Shown: piece by piece, positions 1 through 46,238 of the stretch
How positions within the stretch are numbered: position 1 is the stretch's first letter
Layout: every line of letters begins with the position of its first letter
IMG/VR virus record: IMGVR_UViG_3300031578_000083
Coordinates: 1 to 46,238 of that record
Length of the DNA: 46,238 nucleotides
Source: a virus
Direction: 5' to 3' (one strand)
The notes under the pieces: model-generated
Database searches by the model: none
Told to the model about the DNA's origin: nothing
What the model saw: the letters and a program-made list of their open reading frames with translations, nothing else
Made by a program: the position numbers and the translations under genes

Positions 1-3000
1 GTGCGTCGCCTGCGGCAGGCCTGCGGCTACCGCGAGCCCGGCCCGGTCCGGATCCATCTCATTCAGGTGAAGTTGACCGACGACGGGCTCGATCAGCGCG
101 GCGAGGCCTCCGGTGCCAGCCGAGGGCTCGATCGCGACGTCGGACGATTGTGGGGCGGCCAGGCGCGCCACGAGGTAGGCGATAGTCGGAGGGGTGGAGA
201 ACTGCTGTAGGTCTATCTGCTCCTGGTCTTTGACCGTCTGGGTGGCCAGGCGCGAAAGGACTCCCCTCAGCTCCTCCTCGGTGGCGTTAAAGTCCTGGGT
301 CAGGAGGCGTTGACCGTTTTCTCGCAACCAGCGGTTGATGGCGGCTTCCTGCGCTTCGTAGATGTCGCGCTTCGAGAAGGCACCTTCGGCCCGGGTGCCG
401 GCGTAGATCTCGCGGGCGAGGGTTTCCAGGCGGAGTCGGATGTCCTCACCGTTGCTGATGGCTTCATGGATTCGATCAACGAGCAGGAGCTGCGGGGATT
501 GAGCCTGCGTCTCGCCCGACGGTTGATCTGTGGCCGGTGGGGCAACGTCTGTGCTGGCTGGCTCCCCGGTATCCGCCCGTAGATCCTGGGCGTCGAAGGG
601 AACGTACTCGATGGTGGTCGTGGCCACGGTTGATCCGCCGACTTCGCCTTGGGGATGAGCCCGGACGCGGTATGCGGTGCCGCTGACTGAGGTGATGAAA
701 CCATGCAGCTTCCGTCCGTCCGGGGCGGTCCACTTGATGCTGTTTGCCTGCCCGAAGGTGGGCTGAAGAGTCGGCGCTGCCCCCCACTTCGCGTCTGCCG
801 CCTTCTTGAGAGCCGCTCCGTCCTCGGTAAGCATGCCCCAGCGGATGTTTGGGTAGCCGTATTTGTCGACGAGCGCCCCGAGCATCTGCATGGCGATGCC
901 CTGCCTTCGGAGGGTCGGTTTTACCGTGATGTTCTCGATCCGAGCCACACCCTGTTCGGCAGTGGTCTCGGCGTACTCGATAGCCCCCACCGCGTGTTTC
1001 GCTTTGTCCCTGGCGAAAAGATGGAATTTGTTCTCCCCGTTGCCAGCGGAACCAACGAAGTCTACGTGCTCGTCGTGGATGCTGTAGGGGCCGGCCTCTT
1101 CGGAGGAAGGGGCTGAGGAGGCGGTGGTCGGTTCGGGCTTGGGATAGAGCTGCCGCAGGGCGGCGCGCTGGGCGTTCTGAAGCAGGATAGGGCTCTCGTT
1201 GAGGAGTTGGCGGTCGCCAGAAATAGTGACCTCGACGCCGTAGTGCGCCTGCTCCGGATCGACAGCGGTGAGAACGGGGGCGGCCGGGTGTGGAACTATA
1301 TTGACGCTGACTTCGCCACGGACCGCAGTGCCGCGGCGCTGAAGATCACTCAGGCTTTTCTCTATCTCCTCGGTCGGGGCGCCGCTCATTCGCTCCAGTT
1401 CCTGTAAGGTTGAGGTCCAAGCATCGGTTTGAGCTATTGCCCACAGGTGGGGCTTCGACTCTGTCGGCTTCTCGATACGCCCCTCGGTAACCAAGCCGTT
1501 GAGGGCGGCCTCTTCAGCCGCTGGATTGAAGCTGCGCCAGCCGATCTTGAAGCTGATCCGGTTGACCGCCTTCCTCTTTTCGGCAGTGTCTTCAATAACC
1601 CAAAGCTTCTCGGCTGGGTGCCATTTGGCCCCCAGCGCCTTGAGTTGGTGCCGGTGCCGGTAGGTATTTCCGGTCAAACCGAGGTAGGTCGGGCCTGTTT
1701 CAGCGGTGCTCGGTTCGGGAGCCTCCGCAGGCTCGGAAACTGGCTCAGATTCGGGCCGTGGGAGCCTAACAGGCGACTCAAAAGGCAGTGGGCTCGATTT
1801 TACAGAGGCGCGCTCAGGGCCGATTTGCGGGGCGGGAGCGGGCATTTCCACAAATCCGGCCATTGGCGGGGCTGGGGTCACCAGATCCCTCTCCTCGACC
1901 GGCGCCGCCGCGACCTTCCCGCCCGGGCCGACGACGTGGTTGCGGATGAGCCGGCTGTAGATTTTCTGGGCATCGGGTCTCGCCAGACCAAATTCCTTTT
2001 CGAGCGTTGCCCGGAAGATCCGGCCGCGAGAGTGGGCGAGTTGGACAGCCCGATCATACAGGGCTCCCACATCAGCCTTCTTGGGCTCGATCTTTCGCAT
2101 CCGGGCGAGCAGCTCGTCGCCCTCGGGGCGCGTTAGAAGCTGGGTGGATTCTTGGCCGGAAACCTCCCGGACCAGGGCGCGGAAGTCGGCTTCGGGTAAG
2201 GCGAGGTCGCTCTTGAGGGCAAAGATAGCGGCGAGCTTCGTGTTGGTGAGCGGCTGAGTGGCGGGAGCGGCCGGCGCTGCCTCCGGAGGGGTGGTCGGCG
2301 CGGCCGTCTTCGCGACGGGCTGGGGTCCGCGCATCCGGTCGGCTTCAGTCTCTATCCGGTCGCTGGCCTCATCGTAGAGTCTCCGGGCGTGAGGTCTCAC
2401 CCATTCGCCCAGCTCTGCCGCCATCGCGTCCAGGAAGCGCTCCATGCGGTGGTAGCCGGCAGTTATCTTCCATGACGCGACGAGGCGCAGATCGTCCCAT
2501 ATCGCGCCCAGCTCCTCATCGGAAATGGACTGCGGCGTGAGTTCCCCGCGCGTGTCGCTGGCGAGCCGCTTGAGGCGGTCCTTGATGCGGGCGGCAGCCG
2601 CCTGGCCTTCTGTCTGCCGAATGGCGCGCAACTCGGTGGCCACCTCAGCATCTGTTTTCTGTGCGGCGGGAGCAGGGCCGGCTGTAGGCTCTGCGATCGG
2701 CGGCGCTGAGATGCCCTCCGCGCCGGCGAACAGCGGAGGAGGAACCTCTACTTGAGGGGTGCGTCCGGGGCGCCGGGCCGGTTTACGGGCTGGCGTTGCG
2801 ACGGGCCGAACAGCTTCTCCAGACGGGATTCCTTCGCTTGGCGGGTGTCCCTGTTCTGGAGCAGTTGGCGGAGCTGCCTCACCACTGATTCTCTCGGCGG
2901 CGCGAGGGGCGCGCGGTTGTTCTGGGGCATTGGCTTTTGCCTCCTTCTCTACTACGTAGCCGCTGGCGGCGGAGAGCAGCTCCGCCTTGGTCGGGGGCTG

Positions 3001-4395
3001 ATTCGTCCCGAAAAGTCCTTCTTGCTTCGGGTCTCCAAGCTCCTCGACGGCGTTGGAGTAGGCGATGAGGATGTCACCGATCCGGCGCGGAGCGCGGCTA
3101 TGCTCGGCGAAGACTTGGAGGAGGGTTCTGGCCTCGGGAGAAATGTCCCGGCCCAGAAGGCCCTGCTGGGCGAGGTAGTCGCCGATGGTGGTCCCGGTTT
3201 GTTTCAGCCAGGCCACTTTTCTGGCTGCTTCGGCCACGTCCGGGGCGAGGTCCAGTTTGTGGAGGCTGCCGGCCTTGATGCCCTGCTTGATCTGGGAGAA
3301 GGCGGGGGCGGCTCGAAGCATCCCGTTCGTGATGGACCGGATATTCGAGTCGGTGGACTCGGTGAGTGTCTCGATAGCTGTCGGATCCCCGTAGGCGTGA
3401 GCGAAAATGGCGTTCTGAATCCGCTGGGCTCCAGCCTTTGAGAGCGTTCCTTCAGCCGTCATCAGAGACGACTGCTCGGTTCGACCGGCGACGTGCTGAA
3501 CAAAGCTGCGCGGGAAGGCGCGATTAGAAGGCGCGGTTATTTCTGCCTCCGGATCGAAGTCCTGGAGCAACCCGCCGATCCTGCCGGCGTCAACGGTCGC
3601 CACTTCGGCTGGGCTCATCCTCTGCTGCGGATCGACGTTTGCTTCGCGCGCAAATTGCACGCGGTTGACCGGGCTGCGCCGAACACGAACGATGGCAAAG
3701 TCACCCAGCCGGTCGAGCACTTCCGGCGCGATGCCGAGCTGCTCCGAGTCCGCCTTCGCGGCGTCCTTGTATCGCTGGTAGACCTCGGGCCGATGCTGGC
3801 GCGCCCATCGCAAGGCATTCAGGCGACCGGTGCCGGCTTCGCTCACCAGGTCCGGGCCCACAACGGGAGCGCCGAAATTGACGAGGGGATCCGCGCCGAG
3901 GCGTCCGTACTCGAGGCGGCCGCCGATGTCGGCATATTGCACCTGGGATGCGGCGCGATCGCGCTGTCTGGGCTGGACCGCTTTCGGGTAGGCGGGGTTC
4001 TCGTTGCCGGCCAAGTCATGAGAGGCCAGCGGAGCGTCGAGAGGTACCGCGGCAAACTGATAGTCGATTTGAGTGCCCGGGACGGTTGCGGCGCGTCCTT
4101 TCGCTCCAAGCTGGAGGGGTGAGAGGCTGGCCGGTTTCCCCTCGGGCAGATCGACGGGCTCAGCTATGTCGAGGGTCGGGGCTTCCGACTCGGCGGGACG
4201 GTACTTCCCCGACGAGGCAATAGTCCCTTCGGCAATCAGCTTCTGAATGAGGTCTCGCGCCTGCGCGCTCCGCAGGTTGAGGGCGTTGCGAATGCCAGCC
4301 GCTGAAATCTTGCCCTCGCGCTTTGCCAGATCCCGGGCCTGCTGATAGACCTCCTCGGGGAGTGGACGCTCAACCCACGGTGCCTTCTCCTCTTT
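1..4395 (-). CDS. Large polyvalent phage protein (partial, runs off left edge)
   Basis: I read this frame codon by codon: there is no stop in 1465 codons from 4395 to the window edge. Domains in order, numbering from the codon after the TAG: FtsK-gamma-like winged helix (about 14-65); DdrB-like ParB-superfamily domain (about 180-270, with AFAREANV-like text near 248-252); Pro/Ala-rich linkers; a second winged helix (about 777-825); a short module like the 'KALGAKW...LWVI' domain of phage polyvalent proteins (about 917-933); GNAT acetyltransferase (about 1115-1185, RRQGIA acetyl-CoA loop near 1163); and at the edge an adenine-methylase-like start (FSTPP near 1400, EPSAGTGG near 1423). This is the composition of phage large polyvalent proteins, often ejected with DNA or antirestriction. 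There is no ATG before residue about 260, so the start is unresolved: either continuation through the TAG or a damaged GTG at 4376-4378. Confidence 0.85.
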
Positions 4396-4398
4396 CTA
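4376..4398 (-). promoter_or_regulatory. In-frame TAG followed by strong Shine-Dalgarno and out-of-frame GTG
   Basis: On the minus strand the TAG ending the 421-aa ORF (4396-4398) is followed at once by AAAGAGGAGAAGG, a strong ribosome-binding site. Eight bases after GAGGAG lies a GTG (4376-4378). As written, that GTG is one base out of frame and reads GTG GGT TGA. If the run GGG at 4374-4376 were GG, the GTG would open the 1465-codon frame directly. This is either the lost start of a separate gene (mutation or sequencing error) or a site where translation continues through TAG. Confidence 0.6.
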
Positions 4399-5661
4399 GT
4401 CGGCGGTATCATCTGATACCGCTTCCGGGGCGGGAGTGCCTTCGTTCATCCAGGGGTAGGCGTCGGACGGGGCTTCCGGCCGCGCCGCCTGGTCGCGTGT
4501 CGCTGGCCCGGCGCCGGTGCTCTCGGCGGGAGCTGTGGCTTGCGTCTCGCGGTACCAGTTTCTCAGTGCCTGCGGATCTATTCCGCCAGCGCGCAGGCGG
4601 GCGCGGCCCATGCGGCTGCCGGCGAGCTTCATCACAACGTCGAGGAAGGCTCCGACTCCGCCGCCGCCAGCCAGGTCAGTTTTCCACTGCTGTCCAACGT
4701 CGCCGGCGTCGAGTCCGCCATAGCTCGCCTGAAGCACGTCCTGGCCGAGACCGCTGAAGGTCTCCTGTCCACCCTCCGCCGCCGCTTGGACGGCGGCCGA
4801 GCCGAGGTAATCTCGCCAGCGCGGATAGAGCTGCTCCGCGAGTTCCCTTACCCCGAGGGTCTTGCTGGCTACCCGAGCGCCCTTCCAGAGATCGAGCAAC
4901 CGCTCGAAGGGAAGGGCTTCGGACAGGCCGAGCGGCACGGCGGAGGTCAAGACGGTGGCCTGTTCTCGCGGGGTTAGGGGGACTCCGCTTCGATCGGCGC
5001 GTGAGAGCGCGTCCTCGATGTGCATGGCCACGCCGGCGAGAGGCATCCCTCCGGGCAGAACGCTCGCGGCGAGGAAAGGCACCGTGGAGGTCAGTACGTT
5101 GAGAGCTTGAGCGGTGCCCGTGACGGGCGGTGGAACCACGTCCTGGACGGCGACATCGTGGAGGAGTTGCCGTTGCTGCTTGGCGGTTGTGGTGGAGGAG
5201 GGGGTTGTCTCAACGGGCTCGGGCTGGGTTTCCCCTACTGCGCGACGGGCAGCGGCCTGCCGGGCCTCGTCCGCGCCGCTGAGTTGCTCGATGAAATCGG
5301 CCAGCGGTACCATGCGGTCCGCTTTGCCGGCAAGGTCGAGCGGTTGGCGTTCGGCTGTTGAAGGTGTGCGGGCCTCATTCTGTTTCCGGATCAGTTCGTC
5401 GATTTGCGCGGTTCCTCCACTCATGCGCGAGATGGGATCGACCATCTGGAGTGCCCCTCTGAGGGCGCCGCCAGCGAAGCCGCGGCCGAGGACGTCGGCG
5501 AGAATCGACGGTCTATCAACTTCGGTGGGAGTGATAGTGGGCGCTCTGCCGGCGCTGGGCAGCCCGGTTTTCTTTGTACCGGCAATCGGCTTGAATCCAA
5601 GCTTGGAAAACAGGTCTGAATCCTCAGAGATGAAACCGAGCTGTGCCCAGAGATCCGGCAT
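4396..5661 (-). CDS. Putative ejection or polyvalent-protein N-terminal segment, 421 aa
   Basis: ATG at 5659-5661 has a clear AGGAGG site 8 bases upstream. The N-terminus is acidic and hydrophilic. The centre (about 180-240) is rich in small hydrophobic residues and could associate with membrane. Around 300 there is an 'AAEGGQETFSGLGQD' segment that resembles the helical 'E-x-x-QE' stretches common in phage polyvalent and ejection proteins. The C-terminus is a Pro/Ala/Thr linker that stops at TAG, and the same frame continues open for 1465 codons. The linker-like ending suggests this may be the N-terminal part of the giant downstream protein. No enzymatic motif is recognised. Gene position follows the P22-type DNA-transfer genes. 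Confidence 0.75.
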   Translation of the reverse strand: MPDLWAQLGFISEDSDLFSKLGFKPIAGTKKTGLPSAGRAPTITPTEVDRPSILADVLGRGFAGGALRGALQMVDPISRMSGGTAQIDELIRKQNEARTPSTAERQPLDLAGKADRMVPLADFIEQLSGADEARQAAARRAVGETQPEPVETTPSSTTTAKQQRQLLHDVAVQDVVPPPVTGTAQALNVLTSTVPFLAASVLPGGMPLAGVAMHIEDALSRADRSGVPLTPREQATVLTSAVPLGLSEALPFERLLDLWKGARVASKTLGVRELAEQLYPRWRDYLGSAAVQAAAEGGQETFSGLGQDVLQASYGGLDAGDVGQQWKTDLAGGGGVGAFLDVVMKLAGSRMGRARLRAGGIDPQALRNWYRETQATAPAESTGAGPATRDQAARPEAPSDAYPWMNEGTPAPEAVSDDTAD

Positions 5662-5664
5662 GGT

Positions 5665-7050
5665 TTACTGGACCTCCTGTGCCCCAGCAGCTTTGGCTTG
5701 GGCGAGATTCGCGCGCGGGATGGTGCCAACTTGTCCGTCTGGCCGTTTGATCATGACGGTATCGGCGGAGGCCTGCGGTGTGGCGTTGCCCGCGGCTCGG
5801 TAGACGGCGTCCTTACGTCGCTGGATGACCGCGCGCCGCGTTTGGAGCGTCTCGATGCGGGCCTCGTTCTCGGCGATCTTGGCTTCGAGCGTCCGGCGCC
5901 GGTCATCGAGGTTCCGGAGGGCGGTTTTGTCCTGCTCTTCCGCGTCTCTACTGTTCTGCGCGTCGATCTGCGTGTGGATCGTGTTGAGTTCGATTCCCGC
6001 GGCCTCATTCTGCGCGTGGAGCGTGTTCTCCTCGTCGAAGAGCTGGTCGTGTTCGGCTTGCCACTTCTGAAATTGCTGCTGCTTTGTCTCGGCGGATCTA
6101 TCCACGGCCGGCGCGCGTCCGCCCTGTTGGTAGGCGTTCGCCCGTTTGAGCGCGTCCTCATACCTGGCGCGCTCTTCGGGGGGGCGGTTGGGATCTCCTG
6201 TCGCCAGCGCGAAATCAAGGACGGTGTTGGGAACCGCCTGCTGCTCCGCCGTGCCCCGCTGGCTCGGCGTCATGCCGGCCTGCTGGAGCCTGGCGGCGAC
6301 GTCCTCGGTAATTGCATCTCCCACAAACGGGCGGAGGCGTCCTTGGGTAATCTCATGGAGCGTTGTGGCCCCTTCCTCCCCGCTGAGCAGAGGGGCTAGG
6401 CGGCCGGCGATGTCGAGGGACTGGGTGAGTTGTTTGTACTCATCCTCTATTTCCTTCTGCTTCTGAGCAATTGTGTCGGCGAGCCCTTGCGCCTGGGCGG
6501 TCTGCTGCCTCAGCCAGAGTGCGGCGTTGGTGTCGTAGACAGGCCGCTCGTCGGCGTCGTCTTGGCTCATGAGCCCCTGTTTGACAGCGGTATCGAGGAA
6601 GGCGGTCCAAGAGGTCTGGTCTTTGACCGTCTGGCCGAGGGCTGCGGCATTGGCGAGGGCCTGGGCATGTTTGTCGTACTCGAGCTTCTTGAGATTCAGG
6701 TCATCGGTTTTCCTCTTTGTCTCCGCCGCCGCCGCCGCCTGATCCGCCGTTGCCCAGTCAGAGACCTGGTCGGCAGCGGCAAGGCGATCGACGTGGAGCA
6801 TATTGTCGAGCGTGGACTTCCGGTCTACCGTGCCGTCGTCGGAAACGACAAAGGACCGGCGTAGAGCTTCCTGCTTGGCTTGATCGCGGGCGGCGGCCTC
6901 AGCATCGCGGCGGGCCTGATCAATTTGGAGCTGGCGGGCGTCGCCGAGCCGCGCCATGTCGCGGAGCCTGAGCACCTGTTCGCGCCCGGCCCCGATCTGG
7001 GGTGCGGCGGGCGGATTGAGCATCAAGGGGATTCGTGCGTCGATGGGCAT
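5665..7050 (-). CDS. Coiled-coil structural/ejection protein, 461 aa
   Basis: The product is dominated by charged Ala/Arg/Gln/Glu-rich helices (about 25-130 and 320-420), which predict long coiled coils. No catalytic motif is visible. It lies between the gp7-like DNA-transfer protein and the 421-aa ORF, which is the position of the second P22-type ejection protein (gp20), so an internal virion protein that is injected with DNA is the best inference. Ends in TAA 3 bases before the next ATG. Function otherwise unknown. Confidence 0.8.
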   Translation of the reverse strand: MPIDARIPLMLNPPAAPQIGAGREQVLRLRDMARLGDARQLQIDQARRDAEAAARDQAKQEALRRSFVVSDDGTVDRKSTLDNMLHVDRLAAADQVSDWATADQAAAAAETKRKTDDLNLKKLEYDKHAQALANAAALGQTVKDQTSWTAFLDTAVKQGLMSQDDADERPVYDTNAALWLRQQTAQAQGLADTIAQKQKEIEDEYKQLTQSLDIAGRLAPLLSGEEGATTLHEITQGRLRPFVGDAITEDVAARLQQAGMTPSQRGTAEQQAVPNTVLDFALATGDPNRPPEERARYEDALKRANAYQQGGRAPAVDRSAETKQQQFQKWQAEHDQLFDEENTLHAQNEAAGIELNTIHTQIDAQNSRDAEEQDKTALRNLDDRRRTLEAKIAENEARIETLQTRRAVIQRRKDAVYRAAGNATPQASADTVMIKRPDGQVGTIPRANLAQAKAAGAQEVQ

Positions 7051-7054
7051 GGCG

Positions 7055-8038
7055 TCACCTGCTGTAGGAGGGAATCACGTACGCGTATCCGGACTGCTGC
7101 TTGTTGGCTGGAGCCCCTACGCCGAGCTTGAGCATATCGGCCAATTTGAAGGTCCCGGAATCGAACCCGCCGGCGAGCAACTTGTCGCCAGCGCTTCCAA
7201 TTCCCGAGAGCATGCTATTCCAGGCGTTGGCTCGGCCCATATAGTCCGCTGCCTTCACATCGCCCAGATCGGTGTAGTAGTTGCCCACCTGGTTGGCTAG
7301 GTTGAGGGTGTTGCCCGCCACGTCGCGAGCCGCGCCGAGTTCGGCGCCGGACGCCAGCTCCTCGCCGCGCATTCCGACGTCGCCGGCATACGCGGCGGAA
7401 TTGACCAGATTGCCCGAGGCCCGATTGCCGTAATTCTCTCCAGCCGCTATCTGCTGGCCGGTGGCCGTCTGCCCCATCCCAGCCAGAGAGCCGAGCACGT
7501 TGCCCCGTTGCTGGCGGTCAGCCAGGAACCGCTCGAAGGCTGCTTGGTACTCGGTTGAGGCCATGCCCTGGCCGTAGCGGGTGAGGGCCTTGAGAGTGCC
7601 CCCGGAGTTGAGGCCGCCACGCGCCGCGGCGGAGGCTTCGAGAGCCTTCTGTCCCTCCTGAAGCCGAAACTGGTAGCTCGGATCGTCCTGGGAGAACTCG
7701 AACTTCTCTTTCCCCAGGTTCACCAGGTCAGCGAGGCTGGACACACCCGCTTCCGCGTAAGGTGACGTCGCGTCGACGCCCTTCTTGTAGATGGACTCGA
7801 GTAGCGCGTTGGCGTCGGTAGTGGCTCCCTCGACGCCAGCGGCAGCCGTGCCGGCCGCGCCGCGGACGTTGCCGCCATAGGTGCCGGCGGCGTCCAGCAT
7901 CTGCTGGTTGACCTCCGGGACGGTCGTTTCCAAGCGGTCGATAGCGCGATTGACACTGTCGGTTTGGGCGGCTGCCGCCTTCTTGGTGGCATTGCGGCCC
8001 TGAATGCCGCCGATGATCGAAGTCACAAGACTGGGCAT
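7055..8038 (-). CDS. gp7-like DNA transfer (ejection) protein, 327 aa
   Basis: The text 'DPSYQFRLQEGQKAL' followed by 'SAAARGGLNSGGTLKAL' and 'YGQGMASTEY' (about 118-162) is the hallmark of a widespread podovirus protein usually annotated as DNA transfer or ejection protein, P22 gp7-like. It is carried inside the capsid and helps conduct DNA across the cell envelope. The N-terminus has a short Gly-rich hydrophobic start, and the rest is Gly/Ala-rich helix with GNYGNRA-type spacers. ATG at 8036-8038 has AGAGGAG upstream. It overlaps the end of the gp14-like gene by 16 bases. Length is somewhat longer than P22 gp7. Confidence 0.85.
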   Translation of the reverse strand: MPSLVTSIIGGIQGRNATKKAAAAQTDSVNRAIDRLETTVPEVNQQMLDAAGTYGGNVRGAAGTAAAGVEGATTDANALLESIYKKGVDATSPYAEAGVSSLADLVNLGKEKFEFSQDDPSYQFRLQEGQKALEASAAARGGLNSGGTLKALTRYGQGMASTEYQAAFERFLADRQQRGNVLGSLAGMGQTATGQQIAAGENYGNRASGNLVNSAAYAGDVGMRGEELASGAELGAARDVAGNTLNLANQVGNYYTDLGDVKAADYMGRANAWNSMLSGIGSAGDKLLAGGFDSGTFKLADMLKLGVGAPANKQQSGYAYVIPSYSR

Positions 8039-8505
8039 GATGTCTCCTCTGGTCGCTTGGCACTAATCCCGAATAGAAGCTGGTCGTGCATCCGGCCGTC
8101 CTTCAGGAAGCTGCGCTCATTTCTTCCGTAGCTACTCATACCCGCCGTAATCGCCAGAGCGACGGCCAGGCGGTTGTAGGCTGGGATCGACGCCACGACG
8201 CGCCGGCACTCGCCCTGCTCAAAGACCCACTCGATTGCTCCGCGAAGGGCTTGGTGAGAACGTCCCCAGGCGACGGGGAGCAGGGCACAATGGACCTCCC
8301 AACAGATGGCGTTCTGAGGCAGGAAGCTCAGAATCCCGAGAGTGGCGTCGGGATCGAGCGCGAGCACGTACCAGATCCGGTCGTCGCCGTTCGGTCGAAA
8401 CTGCTCGGGAGCTGGCGCCGCATCGTCCGTGGCCCAGCGGTACTGAGTCGGATGCGTGAGGATCCGGCGTACCTGATCCAGGTCGTGGGTGCGCTCGAAG
8501 TGCAT
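8023..8505 (-). CDS. GNAT-fold / P22 gp14-like (DUF2824) protein, 160 aa
   Basis: This is a compact alpha/beta protein with a 'WYVLALDPDATLGILSF' beta segment, an 'EVHCALLP..WG' segment and a C-terminal 'NRLAVALAITAGM' helix, the layout of a GNAT-type acyltransferase. In P22-like phages a protein of this size and fold (gp14, DUF2824) lies immediately before the gp7 ejection gene, as here. The role in P22 is head/DNA-ejection assembly rather than proven acetylation. The acetyl-CoA loop is not clearly present, so enzymatic activity is doubtful. Confidence 0.7.
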   Translation of the reverse strand: MHFERTHDLDQVRRILTHPTQYRWATDDAAPAPEQFRPNGDDRIWYVLALDPDATLGILSFLPQNAICWEVHCALLPVAWGRSHQALRGAIEWVFEQGECRRVVASIPAYNRLAVALAITAGMSSYGRNERSFLKDGRMHDQLLFGISAKRPEETSCPVL

Positions 8506-8556
8506 AAGAATGGCATTCCAATGCGATTGTTATTCCCGGCAGCCCCCGTAAACTAC

Positions 8557-9168
8557 TCAAAACACGTAGTTAGGGGTTTTGTCCTCGGGCGCGGCCACTG
8601 TGCCGTCGCCGGTCACGCACTCTTCTCCGGTGCCATCTGGGAGCGTCACAGTTCCACCCCATTCCCAGACGCCGGCGCCCTTGGCGTAGCCGGTCACGCG
8701 GCCCTCAGCCTCGCCCCCCCATTCCCAGTCGCCATCGCCGGTCGCAGTGTGCGTGGAGTCTACGAGGCCGAGAGCGGTGCCCCCCCATTCCCACTCGCCC
8801 ACCGCTTGGCCCGGTATCTGGCCAACGGCGTGTCCCCCAAACTCCCAGGTCCCGTTGGCCCTCAGGGGCTGGTAGATAACGGCAACCGAAAGCGCAGTCG
8901 TGCGCGCCAGGCGCGTGGCTTCGTGGACGATAGCCGCGGCTGAAATCGCCGTGGTCCGGGCTTCGCGGTCACTTACACCAATGACGACAGCCGCTGAAAT
9001 CGCCGTGGTCCGGGCGTTGGTAGGGACCAGGAGATTGCCGGTGGCCGTGCCCGACCATTCCCAGACTCCGCTTCCTCCGGAAGATGGGGTGCCAGAAGCC
9101 GCGCCCAGTCCGAGGACTATGTTTGACAGCCGGCTCTCGGCGGTGCCGAGCTGCGCCGTGAAAGCCAT
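8557..9168 (-). CDS. Tandem-repeat appendage protein with W-E-W-G-G repeats, 203 aa
   Basis: There are two repeat families in one small protein. One is 'ARTTAISAAVVI' three times (about 52-100, with small changes). The other is 'G-x-W-E-W/F-x-G-x-A-x-G' five times (GVWEWSGTATG, GTWEFGGHAVG, GEWEWGGTALG, GDWEWGGEAEG, GVWEWGGTVTL). The DNA repeats too: 'ttcccag' blocks at 8657, 8718, 8782, 8838 and 9055, and a 20-base repeat near 8941 and 8995. The gene lies at the end of the fibre/appendage cluster, so a surface or decoration role is likely. I do not recognise the family. Confidence 0.75.
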   Translation of the reverse strand: MAFTAQLGTAESRLSNIVLGLGAASGTPSSGGSGVWEWSGTATGNLLVPTNARTTAISAAVVIGVSDREARTTAISAAAIVHEATRLARTTALSVAVIYQPLRANGTWEFGGHAVGQIPGQAVGEWEWGGTALGLVDSTHTATGDGDWEWGGEAEGRVTGYAKGAGVWEWGGTVTLPDGTGEECVTGDGTVAAPEDKTPNYVF

Positions 9169-9174
9169 AGGCGG

Positions 9175-10158
9175 CTACCCCAGCGCCCAGTGGAAGCAGG
9201 ACAGGTTGGTACCCAGAGACGAATGGTTGGCGTCAACGAAGAGGCCGACCTGGTCACAGGTGCAGAAGTCGGTTCGGCTCCCGGAATAGAGCTGTGTCCA
9301 GTGGAATCCGTCATCCACACTGAAGGAGAAGACGATGTTTGTGCCGTCGTCCTGGGCCTTGAGGAAAATCTTGCCGGGCACGGACAGGTAGACTTCCTGT
9401 GCTCCCGCGTACACTCCGCTGTAGCCGGTTGGGGAGTTCATCTTCGTGATCTGTAGAGAAGTGCCGGCATAGAGTGTCAGATTCTTCATCTTGCCGCTCG
9501 CAGCTTCACGAGTGGCTAGGCCAAGGCGGTTGTAGTTCGCGTGGTAAATGAGAAAGTTGAATCCAACTACAAAAGTCCACGGGGAGCTTGCGGCAGTCAC
9601 GAGCACGTATTCGTGATCCCCAGACTGAGCCGGATGAATCATCGTGAGCATCCCGCCGTCGTTGTCGGAGCTGCACGTGTCTTTGTTGACTTCGGTCAGC
9701 GCCGCAATCAGTGGAGGGGCTGTGCATTTTCGGATGGGACCGTAGTGCTCCCAGTTGGTTCCGTCGCTCCGGAGTAGGAATGGGGCATCCGTTGGGAAAT
9801 ACAGATCGCCATCGCTGTGGGTTCCCGGCGCTGAAGCGTAAGCCCCCGAGGATATGGTATGGCCTCCACTGCCGGCCAGTTGCCCGAGGGCTCCAGCGGT
9901 GAGAACATGCGTCGCGGCCGTGCTCTCCGCGTGAGCTGCCGCACTCGTGCTCTCTGCGCCGCGCGTGCATGCGGTGATGGAGCTGCCTGAAAAGGCAGTG
10001 ACCAGGATAATCTCGCTTTCCACGAGGAGCCGCCACTCGCCGCTCGCCAGCGCGGCCGGGGGCGCGTCGGCCAGGCCGATGGTGGTTTGGCTGTCGTCAA
10101 TCCCGTCGCCCCCATCCGCGATAGTGGTGTCGAAGTCATTGGCAAACTTCTCGGACAT
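9175..10158 (-). CDS. Tail appendage/fibre protein, 327 aa
   Basis: The N-terminal module (about 25-95) contains 'EIILVTAF', then 'ACTRGAEST' and 'AAAHAESTAATHV'. This is a small beta module common in phage structural proteins, with the same pattern as residues 25-105 of the 18343-19293 product. Residues about 105-140 hold a 'GDLYFPTD..FLLRSDGTNW' segment typical of fibres. The C-terminal half is beta-rich and lectin-like ('GLFVDANHSS...CFHWALG'). ATG overlaps the previous TAA (TAATG). It probably binds a surface ligand, but the target is unknown. Confidence 0.75.
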   Translation of the reverse strand: MSEKFANDFDTTIADGGDGIDDSQTTIGLADAPPAALASGEWRLLVESEIILVTAFSGSSITACTRGAESTSAAAHAESTAATHVLTAGALGQLAGSGGHTISSGAYASAPGTHSDGDLYFPTDAPFLLRSDGTNWEHYGPIRKCTAPPLIAALTEVNKDTCSSDNDGGMLTMIHPAQSGDHEYVLVTAASSPWTFVVGFNFLIYHANYNRLGLATREAASGKMKNLTLYAGTSLQITKMNSPTGYSGVYAGAQEVYLSVPGKIFLKAQDDGTNIVFSFSVDDGFHWTQLYSGSRTDFCTCDQVGLFVDANHSSLGTNLSCFHWALG

Positions 10159-11174
10159 TACGCGGTGACCTCCACACCAATCTGGAGGGCGTCAATATCG
10201 CTGAGCTGCCACGCGAGAGCGGTGTCCGGATTCTGCTCAAAGAGGTCGGCGCGGCTCAAGTAGTCGGAATCCAGCGCTGTTTCTTCGCCCTCAAAGTTGG
10301 AGGCTCCAGTCCTAATCAGCCCGTTGATGGAGCGGGTACCAACCGCGTCCTTTCGGGAGCGGTTCTGGAGCATCACGCCGACGATGCCGGTTATCGTGGC
10401 TGGCGGGTCTTGGACGTTTGAGAGATTCACGTGGCCGACTGTGCCGCTCGATATGTAGGTGCTGTCGGCGTCTGGGCCCACATCATCGACAGCCTCCCAG
10501 CGAGTGGCGGCTCCGGTCGGCGTCCAGTCGAGGGTAGAGCCCTCAGCATTCGGGAAGCCCGTCCAGATTGCCCTTTCGGTGAGATGCCCGTTAAAAGTGG
10601 CTCCGGAGGTGTCCATCAAGAAGAAGTGGTCGATCAGCAGCAGGACGTTGTTCAGGTAGACGTTGGTGGCCTGAGCGGTGGCCGTGTTCTTCGTATCTAC
10701 ACCAGTCAGGTTGAGCAGAACAGTCCCGTCGCCGTTGCGCACCTCGACGATGCCCGTAGTGTCGTGGATCACAACGCGAAGCGAGATCCAGCGCCAGATG
10801 TCCGTGAGCAGGTAGGAGGCGACCGTCCCCAGGAGGGTCCCATTGCGGGTCACCTGGAGATCGGTTCCGGAGGCTCGAAGATCGATCTGGGTAGAAGAAC
10901 CATCGCGGAGGGCCAGGAAGGTGGTGTCTCCGCCTGTTTTCTTGACGGCCATGCCGAGGTAAATTTCCGAGAGTGGGCTGGGGAGATCTATCTGGATTCC
11001 AGTCCCGATCGTTGTGGTCCGGCTGACAGCGTACCCGTGGTAGCGGCCGCTGGACCGGGCAACGTAAGTCCCGGCCGAGGAAATAGTGGCTCCACTCCAG
11101 AGGTAGTTCTTGTTGAGCAGCCCTTCCCCCGCCGTGCCAATGGCGTCGAACCCTTCCGCCACGATCAGCCCCAT
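10158..11174 (-). CDS. Concanavalin-like tail appendage protein, 338 aa
   Basis: The N-terminus 'VAEGFDAIG' leads into a beta-sandwich-like region with 'SGRYHGYAVS', 'EIYLGMAVKKTG', 'WRWISLRVVIHDTTGIVEVRNGDG' segments spaced like a concanavalin A/LamG-type fold. The C-terminal third has 'GIVGVMLQNRSRKD'. Such proteins occur in phage tails as minor appendage or lectin-like components. SD AGGGGG precedes the ATG. It is coupled by TAATG to the next gene. Confidence 0.75.
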   Translation of the reverse strand: MGLIVAEGFDAIGTAGEGLLNKNYLWSGATISSAGTYVARSSGRYHGYAVSRTTTIGTGIQIDLPSPLSEIYLGMAVKKTGGDTTFLALRDGSSTQIDLRASGTDLQVTRNGTLLGTVASYLLTDIWRWISLRVVIHDTTGIVEVRNGDGTVLLNLTGVDTKNTATAQATNVYLNNVLLLIDHFFLMDTSGATFNGHLTERAIWTGFPNAEGSTLDWTPTGAATRWEAVDDVGPDADSTYISSGTVGHVNLSNVQDPPATITGIVGVMLQNRSRKDAVGTRSINGLIRTGASNFEGEETALDSDYLSRADLFEQNPDTALAWQLSDIDALQIGVEVTA

Positions 11175-11176
11175 GT

Positions 11177-11587
11177 CTATGCCCCCTGGCTCTGGAGAGT
11201 AATGGACAGGCCCGAGGCCGGGATTTCAAAACCCTGCCCGCTGTCCACATATTGCGAACTGGTGAGGAGCTGCCAGCACTTCAGATTTCCACCCGAAGAC
11301 GCATCCCAAAATCCGACGCCGACTATAGTCCCGAGAGCGGCGCTGAAGGCCGCCCAAGTGATGACTGTGCCATTCAATTGAACCCCAGCGGCGGCGGCCG
11401 GGAAGTTGGTGCTGTTGTTGGTGACCGTGTTGCGGGCGTAGCCGCCGCCAGTCGCTTCGGTGAAGCCCGTCCCGGTTGATCCGGGCATCACCGTGCACAG
11501 GCCGACGTACCACGAGGCCGGGCTCCCGCTCCCGAAGAGAGCATCCAGGATGTCGTCTGCGTGGTCTGGGTGTATTCCGCCTGCCAT
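11177..11587 (-). CDS. Small phage tail fibre-type protein, 136 aa
   Basis: The pattern 'SWYVGLCTVMPGSTGTGFTEATGGGYAR..VTNN..NFP' followed by 'NGTVITWAAFSAALGTIVGVGFWDASSGGNL' is a recognisable family of small phage proteins found in fibre regions. They are likely beta-sandwich subunits of an appendage. Start ATG has AAGGAGA placed 5 bases upstream, overlapping the stop of the preceding gene region. Confidence 0.75.
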   Translation of the reverse strand: MAGGIHPDHADDILDALFGSGSPASWYVGLCTVMPGSTGTGFTEATGGGYARNTVTNNSTNFPAAAAGVQLNGTVITWAAFSAALGTIVGVGFWDASSGGNLKCWQLLTSSQYVDSGQGFEIPASGLSITLQSQGA

Positions 11588-11597
11588 ATTTCTCTCC

Positions 11598-12872
11598 TTA
11601 TACGATTCGGATCCACAGCGACGCGGCTGGGGCGTAGTAGGTCCCGTTGCGCGCGACGCACAGGTAGTGCTCGGCCTCGCGGGAGACGATTTCTCCCTTC
11701 GTGGCGTCGCGGCGCATCACAAAGGCGTTCCAGAGTTTGCCGATGATCCGGCTCCCCTCGTCTTCGTCCAGATCGTCCCTGGTGGCCATGACGAAGGCAT
11801 TCTCAATGAGGTCGTCGCCGGCCGCGTAGGCGAAGGGACCGTTGTTGTACGAGGCGCAGACCCCCGGCAGCCGGAATGCCGGTGTGGTGCCAGGGAGCTT
11901 GGAGGTGAAGACGTGGTTGACCGCCGTGGCCACCAGTCCTCCGCCCCAGACGAACGTGTCCCGGAGCATGAACCCGCCGCCGACGATCGCGGCCGTTGTT
12001 ATTTCCTTGTCCTCCCAGAGGAAGGGCAAAAACGCCATGATGTTGGCCCAGCCATAGTCCGGGTTCCAGAGCCAGAACTGATACCGCGATGCCACCAGGT
12101 GGTAGGTGACCGTGCCGTGCGGAGTCGGAGACAGAAGCGGGTAGTCGATCTCCGCTCCTGATGTGCCCACCTGAAACCGGAAGATCAGCCCAAAGGTCGG
12201 CGCCGGATAGGAGGATACCGGAAGGCCTGCGTACAGAAACAAATGCAGCGTGGTGGATTCATAGGTTTCGCTCAGGTGCCAGCCGGCCCCTCCGGTGTAT
12301 CCAGCGACGCTCCAGTAGGCGGACGGGCTCCCGGTAAACGTTCTCTCTCCGCCGAGAGTGAACGGGGCGAGGGCGGTACCCTCGGTGCCCTCAAACTCAA
12401 TGACCCACCAGCCAGCATGAGCTGGCCTGAGGTAGGGGCTCCCAGCGACAATGGAAAGCTCTGTCCCGCCCGCGATGGCCGAGGCTACCGCGGCTACCGT
12501 CTCGGAGACGCTCAGCCCCATGGCTATCCAGGTGACCTCCGGGGCTGAGAGCGGGTTCTGGCGGTAGGGGTCGTAGAGGTGAAAACGAGTCCGATCTACG
12601 AAAGCCTCCCCGGAGTACTCCTCCCAGGTGGCTACCTCCACCCCTGCCGAGATGTCCACCTTATCGACTGGAGGATCGGGCTCGGTGGTGTACGGCAGCC
12701 CGTAGGGCATATCCAGGCGGTAGGTTGCGACGAGTTCCTCCTCGAAGGTCCAACCGGCTGCATACCGGAGTTGCTCGTGGACCTCGTTGAGGAGGTGAAT
12801 CGGCTTGGTGACCTCGAATTCCTGGTGGGTGATGCCCTCTGCCTCTTCGACGCTGAACGTCTCAGTAGGCAT
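11598..12872 (-). CDS. Structural protein of unknown function, 424 aa
   Basis: The sequence is Trp/Tyr- and beta-rich ('YAAGWTFEEELVATYRL', 'WVIEFEGTEGTALAPF', 'LWNPDYGWANIMAFLPFLWEDK'). The region around 225-340 resembles phage proteins that describe surface panels with 'NHVFTSKLPGTTPAFRLPG'. No signal peptide or catalytic motif. It sits inside the tail/appendage operon and overlaps its upstream neighbour by 11 bases, so a virion role is likely by context only. Confidence 0.7.
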   Translation of the reverse strand: MPTETFSVEEAEGITHQEFEVTKPIHLLNEVHEQLRYAAGWTFEEELVATYRLDMPYGLPYTTEPDPPVDKVDISAGVEVATWEEYSGEAFVDRTRFHLYDPYRQNPLSAPEVTWIAMGLSVSETVAAVASAIAGGTELSIVAGSPYLRPAHAGWWVIEFEGTEGTALAPFTLGGERTFTGSPSAYWSVAGYTGGAGWHLSETYESTTLHLFLYAGLPVSSYPAPTFGLIFRFQVGTSGAEIDYPLLSPTPHGTVTYHLVASRYQFWLWNPDYGWANIMAFLPFLWEDKEITTAAIVGGGFMLRDTFVWGGGLVATAVNHVFTSKLPGTTPAFRLPGVCASYNNGPFAYAAGDDLIENAFVMATRDDLDEDEGSRIIGKLWNAFVMRRDATKGEIVSREAEHYLCVARNGTYYAPAASLWIRIV

Positions 12873-13848
12873 AGTTGACCTCTTCTGCTTCGATGCCCCC
12901 TACTGTCTCGCCGGTGGCGAGGCAGAGGCAGCCCAACCAGGTGGCCGGAATCTTGATCGTCTCCAGCTCTATCTCATGGCTGTAACTCCAACACTCAAAT
13001 TCGACGCTGAACGGCTCGTCCGTCTCTTCATCCACCTCCTCGAGGAGGAAGGTTTCTCCCAGATTGAGCGGCTTCGTAGACCACACCGCATCCCAAATCT
13101 GGCCCCGAATCTTCGGCGGTTCGCCGTGCCCGGGCTGGCCCCAAGCAATCAACGGATCCAAGTACAAAGGCTCACCGTCTCCGTAGACGACGGCCGGGAG
13201 CGCCGGGTAGGCGGAGTAGGGATGGTTCTCGAGCGCGATCACCCGCGCCTGAAGATGCCCGCCGCTTCCGGTGGTGTGCAATCCATCGGTCGACCAGTAG
13301 CCGGCCCAATTCCAGTTCCCGTGTGTGTGCGCGTTCCGGAAGCTACGCGGGCCGGATCCGGACAGCCACCAGGCCGAGCTGACATCAGTGGAAAGCCGAT
13401 TTAAGCACGGTCCCTCCGCGTCCTCTGGCAGCCAGGGAATCCCACCGGCAAAGTGATGGCCCCAGAAACCATCTGGAGCGGCCTCGCTCGATACCTCTGG
13501 GAGCGAGATGAAAACTTGGCAGACGCCGGCGAGCACGTCGTAGCTCCGGTCGACGCCAGCGACCAGCTTCTGGGTTGCGCTGGCGTGGTCGTTGTCCGCG
13601 CAGCTCATCCGGATGGAGATCGCGGGCCCGTAAATCGACAGCATGGTCTCGCCGAGGTCCTGAAGCCAGATCTTCGCCTGAAAACCCTGCGGCGATGTGG
13701 CCATCATTCGCCAGCCGTTCGACAGCTCCTCCGCAGACCAGCCGGCGTCTTGCAAAATCTCGGCGATGGACAGGATCAGCGCGGCGCGGGTCGATCCAGT
13801 AGCAGTTGCGCGGACGATGGGCTCCTTGGTGAAGGCAATGCCCATCAT
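12862..13848 (-). CDS. Structural protein of unknown function, about 328 aa
   Basis: I place the start at the ATG (13846-13848) that overlaps the preceding stop as ATGA. The longer frame upstream gives a Arg/His-rich leader inside the neighbour gene. The N-terminus contains 'GSTRAALILSIAEILQDAGW'. The middle has 'HHFAGGIPWLPED' and 'NRLSTDVSSAWWLSG', and the C-terminus is acidic. The local text looks like virion proteins that describe a per-subunit 'value' domain, but I cannot name the family. Co-translated with its neighbours. Confidence 0.65.
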   Translation of the reverse strand: MMGIAFTKEPIVRATATGSTRAALILSIAEILQDAGWSAEELSNGWRMMATSPQGFQAKIWLQDLGETMLSIYGPAISIRMSCADNDHASATQKLVAGVDRSYDVLAGVCQVFISLPEVSSEAAPDGFWGHHFAGGIPWLPEDAEGPCLNRLSTDVSSAWWLSGSGPRSFRNAHTHGNWNWAGYWSTDGLHTTGSGGHLQARVIALENHPYSAYPALPAVVYGDGEPLYLDPLIAWGQPGHGEPPKIRGQIWDAVWSTKPLNLGETFLLEEVDEETDEPFSVEFECWSYSHEIELETIKIPATWLGCLCLATGETVGGIEAEEVNYAY

Positions 13849-14372
13849 TCCCACCGGATGACGACCGTGATGTCCTGCCCGGGAAGGGTGGACCCGCACT
13901 GGATACAGTTGATCCGGAGCAAGTCATCCACGTTCACCCGAGCGATCAACGGTTCATCGTAGAAGATGCTCCGATCGAAAAGGATCAGCGTGTCGTCGCC
14001 GTCCGGGATCTCGAGGTACCCCGGCGTCTCCTCGTCGAGCGGATTCAGAACAGTGAACCAGGTTCCGCCCTCATCAGTGGAGCGTTCGATGACCAGGCGC
14101 GCCGCGGCGTCGGTGGGGGCTGTTTTGGCCTTGATCGCAGCGTCGTAGAAGGCCCCAGGCGCGCGAACGATGTAGTGGTTGGTCAGATCATCCTCGACCT
14201 CGAGCTCGCGCTTCAGGACGAACGTAGCTTTGCGGTTCGTGTCCCCCGCCGTGTTGTGAATCTCATCCCAGCGGCCCAGTCGCTCAAAGAAGATGATCCA
14301 CGTTCGGCTCATCGCCCCATCTTTCTCGTACATGGGCGTTTTGTGAGGAACGCATGGCGTGACGGTGGGCAT
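13845..14372 (-). CDS. Tail-associated protein with fibre-type N-terminus, 175 aa
   Basis: The start 'MPTVTPC...PMYEKDGAMSRTWIIFFERLGR' is a pattern seen at the N-termini of many phage tail proteins placed next to gp10-like stabilisation genes. After it come beta-rich segments and 'PTDAAARLVIERSTDEGGTWFTVL', suggesting a jelly-roll or Ig-like C-terminal domain. ATG is at 14370-14372, and the gene abuts the gp10-like gene end. Function is inferred from position. Confidence 0.65.
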   Translation of the reverse strand: MPTVTPCVPHKTPMYEKDGAMSRTWIIFFERLGRWDEIHNTAGDTNRKATFVLKRELEVEDDLTNHYIVRAPGAFYDAAIKAKTAPTDAAARLVIERSTDEGGTWFTVLNPLDEETPGYLEIPDGDDTLILFDRSIFYDEPLIARVNVDDLLRINCIQCGSTLPGQDITVVIRWE

Positions 14373-15781
14373 CAGGGTGCCCCCGGTTTTGCCTTTAGCA
14401 GGGCGGCCACCCAGGCCTGTCGCATGGCGGCGGTGGACGTCACGCGGTAGACCCGATCACGAGAGGATCCCAGGCGGCGCCAGAGAATCCGGGCGGTGTA
14501 GTCTCCGATCGCGCCGGCCGTCGCCGTTTTGGCGGTGCCAAAGGTCCGCCCGCCATTGTTGGACACCTCCAGGGAAAATTGGGGGCTGGCCACCTCGCCG
14601 ACTTCGACATCGAGCTGTAGGCGGTTGTGAAAAACGCGGGCTCCCTCGGCGTGGAGGTGGGGCGCCGTCCTCATCCTGGTGATCGGCGTGCCGTCATCGG
14701 TGTAGATTTCGACGCTCTGCTGGTAGATGGTTCCCGTCGTGTGGTCTCCCACGAAATGCTTGCCGAAGGTGAACGCATGGCAACGGCCGCGGTGTCGATC
14801 GAGGCCTGAGCCATAGGCTCGCTCGTGCCACATGTCCGTGCTCAGGTCATACGCCCAGGTGGCGTTTTCGGTGGGGAAGGTCCAGACGATGAAGGTGTGG
14901 CCCTGCTCGGTGTAGATGTAGCCGATGGTGTCGTTTACCGTGGAGTACTTGCTCCAGGCGGCCTCTACGGCGTGGTTCGAGATGCGGACAGGCGAGAAGC
15001 CCGACACTCGGTAGGCCACTATCCGGCCCCGGGCATCGCCAGACAGCCAGGCCGGGCCGCCTCCGGGAACCTTCACCGGTGAGTAACTCGACACGATTCC
15101 CATGTCGATGAAACCACTGGGGTCCGTCCGAAAGACCTGGTCAATGTCGCCCTCGTTGCGGTAGATCTCTATTGTTTGGTCCCCGAACGACCACAGCTCG
15201 CGATGGTCCGCGAGGAGGGCGTAGATGTTGTCCGGATAGGCTTCCTGCGATTGGAAGTCGGGCTCGTCCCAGGACGTGAAATCGTTCAGCGCCGAGTAGA
15301 AGAACTGTTTTGAGTAGGGCGCATGGACAATCCCGTAGCCATCCAGAAAACAGCCGGTGAGCGCCTCAACGTCTCCGCCCTCGCTGAACTCGCACTGCTC
15401 CGGGCCCGTACCGCTGTCCACGTAGGCCAGGCCGGCCGAGATGATCAGAATCTGTGTGCCTACTCCATTCGGGAAGATCATCGCCGGGGTGTGGCCCGCG
15501 TCGTCGCCCACGGGCCCGCGAAGGTCATAGCTCGCATCGGAGTACACCTCGTAGAGCGCGTCGCCCCCGACCGCGAAGAGTCGCTCCTCGCCGGCCCAGA
15601 GACAGCGGACGGGAGCTGTGGGAAGGGTGGCAAAGGCGACCAGCCCGGGCGTGCCGAACAACGCCTTGACGGCTTTCCCGGCCCCGGACTGGTCCACCTC
15701 TGGGTAGAGGTTGACCGTGCGCTGCGCGTCCAGCCGCAGCGAGCGCGCCTGGTAGGTTGGGCCGACGAATCCGAAGTCCAT
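14372..15781 (-). CDS. Packaged-DNA stabilisation protein, P22 gp10-like, 469 aa
   Basis: The N-terminus 'FVGPTYQARSLRLDAQRTVNLYPEV' region and 'FGTPGLVAFATL' match the P22 gp10 / phage stabilisation family, which forms the tail needle-supporting plug that seals packaged DNA. Length is close to P22 gp10 (about 470). A beta-propeller-like repeat of 'YGIVHAPYSKQFFYSALNDFTSW' and 'ELWSFGDQTIEIYRNEG' is also typical. Start codon overlaps the TAA of the upstream gp4-like gene (TAATG). Confidence 0.88.
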   Translation of the reverse strand: MDFGFVGPTYQARSLRLDAQRTVNLYPEVDQSGAGKAVKALFGTPGLVAFATLPTAPVRCLWAGEERLFAVGGDALYEVYSDASYDLRGPVGDDAGHTPAMIFPNGVGTQILIISAGLAYVDSGTGPEQCEFSEGGDVEALTGCFLDGYGIVHAPYSKQFFYSALNDFTSWDEPDFQSQEAYPDNIYALLADHRELWSFGDQTIEIYRNEGDIDQVFRTDPSGFIDMGIVSSYSPVKVPGGGPAWLSGDARGRIVAYRVSGFSPVRISNHAVEAAWSKYSTVNDTIGYIYTEQGHTFIVWTFPTENATWAYDLSTDMWHERAYGSGLDRHRGRCHAFTFGKHFVGDHTTGTIYQQSVEIYTDDGTPITRMRTAPHLHAEGARVFHNRLQLDVEVGEVASPQFSLEVSNNGGRTFGTAKTATAGAIGDYTARILWRRLGSSRDRVYRVTSTAAMRQAWVAALLKAKPGAP

Positions 15782-16509
15782 TACTCACCCGTCCGATAAT
15801 CCCAGCCGGATCTGCCCCCGAAAATCGGCTCACATCGCAGGGGGCGCTTGACCCTGTTGATGCGCTTGATGTCACCGAGAGAAGTGCGGGCAATCGTCTG
15901 AACTATCGCGAGCTGGTCGCGGGAGATGGCGAGGGCCTTTGGGAAGAGGCCCTTGAGACGGAGCGCCAGGTTGTACTTCACAGCCTCTTCGTAGCCTGGA
16001 GGTTCTGGGACAAACTCAAGAATCTCGTTCAGCGCGTTGATCCTGGCCAACCCCTGCCGGGTGAACAGCTCGATAGTCCTGGTTTCTGTTGGCACCGGCC
16101 AGACGACGATCTGGCCCAACGGGAAGAACGGCGCATAGTAGAGCTTCGACGGGATGGTGCTTTCGAGCGTTGGAAAGGCGACGTCGGCCCAGTTATGGAC
16201 TGTAATCACTTCAAGGTGAGTCCGGTACGGAGGAGTATCTGACGTGAGGAGGTTGGCGCGGTTGATGGCGAGGGGGCGGGCGGCGTCGAAGTCTCCGCCC
16301 TCCCCTATGGTGTAGGTTTGCTGGTCAGCGACCAGGTTGTACTCGTCGCTGCGGACAACCGGGATGGTGAGGCCCTGAGTAGCCCAGCCACTCAGCATGG
16401 AATTAAGGGCTCTGAGTGAGACTTCGGAGTCTGAAGTGTTGGCCCCACGTCCGGGGCCGAGCTTCCCGGCCAGGGTGAGGGCGTCTTCGATCAGTTCTTG
16501 CGCTGTCAT
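15781..16509 (-). CDS. Tail accessory/adaptor protein, P22 gp4-like, 242 aa
   Basis: Start 'MTAQELIEDALTLAGKLGPG' with 'ALNSMLSGWATQGL' and the later 'PPGYEEAVKYNLALRLKGLF' are typical of P22 gp4-type tail accessory factors that bind the portal and connect gp10. The protein is longer than P22 gp4 (166 aa) because of a beta insertion (about 60-160). It is coupled by ATGA to a paralogue upstream. Confidence 0.8.
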   Translation of the reverse strand: MTAQELIEDALTLAGKLGPGRGANTSDSEVSLRALNSMLSGWATQGLTIPVVRSDEYNLVADQQTYTIGEGGDFDAARPLAINRANLLTSDTPPYRTHLEVITVHNWADVAFPTLESTIPSKLYYAPFFPLGQIVVWPVPTETRTIELFTRQGLARINALNEILEFVPEPPGYEEAVKYNLALRLKGLFPKALAISRDQLAIVQTIARTSLGDIKRINRVKRPLRCEPIFGGRSGWDYRTGE

Positions 16510-17486
16510 TGTCGCGGTGCCTCCGGAGCGGGCGCTGGTTGCGCCGATCCTGAGACCGGCGCCGGCAGCCCGAGCACTTGAGCGTTGAGCGCCGCGATCG
16601 CGTTCCGCGACTGTTGGGCTGGACCGGCCACGAGCGCCGGGTCAGCCCCGAAGCTCGACGCCCAATCGAGGGCCGTGTTGAACACGAGCGCGCGCTCGTA
16701 GCCCGGAGGCAGATCAACGGTAGCCGAGAGGCTCGCGAAGCCTTCGAGGGCGTTGAGGGTGAGCAGTTCAAGAGTGCCTGCAGCCGGGGAGGGAGCCAGA
16801 CGGACTGTGCCGGTAGGCCAGCCGCCATCGTAGAACAGCACGCGGGCGAAGCTGCCGCCCTCGCCTCGTTTGAGAAATGCTGCCCACTTCTCCGCTGTGA
16901 CGATCTCCACCTCTTTGGCGATTGTGGAGCCCGCGAGGATAGCGGCGCCGGTGATCTCCGCTGGTCTCTCGGTGTCAAAATCCCCGTCGATTCCGATGGT
17001 GTAGCTGGCTGCCCCTTCGAGAGTAAATTCCTCGCGGTTGGCCATCAGCCCCTTGCCTATTGGGCGAAGGCTGAGCAACTCGAGAGTCCCGGTGGCGACG
17101 AGCGGCGCGATGTGCACCTTGGCGAGGGGATAGCCGTCTTCGAGATAGAGGATTTCGCCGAAGTCAGCGTCTCCGGCTTTGTCCATGTACGCCGCCCATG
17201 CCGCGGCGTCAGCGATGTTCAGGGGCATGCTTACGGTCGTAGTGACCACCACGGAAGCAGCCCGGATCTTGAGTGGCCTGGTGGGTAGCGAGTAGGAAGC
17301 AGCCCCGGTCAGAGTCACCTCCGATCGCGTGATCTGCGGGATTGGCAGAACTTCGGCGTTCCAGCTGGCGATGAGGCGGTTGAGGACGCCAAGGCCGTCA
17401 GCAGACTCTGAGGCTGTCGGAGTCTCCTCCGGGTCCATCTCCTGGAGCGCAATCAGCGCCCCGTTGATGACGTCCTGGGCAGTCAT
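16506..17486 (-). CDS. Second gp4-like adaptor with duplicated middle domain, 326 aa
   Basis: Paralogue of the next gene: 'MTAQDVINGALIALQEMDP', 'LGVLNRLIASWNAEVLPIP' and 'PPGYERALVFNTALDWASSFGA' line up with the 242-aa product. The middle beta domain occurs twice, about 58-148 ('TGAASYSLPTRPLK..GTLELLSLRPIG') and about 153-250 ('EGAASYTIGIDGDF..GTLELLTLNALE'). The C-terminus is a Pro/Ala tail. ATG overlaps the preceding TGA. Probable portal-tail connector. Confidence 0.78.
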   Translation of the reverse strand: MTAQDVINGALIALQEMDPEETPTASESADGLGVLNRLIASWNAEVLPIPQITRSEVTLTGAASYSLPTRPLKIRAASVVVTTTVSMPLNIADAAAWAAYMDKAGDADFGEILYLEDGYPLAKVHIAPLVATGTLELLSLRPIGKGLMANREEFTLEGAASYTIGIDGDFDTERPAEITGAAILAGSTIAKEVEIVTAEKWAAFLKRGEGGSFARVLFYDGGWPTGTVRLAPSPAAGTLELLTLNALEGFASLSATVDLPPGYERALVFNTALDWASSFGADPALVAGPAQQSRNAIAALNAQVLGLPAPVSGSAQPAPAPEAPRQ

Positions 17487-17701
17487 TTCCGGCCAGCCTT
17501 CTTTCCGTGGGGCTTCTCGTGCGGCTTCGGTTCAGCCTTCGGTTCCGCGTCGGGTACCGGGATGGACGGTTTCTCCGGAGGCTTGGCCGGCGCATGGGCG
17601 GCCAGGACCGCTGTTTCTTCCTCCTGGTTCCGGACCACGATGCCCGGGTGGCCGGGCACGGGGTAAAGCATTTTCGGAAACTCTTTGAATACGTACGACA
17701 T
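17483..17701 (-). CDS. Small Lys/Pro-rich head-tail gene, 72 aa
   Basis: Start chosen at 17699-17701 because AGGAG lies 8 bases upstream. The longer frame has no site. N-terminus 'MSYVFKEFPKMLYP..GHPGIVVRNQEEE' resembles small phage proteins that sit beside capsid or adaptor genes. The C-terminal half is Lys/Pro/Glu repeats ('PEKPSIPVPDAEPKAEPKPHEK'-like), disordered. Role unknown. Confidence 0.6.
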   Translation of the reverse strand: MSYVFKEFPKMLYPVPGHPGIVVRNQEEETAVLAAHAPAKPPEKPSIPVPDAEPKAEPKPHEKPHGKKAGRK

Positions 17702-17712
17702 GGTCGAGGCTC

Positions 17713-18273
17713 CTAGCTCAGATCCACCCATTCGAGGGTGACCGTGCCCGTAGCCTTGAGCCCCGTATCGTCATCGGCCCAGGTGTCGGCCACGTTGAGG
17801 TACACGGTGTGGTCGTCATTGGCTTGAATCGTGAGTGCCTGATCGGTGACGCCTTTGACTGTGGCTGTGCCGTCGCAGTCGTCGGTCGTTTGCCCAGTCA
17901 GAACGTTCTCGGCTCCGGTACCGACTGCTTCCAGGGTGGCGTTGGCCCCGCTGGCTATGGTTGTGCCCAGCCCAATATCGGGAGTGTCGGCGTCGATGTC
18001 TCCATCGGTGTTAGTGAGTTCGAGGTCAAGGTGGGCAGCTCGTAGCAGGACAGCGCCTGCGGGGAACGTATAGAGCAGCTTGCCAACGGCTTCCGCGCCA
18101 GCCGCGGCAATCGCGCTGACAACGAGAGCGGAAAGGGTCAGCTTAGTGACGTGCTGTTGGCCAGACTTGCTTTCGGTCGCTGTGACGCCCGTATTTGGGG
18201 TTCCGTCGATGGTGGCCCGCGCCATGGATGCGACTTGGCCGGAAAGGGTGATTGTGGGAATGGTGACACTCAT
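17713..18273 (-). CDS. Decoration-like structural protein A, 186 aa
   Basis: Threonine/alanine-rich beta protein with 'KLTLSALVVSAIAAAGAEAVGKLLYTFPAGAVLL', 'DADTPDIGLGT' and a final 'HTVYLNVADTWADDDTGLKATGTVTLEWVDLS'-type strand. The downstream half of the 18343-19293 product matches it segment by segment, so the two are paralogues. SD GGAGG precedes the ATG. The position directly after the coat protein suggests a capsid-stabilising or decoration subunit, but this is inferred. Confidence 0.7.
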   Translation of the reverse strand: MSVTIPTITLSGQVASMARATIDGTPNTGVTATESKSGQQHVTKLTLSALVVSAIAAAGAEAVGKLLYTFPAGAVLLRAAHLDLELTNTDGDIDADTPDIGLGTTIASGANATLEAVGTGAENVLTGQTTDDCDGTATVKGVTDQALTIQANDDHTVYLNVADTWADDDTGLKATGTVTLEWVDLS

Positions 18274-18297
18274 TTCGTAAGCCTCCAGGGGAAAACT

Positions 18298-18321
18298 GGG
18301 GCGACCGCTGCCGGCCGCCCC
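18298..18321 (-). terminator. GC hairpin between the two paralogous structural genes
   Basis: The minus strand shows GGGGCG, a 12-base loop region, then CGCCCC, followed by AGTTTTCCCC. It lies in the 69-base gap between 18343-19293 and 17713-18273. The T run is short, so it may only attenuate or stabilise mRNA. Confidence 0.4.
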
Positions 18322-18342
18322 ACAGGGTTCAAGGGGAAGGAA

Positions 18343-19293
18343 TCAATCGAGCAGCGTCCACTCCAGCCAGACGGTACCCGTAGCCGTGATGGTGCAGATG
18401 CCGGCCCAAGTGTCCGCCGAGTTCAAATACACCGTGTGAGCACCCGCTGTTTCGACGCCGAGTCCCTGGCTCACCGTGACGAGTGTGACGGTCCCGGTGC
18501 AGTTGGTGGCCGCCGTGCCGGTGAGAATACTCTCGAATGTCGCCGTGCCGCTCAGTATGGCGGTATCGCCGCTGGCTGTTACAGTCCCCAGCCCGACTTC
18601 GGGAGTATCCGCGTCGCAATCGGTTCCTGACCCGTAGACCCCCACCGACATGGAAGCCGAATTGACAACCACCGCGCCAGCGGGCAAGGTGTAGATCAGG
18701 ATTCCCGTCGCTTCAGCGTCGGCAGCGGTGACGGGAGTCATGGTGAGAAGCGTGAACGTGAGCTTGGTGATGTGCCGGCGTCCGTCGCCGTACTCGACAG
18801 CCGTTACGCCGGTCGCCGCAGTGCCGACGTTGGCTGTGACGAGAGGGTCCGGTTCGATGTTCACCTCGACCCAAAGGGAGCCCTCACACTCGTAGTGCCG
18901 CCCGGTGGGGACCACTATCATCGGGCTGTATCCCTGATTGGTGCCCGCCGTACAGGCCCCACCGAGAGGCGGAGCTATGTTCGCGAACGCCCCGGGAGCC
19001 CCAACGTAGACGGTAGCCCCGGAGGCATGAGCGTGCTGCCTGCTGCCGGCAATGCCGCGCTGAACCCGTGCTCTCGTACTGGAGATGGAGATTACCTCCA
19101 TTGCCTCCTGCCCGGAGTAGAGGATCGTCGCGCCGCTGCCGCGGCCGGTTACGCCCGTCGCGCTGGTGAGGTTCACATACTCGTCGCCAGCCGCAACGGC
19201 CGAGGAAAAGGTGGTCGAGGTGAGAGACGTCTGACCGAGGGCCAGAAGCGCCGTCAAGGCGACCAGCAAGGAGAGTTTCAAAATCGACTTCAT
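18343..19293 (-). CDS. Signal-peptide-bearing structural paralogue B, 316 aa
   Basis: The first 22 residues (MKSILKLSLLVALTALLALG) form a clear Sec-type signal peptide, unusual in a phage structural cluster. Residues about 25-105 form the same small module as the fibre at 9175-10158 ('EAMEVISI..RARVQRGIAGSRQHAHASGATV'). The rest (about 145-316) is a paralogue of the 186-aa protein downstream, ending in 'HTVYLNSADTWAG..TATGTVWLEW'. SD AAGGAC precedes the ATG. It could decorate the capsid or be exported. Both ideas are inference. Confidence 0.72.
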   Translation of the reverse strand: MKSILKLSLLVALTALLALGQTSLTSTTFSSAVAAGDEYVNLTSATGVTGRGSGATILYSGQEAMEVISISSTRARVQRGIAGSRQHAHASGATVYVGAPGAFANIAPPLGGACTAGTNQGYSPMIVVPTGRHYECEGSLWVEVNIEPDPLVTANVGTAATGVTAVEYGDGRRHITKLTFTLLTMTPVTAADAEATGILIYTLPAGAVVVNSASMSVGVYGSGTDCDADTPEVGLGTVTASGDTAILSGTATFESILTGTAATNCTGTVTLVTVSQGLGVETAGAHTVYLNSADTWAGICTITATGTVWLEWTLLD

Positions 19294-19331
19294 GGTGTGT
19301 TCGTCCTTCTTTCGTTTGTCTTCTTCTGGAT

Positions 19332-19354
19332 GGGGCTGGCAGTGAACCAGCCCC
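19332..19354 (-). terminator. Perfect 8-bp hairpin just after the coat gene
   Basis: GGGGCTGG, a 7-base loop, CCAGCCCC, 9 bases after the coat-protein TAG on the minus strand. No T run follows, so it is more likely an RNA stability element or attenuator than a full terminator. Confidence 0.4.
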
Positions 19355-19362
19355 TGCTCGGT

Positions 19363-20598
19363 CTAGCTCACCACGCGGCAAGCGAACTCAGGAATCAGCG
19401 GCGCCCAGCCGTACAGGATGTCGCACCGGGTGTAGAATTTGTCGCTCTGGATGTCGTAATCCGAGACGGTGCGAATGGAGACGCCGGTTTCTTGGTCGAT
19501 GGACGAAGCCGCTTCTTCGACGCCCCGAGGCAGAACCAGGGGAACCATCGCGAATCCGAATGCTTCCTTGTGGAAAGCGATGCCCTGCGGGCTGGACTTC
19601 GAGGCCACATCGCTGTGGCTGGCCGGTGCCTTGTCGAACACGTACACCTGAGCGTCGTTTGCCGGAGCATTCGAAGCGTTCTTGTAAGGACCAGTGATAG
19701 TCAGCGCCGGGGTGATTTTCAGAGTAGCCGCGCCACCCGAAGTGGACGCGATGTCTTCGGTGACGGTGAAGCGCGCCAGGTCGGCGAGGTTATCACCGGA
19801 CACCGGACCAACCGCATAGACGCCGGCAAACCCGACGACGTCGCCGGCCTTCAGGCGATTCGCGGCAGCGGAGGTCCAGGCCTCGGTCAAGATTGAGGAT
19901 CCGGTCTGATCGGCCCCGTTCACAAGCGGTGTCCCGCCGCATTGGCCGGTGGTGTGGGTCCGGACGTTCTGGTCCATGATCCAGTTGAAGCCAGCCGCTT
20001 TGCCCATGCGGCCTTTCTCGTACTGGGAGGCGATCTGAGTGGAGCTCTGAAATAGTGCTTTCAGCGCATCCACGATTTCAACCTGCATGTCCGGGCTGAT
20101 GCACACGGATCTGTTGTTGTCGAAGGGGCAGCCCATCTTGTCGAGCCAGGCCCCAGCTTGGTTGTAGGTCTTGATCGCGCTCGGGATTGTGCCAGGAACC
20201 CCAACGAAGTTGTGCGTGTTCTTGTAGGCCATGATGAGCCCGTCGACGTCCACGATGTTGGCCAGAGCAACGGCAGCCGAGTCGAGATACCGCTCCGCGA
20301 AGCGGTCGATGGACAGCGTAAGGTCCTGAGACGTGAAGGCAAAAGCGACGTGCTTGCGCCTGTTCAGGGTGATTGGGACGCTGCGCTCTTCGACGTCCTG
20401 AGGAACCAGATCAGCACCGTCCTCGGCCACAAACTTAACCGGGACTCGGGCGTTGACCGTGTCGCCGATCTTTCCGCCCTTCTTGGCGAAGCGTTCGTCG
20501 TACTCGTGATGGGTCGCCGAAGCGAAACCCAGATTCATCTTGAATTTCCGCAGCAGCTCGTTGGTATAGACCTGCGGCGTGATGATTGTGTTCGGCAT
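19363..20598 (-). CDS. Major capsid protein, P22 coat (gp5)-like, 411 aa
   Basis: The N-terminus 'MPNTIITPQVYTNELLRKFK', the 'KIGDTVNARVPVKF' strand, 'VAFAFTSQDLTLSIDRFAERYLDSA' helix and 'DNNRSVCISPDMQVEIVDALKALF' are the signature of the P22 gene-5 coat family (HK97 fold). Length is close to P22 coat (430). The central 'AGDVVGFAGVYAVGPVSG' region fits the inserted domain. A strong SD (AAGGAG) precedes the ATG. It forms the icosahedral shell around the scaffold encoded upstream. Confidence 0.93.
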   Translation of the reverse strand: MPNTIITPQVYTNELLRKFKMNLGFASATHHEYDERFAKKGGKIGDTVNARVPVKFVAEDGADLVPQDVEERSVPITLNRRKHVAFAFTSQDLTLSIDRFAERYLDSAAVALANIVDVDGLIMAYKNTHNFVGVPGTIPSAIKTYNQAGAWLDKMGCPFDNNRSVCISPDMQVEIVDALKALFQSSTQIASQYEKGRMGKAAGFNWIMDQNVRTHTTGQCGGTPLVNGADQTGSSILTEAWTSAAANRLKAGDVVGFAGVYAVGPVSGDNLADLARFTVTEDIASTSGGAATLKITPALTITGPYKNASNAPANDAQVYVFDKAPASHSDVASKSSPQGIAFHKEAFGFAMVPLVLPRGVEEAASSIDQETGVSIRTVSDYDIQSDKFYTRCDILYGWAPLIPEFACRVVS

Positions 20599-20647
20599 GG
20601 AGAAAGCTCCTTAGAGAGCAGCCTTTCGGGCTGATTGGTTGGGGCAG

Positions 20648-21658
20648 CTAAGCTGCCTTGAGTTGCGCTCGGCGCCGGTTCTCCCAGGCTTTGTAGTCAT
20701 TGGCAAGTTCCGTGTCGTAGACAGATTCGGAACCGCCAGCTACCCCGCGCGAGATGGGAGTAACGGGTTTTGGAGCGCTCGTCACTGTTCTTCGTTGTGG
20801 AGCGTGATCGGATGAAGGGGTGGAACTTCGCGGTGTCAGCGAAGCCTCTATTTTGCCGAGCGCGAGAACCGACGCCACCGGCGTCAGCTTCGCGATTGCG
20901 GCCGTCTCTTCGGGATGCGACCCAAGGTAGTAGGCGAGCTCGGCTCCCAACTCGGAATCGAGAAGGGCCTGCTGCATGGCCATGGAAATATCCAGGTCAC
21001 TGGCGACAACCTCGTCGTAGTCCTCATGGACCGCGCGCGCCTCATCAAGCCGCTGGGTCCACTTGTCCAAGACTGCGCGTTGCTCTGACTCAAAGGTCTT
21101 TTGCTTTTCCGCGTCGGCGTGCGTCTTCTCCCTCTGGTCGACCGTCCAGGTGGCTACAGCCTTGGTGTATTCCTCGTAGGTTTCAAAAGCTTCGGGCCGT
21201 GGCTCCTCGTTCGTATCCGTTTTCGGTCCCGCGGCCTCGGTGGCCGGGGTTTCCGCTGGCGTCGGCTTCGGTGGGGCGGGCTTCAGCCCCTCCTCAATAC
21301 GGCGCAACCGCTCCTCAAGCTCGCGCTTGTCCCGTGTGAGCTTGTCGATGCGTTTCTGGACACCGGATTTCCGCGCTGGCTGCCGCTGGGGAGACTTCTC
21401 TTGGGGCTCCTCGCCGCCATCCTCATCCTCTTCCTGCTCCGGATCTTGGTCGGAGGTGTCCGCGTCCTCCGCGCTTTCAGGCTCTCCAGCTCCCTTTGGA
21501 GCCGGTTCGCCCTCGGATGTTGCTTCTGCCGTTGCGGTCTTTTGGGGCTCCTCGCCCCTCAGCTCCGCTTGTCGCTGTTGTTCCCAGGCCGGGTAATCTT
21601 CCGGGCTTGGAGTCATCTCAGCGCCCTCTGCGGGCGCAGGTGTAGCTTTCTCTGCCAT
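20648..21658 (-). CDS. Scaffold protein, 336 aa
   Basis: Acidic, low-complexity N-terminal half ('SEGEPAPKGAGEPESAEDADTSDQ'-like) followed by a Lys/Glu coiled coil (about 95-200, 'KRIDKLTRDKRELEERLRRIEEG') and a basic C-terminus. This composition, with portal upstream and coat downstream, is that of a P22-like scaffolding protein that assembles the procapsid and is removed later. No motif is diagnostic. SD AAGGGAG precedes the ATG. Confidence 0.75.
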   Translation of the reverse strand: MAEKATPAPAEGAEMTPSPEDYPAWEQQRQAELRGEEPQKTATAEATSEGEPAPKGAGEPESAEDADTSDQDPEQEEDEDGGEEPQEKSPQRQPARKSGVQKRIDKLTRDKRELEERLRRIEEGLKPAPPKPTPAETPATEAAGPKTDTNEEPRPEAFETYEEYTKAVATWTVDQREKTHADAEKQKTFESEQRAVLDKWTQRLDEARAVHEDYDEVVASDLDISMAMQQALLDSELGAELAYYLGSHPEETAAIAKLTPVASVLALGKIEASLTPRSSTPSSDHAPQRRTVTSAPKPVTPISRGVAGGSESVYDTELANDYKAWENRRRAQLKAA

Positions 21659-21754
21659 GGATTGCTCCCTTGGATTCGATCCGGGTCTATGAAGCCGGCC
21701 CGTAGGCGGAATGGTGGAAGCGGGGTAACTTCACCGCCTCCGCAAGTTCCCTAC

Positions 21755-22069
21755 TCAGCCCGAGTAGGGGAGCTTGGGTTGAAACTCTATGTGAAGGTGG
21801 TCTCCCTCTTCGACGACATCGAAGTCGTCTCCGAGTTGTTCCCTCAGGTCTTTGAGCAGCTCAGCCAGAATCGTCGCTTCCACGTCGCGCTTGCGAATGT
21901 CTGCGGCCAGCCCCAGGTAGTGCAGCGAGGCGGTCATGTGCTTTCCCTCAACTCCGCCGGTTACAGTAACTTCCGATCCCTCCCGTTGCCAGAGCCCCTC
22001 GGCAATTCCGAGAGCGAAAAACACCTCTGGCCGCATACCGAAGATCCGGACGCCTGGCTTGACTCTCAT
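21755..22069 (-). CDS. Small M15-type DD-peptidase-like protein, 104 aa
   Basis: Carries 'SLHYLGLAADI' (H50, D57) and 'GDHLHIEF' (H91, H93), the Zn-binding pattern of M15/VanY-type peptidases that cut the peptide stem of peptidoglycan. Start at 22067-22069 is chosen because the ATG overlaps the upstream TAA (TAATG) and has GAGGAAG nearby; the longer frame upstream is out-of-frame text from the 92-aa gene. At 104 residues it is a minimal version, placed between portal and scaffold rather than beside the holin, so it may act in ejection or lysis. Confidence 0.72.
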   Translation of the reverse strand: MRVKPGVRIFGMRPEVFFALGIAEGLWQREGSEVTVTGGVEGKHMTASLHYLGLAADIRKRDVEATILAELLKDLREQLGDDFDVVEEGDHLHIEFQPKLPYSG

Positions 22070-22347
22070 TACTTCCTCTTCTGCTGGGGCTTCTTGTCGA
22101 GGTCTTTGAGCATCTCTTGGATGTTGTCCCGCGCCGCGGGCGCCGTGTCGCGGAGGTAGTTCTGGCCCTTCTGTCCCTCGCGGACGAACTTGTCCACCGC
22201 TCCCGCCCCGCTTCGGCTGTCGCGGAGGAGACCTTTGAGCTTGGTTTTCCCCTGGTAGTAGGCGTTCCTGGCGTCGTACCACCCCTGCCGCGCAGCTATG
22301 CCCATGTCGTCGATGAACTGCCGGAGCGTCTTTGTTTGGCCTGCCAT
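22069..22347 (-). CDS. Small Lys-rich helical protein, 92 aa
   Basis: Lys/Arg/Gln-rich helical protein ('LRQFIDDMGIAARQGWYDARNAYYQGKTKLKGLL'). I do not recognise the family. ATG 5 bases after the stop of the next upstream gene (22353). It is coupled by TAATG to the peptidase, which argues for co-translation. Confidence 0.65.
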   Translation of the reverse strand: MAGQTKTLRQFIDDMGIAARQGWYDARNAYYQGKTKLKGLLRDSRSGAGAVDKFVREGQKGQNYLRDTAPAARDNIQEMLKDLDKKPQQKRK

Positions 22348-22352
22348 GGCAC

Positions 22353-22658
22353 TCAGACGTTCCGCCAGACAGTAACTTCAATCGTTTGCGAGCTGGCCGC
22401 CGCGTCGAACCAGAAGTCGGTCGGTCGGATCAGGTTGCGGCCCTCATTGCCGAGAATCGGGTTGAAGACGCCCGCAGCGGCGACGGCTTGGATGACGTTG
22501 GCCCCGGTGGTCTTGTTGAGCCCGGCCAGACCAACGTAGATGGCATTCGCCGCATGTGGGTTGTAGGCGAAGATCGCGCAGCACGGTTCCGTGATCGTGC
22601 ATTGGACCGGCGTGCCCGCAGCGGCCACGGTGACAAGTTCTGTTTGTGCAATCAGCAT
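22353..22658 (-). CDS. Small beta-rich virion-type protein, 101 aa
   Basis: The pattern 'MLIAQTELVTVAAAGTPVQCTITEPCCAIFAYNPHAANAIYVG' followed by 'QTIEVTVWRN' looks like a small beta-barrel or head-decoration subunit. AAGGAG sits 8 bases upstream of the ATG. Lies immediately after the portal gene. Decoration role is inferred from position and size. Confidence 0.65.
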   Translation of the reverse strand: MLIAQTELVTVAAAGTPVQCTITEPCCAIFAYNPHAANAIYVGLAGLNKTTGANVIQAVAAAGVFNPILGNEGRNLIRPTDFWFDAAASSQTIEVTVWRNV

Positions 22659-22673
22659 AGGATTCGATTCTCC

Positions 22674-24794
22674 TTACGCCGCCTGTTGAAGCGGCTCGGT
22701 TTCTGTCCCAGACTGCGCTGGAGGCCTCGGTTGCGGGGCGGCTTCCGCGCCCTGCTCGTCGCTGACCGGCTCATTGGCCCGCAGCATGTCGAGACGCTGC
22801 TCAATTTGGTACCGGAGGGTCGCCAGCTCTTGACGGAGCATCTCCCTGCCGTCTTCGCTGTCGAGCTTGGCTTGGGTGATAGCGAGCTGGGCTTGTACCT
22901 TCAGCGCCTCGATGCGCTCCCGGCTCTCCAGCTCCATACGCTTTCCGTTCACCAGTTCCTGAGCCTCTTTGAGCGCCGCTGTGAGCTGCTCGTGTTGCTG
23001 CATCACCGCTTTCATCTGCGCTTCCACCTGTGGCGGGATCTTCGTCTCGCCGCCCTTTTCTTCCTCCGCTGTCAACTCCGGTGGCAGTGCCTTCTTCAGG
23101 CGGTCGGCAAGCTCGTCCGCACCCGGGATGTCCGAGTTGCGGAAGATGATGTCCCCTCCGAGCTTGAAAAGATCCGGCCAGGACCGGCCGAACTCAGTCA
23201 GCGTTGCGAACGCCTCTTGGCGTTTCGTGGCGTAGCCCGGGCCGGTGGAAACCCTGACGTCGTACTTGCCAACACCCAGCGCGTAGTTGTGAGTCTTGCC
23301 GTCCTCGTCTTCGTACTGTTGATTGACCTGTACGATGCGCTGGGTCATGTCCTCGCCGAGAATGCGGACCCAACGGACGGTGTCGTAGATCTTCGGGATG
23401 AGATCAAGGATGATCCTCCCGAGGTGCCTCTGTGCCCTCGCCAGGTTGTCGATGAAATGGAAATTGGCCGTGTCGCTCTGATTCTGCCGGCGCTGTATAG
23501 CCAGCCCGGAAACCTCGTTGGACTGCGAGCCGAGGCTGGGGTCGAAAATCCCCGTGGTTGCTTTGATGTCGTCGGCCGCCTGCAGGGCGGAAACACTCAA
23601 CGCCTGTATAGGAGGCTCGTACGCGTTTCGACTAGGTGCCGGCGCAGGCTCTCCGTTGAGATCGACGCGCCGGTACTCCAGGTACGGGAAATTGACGTTG
23701 TTGGCGTCCTCCCACTCGGACTCGTGCCCCGCGAACTGCCCCTCTACACCGATGAACGGCGCCTTGGGCGCGATCTGGAGCGCTTCAGCTTGAGCGGTCT
23801 TGTGGAAATTGTAGAGTTGCTGGGGATCACGAGCAAAACGGATGAGAGAGAAGAGCTTCCGCTTCCCCTTCACTATCAACTCGTGGCCGAGCACCGGAAT
23901 AATGGGAATCCAGCGGCCTGGCCAGTCGTACTTCTCCAGCACTTCCACGCCGTTCGTCTTTACGCACTTCACTTGCCTCTGGATCACGTCGCGATCTCTG
24001 ACGACCGTAACTCCCTGCTCTATCAGTTGATCCAGCGCCTCTTTGCCGGCGTCCAGAACGACTTCTCCAGTTGAAAGCAGCAGGAGCTTCTTTCTGGTCG
24101 TCGCGATGTACCAGTACTCGGCAACCCGGATGGAGTCGTCCGTTAGCCAATCCCCAACTCCCTCAATCCCTGTCTCAAAGCCGCGCTCCGCCACCTTCGA
24201 CTCAGGCCAATTCTCCTTGTACTCGTCCCGGGAAAGGCGCTCGGTGACTATGCCCCAGCCGGCATCCGAACGGTCCGCTCGGCGGGCATGAGGATCGAAG
24301 TACACCGAGAAGGGATCGGGAATAGCCTCGATTTTCAGCTCCTGGTCGAAGGAGGAATCCGAGACGTGCTCGGTGAGCACGCGCATCGCGCCGAAGCCGC
24401 AGGAGGCCGCATACTCGAAGGCCGTGTCATAGGCCACGTCAGCGTCTGAGTCGTACTCGATGTGGCGGACGATACCTCCGTAGACCTCCGCTGTGTCAGG
24501 GTCTGCGCCTGAATCCACCGGCGAGAACTTCAGCGATGGCTTGTTTTGCCGAGCACTGTTGACCACCTGCCCGACGAATGTAGGGAGGCGGTTGATGGTC
24601 AGACAAGGACGGTCGGCAAGCTCGCGTCTACGCTTCGCTCCCTCATCCCACTGCTCACCGGAAATGAACTCGAGGTCCTTGGTGGCCTCGGCGCGGATTT
24701 CCCTTTCCGCGCTCGTCGCCTCGGTGAAGCGGCGCCGGATGAGGGCGAGAAGAGCTTCGTCCCCCGAATCGACCTTGTCCTGTTCTTCGGGCAT
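22674..24794 (-). CDS. Portal protein, P22 gp1-like, 706 aa
   Basis: The N-terminus ('ATKDLEFISGEQWDE', 'RPCLTINRLPTFVGQVVNSARQNKPSLKF') and 'EYAASCGFGAMRVLTEH..D..FDQELKIEAIPDPFSVYFDPHA' are characteristic of the P22-type portal family. The C-terminal part is a long coiled coil with many Glu/Gln/Lys, matching the P22 barrel region (P22 is 725 aa). Forms the 12-subunit DNA channel at one vertex. Starts 6 bases after the previous stop. No strong SD is visible. Confidence 0.93.
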   Translation of the reverse strand: MPEEQDKVDSGDEALLALIRRRFTEATSAEREIRAEATKDLEFISGEQWDEGAKRRRELADRPCLTINRLPTFVGQVVNSARQNKPSLKFSPVDSGADPDTAEVYGGIVRHIEYDSDADVAYDTAFEYAASCGFGAMRVLTEHVSDSSFDQELKIEAIPDPFSVYFDPHARRADRSDAGWGIVTERLSRDEYKENWPESKVAERGFETGIEGVGDWLTDDSIRVAEYWYIATTRKKLLLLSTGEVVLDAGKEALDQLIEQGVTVVRDRDVIQRQVKCVKTNGVEVLEKYDWPGRWIPIIPVLGHELIVKGKRKLFSLIRFARDPQQLYNFHKTAQAEALQIAPKAPFIGVEGQFAGHESEWEDANNVNFPYLEYRRVDLNGEPAPAPSRNAYEPPIQALSVSALQAADDIKATTGIFDPSLGSQSNEVSGLAIQRRQNQSDTANFHFIDNLARAQRHLGRIILDLIPKIYDTVRWVRILGEDMTQRIVQVNQQYEDEDGKTHNYALGVGKYDVRVSTGPGYATKRQEAFATLTEFGRSWPDLFKLGGDIIFRNSDIPGADELADRLKKALPPELTAEEEKGGETKIPPQVEAQMKAVMQQHEQLTAALKEAQELVNGKRMELESRERIEALKVQAQLAITQAKLDSEDGREMLRQELATLRYQIEQRLDMLRANEPVSDEQGAEAAPQPRPPAQSGTETEPLQQAA

Positions 24795-24800
24795 CTTGCG

Positions 24801-25190
24801 TTACTCGCCGCCCCACGTCGCAATCGCTACCTGAAGCCAAGTGTTGGTGTCCACACAGACGTACAGGTAGTCGCCGTCGTACGCTATCTGGCCCGCCGTC
24901 CCCGCGGAGTCGGCAGCAGCGGGCGCCGCCACGAGCACTGGGATGGTGGGCGGAATCCAGGCCGCGTCGAGTGTTCCGGTTCCGTCAGCCTTTGGGATTG
25001 CGCCCGCCGCAGCGGTTGCCGTGGCAATCTCGTCGTCGCCATCGGCTTGGTGAGAGGCCGCGTGGGCTACCGGGGCGACCTCAAGCGCAGTGACCGCATC
25101 GGCCAGCGTGTTGAGCTGCTCGACAACCGCGTCTCGGATGGATCGGTCGAAAGCTCCTTGGAATATGCGTGTCGTGTCGATCTGTGGCAT
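24801..25190 (-). CDS. Small fibre-type virion protein, 129 aa
   Basis: N-terminal helix 'FDRSIRDAVVEQLNTLADAVTALEV', an Ala/His linker, then 'AGQIAYDGDYLYVCVDTNTWLQVAIATWGG', a module common in phage fibres and head fibres. AGGAG 7 bases before the ATG. Located directly upstream of the portal gene, so a head-fibre role is possible. Confidence 0.65.
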   Translation of the reverse strand: MPQIDTTRIFQGAFDRSIRDAVVEQLNTLADAVTALEVAPVAHAASHQADGDDEIATATAAAGAIPKADGTGTLDAAWIPPTIPVLVAAPAAADSAGTAGQIAYDGDYLYVCVDTNTWLQVAIATWGGE

Positions 25191-25194
25191 TTCG

Positions 25195-25578
25195 TCAAAC
25201 TCCTCGTTTCGCTTGCACCAGGCTGTCGCTGATGGCGCGGATTGCCTGTTCTATCGCTGTGTCTTCAGGCGTGTTCACTTCAAACGTGTCGAATGGCGCG
25301 AAGTGAAGATGGAGCAGCTCGTGGACCAGCGTGGCCTCCATGTCCTGCGGCCAGCACGTATCCGGATCCCAGTCCATCGGGTTCATCAGGCGGATGAATG
25401 CTTCCTTGCGCGGCAACGTCCACTCACAGCGTCCTTGCACTCCGCATGGGAGGTCCAGCCCGTTTCCGCGAGCCACCTTGACCTTGATGTTCCAGTCCTG
25501 TAGCCGAAGCCGGTGCTTCCATTCGACGAGCAGCCCTTCGGCTTGATCCTGGGTTAGATGCACTTCTTTCAAGGGCAT
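25195..25578 (-). CDS. Zincin-like metallopeptidase, 127 aa
   Basis: A clear HExxH motif (HELLH at about 86-90) in a 'MEATLVHELLHLHFAPF' helix, so a zinc metallopeptidase fold of the small SprT/zincin-like type. A third ligand cannot be assigned, though E105 or a later acidic residue is possible. Lies in the packaging/portal cluster; substrate unknown. Start ATG overlaps the previous TGA (ATGA). Confidence 0.7.
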   Translation of the reverse strand: MPLKEVHLTQDQAEGLLVEWKHRLRLQDWNIKVKVARGNGLDLPCGVQGRCEWTLPRKEAFIRLMNPMDWDPDTCWPQDMEATLVHELLHLHFAPFDTFEVNTPEDTAIEQAIRAISDSLVQAKRGV

Positions 25579-25829
25579 CAGTTCATTCCGTGGCGCCCGA
25601 AGGCACCGTATAGCGCCCGCTCGAAGATCTCCCGGCCATCCCAGGAGTTATGCACCAGCAGAGCTGTCTTCCCATCCGTGAGCCGCGGTCGACACGCACA
25701 GGCGGCAGACATCTGATGAGGAGAGGAGTCCCTAATCGGTACGGTATGGACGGACGGATCCCAGTCGGCGACGAAGACGTTGGCCCATCCCCGACCGAAG
25801 ACGTGTCGCGTTACTTGGGTGGCCGGCAT
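25578..25829 (-). CDS. Small hypothetical protein, 83 aa
   Basis: Contains 'GWANVFVADWDPSVHTVPIRDSS', a Cys pair 'SAACACRPRL' and 'TALLVHNSWDGREIFE', a compact alpha/beta appearance that I cannot name. Start taken at 25827-25829, inside the end of the upstream gene. A longer frame (to 25862) is less likely. Ends in an ATGA overlap with the zincin gene. Confidence 0.5.
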   Translation of the reverse strand: MPATQVTRHVFGRGWANVFVADWDPSVHTVPIRDSSPHQMSAACACRPRLTDGKTALLVHNSWDGREIFERALYGAFGRHGMN

Positions 25830-26254
25830 AGGTGCGCTACCCCACGCGGCGGCAGGCAACAACTCCCGGTACGGATTCCGCCCTCGAGCATTTCTACGGC
25901 TTGCCAGACTGCCTCTTTCTGCTCCTGCAGGAGGTCGCCTAACCGCTTCAGTTCCTCCCAGGCGGCAACATCCACGCGCTCAATTTTCTGGCGCAGTTCC
26001 ACGTCGATGAACGCTTTGCAGTCAGCGTCAGCCACCGCACTGACACTCGCGATTTCGGAGATGCTGACAATCTCGCAGACAAAACCTCCCGAAGCGCAGA
26101 AGTGCCGCGTCTCTTCGGCGGCCGAGGCCTCCGACGTTGCGAGAATCCGGGCTCCATGGACGAAGCATTGCAGGTCTTGTCCGTCCCAGAGCTTGTACTC
26201 GACGCGCCAGAGGCGCAGCGTAGTGCCGTCTGGATACCTGATCGGAATGTCCAT
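25811..26254 (-). CDS. Hypothetical protein, 147 aa
   Basis: N-terminus 'MDIPIRYPDGTTLRLWRVEYKLWDGQDLQCFVHGARIL' is beta-rich; the rest is helical with several Cys, including 'HFCASGGFVCEI' and a C-terminal 'CCLPPRGVAHLCRPP'. No family recognised. The last Cys cluster could bind a metal. Lies between the holin-like gene and the small 83-aa gene. Confidence 0.6.
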   Translation of the reverse strand: MDIPIRYPDGTTLRLWRVEYKLWDGQDLQCFVHGARILATSEASAAEETRHFCASGGFVCEIVSISEIASVSAVADADCKAFIDVELRQKIERVDVAAWEELKRLGDLLQEQKEAVWQAVEMLEGGIRTGSCCLPPRGVAHLCRPPK

Positions 26255-26258
26255 GCGC

Positions 26259-26651
26259 CTACTTCGCCTTGCCCGGCGCGAGTTCAGCCGCTGGCTTGTT
26301 TGTTAGGTGCCCGAGCGCGGCGATGACTGTCCCGGTGACAATCGCTTCCACGCTCCCGGCCATCGCGTACAACGCGCCGGCCACAGCCCCCAGGAGTGTG
26401 GTCTTGCCGTCCGCATCCGGCTTCGTGGAGAGATAGCCCAGCGCCGCTACCAGCAGCGCAGCGGTCAAATGCGCGATCTGATCGACGTCGCCGGCCAGCA
26501 GCTTCTGGAAGTCCAGGCCCGGCACAGCAAGCACGATGGCCGCGACAATTCCAGTGATCGTGGTCCGCGTGTCTTTGGACGTGGCCAGAGACTTCAGAGT
26601 GGTAGAGATGGCCATGGCGGCCAGCTTCCGCTTCAATCCATCCAGCATCAC
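26259..26651 (-). CDS. Holin-like membrane protein, 130 aa
   Basis: Shows hydrophobic spans at about 30-47 ('TGIVAAIVLAVPG'), 63-75 ('LTAALLVAALGYL') and 88-115 ('GAVAGALYAMAGSVEAIVTGTVIAALG') with short charged loops. Size and topology suit a phage holin. It would make the pores that trigger lysis. The M15 peptidase lies about 4 kb downstream, so they may form a split lysis system. No conserved holin motif could be identified. Confidence 0.55.
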   Translation of the reverse strand: MMLDGLKRKLAAMAISTTLKSLATSKDTRTTITGIVAAIVLAVPGLDFQKLLAGDVDQIAHLTAALLVAALGYLSTKPDADGKTTLLGAVAGALYAMAGSVEAIVTGTVIAALGHLTNKPAAELAPGKAK

Positions 26652-26658
26652 GACCTCC

Positions 26659-27138
26659 CTATTCCGCCCAGCCGATCAGGACCCCGATGATCACCTGGTA
26701 CCCGCTCCCGTTGGAAACAGACGACTTGACTGCGCGTATGTGCGGCATCAGACGCCATTTGTCCTTGATTCGCGTCACCGCCATCGCTCCGGTCGTCCAG
26801 GCCCACCCCGTGTTCTCGCCGTTGTAGGAGACACCGGCCGAGGTTGGGACAAAGATGGGGATGTTGTTGATTGTGAGGACTCTCTGGGCAACGCCGGCGG
26901 AGAACTGAGTTGTTACCGCGAAGGGCTGGACCGACGTTGGTAAAGCGTCGACGGCGCTGAACAAGTAGGTTCCAGATCCGTCACTCACCAGCCGGGCGTA
27001 CAAGCCCGTGCCGGCTATCTTGGGCGACGCCCCGGGATTGAGAGACACGCCGCCCGCATAGATGTTCGTTGGCAAGGTTTCCCCGAACGCCATGAGGCAC
27101 CCGAGAAGGATCATCGTTGCAAGTCTTAGATAACGCAT
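26659..27138 (-). CDS. Secreted or outer-membrane protein with signal peptide, 159 aa
   Basis: First 20 residues 'MRYLRLATMILLGCLMAFGE' form a signal peptide; the mature part alternates small and hydrophobic residues with Gly ('IYAGGVSLNPGASPKIAGTGLYARL', 'WAWTTGAMAVTRI', 'GYQVIIGVLIGWAE'), which suggests a small beta barrel. Start chosen at 27136-27138, since the ORF's earlier GTG at 27148 has no ribosome site either. A phage-encoded secreted barrel could be a virion-independent lysogeny or exclusion factor. Function unknown. Confidence 0.65.
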   Translation of the reverse strand: MRYLRLATMILLGCLMAFGETLPTNIYAGGVSLNPGASPKIAGTGLYARLVSDGSGTYLFSAVDALPTSVQPFAVTTQFSAGVAQRVLTINNIPIFVPTSAGVSYNGENTGWAWTTGAMAVTRIKDKWRLMPHIRAVKSSVSNGSGYQVIIGVLIGWAE

Positions 27139-27200
27139 AGGTCGTACCACGGCAGAGCGCCCGCGAAGCTGCGGATGTAGCGCTCAATGCCCAGAAAGTG

Positions 27201-27206
27201 TAAGAT
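27201..27206 (+). promoter_or_regulatory. -10-like element upstream of a possible leaderless gene
   Basis: TAAGAT lies 7 bases before the ATG at 27214, the same spacing as TACAAT elements at 32567 and 33513. It would start transcription almost at the ATG. No good -35 box was seen. Confidence 0.35.
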
Positions 27207-27213
27207 CCGTGTC

Positions 27214-27456
27214 ATGGGAAAGCCTTCATTCGTCGAGTGGTTGGCGCGCCGGGTGGCGGACCACCTTCCGAGGGCTGTCGTAGCTTGGTCGGCAGTGCGA
27301 ATGTTCGCAACAGTCTCGACTTCGGAGAAATATGCCTCTAGGACGCCTGATTCAATCTCGATTTTCGACGCCCTTGTCGAGTGGAAAGCCCTGGGAAGGG
27401 AAGGGCACTACCCCATCCAGCCACCAGGCCGACCCCGGCCGCCCCACCGCCGCTGA
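27214..27456 (+). CDS. Small plus-strand protein inside the late operon, 80 aa
   Basis: Reads opposite to the late genes in the gap between 27138 and the terminase end (27408), overlapping the latter by 49 bases. The pattern 'RRVADHLPRAVVAWSAVRMFATVSTSEKYASRTPDSISIFDALVEWKAL' resembles a family of small phage proteins with 'LPRxLVYWxxIR...AHATTGKYS'. That likeness is from memory. A -10-like box directly precedes the ATG and there is no SD, so a leaderless transcript is possible. Function unknown. Confidence 0.55.
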   Translation: MGKPSFVEWLARRVADHLPRAVVAWSAVRMFATVSTSEKYASRTPDSISIFDALVEWKALGREGHYPIQPPGRPRPPHRR

Positions 27457-28916
27457 TCCTGCTTTTTCACCACCGGAGCCACCGCCCGCGCAAACGTGAG
27501 CGCCAAGGCGTCGGCGTCGTCTGGCGAGGCCTCGCCGCGCTTCTGCATTTGCTCTTTCGACTCCAGGACCACCTTGTTGCTCCGGTTGATGTGGTAGCCC
27601 GGGCCGCAGAGCCCCCGCTCGAGCTCGGAGTGCTCGTCAATGGCCCCCTTCAGAAGCCAGTCCTTGCTCTCGGACCACATGTGGGCACGCAGGTTCGCGC
27701 AGTTGTGAGACGGAGAAGGCCCGCCGAAGTTGATCTCAAAGACGTTGCGAAAACCAAGGGTGTGCAGCCGCTCGACGATGGCCGCCCCAAAGGCCATATC
27801 GACAAACATCGCCTGGACTTTGTGGCCGCGATGCTCCTCGCGCATCACTTCCGCCGCCCGGGCAATCAGCACCGACCGGTCCCGGCCGTCTTGCCCGCTG
27901 ATCCGGATCGGAGGGATAGACCGCGCATCCAGTCCGCGGCGAAACCGGATCACGTTCCAGGCCGAGCCCCCTCCGGACACGTCGAAGCCCGCGATGAGGG
28001 GCTCGTCGTCGAGCACCTCTACCTGTCGCTTCTGCGCCTCCCAAATGCGCGCCGAGTCAATGAACTGAAGCTCCGACGCTGTAGGCGGCTGGCCGCGAAC
28101 ACGGACGCGGACGAAATCCGAATCCTCCCCGTAGTCGGCAATCCACTCGGCTATCTGCTCCTTGTTCGGCAGCCGGCAGTCGCGGGAGTCGATCGAGCGA
28201 TGGGTCCAGCGTTCCTTTTCGCTCCCAAAGCAGATTCTGTAGAACTTACCGCTTGACCTGGTCGGATTGCCGAAGGCGAAGATCATCGGCTCACCGTCAG
28301 TGAGCCCGCCCTCAGCCACCTCCCAGATGCGCTCCGGAATGGCCGACGCCTCGTCGAAGATGTAGAAGCTCGTCGAGGTCGCCGCATGCTGGCCGGCGAA
28401 GGCCTCGGAATTTTCTTCGCGACAGGTTTGCGGCGTACAGAACCAACTGCCAGGCGAAACCTTGGCCCTCATCGCGGAACCGCTTATCTCAAACCAGTGC
28501 GCGTTCAGAGAGCGTGCAACCCACGTTTGAATCTGCGGCCACGTCTTGCTCGAGAGCTGCGTGAAGGTGTTCGCCGTGACCGTTCCGACCGCGCCAGGCC
28601 GCGTCGACATGATCCAATGCACGAGCCAGGCGACCAGCGTAGACTTGCCTATGCCGTGTCCGCTGGCAATCGCCAGGCGAATCGGGGCTACCGCAGTTTG
28701 ATGATCAAAATTTCTGTTCCGGACCTCGTGCCCTACGATCTCGAGGGTTTCGCGTTGCCACTCGTCTGGGCCGGAAAACTCAGACAGGGACCCAGGCTCG
28801 CGCCACGGGTACATGCACTCAACGAAACTGAGAGGGTCTGTGGCATAGCCGGCAACCCGCTCGATAAGCAGCTCCTCCGCTTTTGCATCGTTGAGTGCTG
28901 TGGCTGTCCCACTCAT
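27408..28916 (-). CDS. terL: Terminase large subunit, 502 aa
   Basis: N-terminal ATPase: Walker A 'SGHGIGKST' (about 85-93), Walker B 'FYIFDEA' (about 184-190, D188 E189), coupling motif 'GNPT' (about 216-219). C-terminal RNaseH-like nuclease: acidic residues in 'AGFDVSGG' (about D312), 'MFVDMAFG' (about D373) and 'SPDDADALALTFA' (about 476-488). The large subunit packages DNA through the portal and cuts it. Start ATG overlaps the stop of the preceding 41-aa Cys-rich ORF. Similar length to P22-type large terminases (499 aa). Confidence 0.93.
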   Translation of the reverse strand: MSGTATALNDAKAEELLIERVAGYATDPLSFVECMYPWREPGSLSEFSGPDEWQRETLEIVGHEVRNRNFDHQTAVAPIRLAIASGHGIGKSTLVAWLVHWIMSTRPGAVGTVTANTFTQLSSKTWPQIQTWVARSLNAHWFEISGSAMRAKVSPGSWFCTPQTCREENSEAFAGQHAATSTSFYIFDEASAIPERIWEVAEGGLTDGEPMIFAFGNPTRSSGKFYRICFGSEKERWTHRSIDSRDCRLPNKEQIAEWIADYGEDSDFVRVRVRGQPPTASELQFIDSARIWEAQKRQVEVLDDEPLIAGFDVSGGGSAWNVIRFRRGLDARSIPPIRISGQDGRDRSVLIARAAEVMREEHRGHKVQAMFVDMAFGAAIVERLHTLGFRNVFEINFGGPSPSHNCANLRAHMWSESKDWLLKGAIDEHSELERGLCGPGYHINRSNKVVLESKEQMQKRGEASPDDADALALTFARAVAPVVKKQDQRRWGGRGRPGGWMG

Positions 28917-29038
28917 CTACATCCGTGGCAGGACGAGCACTGCCGGCACGCGATCTGGGTTCCCTTCGGAAGCCCCCGGACCGGGAAGATCATCTGGTGT
29001 TGTCGCTTAGCAACTGGTTTTTCGTAGCATCGCTTCAT
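28913..29038 (-). CDS. Cys-rich 41-residue protein between terminase subunits
   Basis: ATG at 29036-29038 overlaps the TGA of the small terminase (ATGA), and its own TGA (28913-28915) overlaps the ATG of the large terminase (ATGA). The C-terminal stretch 'CRQCSSCHGCR' has Cys at about 31, 34, 37 and 40 and His at 38, a compact metal-binding knuckle. Lys/Arg-rich N-terminus. With both ends coupled, it is probably translated. It could be a zinc-binding accessory of the packaging motor. No family recognised. Confidence 0.7.
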   Translation of the reverse strand: MKRCYEKPVAKRQHQMIFPVRGLPKGTQIACRQCSSCHGCR

Positions 29039-29676
29039 GACTTGCCAAGAGCCTCCATACGTGCCCGCGCGGCGAGAAGCCGCTCGCCCAAGTTCAGGGT
29101 GCCTGAGTGCTCAATCTTGAAGTTGTCCCGGTACTCCGGCATCAGCTTTTTCGCCTTGAACATCAGGAGGATGTCGGAGTACTCGCGGACGGTTGAACAG
29201 CGGACCCCTTGGTAAAAGACCGGCTTCAGGACACCAGTTACACCGCGCCTGAAAATCTCCGCCTCGACAAGCTCACAAGCCTCGATGTGGGCTTCCTTGG
29301 CGGCAGCCGCATACTCCGGGTCCTTCATCCACTCGTAGTGCCGCTGGCGCGGGATGCGGCAGGCCTTCGCGGCCAGCGAGACGTTGCCCGTCTTCGCGTA
29401 GGCCGCGAGGAAGGCTCGCCTCCGGATTGGTTCCGGCCGCACCCGGGCCGTTGACTCGGGTGGCAGAGCCGCACTTTTCCGCGCATCTTTGTGCGGAATT
29501 TTCGGCGTCACCGCACTTTTCGGCGATTGCTTCTTTGGAACCTTCGACTTAGGAGAGGCTACTGGCTTTTTCTTCGGCGGATGTTTCCGCGCCGGTCGAG
29601 TTTTCGCCGGACTTTTCGCCCGACGGTTCTTCGACGCCTTTGTTGCCACCGATTTCGCCTTTCGTTTCACCGACAT
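29035..29676 (-). CDS. terS: Terminase small subunit, 213 aa
   Basis: Start at 29674-29676 is the only ATG giving a sensible product. N-terminal 75 residues are Lys/Ser/Pro-rich and disordered. The rest fits DNA-binding small terminases with helix-turn-helix text 'RRRAFLAAYAKTGNVSLAAKACRIPRQRHYEWMKDPEYAAAAKEAHIEACELVEAE' and 'TVREYSDILLMFKAKKLMPEYRDN'. It recognises the packaging site and recruits TerL. The first 42 codons overlap the end of the HAD gene in another frame. Confidence 0.85.
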   Translation of the reverse strand: MSVKRKAKSVATKASKNRRAKSPAKTRPARKHPPKKKPVASPKSKVPKKQSPKSAVTPKIPHKDARKSAALPPESTARVRPEPIRRRAFLAAYAKTGNVSLAAKACRIPRQRHYEWMKDPEYAAAAKEAHIEACELVEAEIFRRGVTGVLKPVFYQGVRCSTVREYSDILLMFKAKKLMPEYRDNFKIEHSGTLNLGERLLAARARMEALGKS

Positions 29677-30130
29677 CAGCTTTCCCCGCTCTCCAGTCCT
29701 CAGCCCGCATGAAGGGTATGCCCGCCCCTGCCGCGCACAACTCGTCTTCCGGCCGATCCCCCACAAACAGACAATCCGGGAGATTCACCGGATACCCGAT
29801 GACCAGGGCCATGACCATGCCCGCGCGTGGTTTCCGGCATCCACAGTTGGCGTCCGGATCATGGGGGCAGTAGGCGCCGCCGTCGAATACGTCCCCGAGC
29901 AGTTCCTCCGTCCTTTCGAGCCCAGCTATGAACATCTCGTGTGTGGTAAAGCCACGAGCTATCCCTCCCTGGTTGCTCACGAACGCGAGCTTCCACCCTG
30001 CACGCACAAAACGCGCCATCTGTTCCGTCGCCTCGGGATACACGGCAACGTCCTCGGGCTTGTTGATGAAGCCGGACGGATCCAACGAGTAGCGCACTGT
30101 CCCATCGAGGTCGAGAAATAGAATCCTCAT
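29549..30130 (-). CDS. HAD-superfamily phosphatase, HisB-N/GmhB-like, 193 aa
   Basis: Motif I 'LFLDLDGT' (D7, D9), motif II 'VSNQGG' (S52), Lys at about 100 ('CRKP'), motif IV 'FVGDRPED' (D125, D129) and a Zn-binding 'CPHDPDANCGC' (C88, H90, C96, C98) are all present. This is the HAD-IIIA histidinol-phosphatase/heptose-bisphosphatase type. Enzyme core ends near 150; the last 42 residues are Gly/Glu/Lys low-complexity sequence that overlaps the disordered N-terminus of the small terminase. Could modify a host sugar or nucleotide. Substrate unknown. Confidence 0.82.
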   Translation of the reverse strand: MRILFLDLDGTVRYSLDPSGFINKPEDVAVYPEATEQMARFVRAGWKLAFVSNQGGIARGFTTHEMFIAGLERTEELLGDVFDGGAYCPHDPDANCGCRKPRAGMVMALVIGYPVNLPDCLFVGDRPEDELCAAGAGIPFMRAEDWRAGKADVGETKGEIGGNKGVEEPSGEKSGENSTGAETSAEEKASSLS

Positions 30131-30336
30131 CAGAAGCTGACCGCGTCGATGCGTTCGTCCAGTCGGTTTCTCTCCGACTTACACACTCCCCGAGACTGGT
30201 AACGGCCATCCAGCTTGTCTGTCAGTTCCGCCAGGTCCGCCCGTATGCGCAGTTTCAGCCAAGCATTCCAAACTTGGCCTCCGATCGAGCTGACGGAGAT
30301 GCCCAACGCCAGATAGGCTATGTGTATTTCGCTCAT
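30130..30336 (-). CDS. Small membrane protein with charged tail, 68 aa
   Basis: Start at 30334-30336 preferred, as ATGA overlaps the upstream stop. One hydrophobic segment ('IAYLALGISVSSIGGQVWNAWL') is followed by a charged helix ('KLRIRADLAELTDKLDGRYQSRG'). Resembles small phage inner-membrane proteins of the lysis or Rz-like class. Coupled to the HAD gene by ATGA. Confidence 0.6.
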   Translation of the reverse strand: MSEIHIAYLALGISVSSIGGQVWNAWLKLRIRADLAELTDKLDGRYQSRGVCKSERNRLDERIDAVSF

Positions 30337-30647
30337 GATTCCGCACTCAACATCGTCCCCGTGCCCCACACTGGTCGCCGATACACCTCAGACGCGTACA
30401 CTGCCCAGAGCCCGGCGTACCACCGAGCCGTTCGCCGCCGCCGCGCCTCCCGGCGCAAAGCCCGTAGTTCGATCTCGTTCACAGGACGCCGGCAGAGCAC
30501 GCACCGCCTATCCCGGCAGGAACAGTCGAGCCGCCGCCGCGCAAAATCCTGCGCGCGCTCCTCAGCAAAAGATCCGACGAACCTGTGATGCGGGCAAGCC
30601 CTCGACAACCCGCACTCGCACAGGTCTCCTGATAGAAGTAACTGCAT
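30333..30647 (-). CDS. Cys-rich small protein, 104 aa
   Basis: Cysteines cluster at 'LCECGLSRACPH' and 'LDCSCRDRRCVLCRRP', enough for one or two metal-binding knuckles. C-terminal half is Arg-rich with 'WYAGLWAVYASEVYRRPVWG'. Ends in an ATGA overlap with the small membrane gene. No clear SD. No family recognised. Confidence 0.55.
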   Translation of the reverse strand: MQLLLSGDLCECGLSRACPHHRFVGSFAEERAQDFARRRLDCSCRDRRCVLCRRPVNEIELRALRREARRRRTARWYAGLWAVYASEVYRRPVWGTGTMLSAES

Positions 30648-30659
30648 GGGAAAATCCGA

Positions 30660-31235
30660 TCAGGCAGCCCGGCAGAGAAGCTGTAGCTTCCGAATGGCGC
30701 AGCCGCGAATTTGGCTCACCCTTGACTCGCCAATCCCGAGGTCGCGGCCAACCTCTTTCAACCGCTTTCCCTCTACAAGTGAGGACACCACTATGCTGGC
30801 TTCACGTTCCGTCAGGTGGCCTCGTGCCCTTCGGGCGACCAGAGCCATCTCGGCTCCCTGCTCGATTGCCTTCGCGCCCTCGCCGTGGTCGCTATCCTGA
30901 GTTGTGGTGTTTCCATCCTCGACATTCAGATCCACATCGAGACTCTCAGGCAGCACCGCTGGTTTCTTCTTCCGGTTCCAAATGCCCTGAGTTCTCATTG
31001 CGTCGATCAAGGCTCCGCGAACCCGTTGGCGGGCGAACAGCCAGAATACCGTGCCCCTTGCCTCGTCGTAGCGGTTGGCGGCTTCCCAGAGGGCTATGCG
31101 CGCGACCTGCTCGAGGTCCTCAAGGTCGATGGCGGGCTGAAGCGATCTCGGGAGTTGATTGTAAAATGCTCTGGCACAGTGCAGCACGATTCCCTCGTGC
31201 TTCTGAATTGCTTCAGTGACACCTTGCCCAGTCAC
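30660..31235 (-). CDS. Phage sigma-70-family factor, 191 aa
   Basis: I place the start at GTG 31233-31235: it overlaps the previous TGA as GTGA and has AGAGGA 7 bases upstream. Region 2 (about 37-80: 'IDLEDLEQVARIALWEAANRYDEAR...FARQRVRGALIDAMR') and region 4 (about 140-185: 'LTEREASIVVSSLVEGKRLKEVGRDLGIGESRVSQIRGCA') are both clear, with the short FliA/SigF-type layout and no region 3. Such a factor would redirect RNA polymerase, plausibly to the late genes. It lies at the head of the late operon. Target promoters not identified. Confidence 0.82.
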   Translation of the reverse strand: MTGQGVTEAIQKHEGIVLHCARAFYNQLPRSLQPAIDLEDLEQVARIALWEAANRYDEARGTVFWLFARQRVRGALIDAMRTQGIWNRKKKPAVLPESLDVDLNVEDGNTTTQDSDHGEGAKAIEQGAEMALVARRARGHLTEREASIVVSSLVEGKRLKEVGRDLGIGESRVSQIRGCAIRKLQLLCRAA

Positions 31236-31591
31236 GCCGCCATCCTCTCCCCCAGTTCCGCTCCGCACTCGAAAGCTACCCCGGCAAAAGCCGCTCGGCT
31301 GCGTTGAGGGAGTAGCTTCAACGTCCACACCCCCCGCGGATTCTGGTCAGTCTCCCGATCGTGCGAGTAGCGAGGCCCGCGAAAAGTGCCCGAGCTCTTG
31401 TACTCATTCCGATCCTCCGGCACCAACTGAATGCCCCGGACTCTGCCTCGTTTCCCTCGCCGGATCACCGCACCCCCACGCCCGAGAAGGTCCCACGCTT
31501 CGCGGCGCGACACTCGCCGGAGAAACCGGCCGGCCCCATCTCGGATGACAAGACGCGCCGGTAGCTCGTGCCTCAATTCGCGTGCGTTCAT
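31232..31591 (-). CDS. Basic hypothetical protein, 119 aa
   Basis: Arg-rich, with 'LVIRDGAGRFLRRVSRREAWDLLGRGGAVIRRGKRGRVRGIQL' over about 14-57. The text reads like a small winged or beta DNA-contact protein, but no motif can be assigned. Ends in a GTGA overlap with the sigma factor start. Upstream 126 bases (31592-31717) hold no gene. Confidence 0.55.
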   Translation of the reverse strand: MNARELRHELPARLVIRDGAGRFLRRVSRREAWDLLGRGGAVIRRGKRGRVRGIQLVPEDRNEYKSSGTFRGPRYSHDRETDQNPRGVWTLKLLPQRSRAAFAGVAFECGAELGERMAA

Positions 31592-31717
31592 GGGATGGCG
31601 AGCCTTTGGCGGTAGGGTCTCGGGATGGGTGGATTAGCGTCGCCCCGTGGATCGCGACAGTGGCCCTCCCGGCCGGGCTCTGTACGTCTAATCGGACACT
31701 CGCGGAAAAGTCTCTAC

Positions 31718-32074
31718 TCACAATTGGAGAGCTTGCTGAACGTTGGACATCCTGTTGGCGATAACCCTCAGCCTGTCGGTCACTTCGCGGATACAGACGC
31801 CCACGGGGGTCACTGGCTCCTTCTGGCCACCGTCATCGCCTGGCGCGATCGGCCTCGCCTCCATCACCGGAGACAACCTCCCGGTCAGATGCGAAAACTC
31901 CTCGTCCAGGATCTCCGCCATTCGGCCCAACTCCCTCAGTTCGCGTTCCACATCGAGCGACGGAGTAGCCGTCTCACACGGAGGGCAGTCTAGCGCCAGA
32001 TTGGCTCCGCGCTCACTCCGCTGGCTTCGTAACAGGTCGGTCGCCGCGGACTTCATCTGCTGAGACACCAACAT
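31718..32074 (-). CDS. Helical hypothetical protein, 118 aa
   Basis: Start at 32072-32074, four bases after the upstream TGA. Mostly alpha-helical, with 'MKSAATDLLRSQRSER' and 'ELGRMAEILDEEFSHLTGRL' and a C-terminal 'REVTDRLRVIANRMSNVQQALQL'. One CPPC. No family recognised. Part of the same operon as the sigma factor. Confidence 0.6.
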   Translation of the reverse strand: MLVSQQMKSAATDLLRSQRSERGANLALDCPPCETATPSLDVERELRELGRMAEILDEEFSHLTGRLSPVMEARPIAPGDDGGQKEPVTPVGVCIREVTDRLRVIANRMSNVQQALQL

Positions 32075-32078
32075 TAGC

Positions 32079-32486
32079 TCACCCTGCCTTTCGCTTCCGC
32101 ACAACCTTCCGCGACACCCTCACGACCGTCCGGAGTCCTGACTGTGCCTCGGAGATGTAGATCGGGATCTCCTCTTCCTCCAGCAGCTTGTCGAGTACCT
32201 TGACCGGAAAACTGCACCGCTCCCAGAAGACCTTGCCCAGCTTCTTGGCCAGCCGGGCCAGATCCAGGATCGTGCGCTCGGTTCGCCGCGCCGACACCTC
32301 GACGGTGTACGTACTCCCAACAGCAACAAAAGCCTCGCCGGCCGCGCTGTCGTCGAACCAGGAGAGAATCTCCCTCTTCAGCTTGTTGCACCGATCCGTC
32401 ACCGCCTTGAATTCGGCGACCTTCCCCTCGAGCTCGCCGAACTCGTCCACTATCGCCCGCTGTTTTGCTGTCAACTTCTCAGCCAT
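32079..32486 (-). CDS. Coiled-coil hypothetical protein, 135 aa
   Basis: N-terminal helix 'LTAKQRAIVDEFGELEGKVAEFKAVTDRCNKLKREILSWFDD', beta segment 'AFVAVGSTYTVEVSARRTERTIL', then a helical basic C-terminus. Two domains seem present. No catalytic motif. Clean ATG, upstream region 32487-32671 has no gene. Function unknown. Confidence 0.65.
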   Translation of the reverse strand: MAEKLTAKQRAIVDEFGELEGKVAEFKAVTDRCNKLKREILSWFDDSAAGEAFVAVGSTYTVEVSARRTERTILDLARLAKKLGKVFWERCSFPVKVLDKLLEEEEIPIYISEAQSGLRTVVRVSRKVVRKRKAG

Positions 32487-32566
32487 AGCTACGAACTCAA
32501 GACCCTGAAACCCTCAACTACTTAATAATTCGGCATTTGGGGGAATTACTCAAGCGGAAACAGCAC

Positions 32567-32572
32567 TACAAT
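32567..32572 (+). promoter_or_regulatory. TACAAT element before a possible leaderless ORF
   Basis: TACAAT then 6 bases and ATG (32579), the same layout as 33513 upstream of 33526. It could be a -10 box for a leaderless transcript. Confidence 0.3.
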
Positions 32573-32578
32573 CGGCGT

Positions 32579-32851
32579 ATGAGGGACTGGATCGAAACGC
32601 GAGTCTACCGCTGGGAGCGGTCGGAGAACGCCTGGCTGTTCTGGCCTCTACTCCTCGCCGAGCTCACTCTGCTATTCTGGCCCGAATCCAGGACTGCAAC
32701 GAAACGGTCCCACTCGCGCCTTCGCCAGAGTCTCACGTGCTCCCCGAAAGGGCCGCGGCCTTCTATAGCCGCCGAACTCCTCTGGCTCAATCAAGCCCTT
32801 TCCAAAGTGAAACCTGCCCAGTTGGCCAAACTCAAAACCTCCCATCCCTGA
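32579..32851 (+). CDS. Uncertain plus-strand membrane ORF, 90 aa
   Basis: Starts ATG directly after TACAAT. Contains one hydrophobic span ('AWLFWPLLLAELTLLFW', about 18-34), after which the text becomes Ser/Arg-rich and looks random. Its 3' part overlaps the minus-strand gene 32672-32869 antiparallel by about 180 bases. Only the N-terminal half looks protein-like, so this may be an accident. Confidence 0.3.
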   Translation: MRDWIETRVYRWERSENAWLFWPLLLAELTLLFWPESRTATKRSHSRLRQSLTCSPKGPRPSIAAELLWLNQALSKVKPAQLAKLKTSHP

Positions 32852-32869
32852 CCTTTTGGCTGCCTCCAT
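32672..32869 (-). CDS. Small hypothetical protein, 65 aa
   Basis: ATG at 32867-32869 overlaps the TGA of the next gene upstream (TGATG), which favours translation coupling. The text 'GGFEFGQLGRFHFGKGLIEPEEFGGYRRPRPF' is compact and protein-like. No family recognised. Tail end overlaps the uncertain plus ORF. Confidence 0.5.
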   Translation of the reverse strand: MEAAKRSGMGGFEFGQLGRFHFGKGLIEPEEFGGYRRPRPFRGARETLAKARVGPFRCSPGFGPE

Positions 32870-33123
32870 CAGCCTATCCGTGACCACAAAATCGAGCAGC
32901 CACAAGAACGGCCTTCTGATAGCCTCTTCAGCGCGGTGTCCTCAACAAAGACATCCCGCAACCACCGGCAATACGCTCCAGGATGCATCGTCAGAACTAT
33001 GGTTGCGGGCACCACAGGCTGAGGCACAGGAATTGAGATGTGCTTGCGCCCGGGCACCCAGACCAGCCGCTCCGGATCGACCGCAGCCAGAGCCAACATC
33101 GAGAACAGAGCACGACGAGTCAT
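32869..33123 (-). CDS. Small protein with a Tat-like start, 84 aa
   Basis: Start at 33121-33123 with GGGAGGTGG 9 bases upstream. N-terminus 'MTRRALFSMLALAAVDPERLVWVPG' is a twin-arginine-like signal, followed by the text 'ERLVWVPGRK' I associate with small phage structural-region proteins. The rest has 'HPGAYCRWLRDVFVEDTALKRLSE'. Coupled to 32672-32869. Function unknown. Confidence 0.6.
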   Translation of the reverse strand: MTRRALFSMLALAAVDPERLVWVPGRKHISIPVPQPVVPATIVLTMHPGAYCRWLRDVFVEDTALKRLSEGRSCGCSILWSRIG

Positions 33124-33229
33124 CACGTGCGCCACCTCCCCTTCTCGCCGTCCCTCCGAGTCTCGCGGTACGTGCCCGGCGGGCAGTCCGAGCACCAGTC
33201 ATAGTCGGGCGATGCACCAAGTCCCACTC

Positions 33230-33424
33230 TCACAGCGATTTGACCGCATGCTCCTGGAGCACTTTGACGTCCGCGATCGCGCTCTGCAGAGTCTGATGGA
33301 CTCGGGCCAGCTTCCGCTCATACTTGGGATCTTCTGGGACCAATACAGCGGTCTCCTTTGTTGCCGTGTCTATCCACATTCTGAGATCGTCCAAGAGCAT
33401 CACCGTGAGACTTCTCCTGTCCAT
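33230..33424 (-). CDS. Small helical hypothetical protein, 64 aa
   Basis: Helical text 'RSLTVMLLDDLRMWIDTATKETAVLVPEDPKYERKLARVHQTLQSAIADVKVLQEHA'. AGGAT 8 bases upstream of the ATG. First gene of the minus-strand run I can place; region 33124-33229 has no gene. No family recognised. Confidence 0.55.
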   Translation of the reverse strand: MDRRSLTVMLLDDLRMWIDTATKETAVLVPEDPKYERKLARVHQTLQSAIADVKVLQEHAVKSL

Positions 33425-33512
33425 CGCACCATCCTACCGCTTTGAGTCCCCGCCATCCTGGATCCGGATTGGCGGGGACTTCGCGCCGATCGCGCCCGCC
33501 GGCGCCCTCCTC

Positions 33513-33518
33513 TACAAT
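33513..33518 (+). promoter_or_regulatory. TACAAT element, probable -10 box of a short-leader gene
   Basis: TACAAT at 33513-33518 lies 7 bases upstream of the ATG at 33526, as seen for the 32579 ORF. The intervening GAAGGT may double as a weak SD. No clear -35 box. Suggests a short or absent leader. Confidence 0.4.
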
Positions 33519-33525
33519 CGAAGGT

Positions 33526-33705
33526 ATGAACGCACCCGACTACAATCAACTCAGCGATGAAGCCAAAGGCACGCTGAACAAGCTGTTCACTACCCGCGAA
33601 GAAAAGCTCTCGGATCTGGTGGAACGATTCGGTGCACGGGCCACTCTCCGGATATTCGAAGCGAGGAAAGATGCACTCTACAAGGAGAAGCCGAAGAACC
33701 GCTGA
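33526..33705 (+). CDS. Small hypothetical protein, 59 aa
   Basis: Helix-rich 'NQLSDEAKGTLNKLFTTREEKLSDLVERFGARATLRIFEARKDALYKEKPK'. ATG follows the TACAAT element. Acid/basic balance suggests a coiled dimer. No recognised family. First plus gene of the accessory region. Confidence 0.55.
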   Translation: MNAPDYNQLSDEAKGTLNKLFTTREEKLSDLVERFGARATLRIFEARKDALYKEKPKNR

Positions 33706-33785
33706 CCTCGGCCGCGCCGCGCCGATCGCGCCGGGCCCGGTGGGCGAAACGTGAAGCCGAAGAGGCAAGAAGCCGATAGAGGGGC

Positions 33786-33947
33786 ATGGATGAACGTCAA
33801 ACGAAGGAACTACTCGATCATCTTCGGCGCATCCGTGACGCCGTCGAGGCTCTGGCGCGCAGTGCGGTGCCGAGTTTCAGACCGGCGGTTCTCCATCAGG
33901 AGCGGGGAGTTCAGGATCGTCTGGGGCGTAGGAAATCGGAAGGATAG
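33786..33947 (+). CDS. Tiny helical protein, 53 aa
   Basis: Too short for automatic calling, but 'MDERQTKELLDHLRRIRDAVEALARSAVP' is a regular amphipathic helix. AGAGGGG directly precedes the ATG. Stop TAG at 33945-33947. Its 3' end overlaps the minus gene 33877-34089. Similar short helical proteins are common in phages, function unknown. Confidence 0.42.
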   Translation: MDERQTKELLDHLRRIRDAVEALARSAVPSFRPAVLHQERGVQDRLGRRKSEG

Positions 33948-34089
33948 CCCAGAGCGCCTCGACGATTTGGAAGGCCGCCTTTAACTCAACATGGGTGACC
34001 CCGGAGTCCAGCACAAGGGAGACGATGCGGGCGGCCAGCGGCAGGCTCACGCCGGAGCATTCCACGAGCCGTTCGACGTCCCCTTCCAT
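33877..34089 (-). CDS. Small hypothetical protein, 70 aa
   Basis: Helical start 'MEGDVERLVECSGVSLPLAARIVSLVLDSGVTHVELKAAFQIVEALW' and acidic Pro-rich tail. The N-terminal helices look protein-like. Convergent with 33786-33947. GATAAT-like element 12 bases upstream. No family recognised. Confidence 0.5.
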   Translation of the reverse strand: MEGDVERLVECSGVSLPLAARIVSLVLDSGVTHVELKAAFQIVEALWAILPISYAPDDPELPAPDGEPPV

Positions 34090-34141
34090 GACTGTGTCTC
34101 GATTATCCCACCTCGTGATGACACAAAGGTCGAAAACGGTT

Positions 34142-34231
34142 CGCCGCTCCGAGATCGCCCGGAAGGCGACCGCGGCGCGCTGGAATCAAGCTCACGCCGC
34201 CAGCTTCCCTGCCGCCAGGCGCTCCTCAATC
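34142..34231 (-). repeat. Dispersed repeat copy A (about 90 bp)
   Basis: In the minus orientation this reads like 36794-36881: the shared 3' gene tail 'IEERLAAGK', the stop, then 'gcgccgcggNcgcc' and 'gcgatctcggagcggcg'. In the plus orientation the last 40 bases encode 'RRSEIARKATAARWN'. About 90 percent identity by eye to copy B. Confidence 0.85.
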
Positions 34232-34392
34232 CCCCCCCCGCGCCGCGCCGACCGCGCCAACTGCGCCGGGGGCACGCGGTAACGCCAGCAATTGAGGCCG
34301 GGATCACGGAAATCAACCGTTGCGGATACCTGCTCTTGCACGGCCACCACCACAGAAACATAATGGGTGTGGCCGCCTAGTTTCGGCTTCAT
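34192..34392 (-). CDS. Small protein sharing its tail with 36356-36832, 66 aa
   Basis: ATG at 34390-34392. 'MKPKLGGHTHYVSVVVAVQEQVSATVDFRDPGLNCWRYRVPPAQL' is followed by Arg/Ala and then 'GIEERLAAGKLAA', the same ending as the 36356-36832 product ('GIEERLAAGKVAA'). This shows the 3' end of the gene is within the dispersed repeat. Beta-rich start, with Cys/Trp/Tyr. Function unknown. Confidence 0.55.
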   Translation of the reverse strand: MKPKLGGHTHYVSVVVAVQEQVSATVDFRDPGLNCWRYRVPPAQLARSARRGGGIEERLAAGKLAA

Positions 34393-34471
34393 GAACCGGG
34401 CGAACGCGGGAACCTTGACTCGCTGGCGGCCAGATCCTCTCAAGGAATCGCCGACAAGGGGGCGGATCAGG

Positions 34472-35134
34472 GTGGCCCGTGTCAAGAAGTTGCTTCGGAA
34501 AATCGAAGGGAACGCCCTTTGGTGGTTCCTTGAAAAGGCCGTGGGGCCGATCGTGCTTACTGCTGTGATCTGGCTGTACCAATCTTCGTTCTCACGCCCC
34601 GACCTCGTTATCGCAGTACTCGTTCTTGTCGGCGGCGTGGCGCTGATGATCGCGGCACCATGGTTGCGGCGAGTCGCACAGGACAATACCTCCGAAAATG
34701 TGCTTGCCCGCGCTCCGCACCTCCTCGTCAAGTACCGGAAGAATGATGGGGAAGGGCGCGAGACCCTCACGTTGTCCAACGATGGGCCGGAGACCGCTCT
34801 CCATGTACACGTCGGTCCGTTGAAATGGGAGCAAGAGGCCAGGAGCATACAGCTATACCGGGATGTGGTCGCCCTTCAAGCCAACCACGAGGAAACAGTG
34901 CAGATAGCTTTCTCAAGCGGCCCGCGAAGCTCGACATCCCTCGACGACTTCATGCGTTCTAGCACCCCGAACAACGCTCAAACGACCGTTCTTGTAACGT
35001 TTGAAGACGTGAGGAAGCGGCGGTTCCGTCAACGCTTCCTCCTCACCACTCACATAGATGGAACCCTGAGTTGGAATCCGGAGCCGGTGCAATTCGCCCA
35101 AGACCAGATCAGCCATCCTTCAACGCACTCCTAG
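34472..35134 (+). CDS. Membrane protein with cytoplasmic beta domain, 220 aa
   Basis: I take the GTG at 34472 as start. ATG at 34391 is an alternative but would overlap the minus gene. Two membrane spans ('VGPIVLTAVIWLYQSSF', 'LVIAVLVLVGGVALMIAAPWL') near the N-terminus, then a soluble beta-rich domain ('HLLVKYRKNDGEGRETLTLSNDGPETALHVHVGP'), likely cytoplasmic. A typical moron or superinfection-exclusion layout, but nothing proves it. Upstream region 33950-34472 on this strand holds no other clear gene. Confidence 0.6.
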   Translation: MARVKKLLRKIEGNALWWFLEKAVGPIVLTAVIWLYQSSFSRPDLVIAVLVLVGGVALMIAAPWLRRVAQDNTSENVLARAPHLLVKYRKNDGEGRETLTLSNDGPETALHVHVGPLKWEQEARSIQLYRDVVALQANHEETVQIAFSSGPRSSTSLDDFMRSSTPNNAQTTVLVTFEDVRKRRFRQRFLLTTHIDGTLSWNPEPVQFAQDQISHPSTHS

Positions 35135-35388
35135 CCCACCCCCCGCGCGCCCCGCGCGCCGGCCGGGCCACCGACAGACCGTCCCCCCACCGGGAGACAG
35201 TTGGCCTCACGCGCCCCCTGTAGCGCGCCAAGTCCCCGCCGAAGCTCCCCCCTTTTTTAGGTGTCACGTTTTGTCCGGTTTTCGCCGCCCGCGCCGCCGC
35301 CGCCGATCGCGCCGCGGCCGACGCCGGCGACGCGGACGTACCAATACCCCAGTACCGAAAACTGTAGATATTGAACGACTTAGAAGTT
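35135..35388. other. 254-bp GC-rich intergenic stretch
   Basis: Between the convergent membrane gene and the recombinase. Holds a CGCGCG-CCC-CGCGCG hairpin near 35147 and a CCCCCCTTTTTT run at 35246-35257. No gene seen. The C/T run could be part of a terminator. Confidence 0.3.
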
Positions 35389-36105
35389 TTACTTTCGGCG
35401 CTTTCTTTGCAACGTTTGGACGGGGGTTCGGAACACGGGTTTTGGTACACCCTGTTTGCCGCGTTTTTTCGCTCGTTTTGGCTGTTCCCGCAGCGCCCGG
35501 GCTACAGTGCTCACCGCGACGCCCAATTCGGCGGCAATTCCTCGTACGCTCTTCCCGGCATCCCGCAGCTCTAATGCCCGATCGCGCCGAAACACCTTGC
35601 GCGGTCGCCCCACCGGAAGATCCTTCCCAGATCGGGTGTGCAAGTCCCTGCCAATACGCCCAAGCTTCAGGTTCACCTTGTGCTGCCGCATGCCCGCCGC
35701 CACCCGCTCCCGGATCATCTCCCTCTCGAGCTCCGCAAAAGCGGCCAGGATGTGCAGGAGGAATCGCGCCATCGGACTGGTCTCGTCCGTGTCGATGTTC
35801 TGGGTCACTGCGATGAACCGGACCTGCAAGCTCACCAGCTCTTGAATGCCGGCAATGGAGTCGGAAACACTTCGCCCCCACCTGTCCAGCTTCCAGACCA
35901 ACACACAATCAAAGCTGCGCCGCCGCGCATCCCTCTTCAGTTTGTCGAGCGCCGGCCGCGAGGCCTTCGCCCCGCTCCACCCCTCATCGACGTACTCGGT
36001 GACAATTTCCCAACCCCTCGCCTTGCAGTAGGTACGCAGCTCCGTCAGCTGCATCTCGCACTTCTGGTCCGACGTCGACACTCGGGCGTAAATCGCTGCT
36101 CTCAC
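35389..36105 (-). CDS. Serine recombinase (resolvase/invertase type), 238 aa
   Basis: Catalytic Ser10 in 'YARVSTSDQ', Arg8, and 'DRWGRSVSD' (about 74-82, the conserved arginine motif), then 'QNIDTDETSPMARFLLHILAAFAELEREMIRERVAAGM' (the long E helix). C-terminal HTH 'SVRGIAAELGVAVSTVARAL' (about 187-206). Size fits a small resolvase/invertase, not a large serine integrase. It could invert a fibre gene or act as integrase/excisionase in a prophage. No recombination site identified. Strand opposite to its neighbours. Confidence 0.88.
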   Translation of the reverse strand: MRAAIYARVSTSDQKCEMQLTELRTYCKARGWEIVTEYVDEGWSGAKASRPALDKLKRDARRRSFDCVLVWKLDRWGRSVSDSIAGIQELVSLQVRFIAVTQNIDTDETSPMARFLLHILAAFAELEREMIRERVAAGMRQHKVNLKLGRIGRDLHTRSGKDLPVGRPRKVFRRDRALELRDAGKSVRGIAAELGVAVSTVARALREQPKRAKKRGKQGVPKPVFRTPVQTLQRKRRK

Positions 36106-36355
36106 TACCTCACTAATCGGCTCTCAGCCGCGTTCTTGAATTGCTTCATAGACCCAAAGTACCCCCACTTGTCTGACCGTACTAGGCGTTTTAGCCAATT
36201 CCGGATGTTGTCAGGACGACGTATGCTCGAACACGGGACGGCTCGGTGCGCCTACACCGGGCCGCCCCTACTCCACCACAGATCGGAGGTTCGGTCCGAT
36301 CATGCAGCAGAGCTTCTGTCAGAATGTATCTAAACAGGGTCCACGTGCAAGTCTC

Positions 36356-36832
36356 ATGTTGCCCTCGACCGCCCGCCGCGGCGAACCTCTCATTTACATC
36401 CGCGTGCTCCACGAGGTCTGGCCCAACTCCCGCGCCGGCGGCTGGCGCCTGAAGGGCCGGCTCTATCGTCCCGGTCAGCGCGTTTCTCGCGACGCTCTCC
36501 CTGATCCCCTTGTCGTCGTCGAGGCCGCCGGCAGATCAAAAACAGGACGGGGCCACAACCGCAGCGAGTATCTCTACATTCTCTGGCATTGGGACGGGGA
36601 ATGGCGGGAAGTGGCCCGGGCAATCTCGCCGAGCTGGGACTGGCAGTGGATCCTCGGGCCCGCGGCGCGAAAGCTTCTCACGACGGCGCCAATTCAGGAA
36701 CGCGCCGCCCGCCATGTTGACGAGCTGCTCACCGCGATCGACTGCGCGATGGCCGATGTGGATCCGGAACTCAGGCCGCTGGTCTGCGCGGGAATTGAGG
36801 AGCGCCTGGCGGCGGGGAAGGTGGCGGCGTGA
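36356..36832 (+). CDS. Conserved hypothetical protein, 158 aa
   Basis: Text 'PLIYIRVLHEVWPNSRAGGWRLKGRLYRPGQRVSRDALPDPLVVVEAAGRSKTGRGHNRSEYLYILW' is a sequence style I associate with a small protein family found repeatedly in Acidobacteriota genomes. Helical C-terminus ends 'GIEERLAAGKVAA'. Start taken at 36356; ATG 36302 is an alternative. Followed by the dispersed repeat copy B. Function unknown. Confidence 0.65.
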   Translation: MLPSTARRGEPLIYIRVLHEVWPNSRAGGWRLKGRLYRPGQRVSRDALPDPLVVVEAAGRSKTGRGHNRSEYLYILWHWDGEWREVARAISPSWDWQWILGPAARKLLTTAPIQERAARHVDELLTAIDCAMADVDPELRPLVCAGIEERLAAGKVAA

Positions 36833-36881
36833 GCTGACTCCACCGCGCCGCGGCCGCCTAGCGCGCGATCTCGGAGCGGCG
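36794..36881 (+). repeat. Dispersed repeat copy B (about 88 bp)
   Basis: Spans the 3' end of 36356-36832 and the region after it. Inverted relative to copy A in genome orientation, but same orientation relative to the 'IEERLAAGK' gene tail. On the minus strand it reads 'RRSEIAR-stop-AAAARWS', a decayed version of the conserved tail. Confidence 0.85.
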
Positions 36882-36908
36882 CGCGGGCCAGGAAGGCCTT
36901 GGAATCAC

Positions 36909-37235
36909 TCAGTGTCCTATAATCTCAGTGAAGGATATGAAGTCCCTCTCGCCTTCGCCCGGAAACAAGACCAATAGCGCCGACCGAAAGAAAGCTGCCT
37001 CTTCCGGAAATCCCCTCGGCTCACCATACCCGAATTCCAGACCCTCCGGCAGCCGGAGCGCCAGTTCGGAAGCCGTGTCGTCCGACAGCAGTTTGATCTC
37101 TGAATCCGTCACTGCCCGGACCCGGCCGCGCAAACAAGCCGCGAAACGCGCAAAACTGAAATCACAGCGCAGCAACGCTCGCTCGGCGGCCCACTTGCGG
37201 AACAAATCCAACGCTTCGGCCCGGCCTGCTCTCAC
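36909..37235 (-). CDS. Conserved hypothetical protein, 108 aa
   Basis: Text 'EALDLFRKWAAERALLRCDFSFARFAACLRGRVRAVTDSEIKLLSDDTASELALRLPEGLEFGYGEPRGFPEEAAFF' is a beta-barrel-like PilZ-sized domain style I associate with Acidobacteriota genes. GTG start at 37233-37235 with GGAGG upstream. Convergent with 36356-36832, with repeat B between them. Function unknown. Confidence 0.68.
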   Translation of the reverse strand: MRAGRAEALDLFRKWAAERALLRCDFSFARFAACLRGRVRAVTDSEIKLLSDDTASELALRLPEGLEFGYGEPRGFPEEAAFFRSALLVLFPGEGERDFISFTEIIGH

Positions 37236-37328
37236 TGTGAATCCGCTGCCTCCAATCGTTTCCCGCCTCGCTGGGGATAGCTAGTCCCTCTTAGGTCTCC
37301 TCCCCGCGGCCCCTTTCCGCGGCTTCCA

Positions 37329-37370
37329 CCACCGCGCCCCGGCCGCCTTCCGGGCGATCTCGGAGCGGCG
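37329..37370 (-). repeat. Dispersed repeat copy C (about 42 bp)
   Basis: 'ccgccttccgggcgatctcggagcggcg' directly after the stop of 37372-37827 (minus orientation: RRSEIARKAAGARWW). Matches the core of copies A, B and D. Confidence 0.75.
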
Positions 37371-37371
37371 C

Positions 37372-37827
37372 TCACTTCCGTTCGAGCTTGGCCTGCTCGG
37401 CCTGCATGACCTCGAAAACGGTGATGCCTGGCCTCTTCTGGGCGTGAGGTTGCACCAGATCTATCAGCGCACTCAGTTGGGCAAGGCGAGGGTCTTTTCT
37501 CTTGGAGAGGAACTGCCTATGCAACCTGAGCTGCTTCAGCGTGGCCTGCTTCAGCCGGGCGAACCTACCATCCGGAAGCTTGAGCCGCTGGGGGAGTCTC
37601 TCGAAGCCGGGTAAGGAAAGCTGGTTGGCGGGGCGGATTTTGCGGCGCTTGCGGTGCAGCATCCAGATCAGACGTTCTATCATCCAGGGCTTCTGCAGCC
37701 GCTTCATCAACTCGGGCTCAGAGTTGTAGATTCTCTCCGCGAGATCCGGCGTCGTGATGCCCGGGGCAACCAACATCAGCGCGCTTTCCAGTGTGATCTC
37801 CAGCTCCCTATCCTGTTCGGTGGTCAC
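37372..37827 (-). CDS. Basic helical hypothetical protein, 151 aa
   Basis: GTG start at 37825-37827 chosen, with CAGGAGG 9 bases upstream. Helical, basic: 'AERIYNSEPELMKRLQKPWMIERLIWMLHRKRRKIRPANQLSLPGFERLPQRLKLPDGRF'. C-terminal 'ITVFEVMQAEQAKLERK'. Might bind nucleic acid, but no known domain. Stop is followed at once by repeat copy C. Confidence 0.6.
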   Translation of the reverse strand: MTTEQDRELEITLESALMLVAPGITTPDLAERIYNSEPELMKRLQKPWMIERLIWMLHRKRRKIRPANQLSLPGFERLPQRLKLPDGRFARLKQATLKQLRLHRQFLSKRKDPRLAQLSALIDLVQPHAQKRPGITVFEVMQAEQAKLERK

Positions 37828-37926
37828 AATCAGACCCTCCTGTTTCGTCAAGCTCGAATACCCCCAGGCCTGTGAGACCGCCCAAACATATCAGGGGGTA
37901 TTCGAGCCGCCCTCTTCGCGCTTCCC

Positions 37927-37968
37927 CCACCGCACCGCGGGCGCCTTCCGCGCGATCTCGGAGCGGCG
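37927..37968 (-). repeat. Dispersed repeat copy D (about 42 bp)
   Basis: 'gcgccttccgcgcgatctcggagcggcgg', 18 bases after the stop of 37987-38361 on its strand. Minus orientation reads RRSEIARKAPAVRWG. Confidence 0.75.
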
Positions 37969-37986
37969 GCCGGGCCCGGGCGTCGC

Positions 37987-38361
37987 TCAGTCGGGCTCGT
38001 CTGTCCAGTACGCAAGGGCGAGTTCAGTCACTACCATCCCCAACAAGATCAGCCAAATCCAACGGAGAGGATCGCCCGTCCACCACGACGCGAGCCCGCA
38101 AACTAGAGCAGACGCACCGGGAAGGAAGAATGCGCCAATCCCGGCAATTATCCCCCAGTCGGTGTAGGCTTGTCCGATTGCCATCAGATGAACCACTATC
38201 CCCGTCACGACCTGCGCGACTAAAACCCACGGCCGCACCGTCCTCCTCACCTGGTTCCTATCCCCCGGACGCCTCTCCATGCATCTCAAGGCACACCCAC
38301 AATCGCAGTAGTCCGCCGTGTCCTCGTTCACGGTCTTACAGTGGGCACACTCTTTAGACAT
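37987..38361 (-). CDS. Zinc-ribbon membrane protein, 124 aa
   Basis: N-terminal zinc ribbon 'CAHCKTVNEDTADYCDCGCALRC' (about 5-27), then three hydrophobic spans about 46-62 ('VLVAQVVTGIVVHLMAI'), 71-90 and 98-117. Typical of small regulatory membrane proteins. Function unknown. Overlaps its upstream neighbour by 34 bases. Confidence 0.62.
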   Translation of the reverse strand: MSKECAHCKTVNEDTADYCDCGCALRCMERRPGDRNQVRRTVRPWVLVAQVVTGIVVHLMAIGQAYTDWGIIAGIGAFFLPGASALVCGLASWWTGDPLRWIWLILLGMVVTELALAYWTDEPD

Positions 38362-38675
38362 TTTTCCCTCCCCCGTTGCGATTGGGCCCCGCGACGACGC
38401 GCAAACAGTAGCGTTGTCAGAAAGAATACGCCCGTTCCGACGTCAATCCAGAACCAACTCGCGCGATCGAGTGAGATCGGTGCCAAGGGGTTGAAAAGGA
38501 TGGCCACTCCGATAAAGAGCCAGGCAAGCACTCTTGCCCCACAATGAAACTCCTCGTAGGCCGAGACCCCAGCCACACCACAGACTGCCCAACGGAGAAG
38601 CTGATAGTAGGCATAGGGCAGTGGGGCCACAGCCAGGAACAGCAGCCCAGCCGGAATGAGGCGGTACGTAGGCAT
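38328..38675 (-). CDS. Small four-span membrane protein, 115 aa
   Basis: Text 'MPTYRLIPAGLLFLAVAPLPYAYYQLLRWAVCGVAGVSAYEEF' and 'RVLAWLFIGVAILFNPLAPISLDRASWFWIDVGTGVFFLTTLLF' resemble the DUF6804-type small membrane family. Start moved to 38675 (GAGGGG upstream); a TTG further out gives no SD. Forms a pair with the zinc-ribbon membrane gene. Function unknown. Confidence 0.6.
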   Translation of the reverse strand: MPTYRLIPAGLLFLAVAPLPYAYYQLLRWAVCGVAGVSAYEEFHCGARVLAWLFIGVAILFNPLAPISLDRASWFWIDVGTGVFFLTTLLFARRRGAQSQRGREKCLKSVPTVRP

Positions 38676-38680
38676 GCCCC

Positions 38681-38932
38681 TCAATCGGCAGGCGCGTCAC
38701 TGGACTTTAGGGCTGTCTGCTTCGCCCAGCGAGCCTGAACCGCCTTCCGCGCAATCTCAGACCGCCGCTCCGGCGTGAGCTTCGCCGCACGTGCCTTGCC
38801 GCCCGCTAGCCCCGCCTTACGCCCGGCCTCGCTCAACTGCTCTGAAGTGAGTGCTGCAGCGCGGGCCTTCCCTCCGAGCGGACGAATCCTCCTCAGGTGC
38901 TCCTCGAGTGTGATCTCCGTTCCGCCTGCCAC
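38681..38932 (-). CDS. Basic repeat protein with RRSEIARKAVQARW tail, 83 aa
   Basis: Two similar halves: 'LGGKARAAALTSEQLSEAGRKA' and 'AGGKARAAKLTPERRSEIARKAVQARW', typical of small basic phage/host proteins. The second half contains the motif found as isolated repeats elsewhere in this region (copies A-D). GTG start at 38930-38932. Divergent from the early operon, with 100 bases between. May be DNA-binding. Not proven. Confidence 0.6.
   Translation of the reverse strand: MAGGTEITLEEHLRRIRPLGGKARAAALTSEQLSEAGRKAGLAGGKARAAKLTPERRSEIARKAVQARWAKQTALKSSDAPAD
38728..38766 (-). repeat. Dispersed repeat copy E, inside a gene
   Basis: 'accgccttccgcgcaatctcagaccgccg', the coding counterpart of copies A-D, encoding RRSEIARKAVQARW in 38681-38932. 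Confidence 0.7.
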
Positions 38933-38977
38933 CTAGGTAGCTTAACGTACAAGAGCACAAAAAGCAACCTAGCGCAC

Positions 38978-39006
38978 TTGACATGCTACACCATGACATG
39001 TAGAAT
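38978..39006 (+). promoter_or_regulatory. Strong sigma70-type promoter of the early operon
   Basis: TTGACA (38978-38983), 17-base spacer, TAGAAT (39001-39006). It reads into the plus-strand operon starting at 39033. Best promoter in the window. GGAGG at 39008-39012 lies in the leader. The divergent gene 38681-38932 starts 45 bases to the left. Confidence 0.75.
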
Positions 39007-39032
39007 CGGAGGTAGAAAGAACACGAACAACG

Positions 39033-39134
39033 ATGGACCAAGAATCAAACGCGCCAACGGCCGAAGAGCCCAAGTTCGCTGAAGTTCTCCGGCGGGTCGT
39101 TGCGTCCGCTCTCCAGGAAAGGACACCACAATGA
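39033..39134 (+). CDS. Tiny leader-type ORF, 33 aa
   Basis: Short, too short for automatic calling. 'MDQESNAPTAEEPKFAEVLRRVVASALQ', with its TGA overlapping the next ATG (ATGA at 39131). First gene after the early promoter. GGAGG is 20 bases upstream of the ATG, so efficient initiation is uncertain. Confidence 0.45.
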   Translation: MDQESNAPTAEEPKFAEVLRRVVASALQERTPQ

Positions 39135-39382
39135 CTGACATCAAAGCACTGGCGTGGGAGGTCGAAAACCACGCCGTCCGCGCGCCCACCACTGACGAGT
39201 TGGCCCTCGATCTCGCCATCGAGCGCGCCCGTTCCCGAGCCCGCCAGCGCGCCCACATCGCCATGCTCGAGGCCACCCTCTCAGCCCTCACAAGACCCGT
39301 CGAGATCTACCACGACAACGAGGGGGACGTCCTCCTCCACCAGTTAGCAGCAGCCAACCCACGAAAGGAAGCAGCGTCATGA
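39131..39382 (+). CDS. Small early protein with E-Y-DNEGDV motif, 83 aa
   Basis: Helical 'MTDIKALAWEVENHAVRAPTTDELALDLAIERARSRARQRAHIAMLEATLSAL', then 'VEIYHDNEGDVLL'. The motif 'EIYHDNEGDV' also appears as 'EVYRDNEGDV' at the end of the HNH gene at 43702. Starts in an ATGA overlap and ends in one. Function unknown. Confidence 0.58.
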   Translation: MTDIKALAWEVENHAVRAPTTDELALDLAIERARSRARQRAHIAMLEATLSALTRPVEIYHDNEGDVLLHQLAAANPRKEAAS

Positions 39383-40038
39383 ACAACAATTTTGCTGCCA
39401 CTACAGGTGCCGAACCTGAGACGGCAAAACGCCGCGACGAGATCACCTTGGACCTTAACGTCCCGATCGAGGCCGCGCTCCTCTACGACCAGCCCCTTGG
39501 CCCCTACCGCAACAGGAAGGGCGACCGCTATATGTATACCCTCGAGACCGCCAACGGCGACAAGGTGATCTTCGTTGACGCGGAGGTCCCGCCCATGATC
39601 GACCGTCTCGGACTGACCCGCGGGGATCGTTTCCGCATCGGCAAGTTCGAGACCCGGAACGGAGTCCGCAAGGGTCCGCTTCAATGGAAGGTCGAACGCG
39701 TTGAAGCCCAGAACGCGCAAAGGCCGGAGCCCGCTCCCCCAGAGCCTCGACAGCAGAGGGAAGCGGACCCGGCCCCTAACCAGACGACTGGTCGGCCTCA
39801 GGCTACCACAGCAACCCAGACCGACACAAAAGCGGAGCCGTCCAACTCGAAGTACGGCGCCATCATGTTCCGCTGTCTCGTTTCAGCCCTCGAGACGGCA
39901 AAGCAAGCTGAAGCTCATGCCGCGGCCACTTCAATTCCCATCCGTTTCACCAGCCAGGACATCCAGGGCATCGCCTCCACGTTCTTCATCCAGGCCGCTC
40001 ATGATGGCTGGCTCAAATTCAACGGAGGCTCCCGATGA
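39379..40038 (+). CDS. OB-fold-like early protein, 219 aa
   Basis: N-terminal beta-rich domain (about 20-110, 'YMYTLETANGDKVIFVDAEVPPMIDRLGL..GDRFRIGKF') that could be an OB fold; Pro/Gln linker (about 110-150); C-terminal helical domain 'SALETAKQAEAHAAATSIPIRFTSQDIQGIASTFFIQAAHDG'. Such proteins in phage recombination modules often act as single-strand DNA-binding partners of the nuclease next door. Stop overlaps the nuclease ATG. Function inferred. Confidence 0.55.
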   Translation: MNNNFAATTGAEPETAKRRDEITLDLNVPIEAALLYDQPLGPYRNRKGDRYMYTLETANGDKVIFVDAEVPPMIDRLGLTRGDRFRIGKFETRNGVRKGPLQWKVERVEAQNAQRPEPAPPEPRQQREADPAPNQTTGRPQATTATQTDTKAEPSNSKYGAIMFRCLVSALETAKQAEAHAAATSIPIRFTSQDIQGIASTFFIQAAHDGWLKFNGGSR

Positions 40039-40916
40039 ACGGCTCTCCCGTAAACGGGAAAACCCAGGGCGGGGAAGTCGTCTACGCTCCAGAGACCCGC
40101 TTTGCCGCCTCCGCCGTCGCCCCAGCCGTTGACCTGGCGCTCGCCACTTTACTGAGCCCGTCCCAGGTGAACACGTACCTGGAGTGCCCCACGCGCTGGT
40201 ACTTCAAATATCTGGCGGACCTTCCGGATCCAGCCGGATCCGCCCTCGCGGTGGGGAAGGCCGTAGACAACTCCCTCTCCTATTACTTTCGCGCCAAGGC
40301 AGAGGGCATCGAAGTGCCGCCCTCTGACGTCCTCGATGCGGTCGACACGGCCTGGGCGGACGAGGAGGTTATCACTCAGTTCTTCGACAATGAGAATGCA
40401 GACGAGTTGCACCAGCTTTGCCGCCGCCTAGTCGAGTCCTACCTGACACAGATGGCCCCGAAGATCCAGCCGGCGCTCATTGACGGCGTACCAGCGGTCC
40501 AGCTTCCGGTCAGCGGCGAGATCGCCGACGTGAAGGTCCGCGGTTACATCGACATCCTGACCGCCGATGGCACCGTGATCGATTTCAAGACCAAGCGCGA
40601 CAAACCTTACGGCATCACCGCGGACCACATGCTCCAAGTGACCACCTACTCCATGCTCTGCCCGCACTCCCGCGGCAAGGCCGAGCTCCACTACATGGTC
40701 AAGGGGCGCTCCACTACCGCCCCCACCAAGAACGTGCCCTTCACCCTCGACATCGGCTCGGCCGAGGTGCAGTACGCTGAATCCGTTTACCCGGCAGTCC
40801 AGGAAGCCATGCGCGACGGGCTCTACCTCCCCAACCGGAATGCACGGCTCTGCTCTCGGAGGCTCTGCCCGTTCTGGAAGGCCTGCGAGAAGGAGTTTGG
40901 GGGACACGTAAAATGA
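40035..40916 (+). CDS. PD-(D/E)XK nuclease, RecB/Cas4-like, 293 aa
   Basis: N-terminal 'SPSQVNTYLECPTRWYFKYL' (about 41-60, C51), catalytic 'GYIDILTADGTVIDFKTKR' (D172, D183, K185) and 'HMLQVTTYSMLC' (Q201). C-terminal cysteines C273, C278 and C284 together with C51 give an iron-sulphur cluster site as in Cas4/AddB-type exonucleases. Common in phage recombination and replication modules for DNA end processing. No adjacent cas genes. ATG overlaps previous stop. Confidence 0.87.
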   Translation: MNGSPVNGKTQGGEVVYAPETRFAASAVAPAVDLALATLLSPSQVNTYLECPTRWYFKYLADLPDPAGSALAVGKAVDNSLSYYFRAKAEGIEVPPSDVLDAVDTAWADEEVITQFFDNENADELHQLCRRLVESYLTQMAPKIQPALIDGVPAVQLPVSGEIADVKVRGYIDILTADGTVIDFKTKRDKPYGITADHMLQVTTYSMLCPHSRGKAELHYMVKGRSTTAPTKNVPFTLDIGSAEVQYAESVYPAVQEAMRDGLYLPNRNARLCSRRLCPFWKACEKEFGGHVK

Positions 40917-41131
40917 GCGGCCTCTACTCCGCCACTTTGGCCACTTGGTCCCGGACCATCCGGCCGCCCCAGTTCTTGTCCCGGAGGGCCAGGCTGTCTT
41001 TGCTTGTCCTCCCAACGCTTCCATCCAACAGAACAGAGCAGCTCGAGTACGACGACCCCTCGTCTGCCCAGATGGAAGCAGAGCGCAACGAACCCGCTTT
41101 TGAATACGACGGAAGCGGCGGCTACAGATAA
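40913..41131 (+). CDS. Small hypothetical protein, 72 aa
   Basis: ATG overlaps the nuclease TGA (ATGA). The sequence is Ser/Arg/Leu-rich N-terminally and acidic at the C-terminus ('EYDDPSSAQMEAERNEPAFEYDGSG'). Coupling is the best support; the protein resembles nothing known to me. Followed by a strong hairpin. Confidence 0.42.
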   Translation: MSGLYSATLATWSRTIRPPQFLSRRARLSLLVLPTLPSNRTEQLEYDDPSSAQMEAERNEPAFEYDGSGGYR

Positions 41132-41142
41132 CCCCTCCACCA

Positions 41143-41176
41143 GGTGGGGCGGTGCGGCTTTTCGCACTGCCCCACC
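41143..41176 (+). terminator. Large GC hairpin ending the nuclease transcript
   Basis: ggtggggcggtgcg, loop gctttt, cgcactgccccacc; 14-base arms with one mismatch, 12 bases after the stop of 40913-41131. No T tract follows, but the stem is long. Its top overlaps the first 16-bp inverted repeat. Confidence 0.45.
41152..41167. repeat. 16-bp inverted repeat, copy 1
   Basis: gtgcggcttttcgcac, dyad centred between 41159 and 41160. Part of a family of four similar sites (41230, 41302, 42247). Confidence 0.5.
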
Positions 41177-41229
41177 GCCTTCCAGCCGGCCTCCAGCCTC
41201 AATTCCGCGCGGCAAATCGCACGGGAGGG

Positions 41230-41245
41230 GTGCGGGTTTCCGCAC
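41230..41245. repeat. 16-bp inverted repeat, copy 2
   Basis: gtgcgggtttccgcac, part of a perfect 9-bp stem (41227-41248) with a four-base loop. Could be operator or RNA hairpin. Confidence 0.5.
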
Positions 41246-41301
41246 CCCTATCATTATTGAAAAGAAAAGAAGAAAGAATAGCTAGCTGGCTGGCTGAAGG
41301 G

Positions 41302-41317
41302 ATGCGGAATTCCGCAT
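41302..41317. repeat. 16-bp perfect palindrome, copy 3
   Basis: atgcggaattccgcat is a perfect palindrome, the cleanest of the four. It lies about 40 bases upstream of the promoter-like pair at 41359. Confidence 0.55.
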
Positions 41318-41358
41318 GGGAGAAGAAAAAGCGAAGCAAAAAATAGTACTTAGAACCC

Positions 41359-41388
41359 TTGACGAACGCCACCAAAATCGAATACAGT
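41359..41388 (+). promoter_or_regulatory. Promoter-like pair before the replication gene
   Basis: TTGACG (41359-41364), 18-base spacer, TACAGT (41383-41388). Positioned 260 bases before the GTG at 41648, so the leader would be long. Moderate match only. Confidence 0.35.
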
Positions 41389-41647
41389 CTGAACTACCGT
41401 GACCATTTGCGGTATTCTCATTTCAGCCGGCGACGGCCGGTGCGGCAACCAGGGTTGGTCCGTGGCCCTAGAACTCGGGCCAACTCGCCGCCATCTAGGG
41501 AGAGAAAGTGTTCCAGCCTCAAAGTAGCCCCCCACAATTCCACGAGTTCATACCGGTTCCCAAGTCTGTACGGAAAAGCCCAACTTCCGATAACAGATAT
41601 AAGGTAACCCTTTTTTTTGACGCCTCCACCCACACTGGGGGTGCCCA

Positions 41648-43024
41648 GTGAGTTCCCTCCCCGCCGTCTCTCCAAACGAACCTCGCCCCGGCTGGCTGGA
41701 CTTCAACCCCAACGGGTTTCTCCGCCTCACTCACGCCGTGAGTTTGCCCATGTTCGGCGCCTGCACCGACGCCGAACTCGCCGTTTTAGTTTTCCTGATG
41801 GTCTGCACAGAAGGACTCGGTAAGAAGGAAAATTACGTGGCGCTGGACTTCATGGAGACGATCTTCAGAGACCGGAAAAAGAGGCGCACTCTACAAGATG
41901 GCTTGGCCGGCCTGCGAAACAGGGGCTTTATTGTAGCGACGGGTGAGCCTGGAGAGATCACATGCTTCCGCGTCGTCTGGGAAGCCATCATTAACTCGGC
42001 CCCGATAGCTGAACTGGAGACCGAGAAGAAACAGGGGGCAAAAGCAGAACCTGAATCGAAAACCAGAACAGTCCCCGCCTTGGTAGAGATCCGGACCAAA
42101 GACGGCAAGGTGCTGCCCCGCCACCACTCAGGCCCCTTGACTCTGGCCGCGGAGCCAGGGAGAGCCACTGTGAGCCGTTGCGGTGCCTGTAAGTTAGTCG
42201 CAATAAACGAAATGGTCCCAGCTTGCGACCTTGACTGGGAGGGGGGGTGCGAAAATCCGCACCCCCGCAAAGAAAAGGCGAAAGTGCAGCCGATCCGTGC
42301 AGAAAAGCCACCTTCTTCCGTTTCTCCGGGGGTGCCCCAGCCGGCAGTGAGCGCCCCCCTTCTTTCCCCTCCCGCCAAGTCCAAGACACCGAAACCAAAA
42401 GCAGACCGCCACCAGTTGGCGGACGAAAAAGCCAAAGCCCTGCACAAATACCTCTGTAGCAACTGGAAGGACCGAGCGTTCCAGAAAAAGGCCCCGACTG
42501 CAAGGCAGGTGAACATAATAGCGGAAGCCCTAGGGGAAGCCCCTGTCAGCAAGCTGCACGAGGTGATGATGCGGCGCAGTATCTATCTGAGGGGGGAGGC
42601 TGAACACTACGGCGTAGTCCGAAAGATGGCAGTAGACGCCCTGGTGGAGTGGGAGGCTGAGGTCGGCGTGCTGTGCGGGTGCGAAAAGCAGACCCGGCTC
42701 TTACCGGGAGATGTCTGCTCGAACTGCGGCCCCCATCCGGAGGCCCCTCCCAGTCAAGAGAGGCCCCCCCAGGAAACATGGGACCTGGTGAAGCGGCAAC
42801 TGGCCGACCGCCTAGAGCACCTCCCCTACGAGAACTTTTTCCTACCTACCTGGCTCGTTAAGGCTGATGGGCGGAAGCTACAAGTGGCCGTTCCCGGATC
42901 CCTGACCCGAGATCACATCTCTGAGGTCTATCCACTCACGGTGATCAAGGCGGTCGAAGACGCCCTTGGTCCCGGTTTCGAAGTCGAGTGGCTGCTAGAG
43001 GAGGGGGTTGAATTGGCGGGCTAA
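41648..43024 (+). CDS. Replication protein with C-terminal DnaA domain I-like module, 458 aa
   Basis: GTG start at 41648, no strong SD. N-terminal winged-helix text (about 25-115: 'TDAELAVLVFLMVCTEGLGKKENYVALDFMETIF...LQDGLAGLRNRGFI') as in phage replication initiators. Cys-rich patches: 'CGACKLV' with 'ACDLDWEGGC', and 'CGCEKQTRLLPGDVCSNC'. C-terminal 82 residues (377-458: 'WDLVKRQLADRLEHLPYENFFLPTWLV...KLQVAVPGSLTRDHISEVY') match the DnaA N-terminal domain that binds DnaB helicase. This suggests a helicase-loading role. One copy of the 16-bp inverted repeat lies inside the gene at 42247. Confidence 0.75.
   Translation: MSSLPAVSPNEPRPGWLDFNPNGFLRLTHAVSLPMFGACTDAELAVLVFLMVCTEGLGKKENYVALDFMETIFRDRKKRRTLQDGLAGLRNRGFIVATGEPGEITCFRVVWEAIINSAPIAELETEKKQGAKAEPESKTRTVPALVEIRTKDGKVLPRHHSGPLTLAAEPGRATVSRCGACKLVAINEMVPACDLDWEGGCENPHPRKEKAKVQPIRAEKPPSSVSPGVPQPAVSAPLLSPPAKSKTPKPKADRHQLADEKAKALHKYLCSNWKDRAFQKKAPTARQVNIIAEALGEAPVSKLHEVMMRRSIYLRGEAEHYGVVRKMAVDALVEWEAEVGVLCGCEKQTRLLPGDVCSNCGPHPEAPPSQERPPQETWDLVKRQLADRLEHLPYENFFLPTWLVKADGRKLQVAVPGSLTRDHISEVYPLTVIKAVEDALGPGFEVEWLLEEGVELAG
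42247..42262. repeat. 16-bp inverted repeat, copy 4, inside the replication gene
   Basis: gtgcgaaaatccgcac within the flanking g/c tract, perfect 6-bp arms extended by G:C pairs. In a coding region (residues about 201-205). An origin-like site inside an initiator gene is known in other phages. Confidence 0.45.
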
Positions 43025-43032
43025 AACAGGTA

Positions 43033-43056
43033 GGCCGCCCCTGCCAGGGGGCGGCC
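43033..43056 (+). promoter_or_regulatory. GC hairpin in the 52-base gap after the replication gene
   Basis: ggccgcccc, loop of six bases, ggggcggcc, eight bases after the stop. No T run follows, so read-through to 43077 is expected. May regulate translation of the next gene. Confidence 0.45.
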
Positions 43057-43076
43057 GGAAAGGAAACACTTCTACG

Positions 43077-43454
43077 ATGCAGCCACAGAATAGCACCTGC
43101 GCCACCCCGGTGCAAGCGTCCTCAGGGAAGCAGCCCGTAGACATTGGCCGTTGGAGAGCGAGGCGATTTGAGGAGTTAGATCGTCTACTCAAGGCGGGGG
43201 TGAAAGTGCGCCGCTGTGCTTTTTGCGGTGAGTCCCTCAGCACAGGGGAGTACGAGCACGTCCATCACTTCCGGAACCGCTGTCCGCGGCGGATGCCCGG
43301 CCAAAAACGTTTTCCGAAATTCAGGCTGAAATCACCGCGCCGGCGCGCTGAAGAAGGAAAGTGGCGCGCCCGTCGCAAAGAATACCTGCTTGAAACCGGA
43401 CGCGACGAGCTCCTCGTCGCGGAGTTTGGGCGGCGCGCGCGGGTGGCGCGATGA
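43077..43454 (+). CDS. Zn-finger protein, possible HNH relative, 125 aa
   Basis: Start at 43077 (AGGAA 13 bases upstream); the longer frame begins inside the previous gene. Zinc-ligand text 'RRCAFCGESLSTGEYEHVHHFRNRCP' (CxxC, H, H, C) followed by a basic helix ('RRRAEEGKWRARRKEYLLET'). Could be an HNH-like or DNA-binding zinc protein. Ends in ATGA overlap with 43451. Confidence 0.6.
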   Translation: MQPQNSTCATPVQASSGKQPVDIGRWRARRFEELDRLLKAGVKVRRCAFCGESLSTGEYEHVHHFRNRCPRRMPGQKRFPKFRLKSPRRRAEEGKWRARRKEYLLETGRDELLVAEFGRRARVAR

Positions 43455-43702
43455 GATTCCGCAAGGGGCGGGCAGCGGCTTCGAGCCGCAACCGGAAGGG
43501 TTTTCGCTCCCGGGCACAGCGGAGGTTACCGGGAGATAGTACCGTGTTCTGGCCAGGGCGAGTCTCCTCCCGCCCCCTGGAGCACCGGCGCACAACGAGT
43601 CCCTCCGTTTCGGGCCCGCCCCACTTCTCCACCCAGAGGAAGGGGCGCAGCCGAGCCCCTTTTCCTTCAATGATCGTGGTCTTTAGACGGGAGAAATCCT
43701 AA
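43451..43702 (+). CDS. Basic Arg/Ser-rich protein, 83 aa
   Basis: Start ATG overlaps the previous TGA (ATGA) and its TAA overlaps the next ATG (TAATG), which is the main support. Composition is Arg/Ser/Pro-rich and resembles the antisense of the 3' hypothetical ORF, so it may be an accident of coding. Confidence 0.4.
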   Translation: MRFRKGRAAASSRNRKGFRSRAQRRLPGDSTVFWPGRVSSRPLEHRRTTSPSVSGPPHFSTQRKGRSRAPFPSMIVVFRREKS

Positions 43703-44217
43703 TGCCCATCCGGCGCGACGAACGCGACCGGTACGGCGAAGAGTACCGCGCGGCCTGCCGGGAGGCGGATAGGCGGGCCATGGGGATGTGCGGAAGATGC
43801 ACTGCTCCGAAAGATATGCGAATCACGCGGATTTGTGGAACCCTGCAACCCCGGAGAGGCCCCAGACTGATGTTCTGGCGCCTGCTGCGGTGTGAATGGT
43901 CGGACGCTCCATGGATCGATCAGCACGGCAAGGAATGGAAGGGGCGTCTGCCCGAACTATGGGACGGGTCCCGAAGGGCGGTGCGTAAAAGGGTCTGGGT
44001 GAGGCTGACCCATGCCCACCTGAACCAGGACAACCGAGACCACCGGCCAGCGAACATCGGCGTGCTCTGCGACGCTTGCCACAACAAATACGATGGGCCA
44101 ACCCGGGCCAAGCACGCACGCCTCACCAGGCAGAGAAACAAGGACGCCCGGCGCCCCTTCCTCGAGGTCTACCGCGACAACGAGGGCGACGTCGCCATAA
44201 GGAGGACCGACTCGTGA
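43702..44217 (+). CDS. HNH endonuclease, 171 aa
   Basis: Zn-binding C30, C33 and C123, C126 with His-Asn-His text: 'VRLTHAHLNQDNRDHRPANIGVLCDACHNKYD' (H104/H106, N118, H127). Basic N- and C-terminal extensions. C-terminus ends 'EVYRDNEGDVAIR', shared with the 39131 gene. Probably cuts DNA; in phages HNH enzymes near replication genes often assist packaging or homing. Coupled to 43451 and 44214 by overlaps. Confidence 0.83.
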   Translation: MPIRRDERDRYGEEYRAACREADRRAMGMCGRCTAPKDMRITRICGTLQPRRGPRLMFWRLLRCEWSDAPWIDQHGKEWKGRLPELWDGSRRAVRKRVWVRLTHAHLNQDNRDHRPANIGVLCDACHNKYDGPTRAKHARLTRQRNKDARRPFLEVYRDNEGDVAIRRTDS

Positions 44218-44438
44218 CCACAAAAGAAGACTTCATGCTGCTGGTCGATACGGCGCAGCGAAGCGCCGTGGTGGGAGAGCTGGTGGAGATCCTAAGCAAA
44301 CTCCAACAGAAGCAGCCCACCTACCAGATGTTCCAGGAACTGGCCAACCGAGCCCGCTCTGTTCGAGACGGTGGCCCGCTGCGGTTCTTTCCTTTCGACG
44401 AACTGATGAGAGAGGAGCCTCCTCATGACCAAGGCTGA
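44214..44438 (+). CDS. Small hypothetical protein, 74 aa
   Basis: GTG start at 44214 overlaps the HNH stop (GTGA). Helical 'TTKEDFMLLVDTAQRSAVVGELVEILSKLQQKQPTYQMFQELANRARSVRDGG'. No family recognised. Overlaps the next gene by 14 bases. Confidence 0.5.
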   Translation: MTTKEDFMLLVDTAQRSAVVGELVEILSKLQQKQPTYQMFQELANRARSVRDGGPLRFFPFDELMREEPPHDQG

Positions 44439-44889
44439 GACTACTGCCGTGCTGGCTGAGCTGGCCTTCATGGCTAAGATCTTCAATTCTGTTCCCTATT
44501 CTTCAATCTCCGGGGCTGCGGTCGATGCCCTCCTCGTTCGACGGGCGCGGTTGGCTAGTGGGCAGTCCGAGCCCGCCACATTCTCCGCTGCTGATTTCAA
44601 GTCATGGGTGAGCAAACGAAAAAATGGTGGGATACGAGGAGTTGGCTTAGAGGCCGAGGCGGAGCAGCCCGCCGAGGCTGAGCCGCGCGAAGATGATGAG
44701 CCCGAGGAGCCCTCACCGGACATCCGTGTGCTCGGCCTCATCGTCGCAGACATAGAGCGGTTGAAGGACATTTTCAGAAAGCTGCACGCGACCGAAGACT
44801 ACCACGGAGACCTGCGCATGGCGCTCGCCGCCGTCATGCGTCTGAGGCACCGGGTTACTCGCCTTATTGAGCACGGGGAGGCCGGCTGA
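44425..44889 (+). CDS. Hypothetical protein with acidic middle, 154 aa
   Basis: N-terminus 'TTAVLAELAFMAKIFNSVPYSSISGAAVDALLVRRARLASG', an acidic linker (about 75-97), then helices 'IADIERLKDIFRKLHATEDYHGDLRMALAAVMRLRHRVTRLIEHG'-like. Linker and helices suggest protein-protein contact. Unknown function. Ends TGATG with 44889. Confidence 0.58.
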   Translation: MTKAETTAVLAELAFMAKIFNSVPYSSISGAAVDALLVRRARLASGQSEPATFSAADFKSWVSKRKNGGIRGVGLEAEAEQPAEAEPREDDEPEEPSPDIRVLGLIVADIERLKDIFRKLHATEDYHGDLRMALAAVMRLRHRVTRLIEHGEAG

Positions 44890-45314
44890 TGGGAGACACC
44901 GAAAGAAAAGGGGAAGTGATGGCAGAAGTGAACGATGTTCTGGAAGATCCAGGCCGGCCTGTAGACCAGGAGCCGGTTGAAATTGGACCGTACGACGTGA
45001 TGCAGCTCGAGGCGTCGGCGGAAGACGGCGCCGCCGAGGAGACAGACCGGGAGATTCTCGCCAGAGCCTATGAATTGCAGGGCATGGAGAGAGCCCGACA
45101 GGCCCGCATCGCGGCCGGCGTAGAAATGCAGTGCCGCGTCTGCGGCTGCTCTGACAGTAGAGCCTGCGACGGTGGGTGTGTGTGGGCGGAACCCTTCCTC
45201 TGCTCCCAGTGTGCGCGGAAAGGGGAGAGGCTTGTGATCGTGCCCGTGCCCGAAGAGAGCGGGATACTCTTTGACTTCGACCCAGGCTTCGACGACCCGA
45301 TGTATCCGGACTAG
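44889..45314 (+). CDS. Phage zinc-ribbon protein (CRVCGC type), 141 aa
   Basis: Text 'CRVCGCSDSRACDGGCVWAEPFLCSQC' (C82-C108 region) is a Cys-rich knuckle widely seen in small phage proteins of unknown function. The N-terminal half is acidic and helical, the C-terminus has 'FDPGFDDPMYPD'. Start overlaps previous TGA (TGATG). Confidence 0.68.
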   Translation: MGDTERKGEVMAEVNDVLEDPGRPVDQEPVEIGPYDVMQLEASAEDGAAEETDREILARAYELQGMERARQARIAAGVEMQCRVCGCSDSRACDGGCVWAEPFLCSQCARKGERLVIVPVPEESGILFDFDPGFDDPMYPD

Positions 45315-45315
45315 T

Positions 45316-45609
45316 ATGGCCATCAAACGCTTCCCGGATGAGCAGCCCAGGGAGGGAGACATCATCCTCCACTGCGCCCACCCATATGGCCGCGGTCCCT
45401 TCCGTTGGTATTGGGTTCAGGAGCCGGACGGCGGGCCGACGGAGGTAGAAGCTCCGACGGGCGTAAGGCTGCAAGTTCACTGGATCGCACTCTGTTCGGA
45501 TTGTGAAGTGGAGAGTATGAGAACGGGTAGGGACGTGGAGGCGTTTGTGCGCGGCCATCGCGTGTGGTCTGGCGACGCGCTGGTGATTCAGAAGGACATA
45601 GTTTCATAG
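45316..45609 (+). CDS. Small hypothetical protein, 97 aa
   Basis: ATG at 45316. Beta-rich 'EGDIILHCAHPYGRGPFRWYWVQEPDGGPTEVEAPTG' and 'VHWIALCSDCEVES' with a CxxC pair. Follows the zinc-ribbon gene by one base. No family recognised. Confidence 0.55.
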   Translation: MAIKRFPDEQPREGDIILHCAHPYGRGPFRWYWVQEPDGGPTEVEAPTGVRLQVHWIALCSDCEVESMRTGRDVEAFVRGHRVWSGDALVIQKDIVS

Positions 45610-45635
45610 AAAAACACGATGAGAGGAGATGGCCG

Positions 45636-45845
45636 ATGCTTGAGTTATCCCCAGCTCAATCCCGCGAGTGCATACGGTTGCTCGGTGAGCTTCAAGACCA
45701 GTTGGAGTCGGCGATCGAAAGCGAATTGGTCCCCGGTACGGGCGAGCCGATGCGGGGCAGGAAGCGGCTGGTGGCCGACCTACGCCGACAGTGGAAAGAG
45801 GCGGAGTTGGTGGTGAAGGGGTTGGAAGGGCAGATAAAAGGGTAA
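45636..45845 (+). CDS. Small helical protein, 69 aa
   Basis: ATG at 45636 with AGAGGAG 8 bases upstream. Helical: 'SPAQSRECIRLLGELQDQLESAIESEL' and 'LVADLRRQWKEAELVVKGLEGQIKG'. Likely coiled-coil. Function unknown. Confidence 0.58.
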   Translation: MLELSPAQSRECIRLLGELQDQLESAIESELVPGTGEPMRGRKRLVADLRRQWKEAELVVKGLEGQIKG

Positions 45846-45850
45846 CGCGC

Positions 45851-46021
45851 ATGAGTGAAGTGCTGAAAGTCGCAGCCTTCGGAATTGGTGTTGTAATCCT
45901 CGTCTTCGCTGTACTACTCGGCCTCTGGGCGCACGTGTGGAGTCACCGCCTGGACCGGCACTACAAAGCCCTACTTGAACACGTAGCGAGTCTGAAAAGG
46001 AACGGAGGTGACGGCAGATGA
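45851..46021 (+). CDS. Small single-span membrane protein, 56 aa
   Basis: ATG at 45851. Hydrophobic span 'VAAFGIGVVILVFAVLLGLWA' (about 7-27) then charged C-terminus 'HRLDRHYKALLEHVASLKRNG'. Could be a spanin- or holin-like or regulatory peptide. No family recognised. Confidence 0.5.
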   Translation: MSEVLKVAAFGIGVVILVFAVLLGLWAHVWSHRLDRHYKALLEHVASLKRNGGDGR

Positions 46022-46080
46022 GCGGCACCCCAGAGCAGTTTATGGCCTTACACTGTGCGCTGGAAGCCCAGCGCGCCTGA
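46018..46080 (+). CDS. Very short coupled ORF, 20 aa
   Basis: ATG overlaps the previous TGA (ATGA). Product is only 20 residues. Coding is uncertain, so this may only be a translational reinitiation site. Confidence 0.25.
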   Translation: MSGTPEQFMALHCALEAQRA

Positions 46081-46238
46081 GGACTACGTTTTGACAATCG
46101 ACGGCAAGATACTGCTATCGATGGAGGACGAGAGCGAAGTTCCCGCCGGCAAGCTGCAAGTGCTTCTTGCGCTGCTTGCTAACGCCAGCGAGGACGGCAC
46201 CGCGACGTTCGACGTCCTGGATTCTGCCCAGGACACTG
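46055..46238 (+). CDS. Partial hypothetical gene running off right edge
   Basis: An open frame from GTG 46055 continues to the edge: 'RWKPSAPEDYVLTIDGKILLSMEDESEVPAGKLQVLLALLAN' and 'GTATFDVLDSAQDT'. Alpha/beta-like and acidic. Alternative starts are TTG 46091 and ATG 46121. No family recognised. Confidence 0.4.
   Translation, partial: MRWKPSAPEDYVLTIDGKILLSMEDESEVPAGKLQVLLALLANASEDGTATFDVLDSAQDT

Follow-up and report, generated by a model that had tools for sequence, protein, structure and literature searches.

A single stop codon in a giant late gene

Does the one TAG that divides a giant reading frame in this viral DNA separate two genes, is it read through by the ribosome, or does it interrupt a single gene? 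The window (the whole stretch of DNA analysed, which is an entire IMG/VR virus record of 46,238 bp) carries a minus-strand late operon with genes for terminase, portal, scaffold, major head protein, head closure, a head protein and DNA ejection, and the phage seems to be podovirus-like. The interrupted gene is the final gene in view of this operon (Table 1). As the original prediction held, one frame runs on the minus strand from position 5661 to position 1, and its 1887 codons contain exactly one stop, at 4398-4396; the 1465 codons that follow are free of stops up to the contig edge.

The same prediction placed no ATG before about residue 260 of the downstream frame, and this is exact: the first in-frame starts after the TAG are TTG at codon 128, GTG at codon 152 and ATG at codon 260, the near-cognate CTG and ATT appearing earliest at codons 23 and 30, respectively. 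A protein initiated at TTG 128, GTG 152 or ATG 260 would have no winged helix, and its ParB domain (residues 107-227) would be truncated or missing altogether. At the base composition of the window, an open frame of 1465 codons has a chance of about 8e-19. Homology (PF18763, E 2.7e-14; phrog_5143, E 7e-69) is stronger proof than length, and by this homology the downstream frame is a real gene and not a chance opening. Since these 1465 codons are intact, decay of the gene is not advanced.

Table 1. Positions in the window of the interrupted gene, its domains, its junction and the genes next to it
Feature	Position	Strand	Basis or remark
DNA methyltransferase domain start, cut by the contig edge	37..246	-	phrog_9133, E 4.9e-4; phrog_6263, E 2.9e-3
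GNAT acetyltransferase domain	862..1044	-	PF00583, E 3.3e-4; phrog_3810
Region 56% identical to L167 (winged helix, ParB domain and helical region)	2938..4356	-	Sequence comparison
DdrB-like ParB domain (PF18763)	3715..4077	-	E 2.7e-14; BFVD structure matches named DdrB-like
Winged helix (FtsK gamma-like), downstream-frame residues 14 to about 59-64	4219..4356	-	Weak Pfam match, E 0.33
Downstream open frame, 1465 codons, rest of the polyvalent protein	1..4395	-	Stop-free, runs off the contig edge
SD-like AGAGGAG, 8 nt, GTG (4378-4376), out of the downstream frame	4376..4391	-	GTG GGT TGA
In-frame TAG, codon 422	4396..4398	-	Within predicted disordered stretch 374-430
Perfect 8-bp inverted repeat, 4-nt loop, ending 4 nt before the TAG	4403..4422	-	Hairpin scan
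N-terminal ORF, 421 aa, ATG with strong SD (AGGAGGT), TAG end	4396..5661	-	ORF analysis
461-aa gene directly upstream, 3-nt gap to the interrupted gene	5665..7050	-	No family
DNA-ejection protein gene, same operon, upstream of the interrupted gene	7055..8038	-	phrog_598, E 1.2e-31

The record has several other features of its own. A GNAT-like gene (PF13302; window 8023-8505) lies within the head and ejection operon and overlaps the ejection gene, and an acetyltransferase is annotated at a comparable position in podovirus ctype202. The consecutive genes 15781-16509 and 16506-17486 both match PHROG 12985 and are likely tandem duplicates. A perfect 8-bp hairpin at 19332-19354, directly 3' of the major head protein stop, may be an attenuator or processing site. 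On the early side, two long and similar palindromes (GGGGTGCG and CGCACCCC), at 41226-41249 and 42243-42266 with about 1 kb between them, are possibly operators or origin elements.

Domain architecture of the downstream frame

The ParB match is well above the curated cut-off of its family (53.8 bits against 27.6), and the downstream frame as a whole matches PHROG 5143, a profile of length 2204. The winged helix is formed by confident helices in the structure model and is conserved in L167, the nearest relative. Winged helix, ParB domain, GNAT domain and the beginning of the methyltransferase share one frame, which as sequenced lacks a start before codon 128 and is cut by the edge. We modelled residues 1-910, with the TAG read as a residue, from an alignment of 10. 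In this model the winged helix (436-481) and the ParB region are predicted with confidence and the N-terminal part poorly, with a disordered stretch at 374-430. Its best matches in the viral structure library (BFVD) are DdrB-like proteins; a Foldseek search of the PDB with the whole model gave nothing usable. The gene follows those for DNA ejection, head closure, head and portal on the same strand, and thus stands among late virion genes. Judged by its domain content, the gene is a new, divergent member of the DdrB-ParB polyvalent proteins, a known type.

Relatives carry one open reading frame

The next question is whether homologues have one protein or two. Alignments of the ParB region were used for scans, and with annotated phage records included, 226 loci had a forward match. 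The nearest relative found is L167 (IMGVR_UViG_3300036766_001071), which is 56% identical over 473 residues (residues 14-486). From 6309 its frame runs on for 2710 codons to the end of the contig, with no stop at the place of the TAG, and its winged helix begins about 482 codons after the start, compared with 421+1+14 in the window phage. The L167 phage shares almost nothing else with the window phage, as expected of mosaic genes; therefore, L167 shows the architecture of the gene and not that of a sister phage.

The wider comparison gives the same picture. In 64 of the 65 loci with at least 35% identity and a visible upstream stop, the ParB domain is preceded by 345 or more residues of the same ORF; in the remaining one, L102, the ParB domain is interrupted by an assembly gap. 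Annotated phages with this domain have it in single ORFs of 956-2480 aa, and podoviruses show the same layout. Shorter versions, with the ParB domain near the N-terminus, are found among more distant relatives, mostly with a start codon of their own. Because L167 and 64 of the 65 loci carry the N-terminal region in one ORF, the ancestral state, so far as can be read from these sequences, is one cistron. The relatives thus bear out the earlier proposal of one very large polyvalent protein containing a single in-frame TAG. Single-protein scans of IMG/VR with both halves, the neighbouring gene and the major head protein found no close relatives.

Several loci were considered and set aside. L054 and L065, each with an in-frame TAG ahead of the ParB ORF, are not split genes: the later ORF brings both a start and an N-terminal region of its own, and the one ahead of the TAG looks like the preceding gene. 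The internal TAA of L022 lies where the ParB region ends, and nothing points to a continuation. L078 is broken by frameshifts and does not serve as an intact comparison; at 5600-7200 of this locus, the N-terminal region of a DdrB-ParB gene is spread across three frames, as in a frameshifted or decayed copy. A screen of all long ORFs for a start-less in-frame continuation picked up, for the most part, shadow frames of GC-rich genes, and its results were set aside. Separately, a DdrB-ParB phage gene is found on L108, a contig of 3.4 kb that was placed, possibly by mis-binning, in a Candidatus Aenigmatarchaeota MAG.

The N-terminal ORF

The 421-aa ORF is helical, with a Gly/Ala-rich segment at about residues 190-375 followed by a Pro/Ala/Glu-rich linker. 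It has no BLAST-level relatives among phages, plasmids or IMG/VR. An N-terminal profile grown from locus L008 without the 421-aa ORF (122 members, no decoys) scores the ORF at 17.9 bits (E 5e-5 for 1000 sequences), while none of 500 shuffles exceeds 5.7. With further iterations its domain E-value weakens to 0.003-0.03 and its whole-sequence scores come within the shuffle range; iterated profiles from some seeds pulled in reversed decoys and were left out. The ORF aligns collinearly with the N-terminal region of the family, with a common motif around A-x-E-G-x-x-E. This match, weak and not robust, is suggestive of the 421-aa ORF being the usual N-terminal region of DdrB-ParB proteins.

The junction around the TAG

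Both the GGG at 4376-4374 and the SD-like AGAGGAG before the GTG, on which the original prediction built its second explanation, are present. In the version weighed here, an ancestral fusion would have split into two adjacent genes, one for a 421-aa protein that stops at the TAG and one for a winged-helix/ParB protein with a ribosome site of its own and the GTG as its start; somewhere from this GTG to the winged helix, the record would contain either a base-count error or a genuine frameshift. Several observations are in keeping with it. Only 2.3% of late coding codons (5.2% if the SD is defined more loosely) are followed by an SD and a correctly spaced start, as the TAG is here by AGAGGAG, 8 nt and GTG; 10 of 22 late-gene starts in this phage have an SD of the same strictness; GTG starts have been proposed elsewhere in the window phage; and the winged helix starts soon after this one. 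There is also the perfect hairpin at the junction. Hairpins of at least 8 bp are found at 7 distinct places in the 46 kb, a total similar to that of simulated sequence, and the falling of one at this junction is an unusual coincidence noted post hoc; the other fetched loci show no junction hairpin. Both the SD with its GTG and the hairpin look like a gene boundary.

However, the GTG frame as sequenced reads GTG GGT TGA and ends after two codons, so that the downstream ORF is not open from the GTG, and an indel is required besides the gene split. Moreover, no relative at 35% identity or above is split there, 64 of 65 being single and the other gapped. The stretch between the TAG and the GTG scores as coding in the zero frame: in the 21 nt after the TAG, this frame gives +2.3 bits, versus -8.3 and -0.4 in the other frames. 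The proposal of an inserted base and a GTG start is thus weakened by the homologues and the zero-frame coding score and kept alive by the SD with its GTG and the hairpin; we consider two genes unlikely. No near-identical junction DNA with either base count was found. An RF2-like +1 shift at GGT TGA was rejected on geometry alone, as the shift would have to act at the second codon with poor P-site re-pairing.

The other explanation first offered for this locus was read-through of the TAG. Translation would pass a leaky or programmed stop, or one suppressed by a host tRNA, yielding a minority of full-length protein while most of the product is the 421-aa N-terminal protein. Both halves are otherwise intact, the one-ORF relatives imply that the full-length protein matters, and a partially read stop would be least harmful in a linker. 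Against this, the position is free of a stop in L167 and in the other intact relatives. Downstream of the TAG there is no stable pseudoknot-free structure: the segment 4398-4280 is less stable than its shuffles (z +2.4). The record has no tRNA gene, and TAG terminates other late genes. A literature search, which was not exhaustive, found no precedent for read-through in DdrB-type genes. Read-through of this TAG thus found no positive evidence, and we regard it as quite unlikely. One form of it, in which the downstream DNA-acting and modifying domains are made only by occasional read-through of the linker TAG so that the virion holds a fixed excess of the N-terminal protein over the full-length one, is very unlikely; if true, it would set the stoichiometry of an ejected multidomain protein in an unusual way.

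L102, a MAG contig of the same family, has a TAA (L102:3153-3155), upstream of its assembly gap, in a linker ahead of a winged helix. This stop interrupts a 936-codon frame, which is open past the TAA to a gap of Ns, with no ATG nearby. It is a possible second case of read-through.

TAG as a stop codon elsewhere in the record

If TAG were reassigned throughout the phage (genetic code 15), one in-frame TAG inside a long gene would be accounted for. Yet TAG ends other late genes (9175, 11177, 17713, 19363, 20648, 26259, 26659 and 27408), as had been noticed for the first five, and the profile matches of the major head protein and of another head protein finish at their TAG stops. A search of the record for a suppressor tRNA, or any tRNA gene, found none, and this is the single such in-frame TAG among the late genes examined. 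The earlier view that general recoding is unlikely is supported by the head genes and the lack of a suppressor tRNA, and we give code 15 almost no chance.

A probable one-base interruption of one gene

We think it rather probable that a one-base change has interrupted a one-cistron gene, either as a consensus error or as a recent nonsense allele. A substitution of this kind, erroneous or real, is the simplest reading and was missing from the list of the original prediction. The weights given here to the competing readings are a matter of judgement and not of computation. One-base change is favoured because it needs one event and a coincidence of a few percent, while two genes need a split unseen in near relatives plus an indel. 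The TAG lies within the predicted disordered linker and the 21 nt after it score as coding, which are points on its side; since about 30% of the whole frame has linker-like composition, the position of the stop is only mild evidence of anything. On the other side stand the SD and GTG after the TAG, a coincidence of 2.3% (5% with a looser SD) to which the hairpin adds another, the N-terminal profile match, which is not robust, and the fact that L167 is no sister phage.

According to this one-base reading, the two ORFs would be one cistron of at least 1887 codons for a polyvalent protein of the DdrB-ParB type. Its domains would follow in the order helical Gly/Ala-rich N-terminal region (as in relatives), winged helix, ParB, GNAT and methyltransferase. 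The gene comes after that of the ejection protein, and its product is presumably carried in the virion and injected along with the DNA. A single base change would have turned a sense codon into TAG in the linker that joins the N-terminal region to the winged helix, either in the metagenomic consensus or, recently, in the phage itself. If the TAG is real, only the 421-aa part would be made, plus at most leaky read-through, and the downstream domains would be missing. The ddrB gene of phage P1 is dispensable in E. coli in the laboratory (PMC10695390), and the survival of a real null allele would therefore be unsurprising. The stop is probably an ordinary one. As it most likely stands, this case calls for caution: where a giant mosaic gene of an uncultivated phage shows a single stop, reads and relatives need checking before recoding is claimed.

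Comparison with known systems

Polyvalent proteins with DdrB-ParB domains have been described among late phage genes (Iyer et al. 2017, PMC5512222). The gene reported here resembles them in having winged helix, DdrB-ParB, GNAT and methyltransferase domains in one frame among late virion genes. It differs in the in-frame TAG after residue 421 and in a C-terminus that lies outside the record. The podoviruses ctype202 and ctCJ8213 (MW202473 and MW202738) encode single-ORF DdrB-ParB proteins of 2480 and 2476 aa, respectively. As in the window phage, the gene stands directly after a large gene of the ejection or virion block, and the N-terminal region is long and Gly/Ala-rich, the ParB domain of the two proteins lying about 740 residues in; unlike here, their genes are uninterrupted, and the identity is 29-33% in the ParB region only. 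L167 shares the winged helix and ParB region and a similar N-terminal length, and is likewise cut by a contig end, but has one open frame without the TAG in a phage that is otherwise almost wholly unrelated. Finally, DdrB of phage P1 has a ParB domain of the same family (about 32% identity over 344 residues) in an ORF of another architecture, and this protein is reported to undergo processing and to be packaged in the head (PMC5512222).
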